A DNA stretch of 64,000 nt from Rivularia sp. MS3 (lineage in GTDB: Bacteria > Cyanobacteriota > Cyanobacteriia > Cyanobacteriales > Nostocaceae). Below are positions 1 to 64,000 of this stretch, piece by piece (the stretch's first letter is position 1; every line of letters begins with the position of its first letter). Where the stretch lies: the NCBI GenBank assembly GCA_019192545.1, contig JAHCMI010000001.1:124001-188000 (forward strand). Direction: 5' to 3'. The position numbers and the translations under genes are program-made. The notes under the pieces are model-generated. The model did no database searches and had not been told where the DNA came from. It saw nothing but the letters and a program-made list of their open reading frames with translations.

Positions 1-7
1 CGCCAAG

Positions 8-40
8 CATATTTGGCGAAGACGGCGCAACTACGAACCT
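8..40. repeat. Dispersed 33-bp repeat, copy 1
   Basis: This 33-base stretch recurs almost unchanged at 10478-10510 (two mismatches by eye). Both copies lie in the same orientation, directly beyond the 3' end of a minus-strand gene (gnd here, the inositol-phosphatase gene there). The core reads atttggcgaagac. It is an intergenic repeat of unknown function; its position past stop codons might mean a role in the 3' end of transcripts, which is inference. Confidence 0.7.
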
Positions 41-71
41 AAAGAAACCGGGTTTTGAAACTAATTAATAA

Positions 72-1529
72 TTAGTCCATTTTAACTACTGATTCGTTGC
101 TGACGGTAGCTTCATCAATAGGTGTCCATTCGGTGTGGAATGTTCCTTCTTTGTCGGTACGCTGATATGTATGTGCGCCGAAGTAGTCGCGTTGTGCTTG
201 AGTCAGGTTTTGAGGTAAACGCTCGCGTCTGTAGCTGTCGAAGTAATCCAAGGAAGCACTAAATGCAGGAACGGCTATTCCTAACTTAGCAGCTGTAATA
301 ATTACTTCTCTCCAAGCGTCTTGTCTATCAAGAATTGTTTGCTTGAATTCGGGAGCTAATAACAAGTTGGGGAGTGAAGGATTTTGGTCAAATGCTTTCT
401 TGATTTTGTTCAAGAATCTAGCGCGAATGATACAACCACCTTTCCAAATTCTTGCCATTTCACCAAGATCCAGATTGTAGTTAAACTCATTGGAAGCTTT
501 GTACAACAAAGCCATACCTTGAGCGTAAGAACAAATCTTGGAACAGTACAAAGCATCGCGCACCATGTTTACAAACTTCTTGGTGTCGCCTTCATACTTT
601 CCGCTAGGGCCAGAAATTTCCTTGGATGCTGCTATCCGCTCGTCTCTGTAGGATGACATAATCCGAGCGTTTACTGCTGCCACGATTGTAGGAATTGGTA
701 CACCCAAGTTAAGTGCATCTACTGCCGTCCAGCGTCCGGTACCTTTTTGTCCGGCTGCATCTACGATTAAATCTACTAAAGGTAAATTAGTTTCTTCGTC
801 AATATAAGGGAAAATTTTGCTAGTAATTTCAATCAGGAATGAATCTAATTCCTCTGTCTTATTCCACTCAGTAAAAACTTCGGTTAGCTGATTGTGGTCT
901 AATCCAGCGGCATTTTTCATTAAGTCGTAGGCTTCTGCAATTAACTGCATATCGCCGTACTCAATACCGTTGTGAACCATTTTCACATAATGTCCGGCAC
1001 CACCAGGCCCGCAGTAAGCTACGCATGGGCCATCGTCCACCTGAGCCGCGATTTTAGTGAGAATGGGGGACAGATACTGATAAGAGCTTTCAGTACCTCC
1101 AGGCATTAAAGAAGGACCGTTGAGCGCACCTTCTTCACCACCACTTACACCCATACCAATGAAGCGAAAACCTTTGGGTTCTAATTCGCGGGTGCGTCTT
1201 TCGGTGTCTTCATAAAGCGAGTTACCACCGTCGATAATGATGTCACCTTCATCTAACAAAGGTGTGAGTTGTTCAATTACTTTATCAACTGGCCCGCCAG
1301 CTTTTACCATCACCAAAATTTTGCGGGGACGCTCTAATAAGCCCACAAACTCTTCCAAGGTATAAGCTGCTTTCACATTTCTACCCTGAGCGCGTTTTTC
1401 CATGAACGCATCAGTTTTCTCACGCGAGCGGTTATAAACTGCGATTGGGAAGCCGTTACGCTCTACATTCAGAGCGATATTTTCTCCCATAACAGCTAAT
1501 CCAATCACACCAAAGCTTTGTAGTGTCAT
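72..1529 (-). CDS. gnd: 6-phosphogluconate dehydrogenase, decarboxylating
   Basis: Oxidises and decarboxylates 6-phosphogluconate to ribulose 5-phosphate with NADP+, the second NADPH-forming step of the cytosolic oxidative pentose phosphate pathway, which is the main dark catabolic route of cyanobacteria. The 485-residue protein has the family's usual length. The N-terminal Rossmann motif GVIGLAVMGENIALN, the VSGGEEGALNGPSLMPGG substrate-binding segment and the HNGIEYGDMQ segment are all visible, and the C-terminal helical domain is complete. The ATG at 1529 directly precedes the Rossmann fold, so the start is secure. It is transcribed away from the ycf66-type gene. No oddities were seen. Confidence 0.97.
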   Translation of the reverse strand: MTLQSFGVIGLAVMGENIALNVERNGFPIAVYNRSREKTDAFMEKRAQGRNVKAAYTLEEFVGLLERPRKILVMVKAGGPVDKVIEQLTPLLDEGDIIIDGGNSLYEDTERRTRELEPKGFRFIGMGVSGGEEGALNGPSLMPGGTESSYQYLSPILTKIAAQVDDGPCVAYCGPGGAGHYVKMVHNGIEYGDMQLIAEAYDLMKNAAGLDHNQLTEVFTEWNKTEELDSFLIEITSKIFPYIDEETNLPLVDLIVDAAGQKGTGRWTAVDALNLGVPIPTIVAAVNARIMSSYRDERIAASKEISGPSGKYEGDTKKFVNMVRDALYCSKICSYAQGMALLYKASNEFNYNLDLGEMARIWKGGCIIRARFLNKIKKAFDQNPSLPNLLLAPEFKQTILDRQDAWREVIITAAKLGIAVPAFSASLDYFDSYRRERLPQNLTQAQRDYFGAHTYQRTDKEGTFHTEWTPIDEATVSNESVVKMD

Positions 1530-1737
1530 AAATTTTTCTGGCTTACTCTTACAATTCCTTTCTTTTATCTCTTAGGGTAGTCCGAGATTTTCAATTCGCT
1601 TCTAAAGAAGACATTAAGACTTTATTTAAAGACTAAAAATGCATCATGGATACACATAATTATTTTTAATCTGTATATTAATCAACAATTTGTTTCTCAA
1701 ATTCGCCGTCATTGTAATATTTACTATAAATTAATTG

Positions 1738-1886
1738 GGCATGGGGCATTGGGGATGGGGAGACAAGGAGAGAGGGGGAGAAGGGGAAGAGGGGGTAGTA
1801 AAAATTATTCTTAATTCCTAACTCGTAATTCCTCACTCCTAACTTCTAAACAATTACCAATGCCCAATGCCTAATGCCCTATTCCC
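1738..1886. repeat. Intergenic low-complexity repeat with inverted ends
   Basis: A G-rich strand (gggcatggggcattgggg) is followed about 100 bases later by its approximate complement (ccaatgcccaatgcc), with tracts of 'taactcctaac' type between them. The same kind of module lies at 23817-23967. These are typical short repeated sequences of filamentous cyanobacteria. The remaining part of the 1530-1916 gap is AT-rich and shows nothing else recognisable. Confidence 0.7.
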
Positions 1887-1916
1887 AACTAAATCTAAAA
1901 TCCAAAGAAAGTTCTT

Positions 1917-2675
1917 ATGACACATCTTTTGGCATTGATAGTCGGTTTTGGCAGTTTAGCAATCTATCTGGTGGCTTTCTTTTTTCCTGAAGTTCATCGC
2001 AAAAATGATTTTTACTTGAGTGGCTTAGGATTGTTTTATGCCCTTGTATTATGGTTTTTTTCACCGCGCATTGGTGGATGGTTTTTCTTGGGGCAATTAG
2101 CAGTTGTTGTTTTATTGTTTTGGTTTGGGTTACAAACATTTTCACTGCGTCGTCAAGTTACTCCCTCAATGCAGCAAACCCCGGTACCAAGCGCTGAAGC
2201 TGTGACAAGTTCTGTGAAAACCAATTCGCTGCAAGAACGTGTGGGAGGATTGTTTAAGACAGTAAGCGGTATTTTACCTGGTAAGAAAAACAAGACTACT
2301 GCAACTGCAACGCAACCTGCGACAGCTTCTACCACTGAAGATACTGCTGCAACAATTGGCAAAACTTTAGCTGACGCAATTGATGAACAAACTCCGGTAT
2401 CGGATGCGCCTGTAAAAATTGTTGATAATACTGATAAAACTACTACAGAAACTGTTTCGGAAGCTATTTCTACAGATACCGCAACTACTACAGAAATCCC
2501 AGAAGCAACTCCACCTGAAGCACCACCCGAAGAATTAGTAGAAGCTGCTGAAAATGCTGATGCAGAAGAAAAAACCATACCTCCTGTAGAGGAAATTGCA
2601 CCCGATGCCGAACTTGCTCCTCCGGCAGAAGCACCACCAGAAAAAATCCCACCAACCGATTCACCTAAAGAATGA
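1917..2675 (+). CDS. Ycf66 family membrane protein
   Basis: A 252-residue protein with two or three hydrophobic segments in the first 85 residues (LLALIVGFGSLAIYLVAFFF, then FYALVLWFF and LAVVVLLFWFGLQTF) that match the N-terminal Ycf66 domain found in cyanobacteria and some plastids. After about residue 95 the chain becomes a low-complexity tail very rich in Thr, Ala, Glu and Pro, ending in repeated P-P-E-type motifs, probably disordered and outside the membrane core. The function of Ycf66 is not established; a link to photosynthetic membranes is suggested only by its phyletic distribution. The ATG at 1917 precedes the first membrane segment. An open frame on the opposite strand over the tail is a shadow caused by the skewed composition. 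Confidence 0.85.
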   Translation: MTHLLALIVGFGSLAIYLVAFFFPEVHRKNDFYLSGLGLFYALVLWFFSPRIGGWFFLGQLAVVVLLFWFGLQTFSLRRQVTPSMQQTPVPSAEAVTSSVKTNSLQERVGGLFKTVSGILPGKKNKTTATATQPATASTTEDTAATIGKTLADAIDEQTPVSDAPVKIVDNTDKTTTETVSEAISTDTATTTEIPEATPPEAPPEELVEAAENADAEEKTIPPVEEIAPDAELAPPAEAPPEKIPPTDSPKE

Positions 2676-2762
2676 GTAAATAAGCCTGCATTACTTTTTG
2701 TTGTCGAATCCATATATAAGTAAAAGTAAATCCCCTCCACGTTAATTTTCCGGAGGGGATTA

Positions 2763-2985
2763 TTAGTTAGGAGTTAGGAGTAAGTAATGAGTAGTGAGTA
2801 GTAAGTTAAGAGTTATGAGTTAGGAGTTAAGAGTGAGTAGTAAATAAAGAGCAGCGAGTAGCAAGTAAAGAATTAGGTTTCGGGTGAAATAAGAAGCACT
2901 ATTTCAACAAGAATTATTTTCACACGCCTATGGTAGACATGAGCATTGCTACTCGTTACTTCCTACTTCCTACTTCCTACTTGCT
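2763..2985. repeat. Short tandem-type intergenic repeats
   Basis: Degenerate 7-9 base units such as ttaggag, gagtagt and gtaagt follow one another at 2763-2870, and their complement-like partner (acttcctacttcctacttcc) stands at 2952-2985. This is the STRR type of repeat known from heterocystous cyanobacteria. A possible palindrome cctccacgttaattttccggagg at 2736-2757 precedes it and may act as terminator for the upstream gene. Confidence 0.6.
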
Positions 2986-2989
2986 CTTC

Positions 2990-3217
2990 CTACTGCGGTG
3001 TTTTTTGTAATTCGGGCTGTTCTTCTGGAACAATTGCCCCTTCTACAGGACAAACTTGGATGCAAATACCGCAGTCGATGCAGGTAGCAAAATCAATCCA
3101 AAACCAATCGGTTCCTTTGACGTTTTTTCCAGGTCCCGGATGAATACAGGCTACGGGACAAGCATCGACGCAATCTGCAACTCCTTCACAAACATCAGTA
3201 ACAATCGTATGTGCCAT
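2990..3217 (-). CDS. Bacterial-type 2[4Fe-4S] ferredoxin
   Basis: A 75-residue electron carrier. Eight cysteines are arranged for two clusters: C10, C16, C20 and C24 in the first half and C46, C49, C52 and C56 (CIDCGICIQVCP) in the second. The C-terminus is acidic. The first motif has five residues between its first two cysteines, unlike the clostridial C-x2-C-x2-C pattern, so the redox behaviour of that cluster cannot be assumed; [3Fe-4S] or [4Fe-4S] are both conceivable. It lies 117 bases downstream of hisZ in the same direction with repeat DNA between them. The redox partner is unknown. Confidence 0.9.
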   Translation of the reverse strand: MAHTIVTDVCEGVADCVDACPVACIHPGPGKNVKGTDWFWIDFATCIDCGICIQVCPVEGAIVPEEQPELQKTPQ

Positions 3218-3222
3218 TTTCA

Positions 3223-3300
3223 GTGAACAGTTATCAAGTTATCAGTTAACAGTTATCAAGTTAACAGTTAATAGCAGTTAGTAATTGCAATTCTATGATT
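3223..3300. repeat. Tandem repeat of cagttatcaagtta-like units
   Basis: Alternating agtgaacagttatcaag and agttaacag units occur three to four times between hisZ and the ferredoxin gene. It is probably a neutral intergenic repeat; it shows no open frame. Confidence 0.6.
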
Positions 3301-3334
3301 AGCGTTCAATTGCAAATTGTAAATCTTCAATTGT

Positions 3335-4555
3335 TCACTGCTTACTGCTCGCTGATTCAACTATTTTAGAACCGTCGGCTTTTATCCAGGCAATTTGGGC
3401 GATTTTTCTGTCTTTGGCGTATTCGCGAATGGCTTGAGCATCTTTTTGGCTTAATTCCATTTCTACTTTGACTAAGTGAGTTGAGGAGCGCAGTTTTTCT
3501 GCATAGGCAAAAGCTGCTGCGATCGCGCTGGTGTTTTCTGGCACTACTAACCAGTCGCTGGCTAATTGTGTTTGCGGTAATTGCTTAGCTGTTGAAAGTA
3601 CATGGTATAAATCTTCAATAAATAAAGCGAAGCCGGTACCGGGTATATCTTTTCCTTGGGGATGATATAGTCCCAGTAATTTATCGTAACGTCCGCCAAG
3701 TCCTATGACTCTTGCTTGGTTATCAATATCGCTAACTACTTCAAATACAATTCCAGTGTAGTAGTCGAAGGTTTGAATCAAGCTGAGGTCAAGCACAAGA
3801 GAACAATTCCCTTGGGATTCTATCAACTCTATTAAGGCTTTGAGATTGTTGACAGCTTCCTGTTGCTCGGCATCAAGATTTAAAGTATTAATTTTTTGCA
3901 GCACATCCGCACTTTTGCCGCGTAAATCTAACATTATTTTGGCGCGATCGCGAAGTTCTTCACTTAGGGGTAAGGTGTCTATAGCCACTCTATCTAAGTT
4001 GGCAAGAGCGCTGCGGATTTTATGCACTAAATCGTCAGGAAAGGCTTTGAGTAAAGAGCGAGTAATTCCAGCTTCACCTACAACTAAATGCCAATTCTGT
4101 AGCTGGAGCGATTGCAAGCAAGCGGCGACTAATAACAATACTTCAGCATCTGCTACTAAGCCATCACTACCTAATAACTCGACTCCAGCTTGATAAAATT
4201 CTTGCTGACGGTTGTGCTTGGAATCTGGCGCTCTTCCAAAAACGTTGGCATTATAGTAAAGCCTTTGGGGATAATTAACGCCAGACATCCGCGTTACCGC
4301 AGCACGAGCAATAGAAGCCGTTAATTCGGGACGCAATCCCAATTCTTCTTCTTGGATGTTTTGCAGTTGAATTACCGTCGAGCGCTCGATTGCACCTCCT
4401 GCCATCAAAGTATCTATACGTTCTAAAGTTGAGGTAATAATCCTGTGGTAACCCCAACCTCGAAACACTTGTTCTAGCCTGTCTTCAATCCAGTGTTTTT
4501 GAGCTACATCTAAAGGTAATAAATCCCTGGCTCCTACTGGAGGTTGATACACCAT
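3335..4555 (-). CDS. hisZ: ATP phosphoribosyltransferase regulatory subunit (HisRS-like)
   Basis: A paralogue of histidyl-tRNA synthetase that forms a complex with the short-form HisG and makes it sensitive to histidine, at the first step of histidine synthesis. The 406-residue length and opening PPVGARDLLPLDVAQKHWIE are typical of cyanobacterial HisZ. Class-II synthetase motif 2 appears as LYYNANVFGRAPDSKHNRQQEFYQAG and motif 3 as GLGGRYDKLLGLYHP. A HisRS would normally carry a fuller anticodon-binding domain. The start ATG overlaps the stop of the upstream J-domain gene by one base, so the two are very likely translationally coupled. Confidence 0.9.
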   Translation of the reverse strand: MVYQPPVGARDLLPLDVAQKHWIEDRLEQVFRGWGYHRIITSTLERIDTLMAGGAIERSTVIQLQNIQEEELGLRPELTASIARAAVTRMSGVNYPQRLYYNANVFGRAPDSKHNRQQEFYQAGVELLGSDGLVADAEVLLLVAACLQSLQLQNWHLVVGEAGITRSLLKAFPDDLVHKIRSALANLDRVAIDTLPLSEELRDRAKIMLDLRGKSADVLQKINTLNLDAEQQEAVNNLKALIELIESQGNCSLVLDLSLIQTFDYYTGIVFEVVSDIDNQARVIGLGGRYDKLLGLYHPQGKDIPGTGFALFIEDLYHVLSTAKQLPQTQLASDWLVVPENTSAIAAAFAYAEKLRSSTHLVKVEMELSQKDAQAIREYAKDRKIAQIAWIKADGSKIVESASSKQ

Positions 4556-5502
4556 TATTTTTTCTTCCCACCGAACAATCCACCAAATAAACCGCCACTT
4601 TCAGATTTTGCGGATTTACTTGCGACTTTCTCACTTACAGTACTCTTTTTACCGGCACCAGGTGAAGTTTTCTTTAAAAACTTATCAATTTTTGTCTTTC
4701 CTTCTAATGCTGTTTGGTCTTTGGGGTTTAATTGTAAAGCGCGGTCAAAGTGAATTTTTGCCATTTTAATTTGATTTTGCTTCATATAGACCACTCCAAT
4801 CAAGCTATGGCACTCACTACTATTTGGCTTCATCTTCAAAGCATCTTGCAATTCTACCCGAGCTTGTGATAATTGATTCTTAACAATTAATTCTTGGGCA
4901 CGACGTAAATAACCAGCGAAAACTGGGTCTTCTTTGGGTTGTGGTGGTAGGGAGTTATTTCCTACGGTGGTATTAGAGCTAGATGCTGATGTAGCATTTG
5001 TTGCCGACGAAGCTTTTAAAGATTGACCCGCACTCCGCATCAAATAAACTAAATTCAACTCGCTGATTTGCGCGATCGCTTCTAAGGCTTGCCCTAATGT
5101 TTTATATTGAATTTTGGCTACTTGGGATATGGCGTTTTTATAAGCACTGTCATAATTAGGCGTAGCTGCTAGCTGTCTGGCATTCTCGGTGGTTAATTCT
5201 ACAGAAGAGGAATCTTGAGCTAGACGTTTTCCTATTTGCGCTAAAACAGCAGTGTGTTCGGCGCGATTCTTTTCCTGAGAAAGGGTTTCGTAAGCTGGAT
5301 TTACCAACTTTGATAATAATTGACTAGCTAATCGCTTTTCATCATCGTTAGCCGCCCCACAGCTATCGGGATGCAAACGACGCGCAATTTTTAGGTAGCG
5401 TTTGCGGACTTCTTTTGCATCTGCATCCACTCGAAGGCACAAAACTGCATGGTAATCTATAAAGTCATACTTAAATAGACCGCGTTCTATTTGAAAAGAC
5501 AT
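4555..5502 (-). CDS. J-domain protein with C-terminal TPR repeats
   Basis: A 315-residue probable DnaK co-chaperone. The N-terminal J domain (residues about 15-75) contains the essential HPD tripeptide at residues 44-46 in ARRLHPDSC. There is a Ser/Ala/Thr/Asn-rich linker around residues 160-185. TPR-like helices follow from about residue 188 to 260 (ELIVKNQLSQARVELQDALK and HFDRALQLNPKD). The tail is basic and glycine-rich (GGLFGGLFGGKKK). No zinc finger or DnaJ C-terminal domain is present, so this is a type-III J protein. Its last base pair overlaps the hisZ start. A role in photosystem or Rubisco assembly is possible but not shown. Confidence 0.85.
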   Translation of the reverse strand: MSFQIERGLFKYDFIDYHAVLCLRVDADAKEVRKRYLKIARRLHPDSCGAANDDEKRLASQLLSKLVNPAYETLSQEKNRAEHTAVLAQIGKRLAQDSSSVELTTENARQLAATPNYDSAYKNAISQVAKIQYKTLGQALEAIAQISELNLVYLMRSAGQSLKASSATNATSASSSNTTVGNNSLPPQPKEDPVFAGYLRRAQELIVKNQLSQARVELQDALKMKPNSSECHSLIGVVYMKQNQIKMAKIHFDRALQLNPKDQTALEGKTKIDKFLKKTSPGAGKKSTVSEKVASKSAKSESGGLFGGLFGGKKK

Positions 5503-6001
5503 AAAGCAATTTATACTAAAAGGAACATTAATCTTACTAGTTTACTTCTACACCTTGGGTGTTTGTCAGTAGTTGATTGTCCGTAAATTTTTTATTAATT
5601 ACCAGTATCAGTTACTAGTCAATTGTCGTAATTAAATTAGTGTTTTGATATTTATAGCTGGATTTAAGGTTGAATTTTAAGGAAATACAACAGCTTTGAG
5701 CGAATTTAATATTTTACATTTTCAGAGTAAATACTGATTAAATTTGCTATATAAAATAAATTTTATACTATTATCTAAATATAGTTCTAGTTGAATTTAT
5801 TGAACTTTTTATTTACTTGAAAAAAAGCTGCTTGAAAGAAAATTGTAGATTTTTTAATTAGATATTTATATAACGGGGATTTTGATAAGTTTATCTGCGT
5901 AAATTCCGAAGTGATAAAAAACATTGTTTTGAAAACCTCAACTGTTGAAAAGCTAGTAGTTCTACTTCATACTGTTGAGTGAAATTTACAAGGGCAATAT
6001 T
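5503..6001. other. AT-rich intergenic region, no gene seen
   Basis: About 500 bases of strongly AT-rich sequence between divergent genes. Several A/T-tract stretches could contain promoters for both genes, but no clear operator, repeat or small reading frame was recognised. Confidence 0.5.
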
Positions 6002-7261
6002 ATGGCAGGCTACAATCCCGATTTTTTAGGGAATGGGATTAATCTTCCCGTACCCAGCTTTGCTCCATCGTTAGCAGGGGATGTACTCCGTAGTTCTTTA
6101 TTGGAAGATGATATTTTTGCTAACTATATTAATTATTCCATCATCACCAATCGGGTTCGACGTTCGACAATTGTTACTTGTGCAAATATTGACCAAAATC
6201 TGATAAAAAATGTCCGAAGAAAACGGGGTTGGGATATTGATACTCGTATCGGTGCGGACTTTCAACTTGATAACGATTACTACCGTAACAATCCTTGGGA
6301 TAGAGGACATTTGGCGAGACGAGGTAGTTTAGCCTGGGGAAAAACAGAAAGAGAAGCCAAACGAGCTTCCGACGATACCTTTTATTATCCCAATGCAGCG
6401 CTACAGCATGAAAATTTTAATCAAGATGAATGGTTAGCTTTAGAAAATTGGGTATTTGACCTCAATTTAGATAGTAACGGTAAAATAACCGTGTTCACCG
6501 GGCCAGTTTATGGTGATTTTCCCCGCACTATTTCCCCCCAAGGAAGAGAACCCGCATTAATTCCTTCTGCTTTCTTCAAAGTAGTTTGCTTTGTAAGTAA
6601 AGATAATAACGAACTTGATGTCCGTGCTTTTTTGATGTTCCAAGACGAAGAAGCATTACGGGACAAAGAAGGTAATAAATTGTTTAATTTCCAAACTTAT
6701 CAGGTGACAATTACCGAGATTGAAAGATTAACGGGATTAGAATTTGATGACGAGATTTACGAGAAAAATCCCTTGCTATTCAACGAAAATCCCGAAAAGC
6801 AAGAACAACTTCATATCGAAAAATTTCCCGAAAGAATTGAGGTTGATGCACCTGCGGAAATGATTGCCAAAGGTGAAACTAGGGATTCAGTTGCTGTAGA
6901 TAACGCTGCGATTTTCATCGCTGCTGCGATGGTAAATCCATCGGGAGATGAGCGAAAATCCGAATGGGTTTCTATAATTAATCTTTCCTCAAAACCAGTG
7001 AATTTAGAAGATTGGACATTATCGGATACCAAACACGAGCCATTACAGCTAAATTCAGTTTTGAAGGAACAACAAAGGATATTGCAACCAGGGGAAGCAG
7101 TGAGGATACAGCCATTAAGCCCGGTAATGCTATCAAATCGTGGTGGGGTAATTAGTCTTTACGATAACCAAGGCAAAGGAAGACGGATTGATAGGGTTAG
7201 GTATACCGGGAGAGAAGTTGAGCGGGAAGATTTTACCGTGAGGTTTTTGAGACGGGGTTGA
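6002..7261 (+). CDS. DNA/RNA non-specific endonuclease with C-terminal lamin-tail domain
   Basis: A nuclease of the NucA/EndoG (beta-beta-alpha metal finger) family. The catalytic motif DRGH lies at residues 100-103 (NPWDRGHLARRG) and the metal-binding Asn region is FYYPNAALQHENFNQDEW. After about residue 300 there is a lamin-tail-type beta domain (SEWVSIINLSSKPVNLEDW, then LQPGEAVRIQPLSP), a module often found attached to secreted or surface nucleases. The open frame extends to a TTG at 5975, but I chose the ATG at 6002 because it has an AAGGG about 9 bases upstream. No clear signal peptide is visible, so the protein may act in the cytoplasm or use another export route. It could serve nutrient scavenging or defence; the sequence does not decide. 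Confidence 0.88.
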   Translation: MAGYNPDFLGNGINLPVPSFAPSLAGDVLRSSLLEDDIFANYINYSIITNRVRRSTIVTCANIDQNLIKNVRRKRGWDIDTRIGADFQLDNDYYRNNPWDRGHLARRGSLAWGKTEREAKRASDDTFYYPNAALQHENFNQDEWLALENWVFDLNLDSNGKITVFTGPVYGDFPRTISPQGREPALIPSAFFKVVCFVSKDNNELDVRAFLMFQDEEALRDKEGNKLFNFQTYQVTITEIERLTGLEFDDEIYEKNPLLFNENPEKQEQLHIEKFPERIEVDAPAEMIAKGETRDSVAVDNAAIFIAAAMVNPSGDERKSEWVSIINLSSKPVNLEDWTLSDTKHEPLQLNSVLKEQQRILQPGEAVRIQPLSPVMLSNRGGVISLYDNQGKGRRIDRVRYTGREVEREDFTVRFLRRG

Positions 7262-7308
7262 TGAGAGATTAGGCTAAAGGTTATCAATTTGACGAGTTTT
7301 GCACATCC

Positions 7309-7422
7309 GCTCGGGGTTGCAAACCCCGAGCTAATAGCGAAAGTCCTATAAATAGGACTGAAATACAATAATCTTATTCATTTATTCCGAAGATTTGTAG
7401 AGACGTAGCACTGCTACGTCTC
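7309..7422. repeat. Three consecutive perfect hairpins
   Basis: Three inverted repeats stand in a row: 7309-7331 (gctcggggtt, 3-base loop, aaccccgagc), 7342-7359 (agtcctat, 2-base loop, ataggact) and 7400-7422 (gagacgtag, 5-base loop, ctacgtctc). None is followed by a strong T tract. A partial relative of the third (agagacgtagcaat) occurs at 31893. They look like dispersed palindromic repeats rather than a single terminator. The rest of the 7262-7599 gap shows no gene. Confidence 0.75.
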
Positions 7423-7599
7423 CCGACGTTTTGGAGAAAACCAACAGCGCTGACTTTCAACTACAAATACTGTTATTTTTGGCACCTTCATACAAACAAT
7501 TCAGCTTTTCTTTCGTCGTAACTCATAAAACTTTAACTGTCGCAACTCCTTGGAGAACATCCCAATTCATTGATTGATATAGACTAATGTAACGTTATT

Positions 7600-8769
7600 A
7601 TGAGTGTCAGAAAAAAAGTGATACGTCTAAGCGGTGATGAACATAAAAAATTACGCAACGCCATAATAAGTGCTTATCCAGCCAAAGTTGATTTAGAAAT
7701 TATGGTTAAGGAGGGATTAGAAGAAAATCTCAATGCAATAGCTGGAGGAGAAAATCTTACTCAAGTTGTTTTTAACTTAATTAAATGGGCTGAAGCAAGA
7801 GGAGAATTAGAAAAATTAATTACCGCTGCATATAACAAAAACTCAGGTAATCCAGAATTACAGGAGTTTTATGTCTTCTTCGAGCAGCGGAAACAACAAG
7901 GAATAAAAAAGCAACAGAAAGCACCTACAGCATTTGGGTTACCCCTGCGGATATTTAAGTTTGAAACTGTGACGGTGGATGCAAAGGGAGAGATAGTTAA
8001 ACGCGATTCTAATAAGGAAGCCAAATTTTTTGAAGAAGACTTGGGTAATGGTGTAACCTTGGAAATGGTTTCTATTCCCGGTGGTTCATTTAAGATGGGC
8101 TCGTCACCAGGAGAAAAGCAGCGAAGTCAAAATGAAGAACCGCAGCACACAGTAAATGTACCTGCTTTTTTTATGGGTAAGTTTGAAGTCACTCAAGAAC
8201 AGTATCAAAAAGTGATGAAGAAAAATCCATCTCGCTTCAAGGGAAATAAACGTCCCGTAGAAAGGGTTTCCTGGCATAATGCAGTGGAATTTTGCAAAAA
8301 GTTGAGTCAAAAAACAAGATGTACCTATCGTTTACCCAGTGAAGCAGAATGGGAATATGCTTGCCGCGCTGGTATTACTACGCCATTTCACTTTGGCGAA
8401 ACGATTACTGATGAGTTAGCTAATTATCGTGCCAGCATAACCTACGCCTCCGAACCAAAAGGAGAATACAGGGGAGAAACTACCCCAGTCGGAAAATTTC
8501 CACCCAACAGCTTTGGGCTATACGATATGCACGGGAATGTTTGGGAATGGTGCCAAGATACCTGGCATAACAATTATAATGGTGCACCCAAAAACGGCAG
8601 TGCATGGATTGATAATAATAATCGTTGTCGAGTGCTGCGCGGTGGCTCGTGGATCGATAATCCTGATTATTGCCGTTCTGCTTACCGCAACATCATCTAC
8701 CAAGTCTACGATTACGACCTTTTCGGGCTGAGGGTTGTGTGTAGTGTCGCGCCAGGTACTTTTAAGTAG
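7600..8769 (+). CDS. EAD1-type effector-associated domain fused to FGE/sulfatase-modifying-factor domain
   Basis: A 389-residue two-domain protein. Residues 1-97 (LSGDEHKKLRNAI through NLTQVVFNLIKWAEARGELE to NPELQEFYVFFEQ) match the small helical effector-associated domain (EAD1) of bacterial conflict and NTPase-signalling systems. From about residue 150 there is a full FGE-like fold: LEMVSIPGGSFKMGSSPGE, YRLPSEAEWEYACRAG, FGLYDMHGNVWEWCQDTW and the terminal RGGSWIDNPDYCRSAYR. True formylglycine-generating enzymes bind copper with two cysteines; here the first is replaced by Asp (GGSWIDNPDYC) and only the second remains, so sulfatase activation is unlikely. EAD domains are thought to tether effectors to partner proteins. 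The downstream neighbour at 9051 encodes an ATPase. Confidence 0.85.
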   Translation: MSVRKKVIRLSGDEHKKLRNAIISAYPAKVDLEIMVKEGLEENLNAIAGGENLTQVVFNLIKWAEARGELEKLITAAYNKNSGNPELQEFYVFFEQRKQQGIKKQQKAPTAFGLPLRIFKFETVTVDAKGEIVKRDSNKEAKFFEEDLGNGVTLEMVSIPGGSFKMGSSPGEKQRSQNEEPQHTVNVPAFFMGKFEVTQEQYQKVMKKNPSRFKGNKRPVERVSWHNAVEFCKKLSQKTRCTYRLPSEAEWEYACRAGITTPFHFGETITDELANYRASITYASEPKGEYRGETTPVGKFPPNSFGLYDMHGNVWEWCQDTWHNNYNGAPKNGSAWIDNNNRCRVLRGGSWIDNPDYCRSAYRNIIYQVYDYDLFGLRVVCSVAPGTFK

Positions 8770-8874
8770 CAGTTTATACTTTACTCTTTTGCCCTTTGCT
8801 CTTTTATTATTTACCCTTTGTACAGCAATTGAGCTTCTTAAATATTTTGAAATTTTTATAATCATAAATCCCTC

Positions 8875-8970
8875 ATGATTCAAATCAAAGCCATCACGGA
8901 TGCAATTACCAATTTGACGGATGTAGAAAACCGCTTTGGATTTATCCGCTTTAACCTCGACGATACTTGA
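8875..8970 (+). pseudogene. N-terminal fragment of a nuclease-like cyanobacterial protein
   Basis: A 31-codon open frame encodes IKAITDAITNLTDVENRFGF followed by about nine more residues and a stop. This resembles the amino terminus of a large cyanobacterial family of putative restriction-type proteins that begin with an 'ITNLxxVExRFGL' helix and continue with FF-EW motifs; no continuation is visible in any frame. I therefore call it a remnant. Family assignment is from memory and weak. The remaining parts of the 8770-9050 gap hold nothing else. Confidence 0.35.
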
Positions 8971-9050
8971 GTTTGTGTAGGAGTATATTGAGTAGGTATC
9001 GACTTGGTAACGAGTTTGAATTTTGAAGATTTTTACGAGATAAATAAAAA

Positions 9051-10337
9051 ATGCCACGCTCGGTTAAAGTACGTACTGAATTGATATCTCAGGTAAAGTC
9101 TGCTCTACCTCGTAATGGTTATATTCGTCAAACCGATTTAGCTGAGTATTTACAAATATCTCAATCTACTATCAGCAGTTTTCTTAACGGTAAACCCGTC
9201 GATTATTTGAATTTTACTGAAATTTGTCGGGCTTTAAATATAGAATGGCAAGATATCGCGGATTTAATGGTAGAAACTTCAACTATCGCACCTAAAATAT
9301 CAAATTCAGAAATATCTTTACCATCTCACTATTTAGAGTATCCATCCGGTTTTGTACCGTTAGATTCGCCATTTTATATAAGGCGATCGCCAATTGAAGA
9401 AAGATGTTACGAACAAATTCAACAACCAGGTGCTTTAATTAGAATTAAGTCACCCAGACAAATGGGTAAAACTTCACTTTTAGCAAAAATTATTGATAAA
9501 TCGCAATCTCAAGGAGACTGTACCGTAACTTTAGATTTTGAGCTTGCAGCAAGCCAAATTTTTGTTAATTTAGATAAGTTTTTACGTTGGTTTTGTGCCA
9601 GCATCGGTTTTGCTTTAAATATTCCGAATAAAATTGATGATTATTGGGATTTAGCTAATATTGTTGGCAGCAGTATGGCTTGTAAAGCTTATTTCGAGGA
9701 ATACTTGTTACCAACAATTAATAAACCGCTCACTCTTGGTTTAGACAAGGTTGATAAAATCTTTGAATATCCAGAAATTTATCGCGATTTTTTTGGATTG
9801 CTGCGGGCTTTACATGAAGAAGGTAAACGAAGAGAAATTTGGAAAAAGCTGCAATTAATTATTGTACATTCTACAGAAGTTTACGTTCCCCTCGATATTA
9901 ATCAATCACCATTCAATGTCGGCTTATCAATAGAACTACCCGAATTTAATCATCAGCAAATTTTGGATTTAGCTCAAAGACACCAACTAAATTGGGATAA
10001 TACCGAAGTTGATAAAATCATGAATTTAGTCAGCGGACATCCGTTTTTAGTTCGTCTTGCTATCTATCATATAGCTTGTAAAAATGTCTCTTTAAGTCAA
10101 ATATTAGAAAACGCTACAAGTTCAAAAAGTATTTACTCAGAACATTTACGCCGTCAAAGTTTTATTCTGACGCAACAACCGGAATTAGCAGAGGCTATGA
10201 AAGATATAGTTAACAATAGTAATCCTACATTATCGACAGTTACTAAATTTAAATTACAAAGTATGGGATTGATTAAGTTGCAGGGAGAAAATTTAGTACT
10301 GCGTAATAATTTATATCGTCAGTTTTTACGGGTTTGA
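9051..10337 (+). CDS. HTH plus AAA_35-type (STAND-like) ATPase
   Basis: A 428-residue protein. Residues about 20-72 form a Cro/C1-like helix-turn-helix (RQTDLAEYLQISQSTISSFL and EICRALNIEWQDIADL). From residue 100 to 420 there is an 'AAA-like' ATPase of the AAA_35 kind common in cyanobacteria: FYIRRSPIEERCYEQI, P-loop SPRQMGKTSLL (Lys140-Thr141) and Walker B region LGLDKVDKIFEYPEIY. In most relatives the Walker B ends LDEVD; here the catalytic-type Glu is Lys233, which may slow or abolish hydrolysis. A helical lid with FNHQQILDLAQRH and SGHPFLVRLAIYH follows. Such proteins occur with or without attached effector domains in signalling or defence clusters; the EAD1-FGE gene lies upstream on the same strand. 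Confidence 0.85.
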   Translation: MPRSVKVRTELISQVKSALPRNGYIRQTDLAEYLQISQSTISSFLNGKPVDYLNFTEICRALNIEWQDIADLMVETSTIAPKISNSEISLPSHYLEYPSGFVPLDSPFYIRRSPIEERCYEQIQQPGALIRIKSPRQMGKTSLLAKIIDKSQSQGDCTVTLDFELAASQIFVNLDKFLRWFCASIGFALNIPNKIDDYWDLANIVGSSMACKAYFEEYLLPTINKPLTLGLDKVDKIFEYPEIYRDFFGLLRALHEEGKRREIWKKLQLIIVHSTEVYVPLDINQSPFNVGLSIELPEFNHQQILDLAQRHQLNWDNTEVDKIMNLVSGHPFLVRLAIYHIACKNVSLSQILENATSSKSIYSEHLRRQSFILTQQPELAEAMKDIVNNSNPTLSTVTKFKLQSMGLIKLQGENLVLRNNLYRQFLRV

Positions 10338-10384
10338 TTGGATTCTTAACTACGACCTTATATCTTTTCCGTTTATATTGGAAT

Positions 10385-10442
10385 TATTTAAAGTCTCTCT
10401 TCTTTCTCTTTCCTCTGCTTGCTCTGCGTACTCTGCGGTTTA
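10385..10442. repeat. Dispersed repeat, copy 1 of pair with 29685-29745
   Basis: The sequence ending ctctgcgtactctgcggttta is the reverse complement of a repeat at 29685-29745 that starts taaaccgcagagagcgctga. Both lie just outside genes, and both are followed by AT-rich DNA. It is an intergenic element of unknown function. Confidence 0.6.
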
Positions 10443-10450
10443 TCTTAATT

Positions 10451-10469
10451 ATTCCGGTGCAACCGGAAT
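10451..10469. terminator. Short perfect hairpin between convergent genes
   Basis: attccggt, loop gca, accggaat: an 8-bp perfect stem between the 3' ends of two convergent genes. There is no following T tract on either strand, so termination is only a suggestion from position. Confidence 0.35.
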
Positions 10470-10477
10470 TGATATTA

Positions 10478-10510
10478 CATATTTGGCGAAGACAGCGCAA
10501 CTAAGAACCT
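10478..10510. repeat. Dispersed 33-bp repeat, copy 2
   Basis: Second copy of the element at 8-40, with two mismatches (gacagcgcaactaagaacct against gacggcgcaactacgaacct). It ends inside the first codons of the 3' end of the phosphatase gene, so the repeat supplies the last residues and stop of that reading frame. Confidence 0.7.
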
Positions 10511-11322
10511 TTCTTCTCAACTTTCCAAACATCAGCAGCTCTCGCCAACTCCTGACTCAAACTTTCATGTATATAACCGTTAGTAGCTAAAATCCTTCCT
10601 GAATCCATCTGAAAATCACCACCATCATAAGCCGTTACCTTCCCGCCAGCTTCCCGTAAAATAATCACTCCAGCGGTAATATCCCACGGTGACAAACCTC
10701 TTTCCCAATATCCATCCAAACGTCCGCAAGCAGTATGAGCTAAATCCAGTGCAGCAGAGCCACCACGTCTTACTCCCTGGGTTAAATGGGTTAAATGACA
10801 AAATTCTGTATAATTGTTATCTTCAGTCTCGCGACGGTCATATGCGAAACCAGTAACTAATAAACTTTTACTTAATTCTGAAGTCTGAGAAACGTTTATG
10901 GGATGACGATTGCAACTTGCTCCCAACCCTTGAGCGGCACGAAATAATTCGTTATGAGATGGGTCGTAAATGACACCAACTTGTGGAACACCATTAATTA
11001 ATAATCCAATCGAAACCGAAAACAGGGGATATTGATGAGCAAAATTAGTTGTACCATCTAAAGGGTCAATAGCCCAAAGATATTCTTGATTTTGATTGCC
11101 TAATTTACCGGATTCTTCGGCAAGGATAGCGTGTTCGGGTACATGACGGCGTAAAGTTTCCAAAACCACTGCTTCGGAAGCTTTGTCAGCTGCTGTCACC
11201 AAATCACCGGGACGTTTTTCCGCAGTTTTACCTTCTACTTTACCCAAATAACCTTGTAAAACAGCACCAGCAGACAAAGCTGCTTCTGTGGCGATATCGA
11301 GAAAAATTTGTAAGTCAGGCAT
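10501..11322 (-). CDS. Inositol monophosphatase family phosphatase
   Basis: A Mg2+-dependent sugar-phosphate phosphatase. The two signature motifs are complete: WAIDPLDGTTNF with the metal-binding Asp residues and, near the C-terminus, WDITAGVIILREAGGKVTAYDG. An EESG motif lies upstream of motif 1, as expected. The 273-residue length is normal. Likely substrates are myo-inositol-1-phosphate or, in cyanobacteria, related sugar phosphates; SuhB-type and histidinol-phosphatase-type relatives cannot be separated here. Its stop lies within a dispersed repeat, so the last residues (VEKKGS) may be recent additions. Confidence 0.9.
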   Translation of the reverse strand: MPDLQIFLDIATEAALSAGAVLQGYLGKVEGKTAEKRPGDLVTAADKASEAVVLETLRRHVPEHAILAEESGKLGNQNQEYLWAIDPLDGTTNFAHQYPLFSVSIGLLINGVPQVGVIYDPSHNELFRAAQGLGASCNRHPINVSQTSELSKSLLVTGFAYDRRETEDNNYTEFCHLTHLTQGVRRGGSAALDLAHTACGRLDGYWERGLSPWDITAGVIILREAGGKVTAYDGGDFQMDSGRILATNGYIHESLSQELARAADVWKVEKKGS

Positions 11323-11379
11323 AAATTAGGTTAAAGGTTATAGGTTATAGGTTTAGAGGTACCAATTACCAATTCGCAT

Positions 11380-11937
11380 TTATCGATAAACTCTACGAAA
11401 CTCTGAGGGAGAAAGCCGCATGGGGTTGTCGGGGTTCCAAATTCCTTCCCCCATTAGTCTAGACCAATGCTGTGCGCGTTCCAAGCGGGAGTCGTATTTA
11501 TGGTTAGGCGATCGCGCTGTAAATAATGCGTGTCCTTCCTTAACTAATTGTTCGTTGATTAAGTTGTCATTTTTCCATACGTAAGCTAAGGTTCGTCCGT
11601 ATTTATCTTTGGCTTCTGCATCAAACTCCAATCTAACGGGGAATGATTTGTCTTCAATTAACTCTATCAAGCGTTTTCGAGAAGCTTCTCCCCAAGGGCG
11701 CTGACGCACGGGAGGAGAGCTAATACCAGTCAAGCGCACCTCAGAAATTAAACTGGGCTGTTCCCGAAAACCCATAACTTGTAAAGTTTGTCCGTTAACA
11801 ACCCGCACAACTTTTATTTCCACCATCCCCGCTTGAAACTTGTCTTTTTTTGCTTGGCACCCAAATAACAGCAATAAGCAACAGAAAACTAAAAATAGGC
11901 TGCTGACTTTGATGGGATTTTGATGAAAACAATTCAT
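11380..11937 (-). CDS. Staphylococcal-nuclease-like lipoprotein
   Basis: A 185-residue thermonuclease (SNase) homologue with a lipoprotein signal: basic start, hydrophobic stretch VSSLFLVFCCLLLLFGC and a lipobox ending at Cys27. The OB-fold nuclease follows with VKVVRVVNGQTLQV-like strand, RLTGISSPP, and KDKYGRTLAYV, the conserved calcium- and phosphate-contacting region. The first motif has NGQT where the family usually has DGDT, so one of the calcium-binding Asp residues is replaced and activity is uncertain. It would sit at the outer face of the plasma membrane or in the periplasm. It is transcribed towards the phosphatase gene 57 bases away. Confidence 0.85.
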   Translation of the reverse strand: MNCFHQNPIKVSSLFLVFCCLLLLFGCQAKKDKFQAGMVEIKVVRVVNGQTLQVMGFREQPSLISEVRLTGISSPPVRQRPWGEASRKRLIELIEDKSFPVRLEFDAEAKDKYGRTLAYVWKNDNLINEQLVKEGHALFTARSPNHKYDSRLERAQHWSRLMGEGIWNPDNPMRLSPSEFRRVYR

Positions 11938-11957
11938 AATTTTATTGTGTCAACGCT

Positions 11958-12027
11958 ATGGTGCGTTAGATGATGTCGAAAACTTTTCCGCCTTAACAGA
12001 TGAATTGTCGTGCATCTAACACACCCT
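11958..12027. repeat. Palindromic MITE-like element (gtgcgttagatg ends)
   Basis: The ends are inverted: ggtgcgttagatg at the left and catctaacacacc at the right, with about 45 bases between. Elements of this shape belong to the miniature repeats frequent in cyanobacterial intergenic DNA. No target duplication could be defined. Confidence 0.6.
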
Positions 12028-12089
12028 ACAACTGATTAAATGGATTTCACTGATACGGATAATTATTGATTAACTTCTAACTGCTCACT

Positions 12090-12458
12090 TCAATCATCTT
12101 CAAGGGGTAATCCGGCACGAACTCTACCTTTAGCAAAATAACGTCCGAATTGCAGTTCGTAAACTTCGTCTTCGTCTTGGGTTTCGACTTCTAAATCCGA
12201 ACATGCATAGCTTACACACAATAGAGCATAACCTTTTCTTTGTAGATGAGGGGATAACCCCACAGCTTCGGGTTGAGAAATATTTCCTTTGATTACTCTT
12301 ACGGCACAAGTGGTACAAGCACCATTGCGACAAGAAAACGGTAACTCTACACCTTGTTTCTCAAAGCTATGCAAAATGTAGCGATCGCTGGGAACTTCTA
12401 AAGTACGTGTAATGCCTTTTGCTCTATCTCGAACTGTAACTTTGTATGTAGAGGACAT
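12090..12458 (-). CDS. Plant-type [2Fe-2S] ferredoxin with C-terminal extension
   Basis: A soluble one-electron carrier. The four cluster ligands are Cys43, Cys48, Cys51 and Cys81 (CRNGACTTCAVRV and later ALLCVSYACSD). At 122 residues it is about 25 longer than PetF, with an extension (YELQFGRYFAKGRVRAGLPLEDD) seen in the FdC2/Fed-type minor ferredoxins of cyanobacteria and plastids, which differ in redox potential from PetF. The partner is unknown. The ATG is directly in front of the conserved beta strand, so the start is firm. Confidence 0.88.
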   Translation of the reverse strand: MSSTYKVTVRDRAKGITRTLEVPSDRYILHSFEKQGVELPFSCRNGACTTCAVRVIKGNISQPEAVGLSPHLQRKGYALLCVSYACSDLEVETQDEDEVYELQFGRYFAKGRVRAGLPLEDD

Positions 12459-12554
12459 GATGATTTCGGATTTTGGATTCGGTAATTATAGAATTATTTT
12501 CTCAAGGATTGCAGTTTATTTGATTTCAATGTAAGATATCATCTTGTGGCACCT

Positions 12555-12641
12555 GGAGAGGTGGCCGAGTGGTTGAAGGCGCAGCACTGGAAATGCTGTT
12601 TACCCGAAAGGGTAACGAGGGTTCGAATCCCTCCCTCTCCG
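12555..12641 (+). tRNA. tRNA-Ser (anticodon GGA)
   Basis: An 87-base class-II tRNA. Acceptor strands ggagagg and cctctcc pair over seven bases with discriminator G. The anticodon stem cagca/tgctg encloses loop ctggaaa with anticodon GGA at 12589-12591. A long variable arm (tacccgaaagggta) and the T loop ggttcgaatcc follow, as expected for serine. CCA is not encoded. It reads UCC and UCU codons. Confidence 0.97.
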
Positions 12642-12712
12642 TTTTCAAATTAAATGTATATTAAATATTTCAAGCTAATTTCAAGCTCAAAGTTGTTTTA
12701 GCTTTACTTAAT

Positions 12713-12747
12713 CCCATGTATATAAAATGCGTGGGTTATTTTTTTAT
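12713..12747 (+). terminator. Probable intrinsic terminator after tRNA-Ser
   Basis: cccatg and cgtggg form a six-pair stem (one G-U) around a 12-base AT-rich loop, followed by ttattttttt. It lies about 70 bases downstream of the tRNA on the same strand. Confidence 0.65.
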
Positions 12748-13041
12748 ATCAAATGTATTTTTAGTGCAGATTCGGCAAGCCTAGCTATGATGGGGTATTT
12801 TGACTTTTACGAAAATATCTATTTCCAGCAAAAACACTATATTTTTATAAAAAAAAGTATTTTTTATTACTAAATAGTCTCAAATATATTGAATTTTAAA
12901 TAATTATGTAATAGTGATGATGACGTTAAGCAAAGGTTATGGTAGAGGTATTGCCGAAAATTAACGTTCGGATTAGTAAACCTTAATGTCTAAGGATTGT
13001 CTCAAAATTGGAATCAATAAAAATCAGTTTTAGGTAAAGGA

Positions 13042-15303
13042 ATGAAAAGATTGGCATTGCTGATTGGGGTAAGCGATTATGAATACGAGTTGAATCCCCT
13101 GCCAGGTGCCCTTAAGGATGTTGATGCGATGCAACGTGTTTTGCAGCATCCAGGTATGGGTGATTTTCCCGTAGATAATATCAGAGTATTAAAAAATCCA
13201 CAGATACCAAATATGAGTATGGAGATTGAAAAAATTTTCTCTAGCTCTGGGAAAGATGATTTGGTATTACTATATTTTTCTGGGCATGGTATCAAAGATG
13301 ATGACGGTAATCTTTACTTAGCCAGCAGTCAAACTTATAAGCATCCTAACGGACAATTAATTACTTCGAGTACGGTGCCTGCAAGTTTTGTACACAACAT
13401 AATGGATAAAAGCCTTTCTAGGAGGCAAGTAATTATTCTTGATTGTTGCTTTAGCGGTGCTTTCGCTAGGGGTATGACTGTAAAGAATGATGGGCATGTA
13501 GATATTAAAAGTCAGCTGGGAGGAGAAGGAAGAGCGGTTTTAACTTCTTCTACTTCTACTCAATACTCTTTTGAGGAACAAGCCTCGAATCATTCTATTT
13601 ATACGCGCTTTCTTGTGGAAGGAATTGAAAATGGTAAAGCTGATATAGATGGTGATGGTGTGATTTGTGTTGACGAGCTGCATGAATATACTCGTACAAG
13701 AATGCAGAAAACCGCACCTCAAAGCAAACCTGAAATTTATGCTTTTAAAGAAGGTTATAAAATTCAGCTATCTAAGGTAGATGTAGCTTATCAAAAAAGT
13801 TTATCGCTTCTGAGAAATCAAATAAATTTTGGTGAGTTAAAGTTAGGAGGAACCCAGCAAGTTCAAAATGCTGACGGTTCTTTATTACAATTTGATTATC
13901 TACCCAATTTTTTAGAACCGTTTGAGTCATTTATTCACAGTTTAATTAACCAATTATCATATTTTCATACTAGTCAAAATAACCTAAATAATCTATCAGA
14001 TACTTCTGAATTTCAAATATTAGAATCAATTAGAGAAGCTTCGGAAGCTGATTTTGTATTTGTAGTTGAAAATGATAACTATAATAATTGTGTTGTTAAG
14101 TTACAAAGCAATTTAGCAGATAATATCGATAAGAATGCTTATATCAATATATTAAATACTACAATTTTTCCAATAATTTCTTACGAATCAGTTTTTAATC
14201 CTTCGTATCATGGAACATACAAAATTAATGAGTATGGCAATCATTACGCTAATGCTTTCGCGATTATACCCTTACAAATGCCTCCGAAAGCTGAAATTAT
14301 GGTAGTTTGCGGCTTACGCTGCAATTCATGTTTACTCTGTGATGCATATGGCAAAATTTTATCGAGTTTTTATCAAAGCACTCAAGAGTCATTAGAGCCT
14401 ATGTTTGTGGAAGCAGCTATTATTGATGCTCTCAAAACTGATTTTAAGTTTGTTTCTAAATCGCTATACGACAGACGGTTTCAACTATTTTGCGAACGAT
14501 TACAAAAAATGGTTGTTTATTTTGAACCCGTTATTTGTATAGATGCTAATGAATTTTTTATCAGTGGTTGGGAAGCTTTAGCTAGAGATACTCAAACTTT
14601 AACTGCTCCGGTTGATTTATTTCAAACTGCTGAATTATGGGGTTCTCAATTTAAAATTGAATTAGACCAGTATTTTCTCAGAGTTGCGGCAAAAAGCTAT
14701 AAACAAGCCAGAAAATCAAAACAAAGAAGACTCACTGATGTTGTCCCATTATCAGTTAATGTATATCCAGAATCTTTAATTAGCAAGGCATATTGTGAAA
14801 CTGTCAGAGAAATTATTAAAGACAATATTATTTCTCCACGCAACTTAATATTAGAAATATCTGAAAAATCTGAATTACCGAAGTTTTGTGATGGTGTCAG
14901 ATTAGAAAATCCTTTAACTTGTTTCAAAAATAAACTTTTAGAATATGTTCATCAATTCAATATTAGATTTGCAATTGACGATTTCGGAGTTGGTCATTCT
15001 TCTGTTTCTCGGTTGGCAGGTTTAAATCCATGTCATGTTAAAATTGACCGCGAAATTCTGCATCATCAATCTAATAATTTAATTATTAATTTCGTTCACC
15101 AAATAGTTAAATCTAATAATTTATATCCGCCGAATGTCATTGTCGAGGGTGTAGATGAAGAAACTCCTATTAGTTTATATCAATTGAAAGAAATGGGTGT
15201 CACTTATGTTCAAGGACATATTATTGGTAAACCCGAACCAGAAGTTTATCGTCTCAGTCAGCAAAAGTATGAGGAATTAAGGAAAATGATTTTGGGAGAA
15301 TAG
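13042..15303 (+). CDS. Caspase-like (peptidase C14) protein fused to EAL domain
   Basis: A 753-residue signalling protein with three parts. Residues 1-245 are a caspase/metacaspase fold (opening RLALLIGVSDYEY) with the catalytic His82 in FSGHG and Cys136 in ILDCCFSGA. Inside it residues 201-212 (DIDGDGVICVDE) match the EF-hand calcium loop pattern. Residues about 250-470 are of no family I recognise and contain CGLRCNSCLLCDAYG, with four cysteines. Residues 475-740 are an EAL domain that keeps the motifs needed for c-di-GMP hydrolysis: EAL at 511-513, Asn573, Glu605, DDFGVGHSS at 646 onward, Lys667, EGVDEE at 702 and QG at 724. No signal peptide or membrane segment is seen. I infer control of a protease by c-di-GMP, or the reverse. 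It stands alone with over 200 bases on both sides. Confidence 0.9.
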   Translation: MKRLALLIGVSDYEYELNPLPGALKDVDAMQRVLQHPGMGDFPVDNIRVLKNPQIPNMSMEIEKIFSSSGKDDLVLLYFSGHGIKDDDGNLYLASSQTYKHPNGQLITSSTVPASFVHNIMDKSLSRRQVIILDCCFSGAFARGMTVKNDGHVDIKSQLGGEGRAVLTSSTSTQYSFEEQASNHSIYTRFLVEGIENGKADIDGDGVICVDELHEYTRTRMQKTAPQSKPEIYAFKEGYKIQLSKVDVAYQKSLSLLRNQINFGELKLGGTQQVQNADGSLLQFDYLPNFLEPFESFIHSLINQLSYFHTSQNNLNNLSDTSEFQILESIREASEADFVFVVENDNYNNCVVKLQSNLADNIDKNAYINILNTTIFPIISYESVFNPSYHGTYKINEYGNHYANAFAIIPLQMPPKAEIMVVCGLRCNSCLLCDAYGKILSSFYQSTQESLEPMFVEAAIIDALKTDFKFVSKSLYDRRFQLFCERLQKMVVYFEPVICIDANEFFISGWEALARDTQTLTAPVDLFQTAELWGSQFKIELDQYFLRVAAKSYKQARKSKQRRLTDVVPLSVNVYPESLISKAYCETVREIIKDNIISPRNLILEISEKSELPKFCDGVRLENPLTCFKNKLLEYVHQFNIRFAIDDFGVGHSSVSRLAGLNPCHVKIDREILHHQSNNLIINFVHQIVKSNNLYPPNVIVEGVDEETPISLYQLKEMGVTYVQGHIIGKPEPEVYRLSQQKYEELRKMILGE

Positions 15304-15350
15304 TTCATTAGTAATTAGTAATTGCGAATATTGAGTTGAGGGTAGTAATA

Positions 15351-15385
15351 GTAGTTCGGGTTAAAGGCGCACTAATTATTTATGA
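15351..15385. repeat. Direct repeat flanking the mazEF module, left copy
   Basis: gtagttcgggttaaaggcgc and 15 further bases match 16298-16332 in the same orientation with about six mismatches in 35; both copies are followed by tgcaacctaa. The pair brackets the toxin-antitoxin module. A partly palindromic stretch (caacctaaaccaacatc against gatgttgggttgc) lies just right of this copy at 15388-15472. Confidence 0.6.
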
Positions 15386-15580
15386 TGCAACCTAAACCAA
15401 CATCAATATGGTGATTTTATATAAGATATATTTTGAATAAAGTTTGCTTTTAAAGCCGGATGTTGGGTTGCACTCCGTTTAAATCAACCTACAAGTATGG
15501 ATTCAAATAGTTAAGGTGATTGCTTTTTTATCTATAATTATTTAACATGAATATTGACAATAAACAGTAATATTAAAATT

Positions 15581-15811
15581 ATGACAGTACGCGATAAAGC
15601 CATAGCTAAAATTAATAATCTTCCAGATTCTTTAATTGAAGAAGTCAACGATTTTATAGATTACTTGCAATGGAAGCATGAGGCTAAAACCGCTTCATCA
15701 TGGCTAAATTCAGAAGAATTTAAAGAAATAGCAGAATCAGATTTTTCTAGTTATTTATCTAACTTGGAAGATTATGAAAATCGCTTGGCTCGTGGTGAAA
15801 TACAGTGGTAA
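15581..15811 (+). CDS. MazE-position antitoxin (DUF2281-like)
   Basis: A 76-residue small acidic protein (opening MTVRDKAIAKINNLPDSL, then VNDFIDYLQWKHEAK) that resembles short antitoxin-type proteins with a helix dimer region and a disordered acidic tail. The open frame runs back to a TTG at 15554, but the ATG at 15581 fits the family start. Its last codons overlap the GTG start of the following mazF-type gene (CAG TGG TAA against GTG GTA AAA). Because that toxin gene is interrupted, this is now probably an orphan antitoxin. Confidence 0.7.
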   Translation: MTVRDKAIAKINNLPDSLIEEVNDFIDYLQWKHEAKTASSWLNSEEFKEIAESDFSSYLSNLEDYENRLARGEIQW

Positions 15812-16290
15812 AAATTAAGCAAGGAAATGTTATTCTATGCGATTTAAATCCAGTGGTTGGTACTGAGCAAGCTGGTATTAAGTAAGTCGGCAGAAATAAA
15901 CAAAACTATGTAACAAAATGTAAATTAGCTTGAAACCCTTACTCCTACTGCCTACTGCCCACTGCCCACTGCCTTGTCCTAATTACAATTTTCAACGCCA
16001 ACCTACTTAGACCTGTTGCGATCATACAAATTGACAAAGCAAATACTGTTAGCCCTCATACAATAATTGCACCTTTTACTTCTAAAATCCGGCGCGCGCT
16101 TTTACCTTTTCATGTATTGGTTCCCAAGGGAGTTGGTGGATTAACGCAAGATTCAGTCATACTTTGCGAACAAATTCGAGTAATTGATAAATCTAGAATC
16201 ATTAAAGTTATCGGCTTGTTAGATGAAGACTATATGATGAAATTAAAAGTAGCTTTATCTAACATACTAGGTTTGAATGAATCCGATTAA
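15805..16290 (+). pseudogene. MazF/PemK-type toxin gene interrupted by a small mobile element
   Basis: A GTG start inside the antitoxin stop region opens VVKIKQGNVILCDLNPVVGT, the classic MazF beginning, and runs to EQAGIK then stop. After 129 foreign bases the frame resumes with RPVAIIQIDKANTVSP and continues to LNESD and a stop at 16288-16290. Removing the element and one TA copy gives an uninterrupted 118-residue protein reading QAGIRPVAIIQ across the junction, just like functional MazF endoribonucleases. So the toxin was whole before insertion and is now inactive unless the element is lost or the 5' part has residual function. Confidence 0.88.
15881..16007. mobile_element. 127-bp MITE with TA target duplication
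   Basis: The terminal inverted repeats are agtaagtcggc at the left and gccaacctact at the right (9 of 11 positions pair). TA stands on both sides (15879-15880 and 16008-16009). The interior carries 'ctactgcccactgccc' repeats and has no coding capacity. TA duplication is the hallmark of IS630/Tc1-mariner elements, so a transposase of that family acting in trans is the likely mover. The boundaries are supported by exact repair of the mazF reading frame when the element plus one TA is removed. Confidence 0.85.
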
Positions 16291-16297
16291 AACAACT

Positions 16298-16332
16298 GTA
16301 GTTTGAGTTAAAGGCGCGGGATTTATTTATGA
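16298..16332. repeat. Direct repeat flanking the mazEF module, right copy
   Basis: See the copy at 15351-15385. It begins eight bases after the mazF stop, so the repeat pair defines a cassette of about 0.95 kb. The rest of the gap up to 16577 is AT-rich, with a possible promoter region for lpdA but no distinctive motif. Confidence 0.6.
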
Positions 16333-16577
16333 ATATGAAGTATTGAGAATGCAACCTAATCGCTAAACCCAATTACCAATTACTAGATAAACTTTGTATT
16401 CCTAAACACATTTACCTTAACCCATAGTTCTTGTAAACAATCGCAAAGCAAAGATATTCACTTAGCGAGCAAAAACTATAATATAAAGTTTGGCAAAAAC
16501 TTTAAAATAAAAATACTTGCAGTATCGCTGCACTCAGTTAAGAATTAATACGGTAAAGCACGCGGAGTAATAAGACG

Positions 16578-18008
16578 GTGAGTCAGTCATTTGATTACGA
16601 TTTAGCGATCGTCGGCGCTGGAGTAGGTGGACATGGCGCTGCCTTACACGCTGTCAGTTGCGGATTAAAAACTGCAATTATTGAAGCTGGTGATATGGGG
16701 GGGACTTGCGTTAATCGCGGCTGTATCCCCTCGAAGGCTTTACTTGCTGCTTCTGGAAGAGTACGGGAGTTACGCGATGCTTACCATCTCAAATCGATGG
16801 GAATTCAACTCGATAATGTTCGATTTGAAAGAGAGGATATCGCCAATCATGCCAATAATTTGGTGGCTAAGATTCAAGGAGATTTAACTAATTCTCTGAA
16901 GCGTCTGGGTGTTGATATTATTCAAGGCTGGGGTAAAATCGCCGGGAAACAAAAGGTTACGGTTGATATGCCCAATGGTGAAAAAACTATTACTGCTAAG
17001 GATATTATTCTTTCAACTGGTTCTGTTCCTTTTGTTCCACCAGGGATTGAAGTTGATGGTAAAACCGTATTTACTAGCGACCAAGCGGTAAGATTGGAAT
17101 GGTTGCCGCAATGGGTAGCGATTGTTGGTAGCGGCTACATCGGTTTGGAATTTTCCGATGTTTATTCGGCTTTGGGTTGTGAAATCTCGATGATTGAAGC
17201 TTTACCTGATTTAATGCCGGGATTCGATCGCGATATTGCTAAATTAGCCCAAAGAGTATTAATAAATCCTCGCGATATTGAAACTTATTCGGGTATATAC
17301 GCTAAAAAGATTATCCCCGGTTCCCCGGTAATAATTGAATTAGCAGATTTTAAAACTAAAGAAGATGTTGATGTATTAGAAGTTGATGCTTGTCTGGTTG
17401 CTACCGGAAGAATTCCAGCTACGCAAAATATTGGTTTGGATTCGGTAGGGGTTGAACTTGATAGACGTAAGTTTATCCCGGTTAATGATTCGATGGCGGT
17501 ATTAAGTCAAGGGGAACCTGTACCTCATTTATGGGCAATTGGTGATGCTACCGGTAAGATGATGTTAGCTCATGCTGCTTCGGCTCAAGGTATTACAGCA
17601 GTTGAAAATATTTGCGGTAGAACTAAGGAAATTGATTATTTAAGTATTCCCGCAGCTGCATTTACTCATCCAGAAATTAGCTATGTGGGAATGACTCAGG
17701 AACAAGCTAAAGACAAAGGTAAAGAGCTAGGTTTTGAAGTTGGTGTTTCTAAAAGTTATTTCAAAGGTAATTCTAAAGCTTTAGCAGAAGGAGAAGCCGA
17801 CGGAATCGCCAAAGTTATATACCGCAAAGATACCGGAGAAGTTTTAGGAGTCCATATTTTCGGACTTCACGCAGCCGACATTATCCACGAAGCTAGTGCG
17901 GCGATCGCCAATCGTCAAAGCGTCAATTCCCTGGCTCATTTAGTCCACGCTCACCCCACACTTTCGGAAGTTTTGGATGAAGCGTATAAAAAGGCAGCAG
18001 TCAGTTAA
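16578..18008 (+). CDS. lpdA: Dihydrolipoyl dehydrogenase (E3)
   Basis: FAD-dependent flavoprotein that reoxidises dihydrolipoyl groups with NAD+, the E3 part of pyruvate dehydrogenase and the glycine cleavage system in the cytosol. The 476-residue chain has the FAD motif [17 protein letters not shown], the redox disulfide [16 protein letters not shown], the NAD motif [16 protein letters not shown] and the C-terminal [13 protein letters not shown] with the catalytic His-Glu pair. Translation starts at a GTG; no ATG lies between it and the FAD motif. trpC follows 106 bases later across repeat DNA. Confidence 0.95.
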
Positions 18009-18113
18009 CAGTGAGCAGTGAGCAGTAAGCAGCGAGCAGTGAGAAATAGTTTTGTACTTACTACTCGCTACTTACTACTCGCTACTTTAAGAATCCAATT
18101 ACCAATTACCAAA
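18009..18113. repeat. Short repeats between lpdA and trpC
   Basis: Units cagtgagcagtgagcagtaa are followed by their complement-like ttactactcgctacttacta, so the whole stretch could fold into an imperfect hairpin. It is the same intergenic repeat class as at 2763-2985. Confidence 0.6.
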
Positions 18114-18114
18114 C

Positions 18115-19005
18115 ATGCAAATCCGTCGTCGTCCCCCCAATCCCGATATTGCCGTAATGTCTTTGCGGTATCAAATTGCTGATGCTGATGCTCAACCGAA
18201 CAATATTTTAGAAGAAATTATTTGGTATAAAGAAGCGGAAGTTGACCAAATGCGCGAAAAGCAATCTTTACAGGATTTGCAGCGTCAAGTTGCGAATGTT
18301 CCACCCAGTAAAGATTTTTTGGCTGCTTTACGTCAAGGTAAAACAAAACCAGCTTTAATTGCAGAAGTAAAAAAGGCTTCTCCTAGTAAAGGAGTTATAC
18401 GGGAAGATTTTGACCCCGTACAAATTGCTCTTGAGTATCAAAAAGGGGGCGCTAGCTGCCTTTCCGTACTCACAGATAAAAAGTTTTTTCAAGGCAGCTT
18501 TGAAAATTTATCTAGGGTACGGGAGAAAGTTGATTTACCTTTGCTGTGTAAGGAATTTATTATTTATCCTTACCAAATGTATTATGCAAGAGTTCGCGGT
18601 GCTGATGCTGTTTTGCTGATTGCAGCAGTACTCAGCGACAAAGATTTACAGTATTTTGTCAAAATTGCTAAGGCTTTAAAATTGACAGCCTTGATTGAAG
18701 TTCATACTTTAGAAGAACTTGACAGGGTTTTGGCTATAGATGGTGTTTCCCTCGTTGGTATCAATAATCGTAATTTAGAAGACTTTTCTGTTGACTTACA
18801 AACTACTTGTAAGTTATTACAGGCAAGGAATAAACAATTACAAGAACGCAATATTCTTGTTGTGAGCGAATCGGGATTATACACCCCATCCGATTTAAGT
18901 TTAGTCGCCCAGAGTGGTGCATCTGCCGTATTGATTGGTGAATCTTTGGTAAAACAACCAGATCCAGCTTTAGCTATTACCAATCTATTTACCACATCTT
19001 CATAA
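18115..19005 (+). CDS. trpC: Indole-3-glycerol phosphate synthase
   Basis: Closes the pyrrole ring in tryptophan synthesis (CdRP to indole-3-glycerol phosphate plus CO2). The 296-residue TIM barrel has the diagnostic [62 protein letters not shown] and [13 protein letters not shown] motifs. The first 35 residues ([20 protein letters not shown]) are the extension usual in cyanobacteria. It is a single gene here, not part of a trp operon, as is normal in this phylum. Confidence 0.96.
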
Positions 19006-19116
19006 CTAACTTTTTCACAACTTCAACCTATAAGCTTGTTAGCTGTGTAAAAATTCATGTATCAAACACTTCGATTCGAGTTAAACGAATCTCAACCTAT
19101 ATTTTTTCTTAATTTT

Positions 19117-19368
19117 ATGGAGCAAATTCCTCTTCCTTCACCCATACATTACGAATTATTGCTGCAATTGCTTGAAAGGCAAACAATGACAGCAGTTAAT
19201 CAAAATCCCAATTTACGGAATCAGGTAAATCAATTAATTATTACTCTCCGTAAAGCTGCCGTGCAACAAAAGCAATTAGAGCAGGTTTGTCAAGTTTCTT
19301 CTATGGAAGTCTCCCATCGCTGGTCTATCAATCACCTTAGTTCGGGACAAGTAGCAGCTTCTGAATAA
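19117..19368 (+). CDS. DUF5340-like small cyanobacterial protein
   Basis: An 83-residue soluble helical protein opening MEQIPLPSPIHYELLLQLLE and containing LIITLRKAAVQQKQLEQVC. It matches my memory of a family restricted to cyanobacteria (DUF5340) with unknown function. The open frame extends to an ATG at 19057, adding MYQTLRFELNESQPIFFLNF, but relatives begin at the MExIPLPS segment, so I prefer 19117; neither start has a good ribosome-binding site. It follows trpC on the same strand. Confidence 0.6.
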   Translation: MEQIPLPSPIHYELLLQLLERQTMTAVNQNPNLRNQVNQLIITLRKAAVQQKQLEQVCQVSSMEVSHRWSINHLSSGQVAASE

Positions 19369-19721
19369 CTGACAGCTACCGTAACAGCTAGTAGGGCAAT
19401 ACAAAAGTATCGCCTAAGTTTTGTCGAATGGTTATTTACCATCAGAGCATATAAAAATCTAGTTACATATCGTTAAGCTTGAAGAGCAATATATAGCTTA
19501 ACCTTCGTTACTAAGATTATTTTTTGCCCTACAGCAGTTTTCCATAGACTAGCTTGCTGTGTTTATTGTACAGACCGCATAAATAATAAAATAGATGTTT
19601 AATATACCATTAAATTTAATTTTAATCACAAAAAATTATTTTTAATTATCTGGTTAAAGGTTTAATCATTATAGGTAGCGGACGTTGCGTGCAATATTAA
19701 AGAATAAGCACTGCAAAAACC
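19369..19721. other. Intergenic region without recognisable gene
   Basis: About 350 bases, AT-rich, between the DUF5340-like gene and a strong hairpin. Two related segments (cttgaagagcaatatatagctta and agctagtagggcaat) may indicate old repeats. A small untranslated RNA ending at the 19722-19755 hairpin is possible but there is no direct evidence. Confidence 0.4.
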
Positions 19722-19755
19722 AAAAGAGCGAGTTGATGATTCAACTCGCTCTTTT
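19722..19755. terminator. Bidirectional intrinsic terminator
   Basis: aaaagagcgagttga, loop tgat, tcaactcgctctttt: a perfect 15-bp stem with A tract on one side and T tract on the other, so it can stop transcription in both directions between the plus-strand DUF5340-like gene and the minus-strand DUF2949 gene. Confidence 0.85.
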
Positions 19756-19849
19756 AATTTATATACCGTTACATGTGGAATCAGTTTTCGCAAAAAGTGG
19801 AGTCTTTGCAACAACATATTTCAATTCTCCATATTGCACTACTCATTAT

Positions 19850-20041
19850 CTATGCTGTTTCCAACCAGTCGTAAATTTGCTCTAACTGTTCTAAGGTAAC
19901 CAAACCATACTGCCACAGAATCATGGGCAGCGGACCTGGATCTTGCTCGCTATGCCTCAAAGCTACTGCTAGCGAAGCAGCAGAAATTGATAAATCGTCT
20001 TGCAAAAAACGAATCAGTCGCGAATAAGTAGATTGTGTCAC
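19850..20041 (-). CDS. DUF2949 family protein
   Basis: A 63-residue cyanobacterial protein whose second half (HSEQDPGPLPMILWQYGLVT and LEQLEQIYDWLETA) is the strongly conserved DUF2949 signature; function unknown. The open frame extends to 20128, but I place the start at the GTG at 20041 because a perfect Shine-Dalgarno aaggagg lies 10 bases upstream, and relatives have about this length. Confidence 0.75.
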   Translation of the reverse strand: MTQSTYSRLIRFLQDDLSISAASLAVALRHSEQDPGPLPMILWQYGLVTLEQLEQIYDWLETA

Positions 20042-20564
20042 TTTTGTCTCACCTCCTTGGGTAGGATGTATTGTCATATATCTATCCATTGTGCATCCGT
20101 AGCTAGTAGCCAATAATTCATTTGTCACCGCACGGTTATTTACTAAACGATTGAGTACAGCTTTTCCTATGCCTGCGGCAGAAAGGAGAATGTACGGGAA
20201 ATAAATATTTTAGCTTGATTTATTATCAATAGTCTCAAGTAGCACTTTGCTGATTTTTTAAAAGTTTAATACTTTCTACTTAAGTAGTGACAGCTAATTT
20301 CATTTCTTGTAACAAAGATTCCATAGCCTATACTCCCTTATTAGCGACTGTTTACACGTACACCAAAAGGAAGATTTTTGCGATCGCTTTTAGATTTTTA
20401 CTTGACTTTAACTTGCTAACTAGCTATTAACTAGCTGCAATGCAAATCTTAGCATTACAATCGCTTTTTATACCACTATTATTGATACTTTTTTATCAAT
20501 AATCTATTCAATATATATCTATTCAGCTATATAAACAGATATGCCCAATTCATTTATTAAGTAA
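20042..20564. other. Intergenic region without recognisable gene
   Basis: AT-rich gap of about 520 bases between the DUF2949 and DUF192 genes. It contains the ribosome-binding site of the DUF2949 gene at 20052-20058 and one GCGATCGC octamer near 20380. No repeat or small gene was identified. Confidence 0.4.
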
Positions 20565-21083
20565 TTATGGGGATTTAATTGAATTAATTATTACTTTATC
20601 TCCTTTTTTAAGTCCTAATTCCGCAGCTCTTCCAGAGCGCAACTCAATTACTTGGTCGATAAGAGTTCTTGGCCCATATGTAGGACAAGGTGCTTTGGTA
20701 CAGGGTGGTACAGAATTTGCAATATATTGGACTATTCCTTTATGCAGAAAAAGCATATCTAGAGGAACAGGTACGTTTTTCATCCAAAAGCTGACTGGTT
20801 GAGGAGAATTAAATTCAAACAGCATTCCCCGATTATCAGGTAAAGCCGGTCTGTGCATTAATCCCATTGCTTGCTGCTGTGGTGTGCGGGCTACCTCTAG
20901 TTGAATTTTTGTTCCGTCAGGAATTGTTGCAATCGCAGAAATTGGTAGTTCTTGACCTAATTTATTCACGCTTTGAGAAGTTTGAGATACGGTGATATCG
21001 GGAGATTTTGCTGGTGTCTGTTGAAAACAACTTGTCAGTAAAATACCTAGGGTTATCGGCAATAATAAGCGGTAATATTTCAT
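20565..21083 (-). CDS. DUF192 lipoprotein
   Basis: A 172-residue protein with a lipoprotein signal (LLLPITLGILLTSC, lipobox Cys19) and a DUF192 domain from about residue 50: QQQAMGLMHRPALPDNRGML, FWMKNVPVPLDMLFL and ELRSGRAAELGLKKGDKV. The biochemical role of DUF192 is unknown. It is expected to be anchored at the periplasmic face of the plasma membrane. Two cysteines (VPPCTKAPCPTYG) near residue 130 could form a disulfide. The gene stands alone. Confidence 0.85.
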   Translation of the reverse strand: MKYYRLLLPITLGILLTSCFQQTPAKSPDITVSQTSQSVNKLGQELPISAIATIPDGTKIQLEVARTPQQQAMGLMHRPALPDNRGMLFEFNSPQPVSFWMKNVPVPLDMLFLHKGIVQYIANSVPPCTKAPCPTYGPRTLIDQVIELRSGRAAELGLKKGDKVIINSIKSP

Positions 21084-21393
21084 GAAATTTTTAAATAATG
21101 CTCCAAATTACATTGTTTTTAGGTTTTGCATTTTAGCAGATAATTCACAGAGGTATTCAGAATTTACTATATAATTGTGTTTTTTGTTACTAGTTAAGGC
21201 TGACTCATAAGCTCTCGCTACTACAAATCATCAATCAATATAATTAACTAATATTACTTCCGCGTTTATTATTTCAACTGACTGTATAAGTTCGCTATTT
21301 TTTGGAGAATAAATCTATAAATATCCGCAGTTATTTATGAAGCAACTAGCAATTAACGCTTTGCTCCTAGAAATTTTTCAGATAGCTAAAAAA
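21084..21393. other. Intergenic region without recognisable gene
   Basis: About 310 AT-rich bases between two minus-strand genes. No hairpin with T tract, operator or small frame was recognised. Confidence 0.4.
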
Positions 21394-22080
21394 TTAAGAA
21401 TCTCTTAATACATAGCCGACACCTCGTACAGTTTGAATTAACCGTTTTTGACTTTCGTCTTCAATTTTTAATCGCAAATAACGGATATAAACTTCAATTA
21501 CGTTTGACTCGCCCATAAAGTCATAGCCCCAAACATTTTCCAGAATTTGCTCGCGAGTTAAAACTTCGCGAGGATGTTCCATTAAGTACTTTAACAGTTC
21601 AAATTCCTTCATTGTCAAATCGATAATTCTTTCGTTGTTAATAGCCCGACGAGTAGCTAAGTCTAAAATTAAATCTCCAAAACGTAATTGTTCTGAAGTA
21701 TCTATATCGGGTTTCAAATACAACTTTACTAAATTCATAAAATTTTCAGAGCGGTAAGGTTTGAGGAAATAATCATCCGCTCCTGCTTCTAAACAAGCGA
21801 CTCTATCATCAACTGAATCTCTTGCCATTAACATTAGTACCGGAGTACAAACGCCGTTACTCCTGAGATTTTTACATAGTGAAATTCCTGATTCTCCGGC
21901 TAACATTCTATCGACAACAATCAAAGCTGGTTGTCTATCGCGGTTATGTTGTAAACCGGAGGTTGTATTTGAGGCTAAAATCGGTTCGTAACCAATTTCT
22001 TTTAGGTCTGAAGAAAGCTGATTTGCAAGCTTTTCGTCGCTTTCTATCACTAAAACACAAGGGTTGTAAGCAAGATTCAT
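21394..22080 (-). CDS. Atypical OmpR/PhoB-family response regulator (NblR-like)
   Basis: A 228-residue transcription factor: receiver domain at residues 7-120 and winged helix at 130-226 (LTMKEFELLKYLMEHPREVL, VWGYDFMGESNVIEVYIRYL, IQTVRGVGYVLR). The phosphorylatable Asp57 (VVDRML) and Lys107 (FLKPY) are present, but the acidic pair is Glu13-Ser14 (VIESDE) and the switch Thr/Ser is Met85 (LMLMARDS). Loss of these residues suggests activity without normal phosphorylation. This is how NblR, the regulator of phycobilisome breakdown, is described, and NblR is my first guess. No kinase gene is adjacent. Confidence 0.85.
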   Translation of the reverse strand: MNLAYNPCVLVIESDEKLANQLSSDLKEIGYEPILASNTTSGLQHNRDRQPALIVVDRMLAGESGISLCKNLRSNGVCTPVLMLMARDSVDDRVACLEAGADDYFLKPYRSENFMNLVKLYLKPDIDTSEQLRFGDLILDLATRRAINNERIIDLTMKEFELLKYLMEHPREVLTREQILENVWGYDFMGESNVIEVYIRYLRLKIEDESQKRLIQTVRGVGYVLRDS

Positions 22081-22737
22081 TCGATTTAATATTTTAAATT
22101 TACGATTTTATAACATTTCTTTATAAAGATGCACCAATATCTTCTGGAATCAGGGCAATTGAGCATTGCCTAATACAGAATTAATACGAGGTTTTACAAT
22201 TAAACTTTATGCGAATAAAAACAATTTATCACTTCAAACAAGTAATTATGCGAAGCTATAATCTAAAATCTTTATAAACAAAAGAATAAGAATATCTTCT
22301 TTCTTTGAATTAATCGGCTTAACAGGAAACAAAGTAAAACTCTCCAACCAAGCTCAATCGTTACACTTTATAAACAGATACTTTTTATCTCTGAGTGAAA
22401 ATTAAGACGTAAAATTTTTGTAATGGTTGCTATGAATACAATTTATTTATACTTATTGCCTTTTCTACAATGTTTTAACACGTCCAAGTTTTAGTCGAAC
22501 ATACGGAAATATACCATTATATTTAAGATTATTTTTATAATTCTGTTTTCTGGTTGCAGTGTAATGCTGCTTTTTGAGGCGATCGCCGAATCACAATTTG
22601 ACAAAAAAGCAGAGGGTAAGTGTAATTGCCTCTACCAGTCAATGTTTGCTTTAACCCACGCAGGTAAATACCGGCTTGTGTAACCGCGACTTACAGTCGC
22701 CGGGTAAATTATTAATTAGACTTTTAAAACATCCTCT
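22081..22737. other. Long intergenic region, no gene seen
   Basis: About 660 bases upstream of the response regulator. It is AT-rich with one GCGATCGC (22580) and a small palindrome gcgacttacagtcgc at 22687-22701, a motif that recurs as gcgactttagtcgc near 27640. No reading frame above 30 codons looks real. The long leader could hold promoters of the regulator gene. Confidence 0.45.
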
Positions 22738-22774
22738 GAGCGAGGTATCAAAAATGATTTAATCTCGCTCTTTT
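22738..22774 (+). terminator. Probable terminator hairpin
   Basis: gagcgag and ctcgctc form a seven-pair stem around a 19-base loop, followed by tttt on the plus strand. In the other direction it would lie just beyond the 3' end of nadK, with aaaa before the stem, so it may serve that gene as well. Confidence 0.55.
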
Positions 22775-22811
22775 AAGGATAGTTTTATGAATTCATGCCG
22801 TTAATAACGGT

Positions 22812-23735
22812 TTAAGGAATTTCTACGGAAGTTGGTTTAGCAATATGAGGTAAACCCCAACCTAATTTTTCTCGTAAAATTTGAAAGAATTCCGGCGATT
22901 GCAGACGAATAAAACGAGCGCTATAATCTGATTTTTCGATTGTTAAGCGGTCTTCTGGTAATACATAACACCCACCATTACCATCAACTGTCATGACTAA
23001 TTGAGTTGCATTTACCGGATGAATATTAACCAATTCGTTATCGGGAAATACTAAGGCTCTTGAGGCTAATGAATGGGGACAAATAGGTACTAGCTGTAAT
23101 ACTGCCACACCCGGAGCGACTACAGGCCCCCCAGCACTTAAGGAATAAGCAGTAGAACCCGTTGGCGTAGACACAATAATACCATCTGCGGCTATATCCA
23201 CGGCTGCATGACGACCAATTGCAATCTCAAAATGGCACATGGAAGTCAAAGGCTCGCGATGCAATACCATTTCATTTAGACACAAGGCTTCCCAAAGTAC
23301 GGTTTGTTTGCGAAACACTTTGACGGCGAGCATGGCTCGCTCTTCGATTTCGTAATTACCTTCTAAAACTTGCTCTATTGCTAATGGTAATTGATTTACA
23401 TAAGCTTCTGTTAAAAAACCCATGTGACCGGTATTTATTGCCAACATCGGAATTCTAGATGGTGCAACTTGCCTAGACGCGGATAATACCGTACCGTCTC
23501 CACCGAGTACTATAACGAATTTTGTAGACGAATCAAAGCCGGGGGGTGTAAGTCCCTCAATAGGGGTATGACATACAGGGCTACGCGGAGTCGAATAACC
23601 CAAAATTCCACCTATACCCGTTGCGATAGCTACATCCCAACCGAGATTGGTGAACTTTTCTTGCAATTCGACAGCGATGTCATTCGCTATCGGCTTTTCG
23701 TCATTGTATATAATGCCTACTTTCGGCACGCTCAA
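22812..23735 (-). CDS. nadK: NAD kinase
   Basis: Phosphorylates NAD to NADP, using ATP or polyphosphate, in the cytosol. The 307-residue protein carries the GGDGTVL motif ([17 protein letters not shown]), [20 protein letters not shown] and [21 protein letters not shown], all diagnostic. Cyanobacteria usually have two NAD kinases; this one fits the group with the [22 protein letters not shown] loop, but I cannot assign which. Transcribed away from the ycf39 intergenic repeats. Confidence 0.94.
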
Positions 23736-23816
23736 ATATCCAACTTAAAGGAAACTTTTTTTATTAAATTTATAGTTACACAAAATGTGTATCTAGTACA
23801 TAGTTTGGAACAAAGA

Positions 23817-23967
23817 ATAGGGCATTGGGCATGGCGCATAGGAAATTAAAGTTCTATAGGCAGGAGTTATTCCCTTCTCGGCAGAAGATTACTTAATTAA
23901 TTGAGGGGAGTAGGAGTTATTAATTCAAGCAGACAATTTCTAACGCCCCATGCCCTATGCCCTATTG
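23817..23967. repeat. Intergenic repeat with inverted ends
   Basis: Left end agggcattgggcatggcgc, right end gccccatgccctatgccct: inverted relative to each other over about 18 bases with 110 bases between, the same arrangement as at 1738-1886. It separates nadK from ycf39. Confidence 0.7.
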
Positions 23968-23970
23968 CTT

Positions 23971-24954
23971 TTAAGAAGATTGCTTAAAAGGTGTTCTTTT
24001 TTCTTTCTTTTTCTTGCCTTTATTTTGCTGATAATCTAGTTCTCTAAGCTTTTTGGTTATTCTATTGAAATATTCTTGCAAATAAGATTCTAAAGTAGTA
24101 ATTTCGCTTTTATCTATACCAAAGGCTTTGTATGTCTCATCCATCGAAGCGTCTAATGGTTTGCCGCTTGCTAAAACTTCTGTAAAGGAAAGTCTATCGG
24201 ATACGTTCCATCCCCATTGAAAGAAGCGCAATATATTACGGATGGTACGAAGTAAACCCAAGGGCATCCGGGTAATTCTAGCTGTTTTGCCGGATAAACG
24301 CTCGCACAGGTTGATAATTTCTTGGGCACTCCAAGCACGAGTTCCTACTACTGGAAATGTTTTGTTCTCGGTTTCTTCTGCTTTTAAAGCTTTGATGGCA
24401 AATTTGGCTATGTCTTGAGTATCCATATAAGCTATGGGTGAAGAGTCTCCCGTTACCCATACTGGTTGTGCTTCTAATATGGGAATGCCGTATTGTCCAA
24501 TCAAACCCTGCATGAAGCCTGCTAGCTGTAACACGGTGTAGTTCAAGCCGGATTCTGCTAAAAACAATTCCGTACACCGCTTAATTTCCATTAAGGGTAC
24601 TTCGGGATAATCTTGATTATTTAATATGGAGAAAAAGATAAAACGTTCAATATCTGCTGCTGCTGCTGCTTTTATTAATGCAACTTTTCCATCCCAATCT
24701 ACTTGCTTGATACTTAGTGAATCTGTGGGACGAGATGTTGAAGCGTCAATTACGGCTTTTACACCTTTCATTGCTGCTTCTAAGGTTTCGGGATAGCATA
24801 AGTCCCCCCGCACTAATTCTGCACCCCACTCTTTTAAAAATGCTGCTCTTTTTGAACTTCTTACCAGACACCGTACTTCGTAACCTTCATCAATGGCATG
24901 ACGAGCAACCTGTCTTCCCAAGGTACCGGTAGCACCTACTATCAATATTTTCAT
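23971..24954 (-). CDS. ycf39: Ycf39, NmrA-like atypical SDR involved in photosystem II assembly
   Basis: A 327-residue NAD(P)-binding Rossmann protein: MKILIVGATGTLGRQVARHA at the N-terminus, then RCLVRSSKRAAFLKEWGAEL and SGLNYTVLQLAGFMQGLIGQYG. In cyanobacteria Ycf39 (plant HCF244) works with HliD and pigment enzymes to insert chlorophyll into the D1 protein during photosystem II assembly. The Lys-rich tail (KGKKKKEKRTPFKQSS) is unusual and might arise from read-through into intergenic DNA. petM lies 170 bases upstream on the same strand; ycf39 next to petM is a neighbourhood I know from cyanobacteria. Confidence 0.9.
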   Translation of the reverse strand: MKILIVGATGTLGRQVARHAIDEGYEVRCLVRSSKRAAFLKEWGAELVRGDLCYPETLEAAMKGVKAVIDASTSRPTDSLSIKQVDWDGKVALIKAAAAADIERFIFFSILNNQDYPEVPLMEIKRCTELFLAESGLNYTVLQLAGFMQGLIGQYGIPILEAQPVWVTGDSSPIAYMDTQDIAKFAIKALKAEETENKTFPVVGTRAWSAQEIINLCERLSGKTARITRMPLGLLRTIRNILRFFQWGWNVSDRLSFTEVLASGKPLDASMDETYKAFGIDKSEITTLESYLQEYFNRITKKLRELDYQQNKGKKKKEKRTPFKQSS

Positions 24955-25124
24955 CAGGTTTGATTAAAAAAATGTTAACTTTTATTAAAACAATTTTATC
25001 AGAATTGTTTTTTTAAGCAAAAGTGAAGCTAAATCTGTTACTAAACCGTTCTTTGTTTGGCAGAGACTGCTTTCAAAGTCTCTAGCCAATAAGTGAAGCG
25101 TGTTTCCGCGCTTAGTATGATTTT

Positions 25125-25232
25125 TTATTCTGGTTCTGCACCTTGAATTTTAAGTAGCAAAGTACCTATAGCCCAACCAATGAAGATTAAGCCGAAGGAT
25201 AATACAGCTGCGTTGAACATTTCGCCGCCCAT
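25125..25232 (-). CDS. petM: Cytochrome b6f complex subunit PetM
   Basis: A 35-residue single-span membrane protein, opening [20 protein letters not shown] and ending [11 protein letters not shown], which matches PetM (subunit VII of cytochrome b6f) closely. It sits in the thylakoid membrane at the periphery of the complex. The ATG at 25232 has ggaga upstream (complement of tctcctt at 25239-25245), a good ribosome-binding site. An inverted repeat agagact/agtctct at 25062-25083 lies downstream. The gene is too short for usual reading-frame cut-offs. Confidence 0.93.
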
Positions 25233-25402
25233 TTTAGTTCTCCTTATTAGTTAATTATTAAGTTAAGTGTATCAGAGTGGTTGTTAACTGGGCATTTGCT
25301 CATTGGGGATGAGAAGTAATTAAAATTGTTAGATTCCAACTGTTAATTTTTAACTCCTAACTCTTAACTATTTATATGTATCAATTAAATCAAGAAAAAG
25401 CT

Positions 25403-26455
25403 ATGACAAATTTAAATTATCGTCCGCGTTTGGCGATTACTTTGGGTGACCCGGCAGGGATTGGCACTGAGGTTATATTAAAGGCTTTGGCGGATGGTAC
25501 TGTTGGTCAAGACTGCGATTTAACTTTAGTTGGAAACCGAAGTTTATTATTAAAAAATTATACCAGTTTCAAGGAAAATGGAAATATAGATTTTCTAGCG
25601 AATCCGGCTGAGCTATCTATTTTAGATGTGAATTTACAGAACAATATTCAGGATAAAGTTACTATCGGCGTGGAAAATGCGGCGAGTGGTGCGGCAAGTT
25701 TTGCTTTTATGGAAGCGGCTATTGCTGCGACGCTTGCTGGTGATTTTGATGGTATAGTTACTGGACCAATTGCTAAGTCTGCTTGGAAGGCTGCGGGGCA
25801 TGTTTATCCGGGGCAAACGGAACTTTTGGCACAGAAAGCTGGTGTGGAAAAATTTGGCATGTTGTTTGTGGCTCGCTCTCCCCGTACTAATTGGACTTTG
25901 CGAACTTTACTTGCAACTACACATATACCTTTATGTCAAGTTCCCGAAGCGCTGACACCGGAATTGATGACTCTTAAATTAGATTTACTGGTGGAATGTT
26001 TGGAAAAAGACTTTGGAATTGAAAACGGAAACGTTGCGATCGCGGGGTTAAATCCCCACAGTGGAGAAAAAGGACAGTTGGGGTGTGAGGAAGCGGATTG
26101 GTTAATTGATTGGTTGGAGGAAGAGAAGAAAAAGCGTCCAAATTTAACTTTGCAAGGCTTGATTCCGCCAGATACGATGTGGGTGAAACCTGGACAAGCT
26201 TGGTATGGTAATAAAGATGTTTCTGTTGCAGACGGTTATTTAGCGCTTTATCACGACCAAGGTTTAATTCCAGTTAAGTTAATGGCTTTTGATAGAGCGG
26301 TTAATACTACTATTGGTTTACCTTTTATTAGAACATCTCCCGATCATGGAACGGCTTTTGATATTGCTGGTAAAGGAATTGCTGATGCTACTAGCATGAA
26401 AGCTGCGATTGAGTTGGCGAGTGAGTTGGTTTGTGTGAGGTTGGGGAGTAGATAG
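25403..26455 (+). CDS. pdxA: 4-hydroxythreonine-4-phosphate dehydrogenase
   Basis: NAD-dependent oxidation and decarboxylation of 4-phosphohydroxythreonine in the DXP-dependent pathway to pyridoxal phosphate (vitamin B6). The protein has 350 residues from the ATG at 25403, with [20 protein letters not shown] at the start, [12 protein letters not shown], the metal ligand region [22 protein letters not shown] and [16 protein letters not shown]. The frame extends nine codons further to 25376, but the family begins close to the [10 protein letters not shown] segment, and agaaa stands before the second ATG. It ends 50 bases before hicB. Confidence 0.93.
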
Positions 26456-26507
26456 AATTTGTAAATGTACTCGCGTTTGATGTTGAAGGTTAATTAATAG
26501 TAACTTA

Positions 26508-26693
26508 ATGGTAATTTTCGTATTTGATGCAGAATATCAAGGATATGTAGCAGAAGTTCCCGAGCTTCCTGGTTGTGTTAGTCAAGGTAAAACCTTGGAT
26601 GAAGCAGTTGAAAATATCAAAGACGCGATAAAAGGATATATTTACGTCTTAGAGAAACATGGGAAACCTTACCAAAAGAAGGTTGTAATTTAA
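26508..26693 (+). CDS. HicB-family antitoxin
   Basis: A 61-residue partial RNase-H-like fold: YQGYVAEVPELPGCVSQGKT followed by LDEAVENIKDAIKGYI, the HicB signature. HicB proteins bind and neutralise HicA mRNA interferases. It lacks a C-terminal DNA-binding domain, as short HicBs do. The partner toxin gene begins at the next base but is broken, so this is an orphan antitoxin. Confidence 0.85.
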   Translation: MVIFVFDAEYQGYVAEVPELPGCVSQGKTLDEAVENIKDAIKGYIYVLEKHGKPYQKKVVI

Positions 26694-26877
26694 ATGGAAC
26701 GTTTATCAAATATTTCGGGGAAGCTGTTAAAATATTTTGATTCAGACGGCACGATTCAAAACCTACTTTATCAGTTCCCAAGCAGGAAAAATATTTATTG
26801 GTTTACTAGCAACTTTCCGTTTGCCTGAGCAGGGTTTTGCTCGTGTACTTAAAGATTGCATTTTAACTTCTAAGTAA
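26694..26877 (+). pseudogene. Degenerate hicA toxin gene with frameshifts
   Basis: Pieces of a HicA-like mRNA interferase appear in three frames. Frame 0 from the ATG at 26694 reads MERLSNISGK; a second frame reads RRHDSKPTLSVPKQEK, resembling the HicA segment 'RH-DG-RPTLSVPxHKE'; a third reads GFARVLKDCILTSK and stops at 26875-26877, resembling the C-terminal 'GTLARILKDAGLTxEEF'. The catalytic His region G-S-H is not found. Two or more indels have therefore destroyed the gene. Its place directly after hicB supports the call. Confidence 0.65.
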
Positions 26878-27003
26878 TTCCGAAAAAAATTTTATCTAAA
26901 AAATACTTCGCATTCCTTAATTTTTCGGTTATGCTATTTAAATTGGTGATTTAGATAACCTTAATCAACCGAAATTTCCACACTTCACACACACTATTTA
27001 CCG

Positions 27004-27046
27004 AATCAGCAGTTCTGAAATCCAATGAAGCTGCTGATTTTTTTTA
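27004..27046 (+). terminator. Intrinsic terminator downstream of the hicBA locus
   Basis: aatcagcag and ctgctgatt form a perfect nine-pair stem with an 18-base loop, followed by seven T residues on the plus strand. It probably ended the former hicBA transcript or the pdxA transcript. Confidence 0.8.
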
Positions 27047-27147
27047 TTTTTCGATAATTTATTTCCACAATGTATTAACGTATACCTTTAATCTCAGATA
27101 TAAATAATAAAAATATCCCCGAAGAAGGGGACATTTAACATAGAAGA

Positions 27148-27429
27148 TTAAGTATTAGATGTCGGTGCTTCCCCTAATGGCATTACAGCGGTAACTTGAG
27201 GTGCATGAGCAAAAAATGCTATACCTCCGCAAGTGGGGCACTGTACTTTATGGTCTATTGGTTCGCTGCCGTCGTGATGAGTTTGAATTAATAGGGGTTG
27301 GTCGCATTTGTAGCATTGTGTAAAAATACGCGGGCTATCGGTGTTGCAGTCTACCACCGTGACGGGTTGAAACTTTTTTGGTATTGGTGGTTTGGGTCTT
27401 GGTTTTGGGATATTTTCTGATTGTGTCAT
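27148..27429 (-). CDS. Small protein with two CxxC motifs (zinc-ribbon-like)
   Basis: A 93-residue protein with a proline- and lysine-rich start (PKPRPKPPIPKKF), then two CxxC pairs, CYKCDQPL (residues 39-42) and CPTCGG (residues 64-67), 21 residues apart, which could bind one zinc ion. I do not recognise the family; I believe it is conserved in cyanobacteria. No clear operon partner. Confidence 0.7.
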   Translation of the reverse strand: MTQSENIPKPRPKPPIPKKFQPVTVVDCNTDSPRIFTQCYKCDQPLLIQTHHDGSEPIDHKVQCPTCGGIAFFAHAPQVTAVMPLGEAPTSNT

Positions 27430-27694
27430 TAATTTATTATTTTTCTAACTTTGCTTCGGTGTGTTTTGAGAACTTACACATAATGACCTATTTTTCAATT
27501 ATTGCAAAATTATTCAGTTTATATGCACAATGCACGAATAATGAGAAGGAAAGTAATATAAAATTTTGAAGCTTTATTCATGTTCTACCGGAACCGCGCA
27601 CAGTGCCGCTAATTTCTAATTATGGGGGTGTAGTGCGCTCGCGACTTTAGTCGCCAGTCCCATTACTTTTTGTGGTATATTACTCGAAGCGGTA

Positions 27695-27934
27695 ATGCGC
27701 ACATATAAAAAGCCTAGTAGGTCTAGCGGACAGACCCCGATCCGGAACCCTGGGGGCAATAAGCCCAAAATCTTGTACAAATATGGGAGTCAAAGTGAAA
27801 AATTTAATAAATCATTTCAAATGCGGTCGGGCAGTCCGTGTGAGCTTGTGGACGTATCCAAACGGGGAGGTTTGAATATTTTCGTATTTAGATTTCTAGG
27901 GCGGACGGTTGAAGCAAGAATCCCCTTCAATTAA
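27695..27934 (+). CDS. Hypothetical basic protein
   Basis: A 79-residue, strongly basic open frame (MRTYKKPSRSSGQTPIRNPG). It has richer GC than its surroundings and an ATG preceded by cggta but no clear ribosome-binding site. Nothing in it is recognisable. It could be a real small gene or chance; the confidence reflects this. The gap before it (27430-27694) contains the palindromic motif gcgactttagtcgc near 27640. Confidence 0.4.
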   Translation: MRTYKKPSRSSGQTPIRNPGGNKPKILYKYGSQSEKFNKSFQMRSGSPCELVDVSKRGGLNIFVFRFLGRTVEARIPFN

Positions 27935-28097
27935 TTGATGGGGAGTGTCAATCGTACAAATAACCGAGTGCCTTTGAAGGCTTACATTTTAAATTATCTT
28001 AATCCTTATTAGGGATTAAAATATCAGAAAAGAATAAGGCGATCGCGCTGTATTTAAGTTGATATTTCACTGTAGGGTGCTTGTAAACTGCTCCAAA

Positions 28098-29591
28098 TTA
28101 TTCGATTATTTCTTCTGCTTGCTGATGAATGGTTTCTAATTCTTCGGGGGACATTTTATCAAGATTCCTTAAAATAAAGTTCATTCTTCCTTCATTCTGC
28201 AATTTATCTCGATGCCGATTAAGGAAATCCCAATATAAGAAGTTGAAGGGACAAGCTGTTTCTCCGGTACGTTTTGAATGCTTGTAAAAACACGATTTAC
28301 AATAATCGCTCATTTTATTAATATAGTTAGCTGATGCTGCATAAGGTTTTGATGCGAGTAAACCACCATCTGCATATTGTCCCATGCCGATGACGTTGGT
28401 TTGCATCACCCAGTCGTAAGCGTCAATAAATGCTGCATGAAACCACTTTTCTAATTCTTGCGGCGATATTCCGGCAATTAAACCAAAGTTATTTAATACC
28501 ATCAATCTTTGAATGTGATGAGCGTAACCGGTATCCATCACTTGAACTAAAATTTGATGCAGACAGTTCATTTTAGTATCAGCATTCCAAAAGAATTCGG
28601 GTAGTGGTTTATGATGTTCAAACCAATTCTGTTGGGGATAATCTGCATCGACATGATGGTAAATCCCGTGCATATATTCTCTCCATCCCAACACCTGACG
28701 GATAAAACCTTCAACGCTATTTAATGCAAGTTGATTTTCATGATACGCTGCTTCTGCTGCTTGAATTATTTCTAAGGGTTGAAGTAAACCAATATTAATG
28801 TAGGGAGAAAGCATAGCGTGCCACATTGTTTCTTCTCCCGTTACCATCGCGTCTTGATATGGCCCAAAATCTGGTAAGCGAATGTCGATAAAATATTTTA
28901 GTACTTCCAATGCTTGTTTACGAGTTACTCCCCAACGGAATTCTTTTAAGTTTCCATAGGTGGGGGTATCAAGGGAATTAACTTGTTTAATGACTTCTTT
29001 GGTAATATCATCTGGTTCAAACCATAAAGGTTCGGGGGTATTTAATTTACCTTTGGGTGGTTTGCGGTTTTCCTTATCGAGATTCCATTTACCACCAACA
29101 GGGCGATCGCCTTCCATTAATACATTAAAACGTTTTCTTCCTTCTCGGTAAAAGTCTTCCATCAACAACCGCTTGCGATTCTTAGCCCATATATGAAATT
29201 CTTCAGAATTCCATAAAAATTGATTGTTGGGAAGTAAGTTGATATCGCAAGGTAGTTTTAAATTTTCGATGGTTTGTAGAAATGGTTTGTCATTAGGAGA
29301 CATTATTTGTAATTCGTCAATTTGATTTTCGTTTACCCATTTAAGTAGGGGAGCTTGAAAATCTTCTGCCCCAACGTAAGTTACTGAATAACCTTGTTGA
29401 CGTAATTCTTTTGCAAAATGCCGCATTGATGACCAAATTAATACCAGCTTTTGTTTGTGATATCTAATTTGTTTTATATGGGAATAGGATTCAATAAGGA
29501 TTATTTCTACATTTGAGGGGTTGTTGCAATTTTTTAATGCTGAAGAAGTTAAATAAAGTTGATCGCCTAATATCCAGATTCCTATTGTCAT
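28098..29591 (-). CDS. Iron-sulfur (6-4)-type photolyase / cryptochrome-related protein
   Basis: A 497-residue member of the prokaryotic FeS-BCP photolyase group, which repairs (6-4) UV photoproducts with FAD and a lumazine antenna. The N-terminal domain opens GIWILGDQLYLTSSAL. The catalytic domain has GWREYMHGIYHHVDADYPQQNWF, the FAD-binding GYAHHIQRLMVLNNFGLIAG and the PHEWF-like helix following it. Four cysteines in the C-terminal part (CKSCFYKHSKRTGETACPFN, plus others nearby) fit the [4Fe-4S] site of this family. Sunlit habitats make its presence unsurprising. It stands alone. Confidence 0.9.
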   Translation of the reverse strand: MTIGIWILGDQLYLTSSALKNCNNPSNVEIILIESYSHIKQIRYHKQKLVLIWSSMRHFAKELRQQGYSVTYVGAEDFQAPLLKWVNENQIDELQIMSPNDKPFLQTIENLKLPCDINLLPNNQFLWNSEEFHIWAKNRKRLLMEDFYREGRKRFNVLMEGDRPVGGKWNLDKENRKPPKGKLNTPEPLWFEPDDITKEVIKQVNSLDTPTYGNLKEFRWGVTRKQALEVLKYFIDIRLPDFGPYQDAMVTGEETMWHAMLSPYINIGLLQPLEIIQAAEAAYHENQLALNSVEGFIRQVLGWREYMHGIYHHVDADYPQQNWFEHHKPLPEFFWNADTKMNCLHQILVQVMDTGYAHHIQRLMVLNNFGLIAGISPQELEKWFHAAFIDAYDWVMQTNVIGMGQYADGGLLASKPYAASANYINKMSDYCKSCFYKHSKRTGETACPFNFLYWDFLNRHRDKLQNEGRMNFILRNLDKMSPEELETIHQQAEEIIE

Positions 29592-29684
29592 TGTTTGTGA
29601 TTATGATTTTGTTTTTAGTATAGATAAGAAAGTAATATAGTTTACAATATTATTTCGTTGTTATTTTAAAAAAAATAATTTTAA

Positions 29685-29745
29685 TAAACCGCAGAGAGCG
29701 CTGAGTACGCAGAGGAAAGAGAGTCGTAGAGAGATGATTTGTTTA
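29685..29745. repeat. Dispersed repeat, copy 2 of pair with 10385-10442
   Basis: taaaccgcagagagcgctga followed by gtacgcagaggaaagagag is the reverse complement of the copy at 10385-10442 with an indel. It lies between the photolyase gene and a hypothetical gene. Confidence 0.6.
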
Positions 29746-29767
29746 AATAGAAAATTATAAAAATTAG

Positions 29768-30148
29768 ATGTCAGATAGTGCAACATTTGAATTTGAAACT
29801 ACTTTAAAACAGGAAATTCTTAAGTATGAGATTTCATTCTTGTGGTGTGGTCTGGGATATTCCGCACATATTTATAGTTATCCCGATTATGCTAATAGAA
29901 TTTTTTGTACCCTAGATTATATTTTTGGTTATTCAGAGGAGGAAGTAATGATTCGGAATGTAGTGACTTATCTTCTAAAAATTGCAGTTAACCGAAAAGT
30001 TTATTATTACCGATGTGCAGATTTTACTCCTCTAACAGATGATGCTTTTCCGATATTAGATATTTCTGTAGATGATTTATTTAGAGAAGAATTTAGACCT
30101 GCATTAGGAGCTTCAATCATGCAAAAATTTTTATTGTCATATCTATGA
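29768..30148 (+). CDS. Hypothetical protein
   Basis: A 126-residue soluble protein rich in aromatic residues (Tyr, Phe, Trp), opening MSDSATFEFETTLKQEILKY. No motif is recognised. Codon use is like its neighbours and the frame is long for AT-rich DNA, so I regard it as coding. The next gene on the same strand is Coq4-like. Confidence 0.55.
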   Translation: MSDSATFEFETTLKQEILKYEISFLWCGLGYSAHIYSYPDYANRIFCTLDYIFGYSEEEVMIRNVVTYLLKIAVNRKVYYYRCADFTPLTDDAFPILDISVDDLFREEFRPALGASIMQKFLLSYL

Positions 30149-30284
30149 CTAAAGTCACGATTAAAAATAGGAATTTAGATATATATCAATAAGAGGTATT
30201 TGGTACTTTGTTCTCATGGATATTTTGGTTTTAATTTTTATAGTAGATATTAAGCAAAATAACAAATAAACCAAGATAGATACT

Positions 30285-30797
30285 ATGTTAATTAAGGAAA
30301 ATAATTCAACTATTAAAGCACCGAATGCTCAAGGTTTATTCAAAATTATAGATAATTTATCTGAGGCTAGTGGTAAAGATGTACCTCAAATTGTAGAAAT
30401 CGAGAAATTACGTTTTTGTAAACAAGGTAGTTTTGGTAAAGCTTGGGCTAATTTTCTCGACGACAATAATTTACAACCGTTAACTACTGGTTTCCGCCGC
30501 AAGCAGTTACATGATGGCGTTCATGTTTTAACTGGTTATGATAGCAGCCCGATTGGTGAAGCTGAGTTACAAGCTTTTTTATTAGGAGCGAAGTTTAGTT
30601 TGCTTAATTTAGCTATTGCTATGGGAACATTACGAATGATTCGCAAGCGTTTACCCAATCAAACTAAAGAAGCTAGAGAAAGAATGTGGAAAGCTTATCA
30701 ACGCGGACAAAGTTGTAATTTTAATCCCGATACGTGGGAGCCTGAATTACTTTGGCATTTACCTTTAGAGAAAGTTAGAGCTAAATTTTATCTTTAA
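30285..30797 (+). CDS. Coq4-like protein
   Basis: A 170-residue helical protein with the Coq4 metal-binding pattern H-D-x2-H-x11-E: His76, Asp77, His80 and Glu92 (RKQLHDGVHVLTGYDSSPIG, then GEAE). Coq4 organises ubiquinone synthesis in mitochondria and has recently been linked to quinone-ring decarboxylation; cyanobacteria make plastoquinone instead, so the substrate of this homologue is not clear. No other quinone genes are nearby. Family assignment is fairly firm, function is not. Confidence 0.75.
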   Translation: MLIKENNSTIKAPNAQGLFKIIDNLSEASGKDVPQIVEIEKLRFCKQGSFGKAWANFLDDNNLQPLTTGFRRKQLHDGVHVLTGYDSSPIGEAELQAFLLGAKFSLLNLAIAMGTLRMIRKRLPNQTKEARERMWKAYQRGQSCNFNPDTWEPELLWHLPLEKVRAKFYL

Positions 30798-30866
30798 ATT
30801 TTGTAATAGAGGATGATATTTACTTAGTTGAAAAATTTACTACAAATTTTTTAGCTAATACTTCCT

Positions 30867-30983
30867 CTACATATTCCATGATAATAGGTGATTGTGCATA
30901 TTATAATTCATTGTCCCAGACGGAATATCTATTTCCTGAAATATTTCTATAGTCTTTCCTGGCTTAATGCCTTTAATTTTCAT
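30867..30983 (-). pseudogene. Truncated duplicate of the vapB-type antitoxin
   Basis: MKIKGIKPGKTIEIFQEIDI, then PSGTMNYNMH and a stop after 38 codons. The first 22 residues are nearly identical to the antitoxin at 31496-31744, and the DNA 30922-30998 matches 31683-31759 with about four mismatches in 77 bases. The similarity stops abruptly after codon 21, so this is a broken duplicate, left behind by recombination or a truncated module. Confidence 0.8.
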
Positions 30984-31079
30984 TGGTTTTAGTTAATTAC
31001 GTAATTTAGATATTTGATTTTTAGCTTTTTGTCGTTATCTTCCATTCTACTTTTTTAATTATTGTTTAAATTAATATTT

Positions 31080-31499
31080 TCATGCAAACCAATTTTCTAT
31101 TTGTAATTCGGCAAAATTAGCAAAATCTGATACATTATTAGTCAAGAGGATTAATTCGTTAACTTTGGCAATTGCAGCAATTTGACTATCTGCAAATGAT
31201 GGTGCTTTACCAATTTTCATCAAACGCGCTCTTTCTATAGCGTGCCATTTTGCGGCGTTAGCATCATAGGAGATAAGAGGTATATTAGGTTCTATAACTT
31301 CTTTAATATATTTTTCTATGATTTGACGTTTTTTAGATTCTGGAAGACGATAACAACCAAAAAGTAATTCATGATAGACAATAGTAGTTGTGACAATTTC
31401 ATGTTCATATTCCCGCAACTTTGTCATCACATTTGAATTGGGAATTGGCCGTAATGGTTCAGAAATAATATTAGTATCTAGTAGAAATCGCCAACTCAC
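31080..31499 (-). CDS. VapC-type PIN-domain toxin
   Basis: A 139-residue PIN-domain ribonuclease. The acidic metal ligands are in place: Asp8 (FLLDTNIISE), Glu44 (YHELLFG) and Asp104 (PSFADSQIAAIA). VapC toxins cut tRNA or rRNA when free of their antitoxin. It overlaps the upstream antitoxin gene by four bases (ATGA at 31496-31499), so the two are translationally coupled. The frame is intact and the module is probably functional. Confidence 0.9.
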   Translation of the reverse strand: MSWRFLLDTNIISEPLRPIPNSNVMTKLREYEHEIVTTTIVYHELLFGCYRLPESKKRQIIEKYIKEVIEPNIPLISYDANAAKWHAIERARLMKIGKAPSFADSQIAAIAKVNELILLTNNVSDFANFAELQIENWFA

Positions 31500-31744
31500 A
31501 AATTTACCTCTCTTCCTGATGAGTTATCCCGTACATCAGTAAATATTTCTGGTTCAATTCCTGCTGTTTCTAAATCTTCTTCCTGGCGAAATTTTTCTAT
31601 ACTCTCGTAAAGTGTTGCTTGATTATTTACTACTTTTGTAGATTCTTCATAAGTTGTATAAATTATAATTTCTTCCCCATCAGGAATATCTATTTCCTGA
31701 TATATTTCTATAGTCTTTCCTCGTTTGATGCCTTTAATTTTCAT
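31496..31744 (-). CDS. VapB-position antitoxin
   Basis: An 82-residue small protein opening MKIKGIKRGKTIEIYQEIDI with an acidic C-terminal half (QEEDLETAGIEPEIFTD) expected to wrap around the VapC protein. The N-terminal beta strands fit a swapped-hairpin, AbrB-like DNA-binding fold, suggesting autoregulation. It is co-transcribed with vapC. A truncated copy of its 5' end lies at 30867-30998. Confidence 0.8.
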   Translation of the reverse strand: MKIKGIKRGKTIEIYQEIDIPDGEEIIIYTTYEESTKVVNNQATLYESIEKFRQEEDLETAGIEPEIFTDVRDNSSGREVNL

Positions 31745-31833
31745 TGGTTTTAGTTAATTGGGTAGCTTACATCATTAATTTTACCTTTTTCTTTATCATC
31801 TAAAGTTTTACTTTACTGTTTGGGATTATGTTA

Positions 31834-31867
31834 GGAGCATCCCAAATGTGCAAAATTGGGATGCTCC
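31834..31867. repeat. Perfect 12-bp inverted repeat
   Basis: ggagcatcccaa, a 10-base loop, ttgggatgctcc. Half of the motif with its flank (cacatttgggatgctcccgt) recurs at 36365-36384, so it is a dispersed element and not simply a terminator. It lies between vapBC and the downstream end of the rarA-type gene. Confidence 0.75.
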
Positions 31868-31928
31868 CATTATGTTGGAATTTTTATTCCTAGAGACGTA
31901 GCAATACGCCCTGTCTCTACACACAATA

Positions 31929-34115
31929 TTATGATGCATATAACAAGGCGATCGCTGTTTCCCAACTAACTACCCGATTCCTCAATTTCCCATAAAACAA
32001 GCTTTTCACGGTTTCAATTTCTTTTTTCGTCAATTCTTTCTCAAGATGATTTACATAACTCAAGCGTGTTTTATTATCGGAAGCTGTAAACCAACGATTT
32101 AATAAATTCTCGGTAATGTAAAGTTGAGTTGTATTCTTCTGTTGATTTACTTCTACCTGTAAACCTGCTTCAATAAAGATTTTTTCTAAATCTTCTATAT
32201 CCCAATTCACCATCGCATCTTCAGGGTTGGAATATATAGCTGATTCTGCTGCGACTATTTTCTGAAATAATTTTTGGGATAACCAAGTTTTATCTAGGAG
32301 ATTATACAACCTTTGACTGCGACGAGGGATAGTTTCTCCTAAAATAATTTTCCCATCTTGATTCAATCGTTTTACTAAATCAAGAATAATATTCAATTTA
32401 TCAACTTCTTTCCCTAAAGCATTTCGTCCGATAATCCTGTCAAATTTTACTTCTACAGGTATTTCCGATAAAGAAGGATGAATCACAATCGGACGTGTTA
32501 ATTCCGGAAGTAGGTTACTTTGTTCAATCAAAGCCAAAGCGTCTTTTTCATTCCTAACCCAACTATAAACACCACCTTCAGGAACTCTTCTGACTGCTTC
32601 CCAAGTTAATAATCCGCTTCTGGCGTTCAAATCTAAAATTAAATGATGACGCTGGGGATTTGCTATTTCAAATAATTTATCCCTAATTAAACTTAAATTT
32701 TCTCCTACTTCTCCCAAAGTTCTCTGCAACCAATTATCTACATTTTTATCTTTCTCCCCATAACTCAACACTTCCACCGTCTCTTCCACCATCGCAGCTA
32801 ATTGTGCTTCCCTTCTCCTTTCAACTTGAATTTTAATTAATGCTTCCTCACCAACATCGGCAGGTTGATAAAAAACTTGTCCCTGTAAACTTTGAGGTAA
32901 ATATTGCTGTTCTACCCAATGGTCGCGATATGCGTGAGGATATAAATAACCGGCACCATGTCCAAATCCTTTACTATCTCGATTTGCATCTTTGAGATGA
33001 TTGGGAATTTCCTTTTCTTTCTCTTTCTCCACGAAACTTAAAGCATCAAAAAATCCCATGACGCTATTCGACTTGGGAGCATTCGCTAAATATAAAGTTG
33101 CTTGCGCTAAATGATATCTTCCTTCTGGCATTCCGACTCTATCAAAAGCTTGAGCGCAGGAATTTACGATTACTATAGCTTGGGAATCTGCTAAACCAAT
33201 ATCTTCACTGGCTTGAATTAACAACCTTCTAAATATAAACCGGGGATTTTCTCCCGCATAAATCATTTTGGCTAACCAATACAACGCTGCATCTGCATCC
33301 GAACCGCGAATACTTTTGATATAAGCGCTGATAGTATCGAAGTGAGCGTCTCCTTCTTTGTCATACAATACCGCTCGCTGCTGAATTGATTCTTCTGCTA
33401 CTGCTAAATCAATTGCAATAACTTTATCTTTATTCTTTGAAGTTGTTTCAACAGCCAATTCCAAAGCATTTAATAAAGAACGAGCATCACCATTAGCTAC
33501 ATTAACTAAATGGGAAAGAGCATTTTCGTTTATATCAACTTTTAAATTACCGTAACCGCGATCGCAATCGTGAAGTGCTTGAAATACAATCGCTTCAAGG
33601 TGTTTCTCTGACAACTGCTTTAATTGAAAAATCCGCGAACGACTTACCAAAGCTTTGTTAACTTCAAAGTAAGGATTTTCGGTAGTAGCACCAATTAAAA
33701 TTACAGTACCATTCTCCACATGAGGTAATAAAGCATCTTGCTGAGACTTATTAAAACGGTGAACTTCATCAACAAATAAAATAGTCTTGCGATTGTAATA
33801 CTTCCTTTCATCGGTTGCTGTAGAAATTGCATCCCGAATATCCTTCACCCCAGCCAATACAGCATTAATCGCAATAAAATTAGCCTTGGTTGTATTAGCA
33901 ATGATGCGAGCTAAAGTTGTTTTACCAGTACCCGGAGGACCAAAAAAGATTAACGAAGATAATTGATCTGCCGAAATTGCCCGACGCAATAAACGTCCCG
34001 GTGCAATTATATGCTCCTGTCCGATAAATTCATCAAGAGTTCGCGGACGCATTCTTGCTGCTAAAGGTGCTTGCACAGAAAGTTGATTTTGGTAATTTTG
34101 CTCGAATAAATCCAT
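31929..34115 (-). CDS. RarA/MgsA-family AAA+ ATPase with methyltransferase-like C-terminal domain
   Basis: A 728-residue fusion. Residues 1-440 are RarA/MgsA, a replication-fork recombination ATPase: [18 protein letters not shown], Walker [10 protein letters not shown] (59-67), Walker [11 protein letters not shown] (Asp116-Glu117), [11 protein letters not shown], and the MgsA signature region [19 protein letters not shown] and [18 protein letters not shown]. RarA proteins normally end near here. Residues 470-728 resemble a class-I methyltransferase Rossmann fold ([20 protein letters not shown] and [15 protein letters not shown]) but with a Asn-Ala-Arg-Ser-Gly in place of the usual E/D-x-G-x-G-x-G loop. 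I believe the fusion is conserved in cyanobacteria; its role is unknown. Confidence 0.9.
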
Positions 34116-34278
34116 TTAATTTGGGCATGGGAAATTAGAATTACAAGAATTATTTTTATACCTATATTAAGCAATATCAGTATAATTATTGATTAAAATC
34201 CGCCTTTTTATTAAATACTAAAGTTTGAATTAATACTTTTATCTTCTTTTTCCTTTTTTCAACCTTATTTATAGAATA

Positions 34279-34869
34279 ATGAAAAATTTTAATTGGGAAA
34301 ACCGTATTAGGGAATGGAGCAAACAAAGAATTGAACTACTCGAAGATTATCAAAAGGAGGACTTACCTCAAGAGGTTTTAGAATCTAACTTTTTGGGTTA
34401 TCCCGGTGCAACGGAAGAGGAAATCAAAGTAACTGAATCTAGATTAGGTGTAACTTTCCCCAATTCCTATCGAGAATTCTTGAAAACCGCTAATGGTTTA
34501 CGTCCTATATGTAAATATGGTTTTGAATTTTGCGGTACAGAAGATATCGTTTGGTATGCTCCCGACCATCAAGCTTGGGTGGATGAGTTGATGGAAAGTT
34601 GGAATGAACCAGTAACGGATGAAGAATATTTTGTTTATGGTAAAGAACAATCCGATTACAACTTCCGACCAGAATATTTACAAACTGCTTTAGAAATCAG
34701 TAGCGAGGATATGGGCTATATATTTCTGTTTAATCCCCAAGTAACCGTAATAGATGATGAATGGGAAGTTTGGTTTTGTAGCTTTTCAACTGCCTTCGGT
34801 ATATATCGCTATCGTTCCTTTGACGAAATGATGCAGGAAGTTTTAAACGACCCAGAATTTCTTTTATAA
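34279..34869 (+). CDS. SUKH (SMI1/KNR4) domain protein
   Basis: A 196-residue protein with a SUKH-1 fold: GATEEEIKVTESRLGVTFPN followed by SYREFLKTANGL and, later, MGYIFLFNPQV and WFCSFSTAFGIYRYRSFDEMM. SUKH proteins are widespread immunity proteins of polymorphic toxin systems, but single housekeeping-like members exist. No toxin gene is adjacent; the neighbours are a HEAT protein and an HTH protein. The highly acidic composition is typical. Confidence 0.8.
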   Translation: MKNFNWENRIREWSKQRIELLEDYQKEDLPQEVLESNFLGYPGATEEEIKVTESRLGVTFPNSYREFLKTANGLRPICKYGFEFCGTEDIVWYAPDHQAWVDELMESWNEPVTDEEYFVYGKEQSDYNFRPEYLQTALEISSEDMGYIFLFNPQVTVIDDEWEVWFCSFSTAFGIYRYRSFDEMMQEVLNDPEFLL

Positions 34870-34905
34870 ATCTATTTAAATTGATTTTATAATTTTATTT
34901 TCAAA

Positions 34906-35565
34906 TCAAGAATCTAATAAGGCAATCGTCTGAGCAATCAATTTACGAATATGATGATTACCGCGATGAAAATTTTCAGATAAAAATATTTTCGTTAATT
35001 TAGCGATCGCCTCACTATTTCCAACAGCAATTTCTTCCAAAATCGATACCGTAGCTAAACAAGAGTAATAATCTTCGGTTTTCCTAACGGCTTCAACTAA
35101 AGCATTAATCGTCTCTTGAGTACAATCTTCAATACGTCCCAAACTCTTAAGTGCAACTCTACGAGTATAGTCATCGCAGCTATTGTGTATTAGATAAATT
35201 AAGCTATCGACCGCATCCCAATTATTCTTACCGATATATCCCAAAGTGTAAGCAATAGCATCGCGAGTTTTTTCTTCGGAATTGTTTCGCGCTAAATTAG
35301 CCAGACTTTTAATCGCTTGTTCGTTACCAACAGCTATCTTTGTTAAAGTTTGAGCTATTATTCTGCGGGTAGGTACTCGAACAATACTAAGCTGCTCAAT
35401 TAAAGTTTGAATCGCATAATCATTACCAATACCAATTTCACCTAAATTTTGAATCCCTACCCAGCGCGTTGGTTCATCTTGGGTGGTTAATATCAGGTCA
35501 ATTAAAGCATCTACAGCAAGATTCTGATGTTCTTGATAATTCATGTTAACTTTCCTTTTTTCCAT
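34906..35565 (-). CDS. HEAT-repeat protein
   Basis: A 219-residue all-helical solenoid of about six HEAT-type repeats of roughly 31 residues (for example VDSLIYLIHNSCDDYTRRVA and ALKSLGRIEDCTQETINALV). Cyanobacterial proteins of this type include phycobilin lyases of the CpcE/F group, but the conserved lyase features were not found. It is convergent with the SUKH gene (36 bases apart). Its role is unknown. Confidence 0.75.
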   Translation of the reverse strand: MEKRKVNMNYQEHQNLAVDALIDLILTTQDEPTRWVGIQNLGEIGIGNDYAIQTLIEQLSIVRVPTRRIIAQTLTKIAVGNEQAIKSLANLARNNSEEKTRDAIAYTLGYIGKNNWDAVDSLIYLIHNSCDDYTRRVALKSLGRIEDCTQETINALVEAVRKTEDYYSCLATVSILEEIAVGNSEAIAKLTKIFLSENFHRGNHHIRKLIAQTIALLDS

Positions 35566-35614
35566 AAACCTCTGTGCAATAAACTAATTCATAACCGCAA
35601 CAGTTTTTTTCGCC

Positions 35615-36085
35615 ATGCATGTAGGCACTGCTGAATTAGCTCAAATTTTAAAATATTCAACTTCTAGAGTACGTAAATTACTTTCGCAGGGAAGAGTGAA
35701 AGGAGCTTATAAATCTGGAAAGAATTGGATAATCCCCTTATTTAACAGAATGCCTATTATTAGTAGAGGTAAACGAGGACCAAAACTTAAATGGCGCAAA
35801 CGAATTCCTCCGAAAACCACAGTTAACGTCAATAGGAACAATATTAGGAATAATAAAAATCGAGAAAATCCAGAACCAGTAATCAGCGTCAAGCACCAGG
35901 GTACCAATACTCAGGGATTTTGGATAAAAATTAATGGTCCTTGTGAAATCATTTATCGTCCGGAAAAACCTTTAGGTTGCAAGGCTTCGCTTTGGATGGA
36001 AACTTTTGCGTCGGTGGAAGTTAAAACTACAAAATCCGATATACCATTAAACCCAGAAGATATAATTATGGTTGCTGGTGCTTAA
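35615..36085 (+). CDS. Protein with N-terminal excisionase/MerR-type HTH
   Basis: A 156-residue basic protein. Residues 3-45 (GTAELAQILKYSTSRVRKLL and GRVKGAYKSGKNWIIPL) form a helix-turn-helix of the excisionase/MerR group. A basic linker rich in Lys, Arg and Asn follows, and residues about 95-156 form a beta-rich domain (GFWIKINGPCEIIYRPEKPL) not recognised. It starts 49 bases from the divergent HEAT gene. It could be a DNA-binding regulator or a leftover of a mobile element. Confidence 0.65.
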   Translation: MHVGTAELAQILKYSTSRVRKLLSQGRVKGAYKSGKNWIIPLFNRMPIISRGKRGPKLKWRKRIPPKTTVNVNRNNIRNNKNRENPEPVISVKHQGTNTQGFWIKINGPCEIIYRPEKPLGCKASLWMETFASVEVKTTKSDIPLNPEDIIMVAGA

Positions 36086-36792
36086 TATTTGTCAATTATT
36101 TTATAAAAATCAAATTATAATTTGGTTTTCATCTAATTTGAAAATAGCCAACTTTGGATTTGTAATGTTTGTTGATATGTAAGCCATTGAAAGTTTTTTT
36201 GAGAAGGCGATCGCTCACTAGTAAGTCTTTGATTTTAGAACTTTCAAGATTCCATTTGAGCTATTAATTTTTCCTTCGCATCCAAATGAAGCCATCGCAA
36301 AATCTAGTTATTGCCATTACTTCACTTCATTTCATTACACTCGTAATGACAAATTATATTTTTCCACATTTGGGATGCTCCCGTTTGTTGGATAATTTTC
36401 TCAAATCAAATTTGAATAATTTACAGGAATATATACTAGTAGTTTGTCCCGTTAGTTTTGATGGGCATATCGTAAATATAAAAAATATTTTCTTCCCCCA
36501 CTCCCCCACTCCCCCACTCTCCCCCTCCCTGCCCTTACCCGTCAAAGTTGATGTGACAGACTACTAGGTTCAACTGCAAGATATTTTATTTACACTATTG
36601 GTCATACAGAAGAAAAAGATGTGTTGGGTGTGTCAACATTAGCTAATTGGACTTGAATTTCTATACTATTCCTTCCCTTTAATAATTAGTTTTAAACCAA
36701 CGCGACACAAAAAAATACTGTAAAAACTTCGATTACTGAGTAGTTATCGTTTGATGATGGGAATAATAAACGGGTAGTTAATACGACTTTTT
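36086..36792. other. Intergenic region with repeat remnants
   Basis: About 700 bases. It contains a half copy of the 31834 palindrome at 36365-36384, a C-rich tract (actcccccactcccccactc) at 36497-36545 and a gcgatcgc near 36208. A 93-codon open frame at 36286-36567 runs straight through these repeats and is not considered real. No gene was recognised. Confidence 0.5.
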
Positions 36793-37047
36793 ATGGATAG
36801 ATGGGAGTTTGAACCGGATGATGTTCTTTCTTTAGGAAAAGATACATTTGGCGGACAAGAAGTTTTTAAAGCAGAAAGGATAAAAAATAATCTTTTGGCT
36901 TCAATTGAAGTTAATCGATGGAGTAGTGCAGAAGCTAAAAATTGGACTGAAAATGGTGTTCCATGTGAATTGCTTTCTTCTAAAGGTGGAGGTTGGAAGA
37001 AGGGAAGGATAAAAATTATGATTGAATTTATTCGAGATAGCGATTGA
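36793..37047 (+). CDS. KGK-domain family protein
   Basis: An 84-residue protein whose C-terminal part (GVPCELLSSKGGGWKKGRIK followed by IMIEFIRDSD) fits the cyanobacterial KGK domain, named for its Lys-Gly-Lys motif; here the motif is WKKGRIKI. The N-terminal DDVLSLGKDTF is also family-like. The function of KGK proteins is unknown. Single gene; the start ATG is at the beginning of the conserved acidic segment. Confidence 0.75.
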   Translation: MDRWEFEPDDVLSLGKDTFGGQEVFKAERIKNNLLASIEVNRWSSAEAKNWTENGVPCELLSSKGGGWKKGRIKIMIEFIRDSD

Positions 37048-37085
37048 ATATTTTTAGGACTTACGCGATTATCATAATACTAATT

Positions 37086-37145
37086 GGTGCGTGACACTGA
37101 TAGCCCTATTATTACGCGAAGAATCAGTCAGTGTACAAGCACCCT
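37086..37145. repeat. Imperfect palindromic element (ggtgcgtgacac end)
   Basis: ggtgcgtgacactgat at the left and atcagtcagtgtacaagcacc at the right pair imperfectly. The left end is shared with the elements at 47949-48012 and 52683-52745, so this appears to be one family of short mobile-derived repeats. Confidence 0.55.
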
Positions 37146-37234
37146 ACAAAAAAATGTGCCGGTTGCGGCCATTCCTGATTTTAATAGGGGGTTGTTACTA
37201 ACCCCCTATTATTCATGAATTAAATTATTACGTT

Positions 37235-38101
37235 TTAAGCTCCAACTACCACACCACCATTGGGATGTAATACCTGTCCTGCAAAGTAAGAAGAATCATC
37301 CGACGCTAGAAAAACAAAGCTGGTAGCAACTTCAACTGGCTGTCCGGGACGCTGCATTGGTACTTGCTTACCAAAGCCTTCAACTTGTTCTGCTGGGAAA
37401 GCATCGGGAATGAAGGGTGTCCAAATTGGGCCGGGTGCTACTCCGTTGACGCGAATTCCTTTCTTTAATAATGATTGAGACAAAGAACGAGTAAAGGCAA
37501 GAATTGCACCTTTGGTTGTTGAGTAACTTAGTAGAGGAGCGTTACCTTTATAAGCATTTATCGAAGTTGTGTTAATAATCGAGCTACCTTCTTTTAGATG
37601 GGGAATTGCAGCTTTACATAAATAGAACATCGAGAAGATATTGGTACTGAAAATACTACCCAGACGTGCTGAATCGATATCTTCTAAGGTTTCAGGATTT
37701 TCCATGTACTGCTCGGCTGCGTTATTCACTAAAATATCTAATTTACCAAGCTGTTGTACTGTCTTCTCTACAACCTCAGAACAAAACTTCTCGTTACTAA
37801 TATCCCCTGGCAACAACAAACATTTTTGTCCTTCTGCTTCAACTAACTCTTTAGTTTTCTGAGCATCTTGGTCTTCGTTGAGATAAACAATGGCAACATC
37901 CGCACCTTCTTTAGCGTATAACAATGCAACAGAACGACCGATTCCACTATCACCACCGGTAATTAGAGCAACTTTACCTTTTAATTTATCGCTTCCTTTA
38001 TAGTTTTCGCGGTCGTACTGTGGTTTGGGATTCATTTGGGATTCTAATCCCGGCTGCCTATCTTGAGACTGAGCGGGAATTTGGTCTGAAGAAATAGTCA
38101 T
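37235..38101 (-). CDS. SDR-family oxidoreductase
   Basis: A 288-residue classical short-chain dehydrogenase similar to YghA and general-stress protein 39. TGGDSGIGRSVAL is the cofactor loop, NNAAEQ the structural motif and YSTTKGAILAFTRSLS holds the catalytic Tyr and Lys. The N-terminal 40 residues (QDRQPGLESQMNPKPQYDRE) are the extension typical of this subgroup, whose members reduce aldehydes or ketones under stress. The substrate cannot be read from sequence. No partner genes. Confidence 0.88.
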   Translation of the reverse strand: MTISSDQIPAQSQDRQPGLESQMNPKPQYDRENYKGSDKLKGKVALITGGDSGIGRSVALLYAKEGADVAIVYLNEDQDAQKTKELVEAEGQKCLLLPGDISNEKFCSEVVEKTVQQLGKLDILVNNAAEQYMENPETLEDIDSARLGSIFSTNIFSMFYLCKAAIPHLKEGSSIINTTSINAYKGNAPLLSYSTTKGAILAFTRSLSQSLLKKGIRVNGVAPGPIWTPFIPDAFPAEQVEGFGKQVPMQRPGQPVEVATSFVFLASDDSSYFAGQVLHPNGGVVVGA

Positions 38102-38379
38102 AGTAGTTTTCCTAATCGATTCTTCTATCGATGTTATTTGGTGCTGCTTTGATTAAGCTTTATCGCTGGGTAGATTTTGAAATTATCTTTGTCTATAAAA
38201 GGAGGGAGAAGTTGTGGGATTATAGGTTTTTCTAAAATATTTCTTTCTAAGTAGACCGTTTATTCAATCATTCCTAAATTCAGCTTTGATGAGGTCGTTC
38301 TCATTTAAACCATCGATAATATTTTTTTGGCGATCGCCGATTACTAAGCTTTCAAATCCACACGTTCTAGAAGGGTTTT

Positions 38380-39546
38380 TTATATTGATACTTTAGCTAT
38401 AATTAATTTTAATCCTTGTTGCAAACCTAAATTCTCAATCAATTCAAAATCATATTTACCAATTGACCTTCCGTTAACTATAAGTTCTATATTGTGTATC
38501 CCTGGATAATAAGTTCTTGTCGATAGCTGTTTAAATTTATGTTTAACAGATAAAGTTATTTTTTCACCAGGTGATAATTCTATCTGCTTCAATTTAAAAA
38601 CTTTTTTTGATAATTTACCATTCGCTAATACTCGATGCAGAATGTAATCTACTACAAGATGAACTTTTCCCAATTCTTCTGAAACAAGATTACAGAAAAA
38701 ATTCAATTCTTCACCAATCATCACTACCGAAGATTGAAATTGAAAATTCTCAACTCGAATATTATCACCACCGATAAAACCCAAAATTGATAAAGCTTGT
38801 TTATTCCCCTGCTTAACCAAACTCCTCAATGCATGACGAACTGTCCACCGAGCAGTTTCATCTCCACAATCCCACCAACTTTGCGCTGTCTCCACTGCAT
38901 CCGCAGGATTATCCTTCGCTATATCATTTAAATTATTGGCTACAGAACGACGAACAACTAAATTTGAATCGTTATATAGTTGATGCAAAATTTCAATTAC
39001 AAAAGATGGGTTTTCGATAAAAGGTTTTAATTGGGTACCCCAAGGTAATCGAGGTCTACTTCCTTCTGAAGCAAGTCTTCTTACCCGCCAATCTTGATAA
39101 GATGTCCATTTCATTAGACGTGGTAAAGTTATATCTGGATGTTTCAATATAAAAGGACGAATTGCAAATTCCCCACTGAAGTGAAGGGTCATTTTTTCAA
39201 GGGAATCAAGTGCAATCTCTGGATTATCTAAACCTCGAACAGCAACAAAATCCAAAAAAGGCATAAAACGGAATCCGTTATAACCTTCTATTCCCCCACT
39301 TTTATCATCTTCCCCCATTGCTTGAATTAAAATACTGGCTGCTTTTTCAAATTCGGAAGGTAAATAGGATATGAGAGCAGTACATATTTGTGTTGAACGC
39401 TGTTTTAATTCTAAATTATCAAGATTTTGATTAGCGTCTTGCTCAAAACCGATGCTTTCAAACGATGGAAGAACCGTTGTTATCCTTTGTGCTAAATCAG
39501 TAATAACTTCTTGGTTGAAAATTGTTTTTAGCTGATTGTTAGACAT
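38380..39546 (-). CDS. AlkC-like DNA alkylation repair glycosylase
   Basis: A 388-residue HEAT-like repeat protein of the AlkC/AlkD group that removes alkylated purines, chiefly 3-methyladenine. The AlkC marker region RVRRLASEGSRPRLPWG is present, as is SYQDWRVRRLAS. Repeats follow with SNLVVRRSVANNLNDIAKDN and DETARWTVRHALRSLVKQGN. A C-terminal beta-rich domain of about 100 residues (LGKVHLVVDYILHRVLANGK) corresponds to the Ig-like module described for some AlkC proteins. It is a single gene. Confidence 0.85.
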   Translation of the reverse strand: MSNNQLKTIFNQEVITDLAQRITTVLPSFESIGFEQDANQNLDNLELKQRSTQICTALISYLPSEFEKAASILIQAMGEDDKSGGIEGYNGFRFMPFLDFVAVRGLDNPEIALDSLEKMTLHFSGEFAIRPFILKHPDITLPRLMKWTSYQDWRVRRLASEGSRPRLPWGTQLKPFIENPSFVIEILHQLYNDSNLVVRRSVANNLNDIAKDNPADAVETAQSWWDCGDETARWTVRHALRSLVKQGNKQALSILGFIGGDNIRVENFQFQSSVVMIGEELNFFCNLVSEELGKVHLVVDYILHRVLANGKLSKKVFKLKQIELSPGEKITLSVKHKFKQLSTRTYYPGIHNIELIVNGRSIGKYDFELIENLGLQQGLKLIIAKVSI

Positions 39547-39618
39547 CTAGACATTTAGTTATTGATTTAATGACTTGGACTTAAGACTAGAGTTAAACTT
39601 CCTCGAAGCATAGTTTCT

Positions 39619-40074
39619 TTACTCACCGAAAAACCTCTTTTCAGTGAAAAATTTAACTTCACAGAAATCGGCATCGCTGAAGTTAGCAGTAGCGTCCTCG
39701 CAGCCAATGAAATTCGATTGCCACAAATCAGCTTTAGTCCAGATAGTATTACTCAAATTGCAGCGAATAAAGTCACATCCTACGAGATTGTTAATTCCGG
39801 TGAAGTCGGAACCGGTGAAGTCAATATCTTCCCAAACAATAATATCCCAAATAGTATATCGAAAATTAACTTCTCTCAAAATAGCACCACTAAAATCAGC
39901 CCAGAGAAAGGAATTTTCCAGATTAATACCACTGAGGTCAACACTTCTGAGCAATCCATCGTTAATATCAAATATAGTAATATCGGTAAAATTTCGCTCC
40001 CCAGCATTGTATCTGCTCAACAGTTCTCTGATATTAATCTCTTCTCCTTCGATTTCGTCTCTTTCTAAATCCAT
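39619..40074 (-). CDS. Pentapeptide-repeat protein
   Basis: A 151-residue protein with A(D/N)LxX-type pentapeptides between residues 50 and 140 (LRSVDLSGINLENSFLWADF, then ADLWQSNFIGCEDATANF). Such repeats form a right-handed beta helix; cyanobacteria have many of unknown function. Open frames on the plus strand over the same DNA (39644-40090 and 39718-40068) are shadows of the regular repeats. Confidence 0.8.
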   Translation of the reverse strand: MDLERDEIEGEEINIRELLSRYNAGERNFTDITIFDINDGLLRSVDLSGINLENSFLWADFSGAILREVNFRYTIWDIIVWEDIDFTGSDFTGINNLVGCDFIRCNLSNTIWTKADLWQSNFIGCEDATANFSDADFCEVKFFTEKRFFGE

Positions 40075-40148
40075 TCTTCATACTAAATAAATTCAAATTA
40101 GATTCTGGTTTTGAAATTCTTTATTTAAGCTACCTTGACGATGAAGGG

Positions 40149-40337
40149 ATGACGGTTGAAATTCAATATAAAGGACAACAGGTTGCACAAATCAATAAGG
40201 AGAAAGGTGTTGATAATATGGAAATAGATATTTATTCCCAATACGTCCATCCCGATTTCATTTCAGAATTAAAATTTCCTCTCAATGATTTTGTAGAAGC
40301 TTTGGATGTTGCTCGTAAAGCTTTAATCGATTTATAA
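40149..40337 (+). CDS. Hypothetical small protein
   Basis: A 62-residue acidic protein (MTVEIQYKGQQVAQINKEKG, ending VALDVARKALIDL-like) with a good ribosome-binding site gaaggg directly before the ATG. It has no recognised family; a beta-strand start followed by a C-terminal helix is predicted by eye. It lies 75 bases from the divergent pentapeptide gene. Confidence 0.55.
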   Translation: MTVEIQYKGQQVAQINKEKGVDNMEIDIYSQYVHPDFISELKFPLNDFVEALDVARKALIDL

Positions 40338-40349
40338 AATCATTTTTAC

Positions 40350-40688
40350 CTAAACTTCTTGCTCATCCTTCCCAAATAACTGTTTAATCACCAACTGTAC
40401 CGCTAAAGCTAATAAACCAACTCCAACGATTCCAAAAATTCCGGTACCTAAAGCAACTACTCCGACAACTAATGTTCTTACTGCTGAAGAAATACTCACT
40501 ACCATCGGATTATCTGAAGTAACTGGTTTATTTGCAAAAGTAGTTGCGATTGAAATCATTAATTTGTACATCGCAAATCCTAACCCTCCACATATCAATG
40601 CTCCGGTAATACAACGGGTGGGGGTTGGTTGATTTTCTTCTTGATTTTCGGTTTCTTCGGTTGATTTGGTTAAATTTTCTTCTGTCAT
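40350..40688 (-). CDS. DUF3082 membrane protein
   Basis: A 112-residue membrane protein. After an acidic N-terminus (MTEENLTKSTEETENQEENQ) two hydrophobic segments are visible (CITGALICGGLGFAMYKLMI and TLVVGVVALGTGIFGIVGVG). DUF3082 is found next to ispE in cyanobacteria. The frame opens to 40748 but that extension (SSISYSLFPIPHSLF) is a translated intergenic repeat, so I take the ATG at 40688. It is the last gene of the rsmA-ispE run; function unknown. Confidence 0.8.
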   Translation of the reverse strand: MTEENLTKSTEETENQEENQPTPTRCITGALICGGLGFAMYKLMISIATTFANKPVTSDNPMVVSISSAVRTLVVGVVALGTGIFGIVGVGLLALAVQLVIKQLFGKDEQEV

Positions 40689-40790
40689 GATTTTAAAAAG
40701 GGAATGGGGAATAGGGAATAGGGAATAGGAAATAGAAGAGAATTTCACCTCTCTCCCAAAATATCGGAGAGGGGAAGAGGGTGAGGTTTC

Positions 40791-41735
40791 TTACGAAATC
40801 ACTTGAATCCCATGATTTATCAACTTGGTGACGAAAATTTCTAAATCTGGATCGGGGATTTCGTTTCTTAAATTTATTTTTACTTGTTCTGCTTTATCTT
40901 TAGATTCACACAAAGCAAAGACACTCGGTCCCGAACCAGACATCATGGTTCCTAGAATATCGTATTTTGCAAAACTTTCTTTCAGCTTTAATACTTGAGG
41001 ATATTCTGGTAATACAACTTTTTCTAAATCATTATGCATTTTCTGAGCTACTTGGGAAGCATCTTGATTTGATATCGCTTTGACTATTTCTCCTGAATGT
41101 ACTGCATTTTTACGGGCTGCTAAATTTTGTTTATCTTTAATATAGCTATCACTATACAAGGAGCGATAGGTTTTATAAGCCCAGGGTGTGGAAACTTCGA
41201 GGCTGCGATATTTTGCTAATACTATATATGTGTTGCTTAAACCTAATAACTCAGAAAGTTTTTCACCACGACCTGTTGCGATCGCGGTTCCTCCTCCGAT
41301 GCAAAATGGGATATCGGAACCGAGTTTAGCTGCTAATTCTTCTAATTCGGAACGAGTTAATCCTAGTTTCCACAATAAATCAATACCGACTAAAACTGCT
41401 GCTGCATCTGTTGAACCTCCTGCCAAACCAGCGGCTACGGGAATGCGTTTGTGAAGTGTTATATCTACACCCCCGTAGGTTGCAAAACTATCGGGAAATT
41501 CGCTAACCATTAAATCGGCAGCGCGATAAGCTAAGTTACTTCTATCTACAGGAACTTGTTTACTATCACACCTCAACCGAATCAACTGTACGTCGTTAGA
41601 TTCAATTTCAATTTGGTCTGCAAGTTGTATGCTCTGCAATATCATTGCTAATTCATGATAACCGTCGTCACGGTCACCGATGATTTCTAAATACAGGTTG
41701 ATTTTGGCTGGAGCAATTAAGGTGTAGCTACGCAT
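40791..41735 (-). CDS. ispE: 4-diphosphocytidyl-2-C-methyl-D-erythritol kinase
   Basis: Phosphorylates CDP-methylerythritol in the MEP pathway that supplies isoprenoids for carotenoids, phytol and quinones. The 314-residue GHMP kinase has LIAPAKINLYLEIIGDRDDG at the start, the ATP loop RIPVAAGLAGGSTDAAAVLV and the C-terminal GTMMSGSGPSVFAL. The start overlaps rsmA by eight bases, so translation is coupled to rsmA. This gene order is common in cyanobacteria. Confidence 0.95.
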   Translation of the reverse strand: MRSYTLIAPAKINLYLEIIGDRDDGYHELAMILQSIQLADQIEIESNDVQLIRLRCDSKQVPVDRSNLAYRAADLMVSEFPDSFATYGGVDITLHKRIPVAAGLAGGSTDAAAVLVGIDLLWKLGLTRSELEELAAKLGSDIPFCIGGGTAIATGRGEKLSELLGLSNTYIVLAKYRSLEVSTPWAYKTYRSLYSDSYIKDKQNLAARKNAVHSGEIVKAISNQDASQVAQKMHNDLEKVVLPEYPQVLKLKESFAKYDILGTMMSGSGPSVFALCESKDKAEQVKINLRNEIPDPDLEIFVTKLINHGIQVIS

Positions 41736-42546
41736 CTTGATTTTCTAGTTCGTTAGCTAAACTCACCCACTGCTGTACGCTTAATTCTTCAGCACGAGCT
41801 TGGGGGTTGATGCTTAACTTTTCTAGTAATTGTGTCAGATTTTCGCGCTCTACTAACGGTTGCAAATTATTTCGTAACATTTTGCGTTTAGCACTGAATC
41901 CAACTTTTACTAATGTCTCCAATTTCTTGGGATTTTTCGCTACTATTTCTCTCTCTCTCGGAAATAACCTGATAACAGCAGAGTCAACTTTTGGTGGTGG
42001 ATAAAAAGCCTTGGCAGGAACTGTACAAATCATTTCGCAATCTGCTAGGTATTGTACCCTCACCGATAAAGCTCCGAAGCTGGTTCTTCCTGGCTTTGCA
42101 ACAATTCTTTGAGCTACTTCTTTCTGAACTAATAATACTATTGATTCATAGGGTTCTGGATTCGGATTGCCAATCTTCCCTAATAGCTTTTCAATAATTG
42201 GGCCGGTAATATTATAAGGAATATTAGCTACTACTTTATTTTGATTTTGGAACTTGGAAAAATCTTTTACTAATAAGGATAAATCTACCTTTAAAAAATC
42301 TTCGTTCAACAACAAAAAATTTTCTTCATCTCCCAACTTATTTACTAGTAGCTTACATAAATCCCTATCAATCTCCACAGCTAAGACTGAATTTACTTTT
42401 TCTAAAAGCTGTCTTGTTAATACTCCTTTCCCAGGACCTATTTCTAATACTCGGTCAGTATCTTTTAATTCTGCTGCTGCAATTATGCTGTTCAAAGCCT
42501 TGTCACTTTGTAACCAATGCTGAGCAAAGACCTTGCGCGGTTTCAT
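41728..42546 (-). CDS. rsmA: 16S rRNA (adenine(1518)-N6/adenine(1519)-N6)-dimethyltransferase
   Basis: Dimethylates two adjacent adenosines in the 3' hairpin of 16S rRNA during small-subunit maturation. The 272-residue protein has FAQHWLQSDKALNSI, the SAM motif RVLEIGPGKGVLTRQLL, the catalytic NIPYNITGPIIEKLL (NxPY) and FYPPPKVDSAVIRL. It is first in a three-gene run with ispE and the DUF3082 gene. Also known as ksgA. Confidence 0.95.
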   Translation of the reverse strand: MKPRKVFAQHWLQSDKALNSIIAAAELKDTDRVLEIGPGKGVLTRQLLEKVNSVLAVEIDRDLCKLLVNKLGDEENFLLLNEDFLKVDLSLLVKDFSKFQNQNKVVANIPYNITGPIIEKLLGKIGNPNPEPYESIVLLVQKEVAQRIVAKPGRTSFGALSVRVQYLADCEMICTVPAKAFYPPPKVDSAVIRLFPREREIVAKNPKKLETLVKVGFSAKRKMLRNNLQPLVERENLTQLLEKLSINPQARAEELSVQQWVSLANELENQDA

Positions 42547-42758
42547 TTTCTCTATACCCCTTCAAGTATATGTTTACGAGTATCATAAAAAACTATATTC
42601 TTACTTCTACCTTACTTTTTATACTTTACTTAGTAGTAATGCAGTACTATAAAAATCCCGTTTTTCTAGTTTTCTCCCTTTCTCGGTTACTACTCTCTTT
42701 ATGAAAATCAAATCAATGTAGCAGTAGTTAAGGAGGTGAGAATAATGGGAATTATAGA

Positions 42759-45140
42759 TTAATTATCAGTTTGGGATGCAGGGATTTCGATGATAAATTC
42801 AGTTCCTTCTCCTGGGATAGATTTACATGATAAATTGCCACCATGTTTATTTACCACAATTTGATAGCTAATTGATAGACCTAAACCAGTACCTTTACCA
42901 ACTTCTTTTGTGGTGAAGAATGGGTCAAATAGTTTGGATTGAATTTCGGGAGGGATTCCGCAACCGTTATCGGCAAGATGAATTGCGATGCGGTTATTGT
43001 TGAGGAGTTTAGTATGTATTTGGATTTGAGGGGAAGAAAGGGATTTTTGGGATTCGAGAGCGTCAATAGCGTTTGCGAGTATGTTCATCAGTACTTGATT
43101 TAGTTGAGAGGGAAAACAATCAACTAGGGGGAGGGAAGAGTAATTTTTGATGATTTGGATTTCGGGGAAGTTGGGTTTTGATTGGAGACGATTTTGTAAA
43201 ATCATCAAGGTAGAATCAATTCCTTCATGAATATCTACAGCTTTGAATTGAGCTTCGTCGAGACGGGAGAAGTTACGTAGGGATAAAACAATTTTTCGGA
43301 TACGTTGGGTACCTTGTTTCATGGAATTCAAGATTTTGATGAAGTCTTGTTTGAGGAATTCAAGTTCAATAGTTTCTATTTCTGATTGGATATGTTCGGG
43401 GGGATTCGGGTAATGCTGTTGGTATAGTTCGAGTAAATTGATTAAATCTTGAGCGTATTGAGATGCTGGAGCTACATTTGCGTGGATGAAATTGACGGGA
43501 TTATTGATTTCGTGAGCTACTCCAGCTACCATTTGACCCAAGGAAGACATTTTTTCGCTTTGAATAAGTTGAGCTTGGGTGGTTTTAAGTTCGTGTAGGG
43601 TATTTTGTAATTCGATTTCAGCTAGTTTACGTTCGGTGATATCTGTAGCTACTCCGAGAAATTGTGTAACTTCACCGCTCGGGTTACGATTGAAGACGGT
43701 ATCTCGAGTGTAAAGCCAACGATATTCACCATCAGCTTTTTTCACGCGGTATTCTGACTCTAAAACTTCACCATCTTTAGCAGCAGCAATTTTGTAGAAA
43801 TTAGAGGTAGCTTTTTCTAAGTCTTCTGGATGAATAATATTTACAAATAAATTGCTTCCCATATCTTGAACTTCTTGGGAAGAATAACCTGAAGCTATAA
43901 CTAATTCGTGATTGGTATAAATATTTCGCTGCTTTTCCAAGTCGTAGATATAAATCGTGCTGGGGGAAGAATCTGTAATTCTTTCAATAAAATGTTGTTT
44001 TGCTTGAATTTCTGCTTCAACTTTCTTGCGCTCAGTTATATCAATTACACAACCGTCACAAAAAATTGAACCATCCGATTGTTTTTCTAATCGGGAAAAT
44101 CCTTGTAACCATTTTGTTTGTTTAGAAGCAGTAATTATTCTCCACTCGTATTCCCAGTTATTCAAAGTTTTAATACACCCAGCAACTGATTCGTCAAAAC
44201 CAACCACATCATCCGGATGTATCATCTCATGGATAATATCGGAATTACGTCGAATTTGTTCGGGTTTTACACCAAAAACGTCGTGACAACCGTCCGAAAC
44301 ATAAGAAAAACGAACATCCCCATCAGAATAAATTTGGTATTGATAAAGCATACCTGGAACATTAGCAGCAAGTCGCTTTAACCTTGTTTCGGTTTCCGCT
44401 AGGGTAGCAGTTTTTTCTTTAACTCGAAGTTCTAAATTTTGATTAAGTTGTTTTAGCTCACATTCTGCTTCATGTGTTGCGATCGCACTACTAAGATTGA
44501 GTGAAAAAGCTTGTAGAATAGAGGTTTTAGCTTCCGACCATTGAAGTAAAGATGTATAATCCTCAAAACCGATAAAACCCCACCATTTACCTTTTACTTG
44601 GATAGGGATAATAAATATTGAACGACTACCTTGAAATTGAGATTCATCTTCGACGGTGATAATCGATTTACCCGTTTTAAGCTGCTCGTACCATAAAGGA
44701 GGGAAATTATCATAAGAAAGATTTTGTAACAAAGGATAATCAAGTTCCGAATTTATTCCTTCTTTCACCCATTCCCAACGTTGACTGAGAAATAATTCAT
44801 TGGTTAAAGGTTGAAAACGATTTTGAAAAATATATATTCTATCCGCAACAGTAGCTTTACCCATTTGGGCTAAAGCTGCATTTATAGATTTATCGTAATC
44901 TTGAATAGTTAATAAGCACCGAGTAGCATTCTTCATGCCATCAAGCAAAGCTTCACGCTGCTTCAACCCGATTACATTATCGGTTGCATAGTTAAACTTA
45001 AGCTCAAATTCCTGCTGAGATAATTTTTCCTCCAAATCGGCAACTTGTTGACGGAGCTTTACTAACTCCCTTTCTAAAGATTCATAAATATTTTTATCAA
45101 TAGTAATGAGATTGTTTCCCATAGTCTCATCAACCGTCAC
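42759..45140 (-). CDS. Sensor histidine kinase with GAF and two PAS domains
   Basis: A 793-residue soluble kinase without membrane segments. An N-terminal coiled coil (ESLERELVKLRQQVADLEEK) is followed by a GAF domain (about 75-215), a second coiled coil, and PAS-PAC units at about 255-370 (DGCVIDITERKKVEAEIQ) and 385-510 (LGVATDITERKLAEIELQ). The phospho-acceptor is His543 in SLGQMVAGVAHEINNPVNFI. The ATPase has NILANAIDALE, DNGCGIPPEI and GKGTGLGLSISYQIV. The signal is unknown; no response-regulator gene is next to it, so it is an orphan kinase as is common in cyanobacteria. Confidence 0.92.
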   Translation of the reverse strand: MTVDETMGNNLITIDKNIYESLERELVKLRQQVADLEEKLSQQEFELKFNYATDNVIGLKQREALLDGMKNATRCLLTIQDYDKSINAALAQMGKATVADRIYIFQNRFQPLTNELFLSQRWEWVKEGINSELDYPLLQNLSYDNFPPLWYEQLKTGKSIITVEDESQFQGSRSIFIIPIQVKGKWWGFIGFEDYTSLLQWSEAKTSILQAFSLNLSSAIATHEAECELKQLNQNLELRVKEKTATLAETETRLKRLAANVPGMLYQYQIYSDGDVRFSYVSDGCHDVFGVKPEQIRRNSDIIHEMIHPDDVVGFDESVAGCIKTLNNWEYEWRIITASKQTKWLQGFSRLEKQSDGSIFCDGCVIDITERKKVEAEIQAKQHFIERITDSSPSTIYIYDLEKQRNIYTNHELVIASGYSSQEVQDMGSNLFVNIIHPEDLEKATSNFYKIAAAKDGEVLESEYRVKKADGEYRWLYTRDTVFNRNPSGEVTQFLGVATDITERKLAEIELQNTLHELKTTQAQLIQSEKMSSLGQMVAGVAHEINNPVNFIHANVAPASQYAQDLINLLELYQQHYPNPPEHIQSEIETIELEFLKQDFIKILNSMKQGTQRIRKIVLSLRNFSRLDEAQFKAVDIHEGIDSTLMILQNRLQSKPNFPEIQIIKNYSSLPLVDCFPSQLNQVLMNILANAIDALESQKSLSSPQIQIHTKLLNNNRIAIHLADNGCGIPPEIQSKLFDPFFTTKEVGKGTGLGLSISYQIVVNKHGGNLSCKSIPGEGTEFIIEIPASQTDN

Positions 45141-45513
45141 AGCGGCTTATTTTATATAAAATTTATACTTTCCTCTTTTATAGTTCCCAATAAACACTTA
45201 GGAAACAACATCTCCTACTTTCATAATTCTCGACGAGTAGGGATTTGAAAATAAAATGTATAAATCAAAAAATCATCCATTTTGAAAATTTGCTTGAAAA
45301 CGCTGTTTTAGTGCTTTTAGTCTCAAATAAACTGTATATATTCCTTAAAGTCCTTTTTACTCTTGTTTAATAGCTTTTATTACGACTTTTATCTTTCAAA
45401 ATTTACAAAAAACAATTGCAAGGCGTGCATTTAAACCCCTTGTACAGCAAGGATTTGAGATTTTTAATACAAATGTGTAAGTTCCATTCGTTTAAAAATT
45501 CAATTATTAACTC
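45141..45513. other. Intergenic region beside the integrase gene
   Basis: About 370 AT-rich bases between the kinase and the recombinase gene. Nothing coding was found. An attachment site could lie here, since integrase genes are often next to one, but I see no repeated core that would show it. Confidence 0.35.
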
Positions 45514-46986
45514 CTAACTCTCCCCATTCAACAATTCTCCCAACTGATTTTTAATTAAAATCCCCTTCAAAGACTCATTTTCAGCCTTCAAAGCCAAATT
45601 CTCAGCTTCCAACTCCTTAATTATCTCCTTCAAAGCTTCCTTACTAGTACCATTCCGATGAATAACCACCTCTTGATAAATTTGTAAATTAGTATCCTCA
45701 TTCATCCATCGCTGATAAGTCTTGGTATGCTCTTGTACCGTATGCCCCATATAATCAGCCATAGTCTTAATTGGTACCTGCAATCGATGCCCCCTAATTG
45801 CAAAAGCATGACGTAAATCATAAGGTTTAAAACCAATACCAATATTTCTAAACTTGATATGAATTAAAGCCGTTTTATTACTCAAACTTCCCCCAGCTTG
45901 AGAAAATTTAATATTCTTTAAATCAAATAATTCAATCCAGTGAGGATACAAAGGAGGAATACCACAACTTCTTTCACCAGTCTTAGTACCTTCAGTCAAG
46001 CTAGGATTTAAATAAACTAGATGAAACTTATTATTCTTATCAGTAAAAGCCTGTAAATCAATCGCAAATAACTCATGTGGACGTAAACCATAAGTAGCTA
46101 ACATACCATACAACCACTGCCATTGTTCCGGTTGCGTTACTTCCTTACTAGCATGACTAGATAACGCTTCCCCAATAGCAGAAAAACCATTTACAATTTC
46201 CTCATCCGTGGGAATTTTACGTAAAGTCGGTTGCGGTAACGGAGTAGCATAAGAATCAATAATCTTACTACCATCAAACTCGCAAAACTGACAAAACTTT
46301 TTTAACTGCCAAGCCAAATAAAATCTAGAATTAGTTAATGGTTTTGTACCCTGCAAAGCAGATTCTAAAGCATCCTTAGTTAAAGGTTGATTTTGAGGTA
46401 ATTTCTTTAAATGTCGTAAATAATGACTATCCCAAGTCTTAATTCCTTGTCTATTCTTCTCATGAGTCTTCCAAAACTCCTGTTGATAATCATCAATTAA
46501 TTCTTCAATCGTTTTAACGGGACTTTCATCCCTATCAGAAATTAACTTCTGAGCCTTTTTACCTAATAACTCAGGAGTCCATTTAAATTGCTTCGTCATC
46601 AACAATAAATCCAATTCCCGAGCCTTCGCAACAGCAGCTTTTAAACCTACATCAGTAGCCGCAAAACCTAACGAAATGGTATACTGTTTATTAGAACTAT
46701 TATTTTTACCAATATCTCCAGTTTTGCAGGGAAAAGTACCTTGTAAGGCGATAGTTTTGCCGTTCGTTAATTTAAGCTTAACTTTTACTCTATCTAAACT
46801 TAAAGCCAAATTAGCTTGAGAAACGCTATATTTAATCCGCAAATACTCACGCTCTAACTTCACAAATTCATCAGATTTAGATACCGACTTCTTCCACTGC
46901 TTCCATTTCGCAGGCTCCCATTTCTCTATGGGTATACCTTCCCATTCTGCTTGACGTAAATTATAAGTACTATATTGATTTGGCAT
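45514..46986 (-). CDS. Tyrosine recombinase (XisA/XisC-like integrase)
   Basis: A 490-residue site-specific recombinase. The catalytic positions are Arg302 (YGLRPHELF), Lys near 334-336, Tyr389 and Arg392 (KPYDLRHAFAIRG), His415 (YMGHT) and nucleophile Tyr424 (TKTYQRW). The usual His of HxxR is a Tyr here; I recall the same substitution (R-Y-R-Y) for the heterocyst excisases XisA and XisC, so this protein may be of that type. An N-terminal SAM-like region and a C-terminal coiled coil (about 448-480, rich in E-L-E and L-K-A) are visible. It is a likely mobile-element gene; the partition genes are 1.1 kb away. Confidence 0.9.
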   Translation of the reverse strand: MPNQYSTYNLRQAEWEGIPIEKWEPAKWKQWKKSVSKSDEFVKLEREYLRIKYSVSQANLALSLDRVKVKLKLTNGKTIALQGTFPCKTGDIGKNNSSNKQYTISLGFAATDVGLKAAVAKARELDLLLMTKQFKWTPELLGKKAQKLISDRDESPVKTIEELIDDYQQEFWKTHEKNRQGIKTWDSHYLRHLKKLPQNQPLTKDALESALQGTKPLTNSRFYLAWQLKKFCQFCEFDGSKIIDSYATPLPQPTLRKIPTDEEIVNGFSAIGEALSSHASKEVTQPEQWQWLYGMLATYGLRPHELFAIDLQAFTDKNNKFHLVYLNPSLTEGTKTGERSCGIPPLYPHWIELFDLKNIKFSQAGGSLSNKTALIHIKFRNIGIGFKPYDLRHAFAIRGHRLQVPIKTMADYMGHTVQEHTKTYQRWMNEDTNLQIYQEVVIHRNGTSKEALKEIIKELEAENLALKAENESLKGILIKNQLGELLNGES

Positions 46987-47209
46987 AAGCTATTTTCCTA
47001 TCTTTGAAGCAATTAACTTATCTCCTCATTCCCTACTTATACACTAAAATATCTTCTATCTTTTTTTAACCAGACGAAAAACAATCGCGATTAGCTTTGT
47101 CAAATTGCTACCCACTAACATTAAAAAATTATGGGATATCAGCTATAAATTAATACATAACAGATATAAATAATACTGACATAAAAAGAAACACTTAGGG
47201 TATAACACT

Positions 47210-47857
47210 ATGAACAAAATTATCCGTCGTAATCAAAACTATATTTTCCCTTTGATGTTGTCAGCAATGGCGATCGCTATTAGCAGTTGTGGTTCAAATC
47301 CTACAGTAAACAACGTAGAGGAAACACCATCCTCCCGCACCCCCGTTGCAAGCAGTCCGCTTGCCACCCCTAACAGCGTACCAGAAACCCCTAAAATAGA
47401 AATTACGACTACACCATCAACACCATCACCAACAGCCAAGGCAGCCCCATTTGGAACCGATTCAACCCCGTCATCAGAAAGTATTAATCAAAATAAAACC
47501 GGAAATCTTAAAAATTCAGACATAACCGTATACACCAGCGACTTACAGTGTCAGAAATTAGTACCTCAAAAAGTATCTGTATCAGCAAACGAACCAATAA
47601 AAGATGCAGTAGGTAAAATTATTGCATCTAAAAATACAGCCGATTTAAATATTGCCAACTATCGAGTTAACGTAAACAACGGAACTGCAACAGTAGACTT
47701 CCGCTTATCTCCCGATTCTCCCAGACAACTCGTTTCTCTGTCTAGTTGCGAGCAATTCACCTTATTCCAAAGCATCCAAAAAACCCTAACCAGCAATCCT
47801 AAATGGAAAGTCAAAAACGTTCGTTTCACTCAATCGGGTGAAGAAATTTATTTATAA
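47210..47857 (+). CDS. GerMN-domain lipoprotein
   Basis: A 215-residue protein with a lipoprotein signal (IFPLMLSAMAIAISSC, Cys28), a Pro/Thr/Ser-rich linker from residue 30 to 100 and a C-terminal GerMN-like domain (about 105-215; VYTSDLQCQKLVP, VNNGTATVDFRLSPDSPRQL, LTSNPKWKVKNVRFTQSG). GerMN domains occur in cell-surface proteins involved in spore germination and, in other bacteria, in envelope biology. It would be anchored in the plasma membrane facing the periplasm. A terminator follows directly. Confidence 0.82.
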   Translation: MNKIIRRNQNYIFPLMLSAMAIAISSCGSNPTVNNVEETPSSRTPVASSPLATPNSVPETPKIEITTTPSTPSPTAKAAPFGTDSTPSSESINQNKTGNLKNSDITVYTSDLQCQKLVPQKVSVSANEPIKDAVGKIIASKNTADLNIANYRVNVNNGTATVDFRLSPDSPRQLVSLSSCEQFTLFQSIQKTLTSNPKWKVKNVRFTQSGEEIYL

Positions 47858-47901
47858 GTAGTTATTAATTATGAGTTAGTGGTTAGTAGTTAATAATTCG
47901 C

Positions 47902-47930
47902 AAACCCGGTTTAATTTAAATCGGGTTTTT
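47902..47930 (+). terminator. Intrinsic terminator of the GerMN lipoprotein gene
   Basis: aacccg...cgggtt extended by AT pairs gives a stem of up to 11 base pairs around a short AT-rich loop, ending in ttttt on the plus strand. It lies 45 bases after the stop codon. Confidence 0.85.
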
Positions 47931-47948
47931 GTGTTGTAAATTTGTAGA

Positions 47949-48012
47949 GTGGCGTGACACTTTGAAAAAATCTGAACGTAGTAATAACTAAAGTTGTTAA
48001 TGTCACGCACCA
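47949..48012. repeat. Short element with inverted gcgtgaca ends
   Basis: Left end gtggcgtgacactttg and right end aatgtcacgcaccatt are inverted. The core ctgaacgtagtaataac recurs as ctgaacgtagtaaaaacc in the element at 52683-52745, and the ends recur at 37086. It is a dispersed MITE-like family. Confidence 0.7.
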
Positions 48013-48110
48013 TTATTCTTAAAAAATACCTATCCCAAATATTCGTAAAAACAATATACAACAACATGTCTGACACACCCTAAAAAAACTAACTGTTCAC
48101 TGTTCACTAC

Positions 48111-48380
48111 TCACTGTAAACTGTTCTTATCAGAAAGCCATTTCTCCAACAATTCCGTCATAATATCACTCATTTGACGGTCATTAGCAGCAGCAGCTAA
48201 CTTCAAACTTCGATGCAATTTTTTTGGCAAATATACAGTAGTCCGAACGTAATCTGGGTCAGTACTTTTACTTTTTAAACTAACTTTTTCTTCAATTAAT
48301 TCCTGTGGCTTATCTCGTTTTTGACGAGAACGAGCAGCATCAATTAATTCATCAAACCGGCTAGTTTTCTTCTTACTCAA
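48111..48380 (-). CDS. Ribbon-helix-helix protein (ParG-like)
   Basis: An 89-residue basic protein with a disordered N-terminus (KKKTSRFDELIDAARSRQKR) and a C-terminal ribbon-helix-helix (DYVRTTVYLPKKLHRSLKLA, then ANDRQMSDIMTELLEKWL). It follows parA with a four-base overlap, which is the arrangement of the ParF-ParG partition pair, where ParG binds the centromere and represses the operon. A regulator unrelated to partition cannot be excluded. Confidence 0.8.
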   Translation of the reverse strand: MSKKKTSRFDELIDAARSRQKRDKPQELIEEKVSLKSKSTDPDYVRTTVYLPKKLHRSLKLAAAANDRQMSDIMTELLEKWLSDKNSLQ

Positions 48381-48967
48381 GACAAAATCTCCTTACCAAC
48401 TTCAGAATAACATTTCCATGCAACTTGCGCGTAAGAGTCATTTACAGCATTAACGGGTACCCCTTCTAAAGCAGCCCTTTGAAATACCGCAAGTCGTTTA
48501 ATTCCTGTTTTAAAAATAGGTAGTTTAGCATTTTTTAAAGCTAATTTAGCGTCCCTCCCCGACCTATTTGGATTAGGAGGAATAATAGTCAATAAAATAC
48601 GATAATTAGCCTTTAATTTATTAAGTAACTCAACCATCTGCATAGTAGCAGCTAATGCAATTGCATCCGGAGTTGTCGGCACTACCACTAAATCACAGCC
48701 ATTAGCAATACTCTTAAGCTCGTCAAAGCTAGGTTTAGTAGGAGTATCAATTACTATATGCTCGTATAAAGGAGCCAGAGCAACCCCATCATCTTCGCTA
48801 GCCACCTTGAAAGGTAAACTACCACGATTAGACCAGTCTAATGCGCTACGATTCAAATCTCCGTCTACCAATAGGGTATCAGCATTAGTTTGTAGGTATG
48901 CAGCAAGATGTAACGCTGTTATAGATTTACCCACACCCCCCTTAAAAGCCGCTACAGTAATTATCAT
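48377..48967 (-). CDS. ParA-family ATPase (ParF-like)
   Basis: A 196-residue small Walker-type partition ATPase. Deviant Walker A KGGVGKSITALHLA (residues 9-22), DGDLNRSALDWSNRG and Walker B-type VIDTPTKPS are present; there is no N-terminal DNA-binding domain. This size and form is typical of type Ib plasmid partition (ParF). It overlaps the RHH gene by four bases. Palindromes at 49021-49087 lie just upstream and may be its operator or centromere. Plasmid-type genes here suggest an integrated plasmid or element. Confidence 0.88.
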   Translation of the reverse strand: MIITVAAFKGGVGKSITALHLAAYLQTNADTLLVDGDLNRSALDWSNRGSLPFKVASEDDGVALAPLYEHIVIDTPTKPSFDELKSIANGCDLVVVPTTPDAIALAATMQMVELLNKLKANYRILLTIIPPNPNRSGRDAKLALKNAKLPIFKTGIKRLAVFQRAALEGVPVNAVNDSYAQVAWKCYSEVGKEILS

Positions 48968-49020
48968 TTTTCAATGTCACATTTATACAGACTCCCAGAA
49001 TTCTACAATAAAAATTTAAG

Positions 49021-49087
49021 CATCTAGATGTTTTTACGTTTAGACATCTAAATGTAAAAATAGCATCCAAGCGTTTAGATGTCTAAA
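49021..49087. promoter_or_regulatory. Cluster of tttagaYRtctaaa palindromes upstream of parA
   Basis: tttagacatctaaa at 49039-49052 and tttagatgtctaaa at 49074-49087 are 14-base palindromes in opposite orientations of the same sequence, 35 bases apart; catctagatg at 49021-49030 is a related shorter palindrome. They stand 54-120 bases upstream of the parA start. By position they should be the binding sites of the RHH protein (operator and possibly centromere). This is inference from symmetry and context. Confidence 0.7.
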
Positions 49088-49402
49088 CATAAAATAGCTA
49101 CGAACGCAAAAAGGTAAAGCTTGTAATACACGTATACAGATATTTAGAGTATAAATAATTTAATATCGAAGATTATTTAAAATAATAAGACCTTGGTAAG
49201 AACCTAAAAATCGCCTTGAAATTAAGGGTGAGAAGGAAAAAATAATAAGAATAAAAACTAATTTAAGCTTTGTTGTAGAAGTTCTCCCGCCCTCGCAAAG
49301 TGGCGTGAGGAAGGAATCACAGGAGCAGTGTGAGAAAAGAATAAAACCCTCTTTTATAAATATGATGGGTACTGACTTAGTCCTCTTGAGAGGACTTTTG
49401 CT
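49088..49402. other. Intergenic region with a structured element
   Basis: About 315 bases. Part of it (near 49285-49345: ccgccctcgcaaagtggcg and gaggaaggaatcacaggag) is more GC-rich than the surroundings and can form short stems. It ends in a perfect hairpin agtcctc-ttga-gaggact (49379-49396) with tttt. Either it is an untranslated RNA with its terminator, or the leader of the small frame at 49403. Known families such as 6S RNA or riboswitches were considered but not recognised. Confidence 0.4.
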
Positions 49403-49480
49403 ATGAGACAGGGATTAGATGGACTTGTTTTATTGGGCACTGTAAGTTTCATTTGTTGTGAAGGATTTGAACACCTTTAA
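49403..49480 (+). CDS. Possible 25-residue peptide with sequestered ribosome-binding site
   Basis: MRQGLDGLVLLGTVSFICCE followed by five residues and TAA. The gagagga that could serve as Shine-Dalgarno sequence is the 3' arm of the hairpin at 49379-49396, whose 5' arm ccuc would mask it. This would fit a leader peptide or a temperature- or protein-controlled small protein, but it may be chance. No family is recognised. Confidence 0.3.
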   Translation: MRQGLDGLVLLGTVSFICCEGFEHL

Positions 49481-49675
49481 CCTTCACCGGAGGCTCAGAT
49501 GTAACAAAAGCAGATAGACACTCTAGATGCAGATGTTCTACAATTTGAGTAAATGTGGTAACTTTACTTATTGCAATAAACAGCATCATATGTTATGCAA
49601 TATTTTTATGTCATCTACTTGAGAGCAGAAGTATCCTATATAGGTAGGAACATATGAAAGTTGAAGGAAATGTTT

Positions 49676-49798
49676 ATGGATGTGAAGCTAATTTTAGTTG
49701 TGCTTACAATCGTGTTTAGCGTGTCGTGTTTAATCTTCGGAACCAAAAATGGTTTTTATGATTCTGAAAACTATCACGGCAATGGTTCCGCTCATTAA
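49676..49798 (+). CDS. 40-residue membrane protein, probable NdhP
   Basis: MDVKLILVVLTIVFSVSCLI is a single membrane span, followed by the polar tail FGTKNGFYDSENYHGNGSAH. The size and the NGFYDxxNYxGxGSAH tail agree with my memory of NdhP, a small subunit of the NDH-1L complex of cyanobacteria; I cannot verify the assignment. The ATG has gaaggaaa upstream, a good ribosome-binding site. It is too short for usual gene calling and is the second small photosynthesis/respiration-type gene besides petM in this window. Confidence 0.7.
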   Translation: MDVKLILVVLTIVFSVSCLIFGTKNGFYDSENYHGNGSAH

Positions 49799-50028
49799 AG
49801 ATGTAGAAGGAATCAATTTCTACTTACTCAAGAAATTGATACTTCTGTAAACAGTAGAAACAGAGGAATGATACACCGATGTAATACATTCCTCTGCAAC
49901 GCTCCTTTTTATTGCAGTAATAAGGTTGAGTAAAAAATGTGACCGATTATTTTCTACTTTAGCGGATGCACAATTGCTGTTGGAGCATCTACAAAGATTT
50001 TTGTTGAATCTAATACACGGGGGAATGT

Positions 50029-51681
50029 ATGAGCGAAGGCTATTCAATAGTCTCTCTTGATGAAGGGGAAAGCCAAAGCGAATTAGAATGCTTACCTTAC
50101 GGAGTTCATCATGATGGTGAAGGTATTTGTCTGGTAGTGCGAATGGGGCCTCACCGAATTATGCTTGATTGCGGCTTATCAAATATTTCACCTTTAGCAA
50201 AAAAGTTAAAAAAGTCAGCACGTCCGCATAGTACCCCCTTGCCAGCAGACATTGTATTAGTAACTCATGCTCATCCAGATCATGCTAGGGGATTGTTGGC
50301 ACTACATGAAACATTTCCTCTGCTACCAATTTACGCTTCGGTTGTCACTTGTAAGCTATTACCGTTAAATTGGTTAGACAAAAAATCTGAAGAAAATCAC
50401 TCACTCTTCCAACCTTTAGAACTGCGTACAACAATAGAGCTAAAAGAAAATTTGACGGTAGAACTGTTTCCCTGCGGACACTTACCAGGTGCAGTCGCCT
50501 TTTTGCTTACTTATACAACTTCCGAACGTTCTTATAAATTGCTTTATACAGGGGACTTTTTTCTCTCAAATTCGCGATTAGTAGAAGGTTTTCGTTTAGA
50601 AGAATTACGCGGAATCGAATTAGATGTTTTGATAATTGAGGGTAGCTACGGTACTGCTCGTCATCCACATCGGCGCAATCAGGAAAATCAGCTTGCAGAA
50701 AGAATCAATCGAGCGATTGCAGAAGGTTCTTCAGTATTAATGCCAACTCCAGCATTAGGATTAGGTCAAGAATTGCTTATGCTTCTTCGCAGCCACCATC
50801 ATTTTACTGGCAGGGATATAGATATTTGGGTTGAAGGAAATGTTGCTGCCGGATGCGACGCTTATTTAGAATTAATGCCTCATTTACCGCCTTCGGTACA
50901 GAATTTTGCTCGCCATCAACCATTATTTTGGGATGAAAGAGTGCGTCCTCGGGTGCGTCGTCTGGAAGATTCTCAATCATGTAATATCGGGAATTCGCCC
51001 TGTATAATTCTTACGGAGTCCACAACTGATTTAAGTAAATATTGCCAACAGCAAAATAGTTCTTGGCTGATTTTACAACCAGAAAAGACAGAAATTAAAG
51101 CAGATAATTATTCTCAATTGGGTACTGTAGAAAGCTATCTTCTAGCACAGCATAGTGATGGCCCTGGTACAACTCAGTTAATACACAACTTAAGGCCACA
51201 ACATGTTGTTTTCGTTCATGGCTCGGTAGCTTATCTAGCAGATTTAACGGGATTAGAGGAATTACAGAACCGCTATCACGTACATTCTCCCGAAATTGAA
51301 ACTTTAGTTCAGCTTCCTATCGGCGATACATTTTTACAACCAGCACCACCAGATACAAATTATGAAGGAGAACTGACTCAATTAGATACAGCAATTCTAA
51401 TCACACTTTCCGAGCAAATAAAAAACGATCCCCGCTGGCAGCAATTCGCTGACACGGGATTAATTGAAGCGCGTTGGCAAGGAGAAGAATTAGTATTGCG
51501 TGGTTTGTCCCCTAAAGAATTACTCAGCCAAAATAGCGATCGCAATATTTGGTCATCATTAGATTGCTGTGGAACCTGTAAACATCAAAGAGGACAACGG
51601 TGTTGGAATACCGCGTCCCCCTTGTATAACTTTAAAGTGACTTTAGAAGGTTACTGTCCAGCTTTTGAAAGAGAGGAATAG
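50029..51681 (+). CDS. Metallo-beta-lactamase-fold hydrolase with beta-CASP-like domain
   Basis: A 550-residue protein of the MBL superfamily, related to RNA-processing enzymes. The metal-binding HxHxDH motif is His80-Ala-His82-Pro-Asp84-His85 (VTHAHPDHARG). Further ligand regions are FPCGHLPGAVAFLLTYT and LLYTGDFFLSNSRL. The middle holds a beta-CASP-like insertion (SSVLMPTPALGLGQELLMLL) and HVVFVHGSV. The C-terminus has a Cys cluster (CCGTCKHQRGQRCW, later YCPAF) that may bind metal. Cyanobacterial members are annotated generally as MBL fold; an RNA role is inferred. Confidence 0.88.
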   Translation: MSEGYSIVSLDEGESQSELECLPYGVHHDGEGICLVVRMGPHRIMLDCGLSNISPLAKKLKKSARPHSTPLPADIVLVTHAHPDHARGLLALHETFPLLPIYASVVTCKLLPLNWLDKKSEENHSLFQPLELRTTIELKENLTVELFPCGHLPGAVAFLLTYTTSERSYKLLYTGDFFLSNSRLVEGFRLEELRGIELDVLIIEGSYGTARHPHRRNQENQLAERINRAIAEGSSVLMPTPALGLGQELLMLLRSHHHFTGRDIDIWVEGNVAAGCDAYLELMPHLPPSVQNFARHQPLFWDERVRPRVRRLEDSQSCNIGNSPCIILTESTTDLSKYCQQQNSSWLILQPEKTEIKADNYSQLGTVESYLLAQHSDGPGTTQLIHNLRPQHVVFVHGSVAYLADLTGLEELQNRYHVHSPEIETLVQLPIGDTFLQPAPPDTNYEGELTQLDTAILITLSEQIKNDPRWQQFADTGLIEARWQGEELVLRGLSPKELLSQNSDRNIWSSLDCCGTCKHQRGQRCWNTASPLYNFKVTLEGYCPAFEREE

Positions 51682-51701
51682 TAACTAGAATTCGCTATAG
51701 C

Positions 51702-52013
51702 TTACTCTGGATTAGAATCAGTAGACGGATTACGAATACGTTCTGATTCCGGACAATCTTCCGTTAATAGAGGTTCAACATTACCTCGTGGAACCGAAGC
51801 AAGCTTTTGAGTTACTGCACCAATACTTTCAAGTCGAACCATCTCCTCCCAAGAGCAAATTTCATCATCTTCTTCTGTTTCATAGCGCAGGGTGACTAAA
51901 TCTCCCTCAATATCTATAATGCGGGCGCGTTCGATCCAGCGTTGCTGGTCCCGCAAGAAAATACATATTTCCCGCGCATCACAGCATAGTTGATAAATCT
52001 TACGGTGTAGCAT
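51702..52013 (-). CDS. Conserved small cyanobacterial protein
   Basis: A 103-residue protein opening MLHRKIYQLCCDAREICIFL with a likely SH3-like barrel (WIERARIIDIEGDLVTLRYE) and a disordered acidic tail. I believe it belongs to a family confined to cyanobacteria (DUF6679 as I recall); function unknown. It is convergent with the MBL-fold gene, 20 bases apart. Confidence 0.7.
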   Translation of the reverse strand: MLHRKIYQLCCDAREICIFLRDQQRWIERARIIDIEGDLVTLRYETEEDDEICSWEEMVRLESIGAVTQKLASVPRGNVEPLLTEDCPESERIRNPSTDSNPE

Positions 52014-52100
52014 TCGCGTGCTTCTACCTTTTTCTCAACGTACTCAAAATCTGTAAAAACTTGGGATAAACCCTATATTAAGATAACACCCATGATTTTT

Positions 52101-52174
52101 GTGCGGAGCTTGAACCCAAACCGTCATAATGGCGGTAAATTTTGGGTTTAATAGAATTATATTGTTTGCCGCAC
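52101..52174. other. Nested inverted repeats in a leader region
   Basis: An outer stem gtgcgg/ccgcac (52101-52106 with 52169-52174) encloses an inner stem aacccaaa/tttgggtt (52113-52120 with 52141-52148) that itself holds accg/cggt. It lies 88 bases upstream of the minus-strand gene at 51702-52013. It lacks a T tract on either strand, so a leader RNA structure or repeat is more likely than a terminator. Confidence 0.5.
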
Positions 52175-52202
52175 CAAAAAAATAAAATCCTAAACTAATT
52201 AT

Positions 52203-52385
52203 TCAAGAAATATTTGCTTCATAGAAGTGAAATAGCTTGGGGTTCTCGCCGACCAGATAAAATTTTGCTGGTACATCATTTCTACCATTATGAATTAAAT
52301 GATACTCCAAAGCAAGTGAATATCGAGGTTGTTTATTTTGCTTACTTATAACCATCAGGATTGGTTGTGAGGGGTGATTATGCAA
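52203..52385 (-). CDS. Doubtful small hypothetical protein
   Basis: A 60-codon frame (ending YLVGENPKLFHFYEANIS) whose codon use looks plausible. No family is recognised and no strong ribosome-binding site is visible; the ATG at 52355 is an alternative start. It may be a fragment of a larger gene. Other frames between 52374 and 52661 look non-coding. Confidence 0.3.
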   Translation of the reverse strand: MHNHPSQPILMVISKQNKQPRYSLALEYHLIHNGRNDVPAKFYLVGENPKLFHFYEANIS

Positions 52386-52682
52386 TTATTCACCTCTATA
52401 TTATCGATCTTAACTCATTCTCTGGCTAACCTTCACCCAAAGATTGAAAAATTACATCAAATTTTTGAATTAATTAAGATGTTCAAGACCAACATCATAA
52501 TTGACTGCAATCAATATTTTATAGAAATGGCAGCAACCGGTACATTTTCCTTGTAGGGAAGGTACAAAGCGAGGACACTGTGTTGCGTTGAAGACGGCAG
52601 TTTTCGTCTTGGGAGTTTCCCCATGAGTAAATGCCGTTCCGTTGCTTTGAAGGAAACCCATTAAGAATTCTTAATGGAAACC

Positions 52683-52745
52683 TTGTGACACTTTAGATAG
52701 CGCTGAACGTAGTAAAAACCTTTGTATTCTCACGCACCACCCTAG
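52683..52745. repeat. MITE-like element related to 47949-48012
   Basis: ttgtgacactttagatagcg followed by ctgaacgtagtaaaaac and, at the right end, tctcacgcaccaccc. The order and spacing match the element at 47949-48012. Just beyond it, another gtgacac occurs at 52750. Confidence 0.65.
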
Positions 52746-52775
52746 TCTTGTGACACTTGCTAATTTTAGTATTGT

Positions 52776-52988
52776 TTATTTTTTTTGAGCGAGAAACTCC
52801 ATAGAAATTTGCGAAGACGCTTCTCTTTTAATTAGCCCCTGACGAACAGCGTCACACAATCGCGTTAACGCCGCAGTATCTTCATTTCGGAATATTCTGT
52901 TAGCAAGCATCTGATGCAGCAAACCTTCCGACTCGACGCTTAAATATCCGGTTTGAAAAGCAGATTCAACAAGTGCGCGAATCATCAT
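52776..52988 (-). CDS. Conserved small cyanobacterial protein
   Basis: A 70-residue helical soluble protein (opening MMIRALVESAFQTGYLSVES, containing EDTAALTRLCDAVRQGLI). The type is familiar from many cyanobacterial genomes but has no assigned function. Two start codons (ATG ATG) are adjacent. Its leader overlaps no other gene; the gap 52989-53277 is AT-rich with no gene seen. Confidence 0.65.
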   Translation of the reverse strand: MMIRALVESAFQTGYLSVESEGLLHQMLANRIFRNEDTAALTRLCDAVRQGLIKREASSQISMEFLAQKK

Positions 52989-53277
52989 TGGTTAAAGCGT
53001 AGTTAGCATTTTGTTATTTTTTATCATGAAACAATTACCTTTATCATTAAGTGAATACAATCACTGTATTATTGTGATTAGAATCACAGCCCGTCTCAAT
53101 CTGCTAATAGAGTAATGACTCTAAAAGCTTGGTATGATAATGAAAATACGTTTAAATACATTTTACTTGACATAAGTATACATTTAAACAAAAGTATTAA
53201 AAAACACAACTATATTAAAATATAAGTATTATGTAAAGTAACTTTAATTACTATCCATTAACAATACTTATAAAAAA

Positions 53278-54081
53278 TTAGAGAAAAAATTGGCGAAAAT
53301 CTTCATCAAAGCTGCTTAAACGTACGAAAGCAAGATTAAGAAAATCGAATTTAGCAGCTAAAGCTTCACAGGCAGGACGTTCTGTAGCATAATGTCCGGC
53401 ATCAACTAAAATAATTCCAGCATCGCGACTTTCTTGAAACTGGTGAAATTTACAATCAGAAGTCAAATATACTGTTGCACCAGTTTTTTTAACCGACTGA
53501 ATAAAACTAGCTCCCGAGCCACCTAAAACAGCAACTTTTTCTACAGGTGTATCTAAGTCAGAATTTGGAGAAATAACTAGATTTGATTGTTTTAACGAAG
53601 ATTGAATTTTTTTGAGTAATTCTCGCAAGCTTAAACTAGGTTGAAGAACACCAACACGCCCATATCCTAAGCCCGTTTGAGTATTTACTACAGGAAACAC
53701 ATCCTTGAGATTTAAAAGTTGGGCTAAAACATCAGCAGTACCATCGTTAACTTGATCGAAATTAGTATGAGCGCTGTATATACCAATTTGATGAATAAAC
53801 GCTAAACGCACCATTTCACCAATTGCATCACCAGTAAGTAGCGATTTCGGAGGATTGAAAATTAAAGGGTGATGAGCAAAGATTAAATTAACAGGATGAC
53901 CGGATTTTTTTAAACCAATCGCTTCTTCCATCACAGCCAAAGTTGGAGTTAGACAAACTAGAACCCCTGCATCTTCATCTAACACTCCTGGTTCTACCTG
54001 CCAACCGCAATTATCCCATTTTTCTTGCCAAGCAGGATTAGCCCATTCCTCAAACCAGCTAATTAAATCGTTAACTTTCAT
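53278..54081 (-). CDS. Nif3-like dinuclear metal centre protein (YbgI family)
   Basis: A 267-residue member of the Nif3/YbgI family that forms ring-shaped hexamers with two metals per subunit; annotated as GTP cyclohydrolase type 2 homologues on weak evidence. The N-terminus has WANPAWQEKWDNCGWQVEPG, then LIFAHHPLIFNPPKSLL with the metal-binding His pair, YSAHTNFDQVNDGTADVLAQ and VDAGHYATERPACEALA at the C-terminal metal site. The cellular role is unknown. The TTA stop is followed by AT-rich intergenic DNA. Confidence 0.9.
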   Translation of the reverse strand: MKVNDLISWFEEWANPAWQEKWDNCGWQVEPGVLDEDAGVLVCLTPTLAVMEEAIGLKKSGHPVNLIFAHHPLIFNPPKSLLTGDAIGEMVRLAFIHQIGIYSAHTNFDQVNDGTADVLAQLLNLKDVFPVVNTQTGLGYGRVGVLQPSLSLRELLKKIQSSLKQSNLVISPNSDLDTPVEKVAVLGGSGASFIQSVKKTGATVYLTSDCKFHQFQESRDAGIILVDAGHYATERPACEALAAKFDFLNLAFVRLSSFDEDFRQFFL

Positions 54082-54154
54082 TGACTATATTATATGAAGA
54101 CACGATTATTTATTTTAAAGGACTTATTGTTGTTTTTATTTTTCGCGCTTGAAG

Positions 54155-54898
54155 CTAATTCTTTTTAGCAATATTTAACTTTTGCGAAGCATCTTCGCGC
54201 AGCTGATAAAAAGGTTTATCCCATACCCCAACAGTATTCCATTCCCATGCTGCAACAGGAATATATTCACAAGCAGCAAGATAATTTAACAAACGATATT
54301 CGTCTTGCGGCTCTCGGGAAAAGCAGAAAGGATTGCGATAACGTGTACCAGATATCTGAGGATATTTGGCATCATTCTTCTTAATGCTGTGTAAAATTTC
54401 TTCGCCTTTACACAGTAAATCATCGAGAAAATGAATACAGAAAGGGTCTGAATTCGCTCTTTGCTTGGGTTTCTTCTTTACCCACCTAGCCCAGTCAAAT
54501 CCATACATAAAATCATGCACGTATCGAAAGCGTATTTCTGATTCCTTACCGAACATAGCCATTAACAAAACTATTTTGCTGCCGAAATCTTTTAAAATTT
54601 CTACTTTGTGTTGTGCGGATAAAGCTAACTTAACTAAACTATGAACTATAAAATCAAAATCCCAGAATATATTTTCTGGAAAATTATGCAATAAAGCATC
54701 AAGAACCTTGTGTAAAGTATCATAAATAATTGTTATCAAGTAGGAATCCGAAACTTGGCGAACAACCATACCCTCTAATTCCGCGAAGCTAGTAATAAAT
54801 AATTTATTTGGATTCAAGGAAAAGGGTTTTACAACTTGTCGAGCAAGAATGTCATCCAAAACTTGAAAAGAACTATGAGGTGTAGAATATGGTTCCAT
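54155..54898 (-). CDS. Hypothetical protein, unknown family
   Basis: A 247-residue protein from the ATG at 54898 (MEPYSTPHSSFQVLDDILAR). The open frame reaches 54937, but that extension (MLIRVSQSSILIF) starts without a ribosome-binding site. It has several Trp/Phe-rich motifs (DFMYGFDWARWVKKKP, EYIPVAAWEWNTVGVWDKPF) and looks globular. I recognise no domain. It is on the same strand as the Nif3 gene, 73 bases upstream of it. Confidence 0.7.
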   Translation of the reverse strand: MEPYSTPHSSFQVLDDILARQVVKPFSLNPNKLFITSFAELEGMVVRQVSDSYLITIIYDTLHKVLDALLHNFPENIFWDFDFIVHSLVKLALSAQHKVEILKDFGSKIVLLMAMFGKESEIRFRYVHDFMYGFDWARWVKKKPKQRANSDPFCIHFLDDLLCKGEEILHSIKKNDAKYPQISGTRYRNPFCFSREPQDEYRLLNYLAACEYIPVAAWEWNTVGVWDKPFYQLREDASQKLNIAKKN

Positions 54899-55124
54899 AA
54901 AAATTAATATACTGCTTTGTGATACCCGTATTAACAAGTCAATTATTAAAGCAAATTATATTTTTACTGTATTGTAAAAACCACATACAAACATTAAGCA
55001 ATAAACAAACTTAATAATTAGCTTAAAATTGCATTCAGTTACACATTTTAAGAACCAAAAATACACCAACTAAAACTGTTAGATATTACTTTATGATTAA
55101 TTAATTTTCTATCTCCTCGGATAA

Positions 55125-55538
55125 TTATCCAGAAATATGTACAACTAGCTCTCTAGAATGATTGCGCTGTCGATGTTCCCAAATGTAAATACCTTGCCAA
55201 GTTCCTAAAACTAAATGCCCTCGATTAATAGGAATATGTTCTGAGGTATGAGTAATTGCAGTACGTATATGTGCTGGCATATCATCCGGACCTTCATCAT
55301 CATGTATGTAGTTAGCCGATTCAGGTACGAGTTTAGCCATAAAATTAGCTAAATCTTCTAATACATTGGGGTCTGCATTTTCTTGAATCAATAAACTAGC
55401 AGAAGTGTGACGTAAAAATAATGTACAAAGCCCGGTTTCTACTCCCGAATCAGCCACTATAGCTTCGATTTTAGGCGTAATATTGTACAAAGACTTACCA
55501 AGGGTTGAAACTCTGAGTAACTTTTGATAGTGAGACAT
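55125..55538 (-). CDS. YjbQ family protein (UPF0047)
   Basis: A 137-residue protein of the YjbQ family with the conserved FLRHTSASLLIQENADPNVL and TSEHIPINRGHLVLGTWQGI, ending in HRQRNHSRELVVHI. Family members have weak thiamine phosphate synthase activity in complementation tests and form trimers; the true substrate is debated. It is a single gene. Confidence 0.92.
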   Translation of the reverse strand: MSHYQKLLRVSTLGKSLYNITPKIEAIVADSGVETGLCTLFLRHTSASLLIQENADPNVLEDLANFMAKLVPESANYIHDDEGPDDMPAHIRTAITHTSEHIPINRGHLVLGTWQGIYIWEHRQRNHSRELVVHISG

Positions 55539-56683
55539 GTTGAGTTCTAGATTGTATTGCTAATTGCAACTTGATAAATAAAAATTTTCTCATAAATTGA
55601 AAGCCAATTTCCGAAATAAATCTTAGTAAATTTACATAGGTATAAATTATCAGAGTAACATTACCTAGTGGAAATTGCTGTTGTATGGGTCAAATTCTGT
55701 AGTTACACTAAGTATCGTTTGTAAGAGTTGCTATGCACAGTTTTGGAATTTCCGAAGGTCATTAGGGACATCTTTTTTTTCAATTGAAAACGTTCGGGGT
55801 GCAATTTTTTTGATTTTGATACTAAATTTTATACTAAATAAACTATAAATTATATTTGAACAGTTTCAGTTATGAAACCAAATTTTTATATACCAAATTG
55901 TATAAAATAAGTAAAACACTATTATGAGTAGAAAAGTGTAATTGCTAATTATAAAGAAATAATCCTTTTATCCACTAATGTTACAAAATCTATATATAAT
56001 CATTAGCATTGTAGATGATTATATATAGATTTTATTATTTGTTAGATTAGCATTATTTACTATAACATACAAACAAGCTAAGATTCTTAGAGTTGGTTTA
56101 GCTTTGCAACCGGAAGCTAAAACTGCTAGGAAAGACGGTAAATGCTTGTTGATTTGAATCATTTATTGCTCTGTAACAGCATAAATAAAAAGAATACAAC
56201 ATCGACTGTTTTAATTAAAATTAAAATTAACCTTTACTGACACAATTTTCGCATCAAAACTTTGCATGTCAGAATTTAGTTAATGTCGATTGATTCATTT
56301 ATGCGAATCAAAGCCAATCAAGACATTTATAATACTTTTTGTAATGGATATGTTTAATTAACAACATTATCCTTAATATTTTGATACATTAAACAAATAA
56401 AAGGTTATATATAAAACTAAAACGGCTCTTCATTACATAGTATGCTAAAACTTTGAATTAAAAGCTTGAAATCATTACTATGCTTAGATAAAGACTGCGT
56501 TATCAATTAATTTGAACCAAAAATAATTACTTTTAGCTTTATTCCCTATTATTTATTCCCTTTTTTCAATATTGTTTAAGCATCCCTTTGTACGGATGAA
56601 TCACTAAAACAAAGAACTATAAATAGTTGAAAATAGCTTAATAAATATGGTATTGCAAATTTACTGATGCCAAAAAAGTAAGA
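55539..56683. other. 1.1-kb region without recognisable gene
   Basis: Very AT-rich DNA between divergent genes (yjbQ on minus, cytochrome on plus). The main structure is the long hairpin at 55985-56033. A segment around 56095-56145 (gctttgcaaccggaagctaa and aaactgctaggaaagacggt) is richer in GC and might be part of an RNA, but I recognise no family. No open frame appears real. Given the length, a small RNA or decayed gene is likely to be here. Confidence 0.5.
55985..56033. repeat. Perfect 19-bp AT-rich inverted repeat
   Basis: Arms at 55985-56003 (aaaatctatatataatcat) and 56015-56033 (atgattatatatagatttt) are exact complements with an 11-base loop. It is flanked by A and T tracts, so it could terminate transcription in both directions, or be a protein-binding or cruciform site. 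It stands far from any gene. Confidence 0.8.
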
Positions 56684-57214
56684 ATGTCAAATTTGAAACG
56701 GCGCAATCGTCTTAAACTAAAGAAGAATTCCATAGGAATGATATTGGTAATATTAATTTGGAGTGTAGCTATGGGCTGGTTGTTGAGTTTTGCAACTAAT
56801 GCCCGTGGTGCCGTACCTGAATCGGAAATCGGAACAGTAGATGTAGTACCAGCAAAACATCAGTTAGGACAAAAACTGTATTTAGAAAACTGTTCGAGTT
56901 GTCATATAGCAATCCCGCCATCCGTATTACCAACCCAAACTTGGAAAAATTTGTTGCAAGACCCACAACATTACGGTGCAACATTGAAACCTTTAGTAGA
57001 CCCGCCTAGAATATTAGTATGGCGCTACTTATCAACTTTCTCTCGTCCACACAAACAAGAAGAAAGAACCCCTTATAGAATTAATAAATCGCGTTTTTTT
57101 CAGGCACTACATCCGCAAGTTAAACTACAGCGTCCCGTACAGCTAGGGAGTTGTGTTAGCTGTCATCCAGGTGCTAAAGAATACAACTTTCGGAAAATTA
57201 GGTCAAAGGTTTAA
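56684..57214 (+). CDS. Dihaem cytochrome c
   Basis: A 176-residue protein with an N-terminal membrane anchor (MILVILIWSVAMGWLLSFAT, residues 19-38) and two haem c sites: CSSCH at 70-74 and CVSCH at 157-161. Between them is a W-R-Y-L-S-rich segment (PRILVWRYLSTFSRPHKQEE). It should face the thylakoid lumen or periplasm. Cyanobacterial relatives are annotated as dihaem cytochrome c of unknown partner. It is followed by a terminator at 57382. Confidence 0.9.
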   Translation: MSNLKRRNRLKLKKNSIGMILVILIWSVAMGWLLSFATNARGAVPESEIGTVDVVPAKHQLGQKLYLENCSSCHIAIPPSVLPTQTWKNLLQDPQHYGATLKPLVDPPRILVWRYLSTFSRPHKQEERTPYRINKSRFFQALHPQVKLQRPVQLGSCVSCHPGAKEYNFRKIRSKV

Positions 57215-57381
57215 GGTTAAAGGTGGAAATCTACTACTCCTAACTCCTAACTAATTACCTATGTTCCAAAAGACGGAAAACCAACCTTCTTCTGGTCGGG
57301 CTTTACGGCGCTGTATTGGGGACAAAATGATACTATTAACTTAGATAAATATAAGTTCTTTGTTAAAACCAATTGTAAGGT

Positions 57382-57404
57382 CAGCCCTGGGGCTGGTATT
57401 TTTA
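57382..57404 (+). terminator. Probable terminator upstream of secA
   Basis: cagccc-tg-gggctg forms a compact six-pair stem, followed by gtattttt on the plus strand. It ends the cytochrome transcript or attenuates read-through into secA 139 bases further on. Confidence 0.65.
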
Positions 57405-57542
57405 CTATTTTTGAGTTAATTCTTTTGGAATATGTCTTTGCAAAGCCGAAAAAAGGCTAATCAAAGGTAACGGGTACTTATAATAATTGCCATCGTCGAT
57501 AAAACCTTTCTTCTGCCAGGTTTAGTTAAATTCAAAGTTGCC

Positions 57543-60329
57543 ATGTTAAAAACCTTGTTGGGCGACCCCAACGCTCGTAAGCTAAAAAAATACCAACCAC
57601 TAATTACTGAAATTAATCTCTTAGAGGAAGAAATTAAAGTTCTTTCTGATGAAGAGCTTAAAGGTAAAACAGTAGAGTTTAAACAGCGCCTTCGTAAAGG
57701 TGAGTCCCTTGATGATATCCTGCCAGAAGCTTTTGCCGTAACTAGAGAAGCCGGAAGAAGAGTTTTGGGGATGCGTCATTTCGACGTGCAGTTATTAGGT
57801 GGGATGATTCTGCACAAGGGACAAATTGCAGAAATGAAAACCGGGGAAGGAAAAACCCTGGTGGCGACATTGCCTAGTTATTTAAATGCATTAACTGGTA
57901 AAGGCGTACATGTAATCACGGTAAACGATTATTTAGCCCGCCGCGATGCTGAATGGATGGGGCAGGTACATCGTTTCTTAGGATTGACTGTAGGACTAAT
58001 TCAGTCAAGCATGACTCCCGTAGAACGGAAGAAAAATTATGAATGTGATATCACCTATGTTACTAACAGTGAGATAGGTTTCGATTATCTCCGGGATAAC
58101 ATGGCAACGTCAATGGCGGATGTAGTACAGCGTCCGTTTAATTATTGCGTAATTGACGAAGTTGATTCGATTTTAATTGACGAAGCCAGAACTCCTTTAA
58201 TTATCTCTGGTCAGGTAGAAAGACCAACTGAGAAATATGTTAAAGCGGCTCAAATTGCTAGAGCTTTAGTTAAAGAAGAACATTACGAAGTAGACGAAAA
58301 AGCTCGCAACGTACTTTTAACCGATGAAGGTTTTGCTTATGCCGAAGAACTTTTAGAAGTGAACGATTTATTCGATCCAGAAGACCCTTGGGCGCATTTC
58401 ATGTTTAATGCGATTAAAGCCAAGGAACTGTTTTTACCAGATGTCAACTACATCCTTCGTAATGGGGAAGTGGTCATTGTCGATGAATCAACTGGTAGAG
58501 TATTGCCGGGAAGACGTTGGAGTGACGGTTTACACCAAGCAATTGAAGCTAAAGAAAATGTAGATATTCAGCCCGAGACTCAAACCTTAGCTTCTATTAC
58601 CTACCAAAACTTGTTTTTGCTGTATCCCAAATTAGGTGGGATGACAGGTACCGCAAAAACAGAAGAAGTTGAATTTGAAAAAATTTACAAATTAGAAGTA
58701 ACCATAATTCCTACCAACCGAGTCAGACAGCGTCAAGATTTGCCTGACATGGTGTTTAAAACAGAAGTCGGTAAATGGAAAGCCATTGCTAAAGAATGCG
58801 CCGAAATGCACGAAACCGGCAGACCTGTATTAGTAGGAACCACAAGTGTAGAAAAATCAGAATATCTAAGCCAATTACTCAAGCAAATTGGTATTGCTCA
58901 CGAACTACTCAACGCCAGACCCGAAAACGTAGAAAGGGAAGCTGAAATCGTAGCTCAAGCCGGACGCGGCGGCATGGTAACTATCGCCACCAACATGGCT
59001 GGTAGAGGTACCGATATTATTTTGGGTGGTAACGCCGAATACATGGCACGTTTAAAAGTGCGTGAATTTTTAATGCCGCGTATTGTCAAGCCAGAAGACG
59101 AAGATACATTTTCACCTCATAAAGCAACATTACCAACTGGTAGTGGTGGCGGACAAGGCTTTACTCCTGGTAAAAAAGTTAAAACTTGGAAAGCTTCGCC
59201 GAAAGTATTTCCCACTCAGATAAGTAAAGAAGCCGAAAATATTCTCAAACAAGCAACCGAAGCAGCTGTCAAAGAATTTGGCGAACGAAGTTTATCCGAA
59301 CTCGAAGCTGAAGATAAAATTGCGGTTGCAGCAGAGAAAGCACCAACCGAAAATCCAGTAATTCAGAAACTGCGGGAAGCATATAACCGCGTAAAAGAAG
59401 AATACGAAGCATTTACCGACAAAGAACACGATAAAATCATTTCCTTGGGCGGTTTGCACGTAATTGGTACCGAACGTCATGAATCACGACGTATTGACAA
59501 CCAATTACGAGGACGTGCCGGTAGACAAGGTGACCCCGGTTCCACCAGATTTTTCTTGAGTTTAGAAGACAACTTAATGAGAATATTCGGCGGCGATCGC
59601 GTGGCTGGATTAATGAACATGTTCCGAGTAGAAGAAGACATGCCCATCGAATCGGGTATGCTAACTCGTAGTTTGGAAGGTGCCCAGAAGAAAGTCGAAA
59701 CCTATTACTACGACATTCGTAAACAGGTATTCGAGTACGACGAAGTAATGAACAATCAGCGTCGAGCAATTTACGCCGAACGTCGTAGAGTATTAGAAGG
59801 GCAAGACTTAAAAGAGCAGGTAATTAAATACGCCGAGAAGACGATGGATGACATCGTTGATTATTATGTCAATCCAGACTTACCATCGGAAGAATGGGAG
59901 TTAGATAAATTAGCCGAAAAAGTCAAAGAGTTCGTTTACCTGCTATCGGACTTACAGCCTTCTCATTTAGAAGACATGTCTATGGGTGAAATCAAAGCTT
60001 TCTTGCACGAGCAAGTTCGCATAGCTTACGACATGAAGGAAGCTGAAGTAGACCAAATTCAACCCGGATTGATGCGTCAAGCTGAGCGATTCTTTATTTT
60101 GCAGCGAATTGATACCTTATGGCGCGAGCATTTGCAGCAAATGGAAGCCTTAAGAGAATCAGTAGGATTGCGCGGCTACGGTCAAAAAGACCCATTAATT
60201 GAATATAAGAGCGAAGGTTACGAACTATTCCTGGATATGATGACCAACATCCGCCGCGATGTAGTTTACTCCTTGTTTATGTTCCAACCTCAGCCACAGC
60301 CTACAGTAGAAACATCGCAAATGGTCTAA
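57543..60329 (+). CDS. secA: Preprotein translocase ATPase SecA
   Basis: Motor of the Sec pathway that pushes unfolded preproteins through SecYEG in plasma and thylakoid membranes. The 928-residue protein has the usual length. It shows Walker [15 protein letters not shown], the DEAD-like [18 protein letters not shown], the GTxxVEKSE motif ([20 protein letters not shown]), [35 protein letters not shown] and [20 protein letters not shown]. There is no C-terminal zinc-binding SecB motif, as usual in cyanobacteria. The 200-residue insertion around residues 520-620 is the normal variable region. A terminator follows. Confidence 0.98.
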
Positions 60330-60408
60330 GGATTTTAGCAACGGATGCATTTGTTGATGATTTTAGAATTGGATTAAGAATTGCAAAATATTTAGTAGAA
60401 ATGTTGAT

Positions 60409-60439
60409 AAACCGGGTTTTATTAAAATCCCGGTTTTTT
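60409..60439 (+). terminator. Intrinsic terminator of secA
   Basis: aaaccggg and cccggttt with AT-pair extension form a strong stem (one bulged base), ending in a run of T residues. It lies 80 bases after the secA stop. Confidence 0.88.
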
Positions 60440-60491
60440 ATTTTCTATTCTTTACTCCCTATTTCCTGTTCCTTATTCCTTATTCCCTCAA

Positions 60492-60818
60492 ATGAAATTA
60501 CTATTCCTATGCAGCCAAAATAAATTACGCAGTCCTACAGCAGAAGCTATATTTTCTGAATACGAAGGATTAGAAGTAGAATCTGCTGGTTTAAATAAAG
60601 GTGCCGAAAATCTTTTATCAACAGAAAGTATCGAGTGGGCTGATATTATTTTTGTAATGGAAAAAACTCACAAAGATAAATTATCAAAAAATTATCAATC
60701 ATTTATCAGAGGAAAGCGAGTTGTATGTTTAGATATTCCTGATGAATATGACTATATGCAGCCAGAATTAATTAAAATACTGAAAAATAGAGTTTTGCCA
60801 TTGTTAGGGACATTTTGA
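60492..60818 (+). CDS. Small LMW-type protein tyrosine phosphatase-like protein
   Basis: A 108-residue protein with the CX5RS phosphatase loop near its start (Cys7-S-Q-N-K-L-Arg13-Ser14) and an Asp-Pro-like acid region replaced by DIPDEYDYMQPEL near the end. It is shorter than classical low-molecular-weight phosphatases (about 150 residues) but matches a group annotated as predicted protein tyrosine phosphatases. Substrates are unknown. It follows the secA terminator and has repeat-like leader DNA. Confidence 0.85.
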   Translation: MKLLFLCSQNKLRSPTAEAIFSEYEGLEVESAGLNKGAENLLSTESIEWADIIFVMEKTHKDKLSKNYQSFIRGKRVVCLDIPDEYDYMQPELIKILKNRVLPLLGTF

Positions 60819-60998
60819 ATTAATTGGGAACGGTAAACATTAGATAAGGATTAATTTGATAAAAAATATCGAATAACCATTACAATTGATATCAAAAAAA
60901 TAGATGTTTTAGAAAGTTCTGTATTTTTCCTAGCAATTACATCTTCTATTCCCCGTTCCTCATTCCGACTTCCTAACTACTACCTAAAAAAATAAATT

Positions 60999-61727
60999 AT
61001 GAACGCATCAGGGGTAAAAATAATTTTAGTAGAACCAGCAGGACCATTAAACGTTGGTTCCATAGCGCGAGTGATGAAAAACTTTGCACTCAAACAACTG
61101 GTATTAGTAAATCCCCAATGCGATTACTTGGGAGAAGAAGCCATGATTATGGCAGTTCACGCCAAAGATGTTTTGCAAGCAGCAGTATCAGTTCCCACAT
61201 TACCCGAAGCATTAAAAGGCTGCAAAAGAGCGATCGCCACTACAGCCAGAACCCGAGATAATTGTCCTCTAGAAAGTCCCCGCGAAGTATTACCTTGGTT
61301 ATTAGAAACTTATTCACAACCAGCAGCATTGATATTTGGTAGAGAAGACCGAGGATTAAGCAACGAAGAATTAAACTACGCTCAAAAATTTATGCGTATT
61401 CCCACTGATTCCGGATATGCATCCCTAAACTTAGCTTCAGCTGTAGCAATTAGCTGTTATGAGTTAACACAAAGTCAACCATTAACCGTAGAAAACAACG
61501 AATTAAATAGCGAAGTTGCACCGATAGAGGTTGTCGAAGGATACTACGAACAGTTAGAATCGCTACTGCTATCTATTGAGTATCTTTATCCTCATACCGC
61601 TGCTCGTCGTATGGAAAAATTTAGGCAATTGTATAATCGCGCTCAGCTACAAACAACAGAAGTCGCTATGCTAAGAGGTATCTTAAGGCAAATGCAATGG
61701 GCACTGAGCCAATCCGGAAAGTTATAG
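60999..61727 (+). CDS. TrmJ-type SPOUT RNA methyltransferase
   Basis: A 242-residue SPOUT-class methyltransferase, most like TrmJ, which 2'-O-methylates position 32 of tRNAs. The signature VEPAGPLNVGSIARVMKNFA opens the chain; LIFGREDRGLSNEELNYAQK and IPTDSGYASLNLASAVAISC form the knotted SAM site, and a C-terminal helical tail (RMEKFRQLYNRAQLQTTEVA) matches TrmJ rather than TrmH. It lies between the phosphatase gene and the beta-lactamase-like gene. Confidence 0.92.
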   Translation: MNASGVKIILVEPAGPLNVGSIARVMKNFALKQLVLVNPQCDYLGEEAMIMAVHAKDVLQAAVSVPTLPEALKGCKRAIATTARTRDNCPLESPREVLPWLLETYSQPAALIFGREDRGLSNEELNYAQKFMRIPTDSGYASLNLASAVAISCYELTQSQPLTVENNELNSEVAPIEVVEGYYEQLESLLLSIEYLYPHTAARRMEKFRQLYNRAQLQTTEVAMLRGILRQMQWALSQSGKL

Positions 61728-61907
61728 AAATAGATGAAAGAATATTAATCATATATATTATTCTCCTAATTGTGCCCAAACTAAGAACAATGGCTTAAAC
61801 TAAACACAAAAATGCTACGAAAGGCAATTTCAGAAGGGGCATAAGAAAAACTTGGGTTTGAGAGTTAGTAGCGTATTAATAGAATTAGTGGGTGAGAAGG
61901 AGTAGCG

Positions 61908-63440
61908 GTGTCAGAATCAAGTTACAGATTTACAGCTTCTGGACGGCGACAACCCACAAAGGGCCGTCAACGAGTACGTAAAGTCCAAAAGCCAGGAAAT
62001 AGTAGAGTCAAAGCAGCAGGAAAACAGCGTCCACCACAACAAGGCGGAACAGTTTCACGTGTAATAATTAATCCTTCCTCCAGTAACGGCAAAAAACCTC
62101 GAAAGCGCCAACGAGTAGAAGCGCCAGCAGAAACATGGCTGCGAAAAAAGAAAGCATCGCAAGCAACATCTAGAGGCATGAAATCTGCTGCGGTAAATGG
62201 TAGAATACCGCCTTTAAAATTTAATAAACGAGTTACTAAAAGAGTCAAAGTCTCTAACAAAACTCGCCTCAAACCAATGGCGAGAACAATGCTTTATATA
62301 TTGCGCTTATTAATTGTAGGAGTAGGAATTGGCGCAATTGTAGGTACGGCATTATCAGTATTAGATCCAGCAAATCAATACAGTACAGCTTCCAACCCAT
62401 CTAAAGTTGAACAAAATCAACCTCAAGCACCTGTTAATAACCAAGGTTTATATTTAACTCAAGAAATAATTCCTCTAAAAAGCAATATTCAAAATTTGGT
62501 TGCAGCTAACCCCAATCTGGCACCGGGAATTTTGATAGCAGATTTAGATAGTGGTAACTATATAGATATAAACGCGAGCAATTCATTTTCAGCAGCCAGC
62601 ACCATAAAAATACCCATATTAGTTGCCTTCTTCCAAGATGTAGAAGCAGGAAAAATTAAACTGGACGAACCGCTAACCATGACTAAAGACATGATTGTAG
62701 GTGGTTCGGGCGATATGCGAAGCAAGCCGGTAGGAAGCCAGTTTACTGCATTGGAAGTCGCAGATAAAATGATGGTAATTAGCGATAATACCGCTACAAA
62801 TATGTTAATTGCTCGCATGGGTGGCATAAATGCTTTAAATCAAAGATTTCGCAGTTGGGGACTAACAGCAACATCACTTCAAAATCCACTACCAGATATT
62901 CAAGGAACCAATACCACCAGCCCCAGAGAATTAGCAGAAGTAATAGCAATGGTGAGTAAAGGGCAGTTAGTTTCAAGTCAAGGGTCCCGGCAAATATTTG
63001 ACATCATGCGTCGCAATCAAAGACGACATTTGTTACCTAAAGGTTTAGGTTCCGGAGCCAGAATAGCGAATAAAACCGGGTATATTGGTGCAATGTTAGG
63101 TGACGTAGGCTTAATTGAATTACCATCCGGTAAGCGCTACATTGCAGCCGTTATGGTAAAGCGTCCTAGAAATGACTCTCGTGCAGATACTTTAATTACT
63201 TCCGTGTCTCGTTCGGCATACCAACACTTTAATCAACCAGTTACAATGCCGGGTACACCAGGAAATAATATTCTTCCACCGAGTAGCAACTCTCCCTATT
63301 TAAATAGTCCACCCACGGGAATCAATACTTATCAACCACCTTTACCGAATCCCGTTCCCAACGGTGTAAGTAATGCATTACCTACAACAACTTATCCAAA
63401 TAACGGGTACAATTCGCAGTATTATCCTTATAGAAGGTAA
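61908..63440 (+). CDS. Class-A beta-lactamase-like serine hydrolase, membrane anchored
   Basis: A 510-residue protein with a long basic N-terminal region (about 125 residues rich in Lys, Arg), one membrane span (residues 128-152) and an extracytoplasmic domain with the serine-hydrolase motifs: Ser231-T-I-Lys234, Ser292-Asp293-Asn294 and Lys389-Thr390-Gly391. The C-terminus is a Pro/Asn-rich tail. Class-A beta-lactamase-like penicillin-interacting proteins of this type in cyanobacteria probably act on peptidoglycan or peptides; hydrolysis of antibiotics is not implied. The GTG at 61908 has ggagtag upstream. The cytoplasmic basic region is unusually long. Confidence 0.88.
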   Translation: MSESSYRFTASGRRQPTKGRQRVRKVQKPGNSRVKAAGKQRPPQQGGTVSRVIINPSSSNGKKPRKRQRVEAPAETWLRKKKASQATSRGMKSAAVNGRIPPLKFNKRVTKRVKVSNKTRLKPMARTMLYILRLLIVGVGIGAIVGTALSVLDPANQYSTASNPSKVEQNQPQAPVNNQGLYLTQEIIPLKSNIQNLVAANPNLAPGILIADLDSGNYIDINASNSFSAASTIKIPILVAFFQDVEAGKIKLDEPLTMTKDMIVGGSGDMRSKPVGSQFTALEVADKMMVISDNTATNMLIARMGGINALNQRFRSWGLTATSLQNPLPDIQGTNTTSPRELAEVIAMVSKGQLVSSQGSRQIFDIMRRNQRRHLLPKGLGSGARIANKTGYIGAMLGDVGLIELPSGKRYIAAVMVKRPRNDSRADTLITSVSRSAYQHFNQPVTMPGTPGNNILPPSSNSPYLNSPPTGINTYQPPLPNPVPNGVSNALPTTTYPNNGYNSQYYPYRR

Positions 63441-63586
63441 TAGGTAATAGGTAATGGGTAATGGGGATAATAAGCTTTAATTACGAGCTTCCTATACCTT
63501 TACTAATAACTGCTTTTCCGAGCCTCCAACTATTAGTTACCAAAAATTACCGATTACCAATTAAACATTACCAATTACCAATTATT
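63438..63586. repeat. Repeat DNA before psb28 that is translated in frame
   Basis: Runs of 'ggtaataggtaatag' and, after a gap, 'ttaccaattaccaattacc' form an imperfect hairpin between the two genes. One frame through this DNA is open and joined to the psb28 frame (63461-63586), which makes a false longer start possible. Confidence 0.65.
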
Positions 63587-63949
63587 ATGCCTGCTCCTTC
63601 AATTCAATTTTTTTCTGGCATCAACGAAAAATTAGGAAACGTCAGCCTGCGACGCAATCCAAACACCGGGAAACGCATCGTTTTAATGACATTCGACCAG
63701 TTACAAGCATTAGAAAAATTTAATAGCTTTACCAAAAAATCCTTAAACACAATGCTTTTGACCGATGAAGAAGGCGAAATTAACGTTACTCCTTCTTCTA
63801 CAAAATTTATTTTTGGTGGCGATGAAGGAGATGAGTTAAAAAGAGTTGACTGCCAAATTGAAATTGAGCAAGATGACCATTGGGAAAGATTCATGCGTTT
63901 TATGCATCGCTATGCTGATGCTAACGGCATGGCTTATTCTGACAGTTAA
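63587..63949 (+). CDS. Photosystem II assembly protein Psb28 family
   Basis: A 120-residue protein of the Psb28 family, which binds photosystem II assembly intermediates (CP47 module) on the cytoplasmic side. The N-terminal MPAPSIQFFSGINEKLGNVS, the middle MLLTDEEGEI and the end HWERFMRFMHRYADANGMAY are typical. The usual 'VPDVRLTRSR' loop is changed to LGNVSLRRNPNTGKR, so this may be the Psb28-2 paralogue rather than Psb28-1. The frame extends to 63461 through repeats, but the family begins at the chosen ATG. It is the last gene seen. Confidence 0.85.
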   Translation: MPAPSIQFFSGINEKLGNVSLRRNPNTGKRIVLMTFDQLQALEKFNSFTKKSLNTMLLTDEEGEINVTPSSTKFIFGGDEGDELKRVDCQIEIEQDDHWERFMRFMHRYADANGMAYSDS

Positions 63950-64000
63950 AAAGTTAGGAGTTATTAAGGTTAAAGGTTAGAAGTTAGAGGCAAAGGTTAG
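63950..64000. repeat. Repeat-type intergenic start
   Basis: The last 51 bases (gttaggagttattaaggtta and aaaggttagaagttagagg) are again of the degenerate 'ttaggag' repeat type. No gene is cut by the window's right edge as far as can be seen. Confidence 0.5.

Follow-up and report, generated by a model that had tools for sequence, protein, structure and literature searches.

The fusion and its conservation

An open reading frame that joins a caspase-like protease to an EAL domain raises two questions: whether such a fusion is genuine, and which half of the protein controls the other. The frame lies in the stretch of 64,000 nucleotides from Rivularia sp. MS3 analysed here (the window), and its product consists of an EACC1-type caspase, a GAF-like middle part that is blank in Pfam and an EAL domain, with no Pfam match to GGDEF in the chain.

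13042–15303, + strand: coding sequence of the caspase–GAF-like–EAL fusion, 753 amino acids, ATG start (Pfam, NCBIfam, relatives and dN/dS)

An AlphaFold model of the whole chain, built from 44 sequences, has a mean pLDDT of 84.3 and a pTM of 0.64, with three folded parts and a linker that is partly weak. Full-length relatives with 89% and 78% identity come from two congeneric genomes, one of them apparently that of Calothrix parasitica NIES-267 (L111). Against the genomes of the 89% and 78% relatives respectively, the caspase part has dN/dS values (Nei–Gojobori) of 0.081 and 0.109, the GAF-like part 0.135 and 0.108 (synonymous sites being nearly saturated in the second comparison) and the EAL part 0.109 and 0.152, compared with 0.581 and 1.013 for the 40 codons of the linker. 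All three domains are conserved between genomes and the linker is not. Given the two full-length relatives and the low dN/dS of the domains, the fusion is not a product of chance, and the sequence-only reading of a caspase and an EAL domain in one protein holds as a real, conserved fusion in which both active sites are intact by alignment.

The caspase domain

The NCBIfam model NF047832 (‘caspase, EACC1-associated type’) matches residues 5–223 with 169.9 bits, above its cut-off of 140, and the single PADLOC match is to a model named ‘caspase’.

13045–13740, + strand: caspase (Peptidase_C14) domain, residues 2–233 (Pfam E-value 2e-23)
13285–13287, + strand: catalytic His82, conserved in all 28 fused sequences of alignment A2
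13447–13449, + strand: catalytic Cys136, conserved in 27 of the 28 fused sequences of alignment A2
13642–13677, + strand: EF-hand-like loop DIDGDGVICVDE, residues 201–212, which fits the EF-hand pattern

Alignment A2 contains 44 sequences including that of the window, 28 fused and 16 stand-alone, and the one exception at Cys136 is a serine in Nostoc sp. WHI (L161). Judged by this alignment, the His–Cys dyad expected of an active caspase-fold protease is present in the window protein, and the two catalytic residues named from the sequence are borne out. The EF-hand-type loop named alongside them stands as a pattern, but the Pfam EF-hand models score 15.7 and 13.6 bits, under their cut-offs of 25.9 and 25.4. 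The pattern occurs in 27 of 33 EAL-fused caspases versus 19 of 21 other caspases (two of the 21 being duplicates), and the loop is a trait of the caspase family. Because it is also common in caspases without an EAL domain, the proposal that calcium is an input particular to the fusion is unsupported.

The linker and the GAF-like middle domain

13777–13896, + strand: linker, residues 246–285, partly of low model confidence, dN/dS 0.58 and 1.0
13897–14499, + strand: GAF-like domain, residues 286–486, by predicted fold, without a Pfam match

In several stand-alone relatives the N-terminus is similar to the second half of the linker (INFGELKLG...), and a short peptide (near KIN-GE-KL, by eye) that is common to several stand-alone proteins lies within the linker in the window, as expected if the caspase had been joined near residue 255. 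Inspection of the linker by eye showed no conserved cleavage site.

When modelled alone from 51 sequences, the middle part has a pLDDT of 92.1 and a pTM of 0.90, and a fold search of this model against the PDB returns as best matches mostly GAF domains and phytochrome GAF modules, with probabilities near 1.0, a best E-value of 1.2e-3 and TM-scores of about 0.33–0.43 by query length. A Foldseek search with the whole model is uninformative on the domains other than EAL, all 50 matches listed being EAL-containing structures. By sequence, Pfam gives none of the 51 members scanned a GAF match at E ≤ 0.1, and when a profile of the middle domain was run on the sequences of the PDB the best E-value was 0.56. 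The predicted fold thus supports, and does not prove, a GAF-like identity. The suggestion of a new sensor domain in the centre of the protein, for which a profile search and structure prediction had been proposed, survives in that there is no Pfam family and the type is that of a sensor, but the domain is GAF-like by predicted fold. A Cys4 group (residues 423, 427, 430 and 433), also put forward for the central region, was rejected as a site: Cys423 is kept in 39 of the 44 sequences of A2, the other three residues are each present in 1 of 44, the window itself, and the full set is accordingly confined to the window.

The EAL domain and its clade

14500–15234, + strand: EAL domain, residues 487–731 (Pfam E-value 6.4e-30), with ten catalytic positions kept

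The Pfam model PF00563 matches with 104.7 bits, over its cut-off of 31.3. Residues E511, N573, E605, E608, D646, D647, K667, D669, E702 and Q724, which we take to be the catalytic positions, are kept in all 44 sequences of A2 and align with those of the known structure 4q6j. The motif residues noted from the sequence are therefore conserved throughout, and the possibility that the metal and lysine residues would be missing on alignment is not borne out, K667 included. Loop 6 reads DDFG-V-G, with the valine in 41 of 44 sequences, whereas ordinary cyanobacterial EAL domains have DDFGTG in 14 of 14. On its aligned residues, the domain is apparently an intact c-di-GMP phosphodiesterase.

In a tree of the EAL domains, with 14 family loci thinned out, the family forms one clade (66 rows versus 14 ordinary cyanobacterial EALs, support 100/100), a result that is partly expected since most family rows were first found via two EAL motifs.

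N-terminal partners and exchange of caspase heads

Members of this clade carry other domains in the place of the caspase. Pfam recognises CHAT at the N-terminus of L163 (34.4 bits, cut-off 24), TIR_2 in L188 and L170 (54.2 and 48.4 bits, cut-off 28), EAD4 in L155 and L159 (65.8 and 69.2 bits, cut-off 27) and EAD7 in L165 (44.8 bits, cut-off 32). The GAF-like profile matches L155, L159, L163 and L188, and at 1e-3 it does not match L165 or L170. By these domain matches, clade members carry a caspase, CHAT, TIR, EAD4 or EAD7 in front, or stand alone. The CHAT member is adjoined by a TIR protein and a TPR protein; no conflict-system domain was found in the scanned neighbours of the two EAD4 members and the EAD7 member. 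A gammaproteobacterial branch of the clade (L171–L179, L181–L184 and L187, from Granulosicoccaceae and Chromatiales) has N-terminal parts of 350–400 amino acids; three of these were scanned and have no Pfam family over the cut-off, with a TIR match under the cut-off in one. The 14 members carry a by-eye label only, with one sub-cut-off match in three scanned, and were not counted as TIR.

In an 80-row tree of the GAF-EAL part, eight N-terminal labels need 12 changes where the minimum is 7; this quick tree has long branches, uses 14 ‘TIR-like’ labels assigned by eye and does not include L124, L154, L166, L167, L186, L189 or short ORFs.

There has been some exchange of heads. A tree of the caspase domains (48 rows, without L160, L162, L169, L185 and two duplicates) groups 20 EAL-fused heads together (90/98), and places the head of the window protein, those of its two same-genus relatives and that of L065 with ten EAL-less caspases (80/87). 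The L065 head pairs with a non-EAL caspase (96/98), those of L149 and L161 are unplaced, and those of L151, L180 and L092 are distant (branch 2.8), their GAF-EAL parts being members of the family. A single clade for the 26 EACC1-type EAL-fused heads has a p of 0.017, but 0.144 without L065; one fusion event was accordingly rejected with that qualification. The trees support a second head for L065 and a distant head for L151, L180 and L092; as the rejection of one clade rests on L065, they only suggest a separate origin of the head in the window protein.

The EACC1-like partner gene

An ORF of 122–134 amino acids with a short hydrophobic stretch containing glycine, here called EACC1-like, lies directly upstream of 8 of 33 distinct fusions.

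12643–13041, + strand: upstream gap, occupied by an EACC1-like gene in L065, L115, L141–L143, L145, L150 and L156; none found in the window

The L065 gene is at the same ferredoxin locus (see below) as the fusion of the window, and the L115 gene belongs to Scytonematopsis contorta. An EACC1-like ORF is also upstream at 10 of the 17 fetched EAL-less caspase loci (flanks of 1.5 kb), once at a distance of 0.3 kb, and none is present at L009, L037 and L039, where a separate caspase lies beside the stand-alone module. Of six distinct upstream ORFs that were scanned, three match the Pfam EACC1 family (PF19953), all under the cut-off (22.7, 19.5 and 16.8 versus 23.6 bits), and partial matches in Mastigocoleus are read as EACC1 remnants.

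A profile search of the window's genome found no EACC1-like gene, whether upstream of the fusion or elsewhere. With this profile the gene was detected in all 7 other genomes searched, although four of them had contributed rows to the profile itself, and the two same-genus genomes that bear the fusion each have an EACC1-like gene, away from the fusion. The window's genome does not have the two-gene EACC1 system as defined.

Two side observations concern the gene at other loci. In Calothrix sp. PCC 7103 (L154:4641–5741) an EACC1-like ORF is followed by a 232-residue EAL remnant with no caspase between them, and the same contig has a second GAF-EAL gene, stand-alone, elsewhere (L133). Downstream of the stand-alone GAF-EAL gene of L072 lies an EACC1-like gene (L072:2508–2885, − strand); the fetched stretch contains no match to a caspase.

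Distribution and genomic context

Of 217 genomes in the family to which the window belongs, 53 have the GAF-EAL part at E ≤ 1e-30; within the genus, it is present in three of eight. Of 54 listed places outside the window, 53 were fetched (a second copy in G135, a genome with 38% contamination, being left out), and 23 of these 53 loci are caspase-fused by BLAST. A sample drawn from the whole class has matches at E ≤ 1e-45 in 14 of its 388 genomes, counting that of the window. Among named GTDB genomes, the best 80 of 160 relatives amount to 79 distinct loci, and caspase–EAL fusions within these 80 include Leptolyngbya, Leptothoe, Oculatella and Brasilonema as well as one Planctomycetes, one Anaerolineae and two Actinobacteria genomes. 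Of 301 genomes from the phylum to which the Roseiflexus genome belongs, one matches at E ≤ 1e-45, namely the query-centre genome itself.

Two of the fusion loci have Pfam-blank ORFs that overlap the end of the caspase–EAL gene by four bases (L162:6464–7219 in Anaerolineae and L160:6374–7870 in Planctomycetes), either possible partners or chance frames.

Viral contigs gave seven stretches that matched a pattern, none of which encodes a relative (a single-protein query, which reaches close relatives only), and no plasmid record has one place covering 80% of the query. The best plasmid match is to the GAF-EAL part (residues 339–750, 41%) on a record of Tolypothrix sp. PCC 7712, where a GAF-EAL frame without an annotated gene ends the small record (NZ_CP063797.1:35244–36482; L095). 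The GAF-EAL module may also travel on plasmids.

The fusion of the window lies in a locus that it shares with relatives of the module.

12090–12458, − strand: ferredoxin-like gene, left-hand marker of the locus common to these relatives (ORF list and locus comparison)
16578–18008, + strand: dihydrolipoamide dehydrogenase-like gene, right-hand marker of the locus common to these relatives (ORF list and locus comparison)

A ferredoxin gene is beside the module in 21 loci including the window, a count to which short flanks may hide additions; 17 of these are stand-alone and four are fused (the window, L065, L098 and L099), so that the fusion of the window sits where most such relatives carry the module alone. 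The ORFs near the gene look like housekeeping genes on a reading of the ORF list. About 2.7 kb upstream of the fusion, at 9051–10337 (+ strand), the window encodes a protein with an HTH and an AAA_35 ATPase domain (AAA_35 3.8e-141). At two ferredoxin loci (L114:6672–8288 and L117:6507–8150) a caspase–GUN4 gene (GUN4 1.8e-44 and 7.2e-41) follows a stand-alone GAF-EAL gene, caspase and EAL being neighbours there, unfused. Upstream of a gene scored as stand-alone (L120:4836) is a weak caspase match at 4643–4846 (37%, E-value 4e-4), which suggests the loss of a caspase head.

Proposed mechanism and alternative readings

Our tentative reading, possible if somewhat short of probable, is that the window protein is a caspase-gated phosphodiesterase effector that depletes c-di-GMP, made of an EACC1-type caspase and a dedicated GAF-EAL module. 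The caspase head would sense or relay a danger state and switch on the EAL phosphodiesterase, either through autocleavage in the freely evolving linker or through contact, the GAF-like domain could tune EAL activity through a small ligand, and c-di-GMP might then drop under the level that the cell needs, leading to growth stop or death. We infer the order from caspase to EAL, that is, which half controls which. Since the EACC1 partner is apparently missing from the window's genome, the input must arrive by another route. That genome has 11 GGDEF matches. In Anabaena PCC 7120, according to a 2026 study (PMC13075795) that does not mention caspases, c-di-GMP is essential with a lethal threshold, and filaments fragment and growth stops when it is depleted. 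An EAL enzyme set loose could therefore arrest or kill a cell. That EAL is the output is favoured somewhat more by the EAD-linked and stand-alone members, as those with EAD4 and EAD7 have no other recognised enzyme and the GAF-EAL part is their likely output. Against an effector stand the absence of a cleavage site by eye in the linker, the lack of an EACC1-like gene in the window's genome, the weak EACC1 identity (three of six PF19953 matches, all under cut-off) and the predominance of the stand-alone module at the ferredoxin locus (17 of 21), beside apparent housekeeping genes. Extending the idea to the whole EAL clade, as a portable suicide module that, once a caspase-, CHAT-, TIR- or EAD-coupled system fires, would bring c-di-GMP below the survival threshold, is doubtful.

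Active EAL enzymes can serve as sensors, and the sequence-only reading had the control run in the opposite direction: GAF-EAL would bind or hydrolyse c-di-GMP as a trigger enzyme, and the caspase that it switches would be the actual effector. Domains of the effector type, namely caspase, CHAT and TIR, all occur in one EAL clade, much as if one sensor served several effectors, and they fit this direction equally well; the members linked to EAD4 or EAD7 and those that stand alone have no effector in the same chain, however, and a catalytic EAL residue is lost in none of the 44 aligned members, where a pure sensor would permit loss, which makes control in this direction rather unlikely. The housekeeping-like neighbours, the 17 stand-alone and four fused ferredoxin-side loci and the lack of an EACC1-like gene would also suit everyday signalling, in which a GAF-controlled c-di-GMP phosphodiesterase acquired its caspase head beside the ferredoxin–lpd locus and is processed or turned over by it, with no role in death or defence. 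This everyday function seems rather unlikely for a family that is joined to conflict-system domains in several phyla, has EACC1-like genes beside other fusions and keeps the caspase dyad in 27 of 28 fusions. A still different substrate, in which EAL would hydrolyse another cyclic nucleotide of a conflict system as an off-switch for the caspase, would accord with the TIR partners, with the TIR-protein neighbour of the CHAT member and with the valine of loop 6 in place of the DDFGTG of ordinary EALs. It is very improbable, given that the ten catalytic positions agree with EALs of known structure in the 4q6j alignment and that no nucleotide cyclase gene is among the ORFs listed around the gene.

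Comparison with known systems

The caspase–EAL combination is already on record: a 2021 census (PMC8283722, Table 1) lists EAL in 2 of 473 cyanobacterial orthocaspases, so that the earlier statement of knowing no described protein that fuses the two is not supported and the architecture is on file, as a census count. A separate GAF-EAL clade with conflict-domain partners was not found among the papers listed in literature searches, which covered mostly open main texts, nor was a study of a caspase–EAL protein, of EAL with CHAT, TIR or EAD, or a description of cell death executed by second-messenger depletion. Caspase, CHAT, TIR, EAD4 and EAD7 are parts of bacterial conflict systems that are tied via one EAL clade to c-di-GMP, and destroying c-di-GMP may be one way in which conflict or cell-death systems stop a cell. 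The targets of prokaryotic caspases are a long-standing question, for which a candidate output is here in the same chain and measurable as c-di-GMP.

The EACC1 two-gene systems (System 4 of Kaur et al. 2020, PMC7159879) have a constant N-terminal caspase with up to 50 C-terminal domains, for the deployment of which as effectors auto-proteolysis was proposed. The window protein resembles them in this constant caspase with a variable C-terminal domain and in its NF047832 match, and its relatives do so in the EACC1-like gene upstream of 8 of 33 fusions; it differs in that no such gene was found in its genome, and the systems are described as widespread in actinobacteria, with sporadic occurrence in proteobacteria. 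Nucleotide-related domains given there for related systems are GGDEF, GAF and a calcineurin-type phosphodiesterase; the main text nowhere contains the word EAL. Like the cyanobacterial orthocaspases of PMC8283722, the protein joins Peptidase_C14 to a C-terminal accessory domain, but the passages on it in that census include neither a sequence nor a mechanism, nor do they connect it with other EAL partners. With the EAL phosphodiesterases of known structure (4q6j, 3n3t and 3u2e among them) it shares the EAL fold and the catalytic positions, but it belongs to a clade separate from 14 ordinary cyanobacterial EALs, has a GAF-like domain invisible to Pfam and no GGDEF match, and is joined to a caspase. 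The EAD-linked conflict proteins are represented in the same EAL clade by two EAD4 members and one EAD7 member, in contrast to which the window protein bears a caspase in the place of the EAD.
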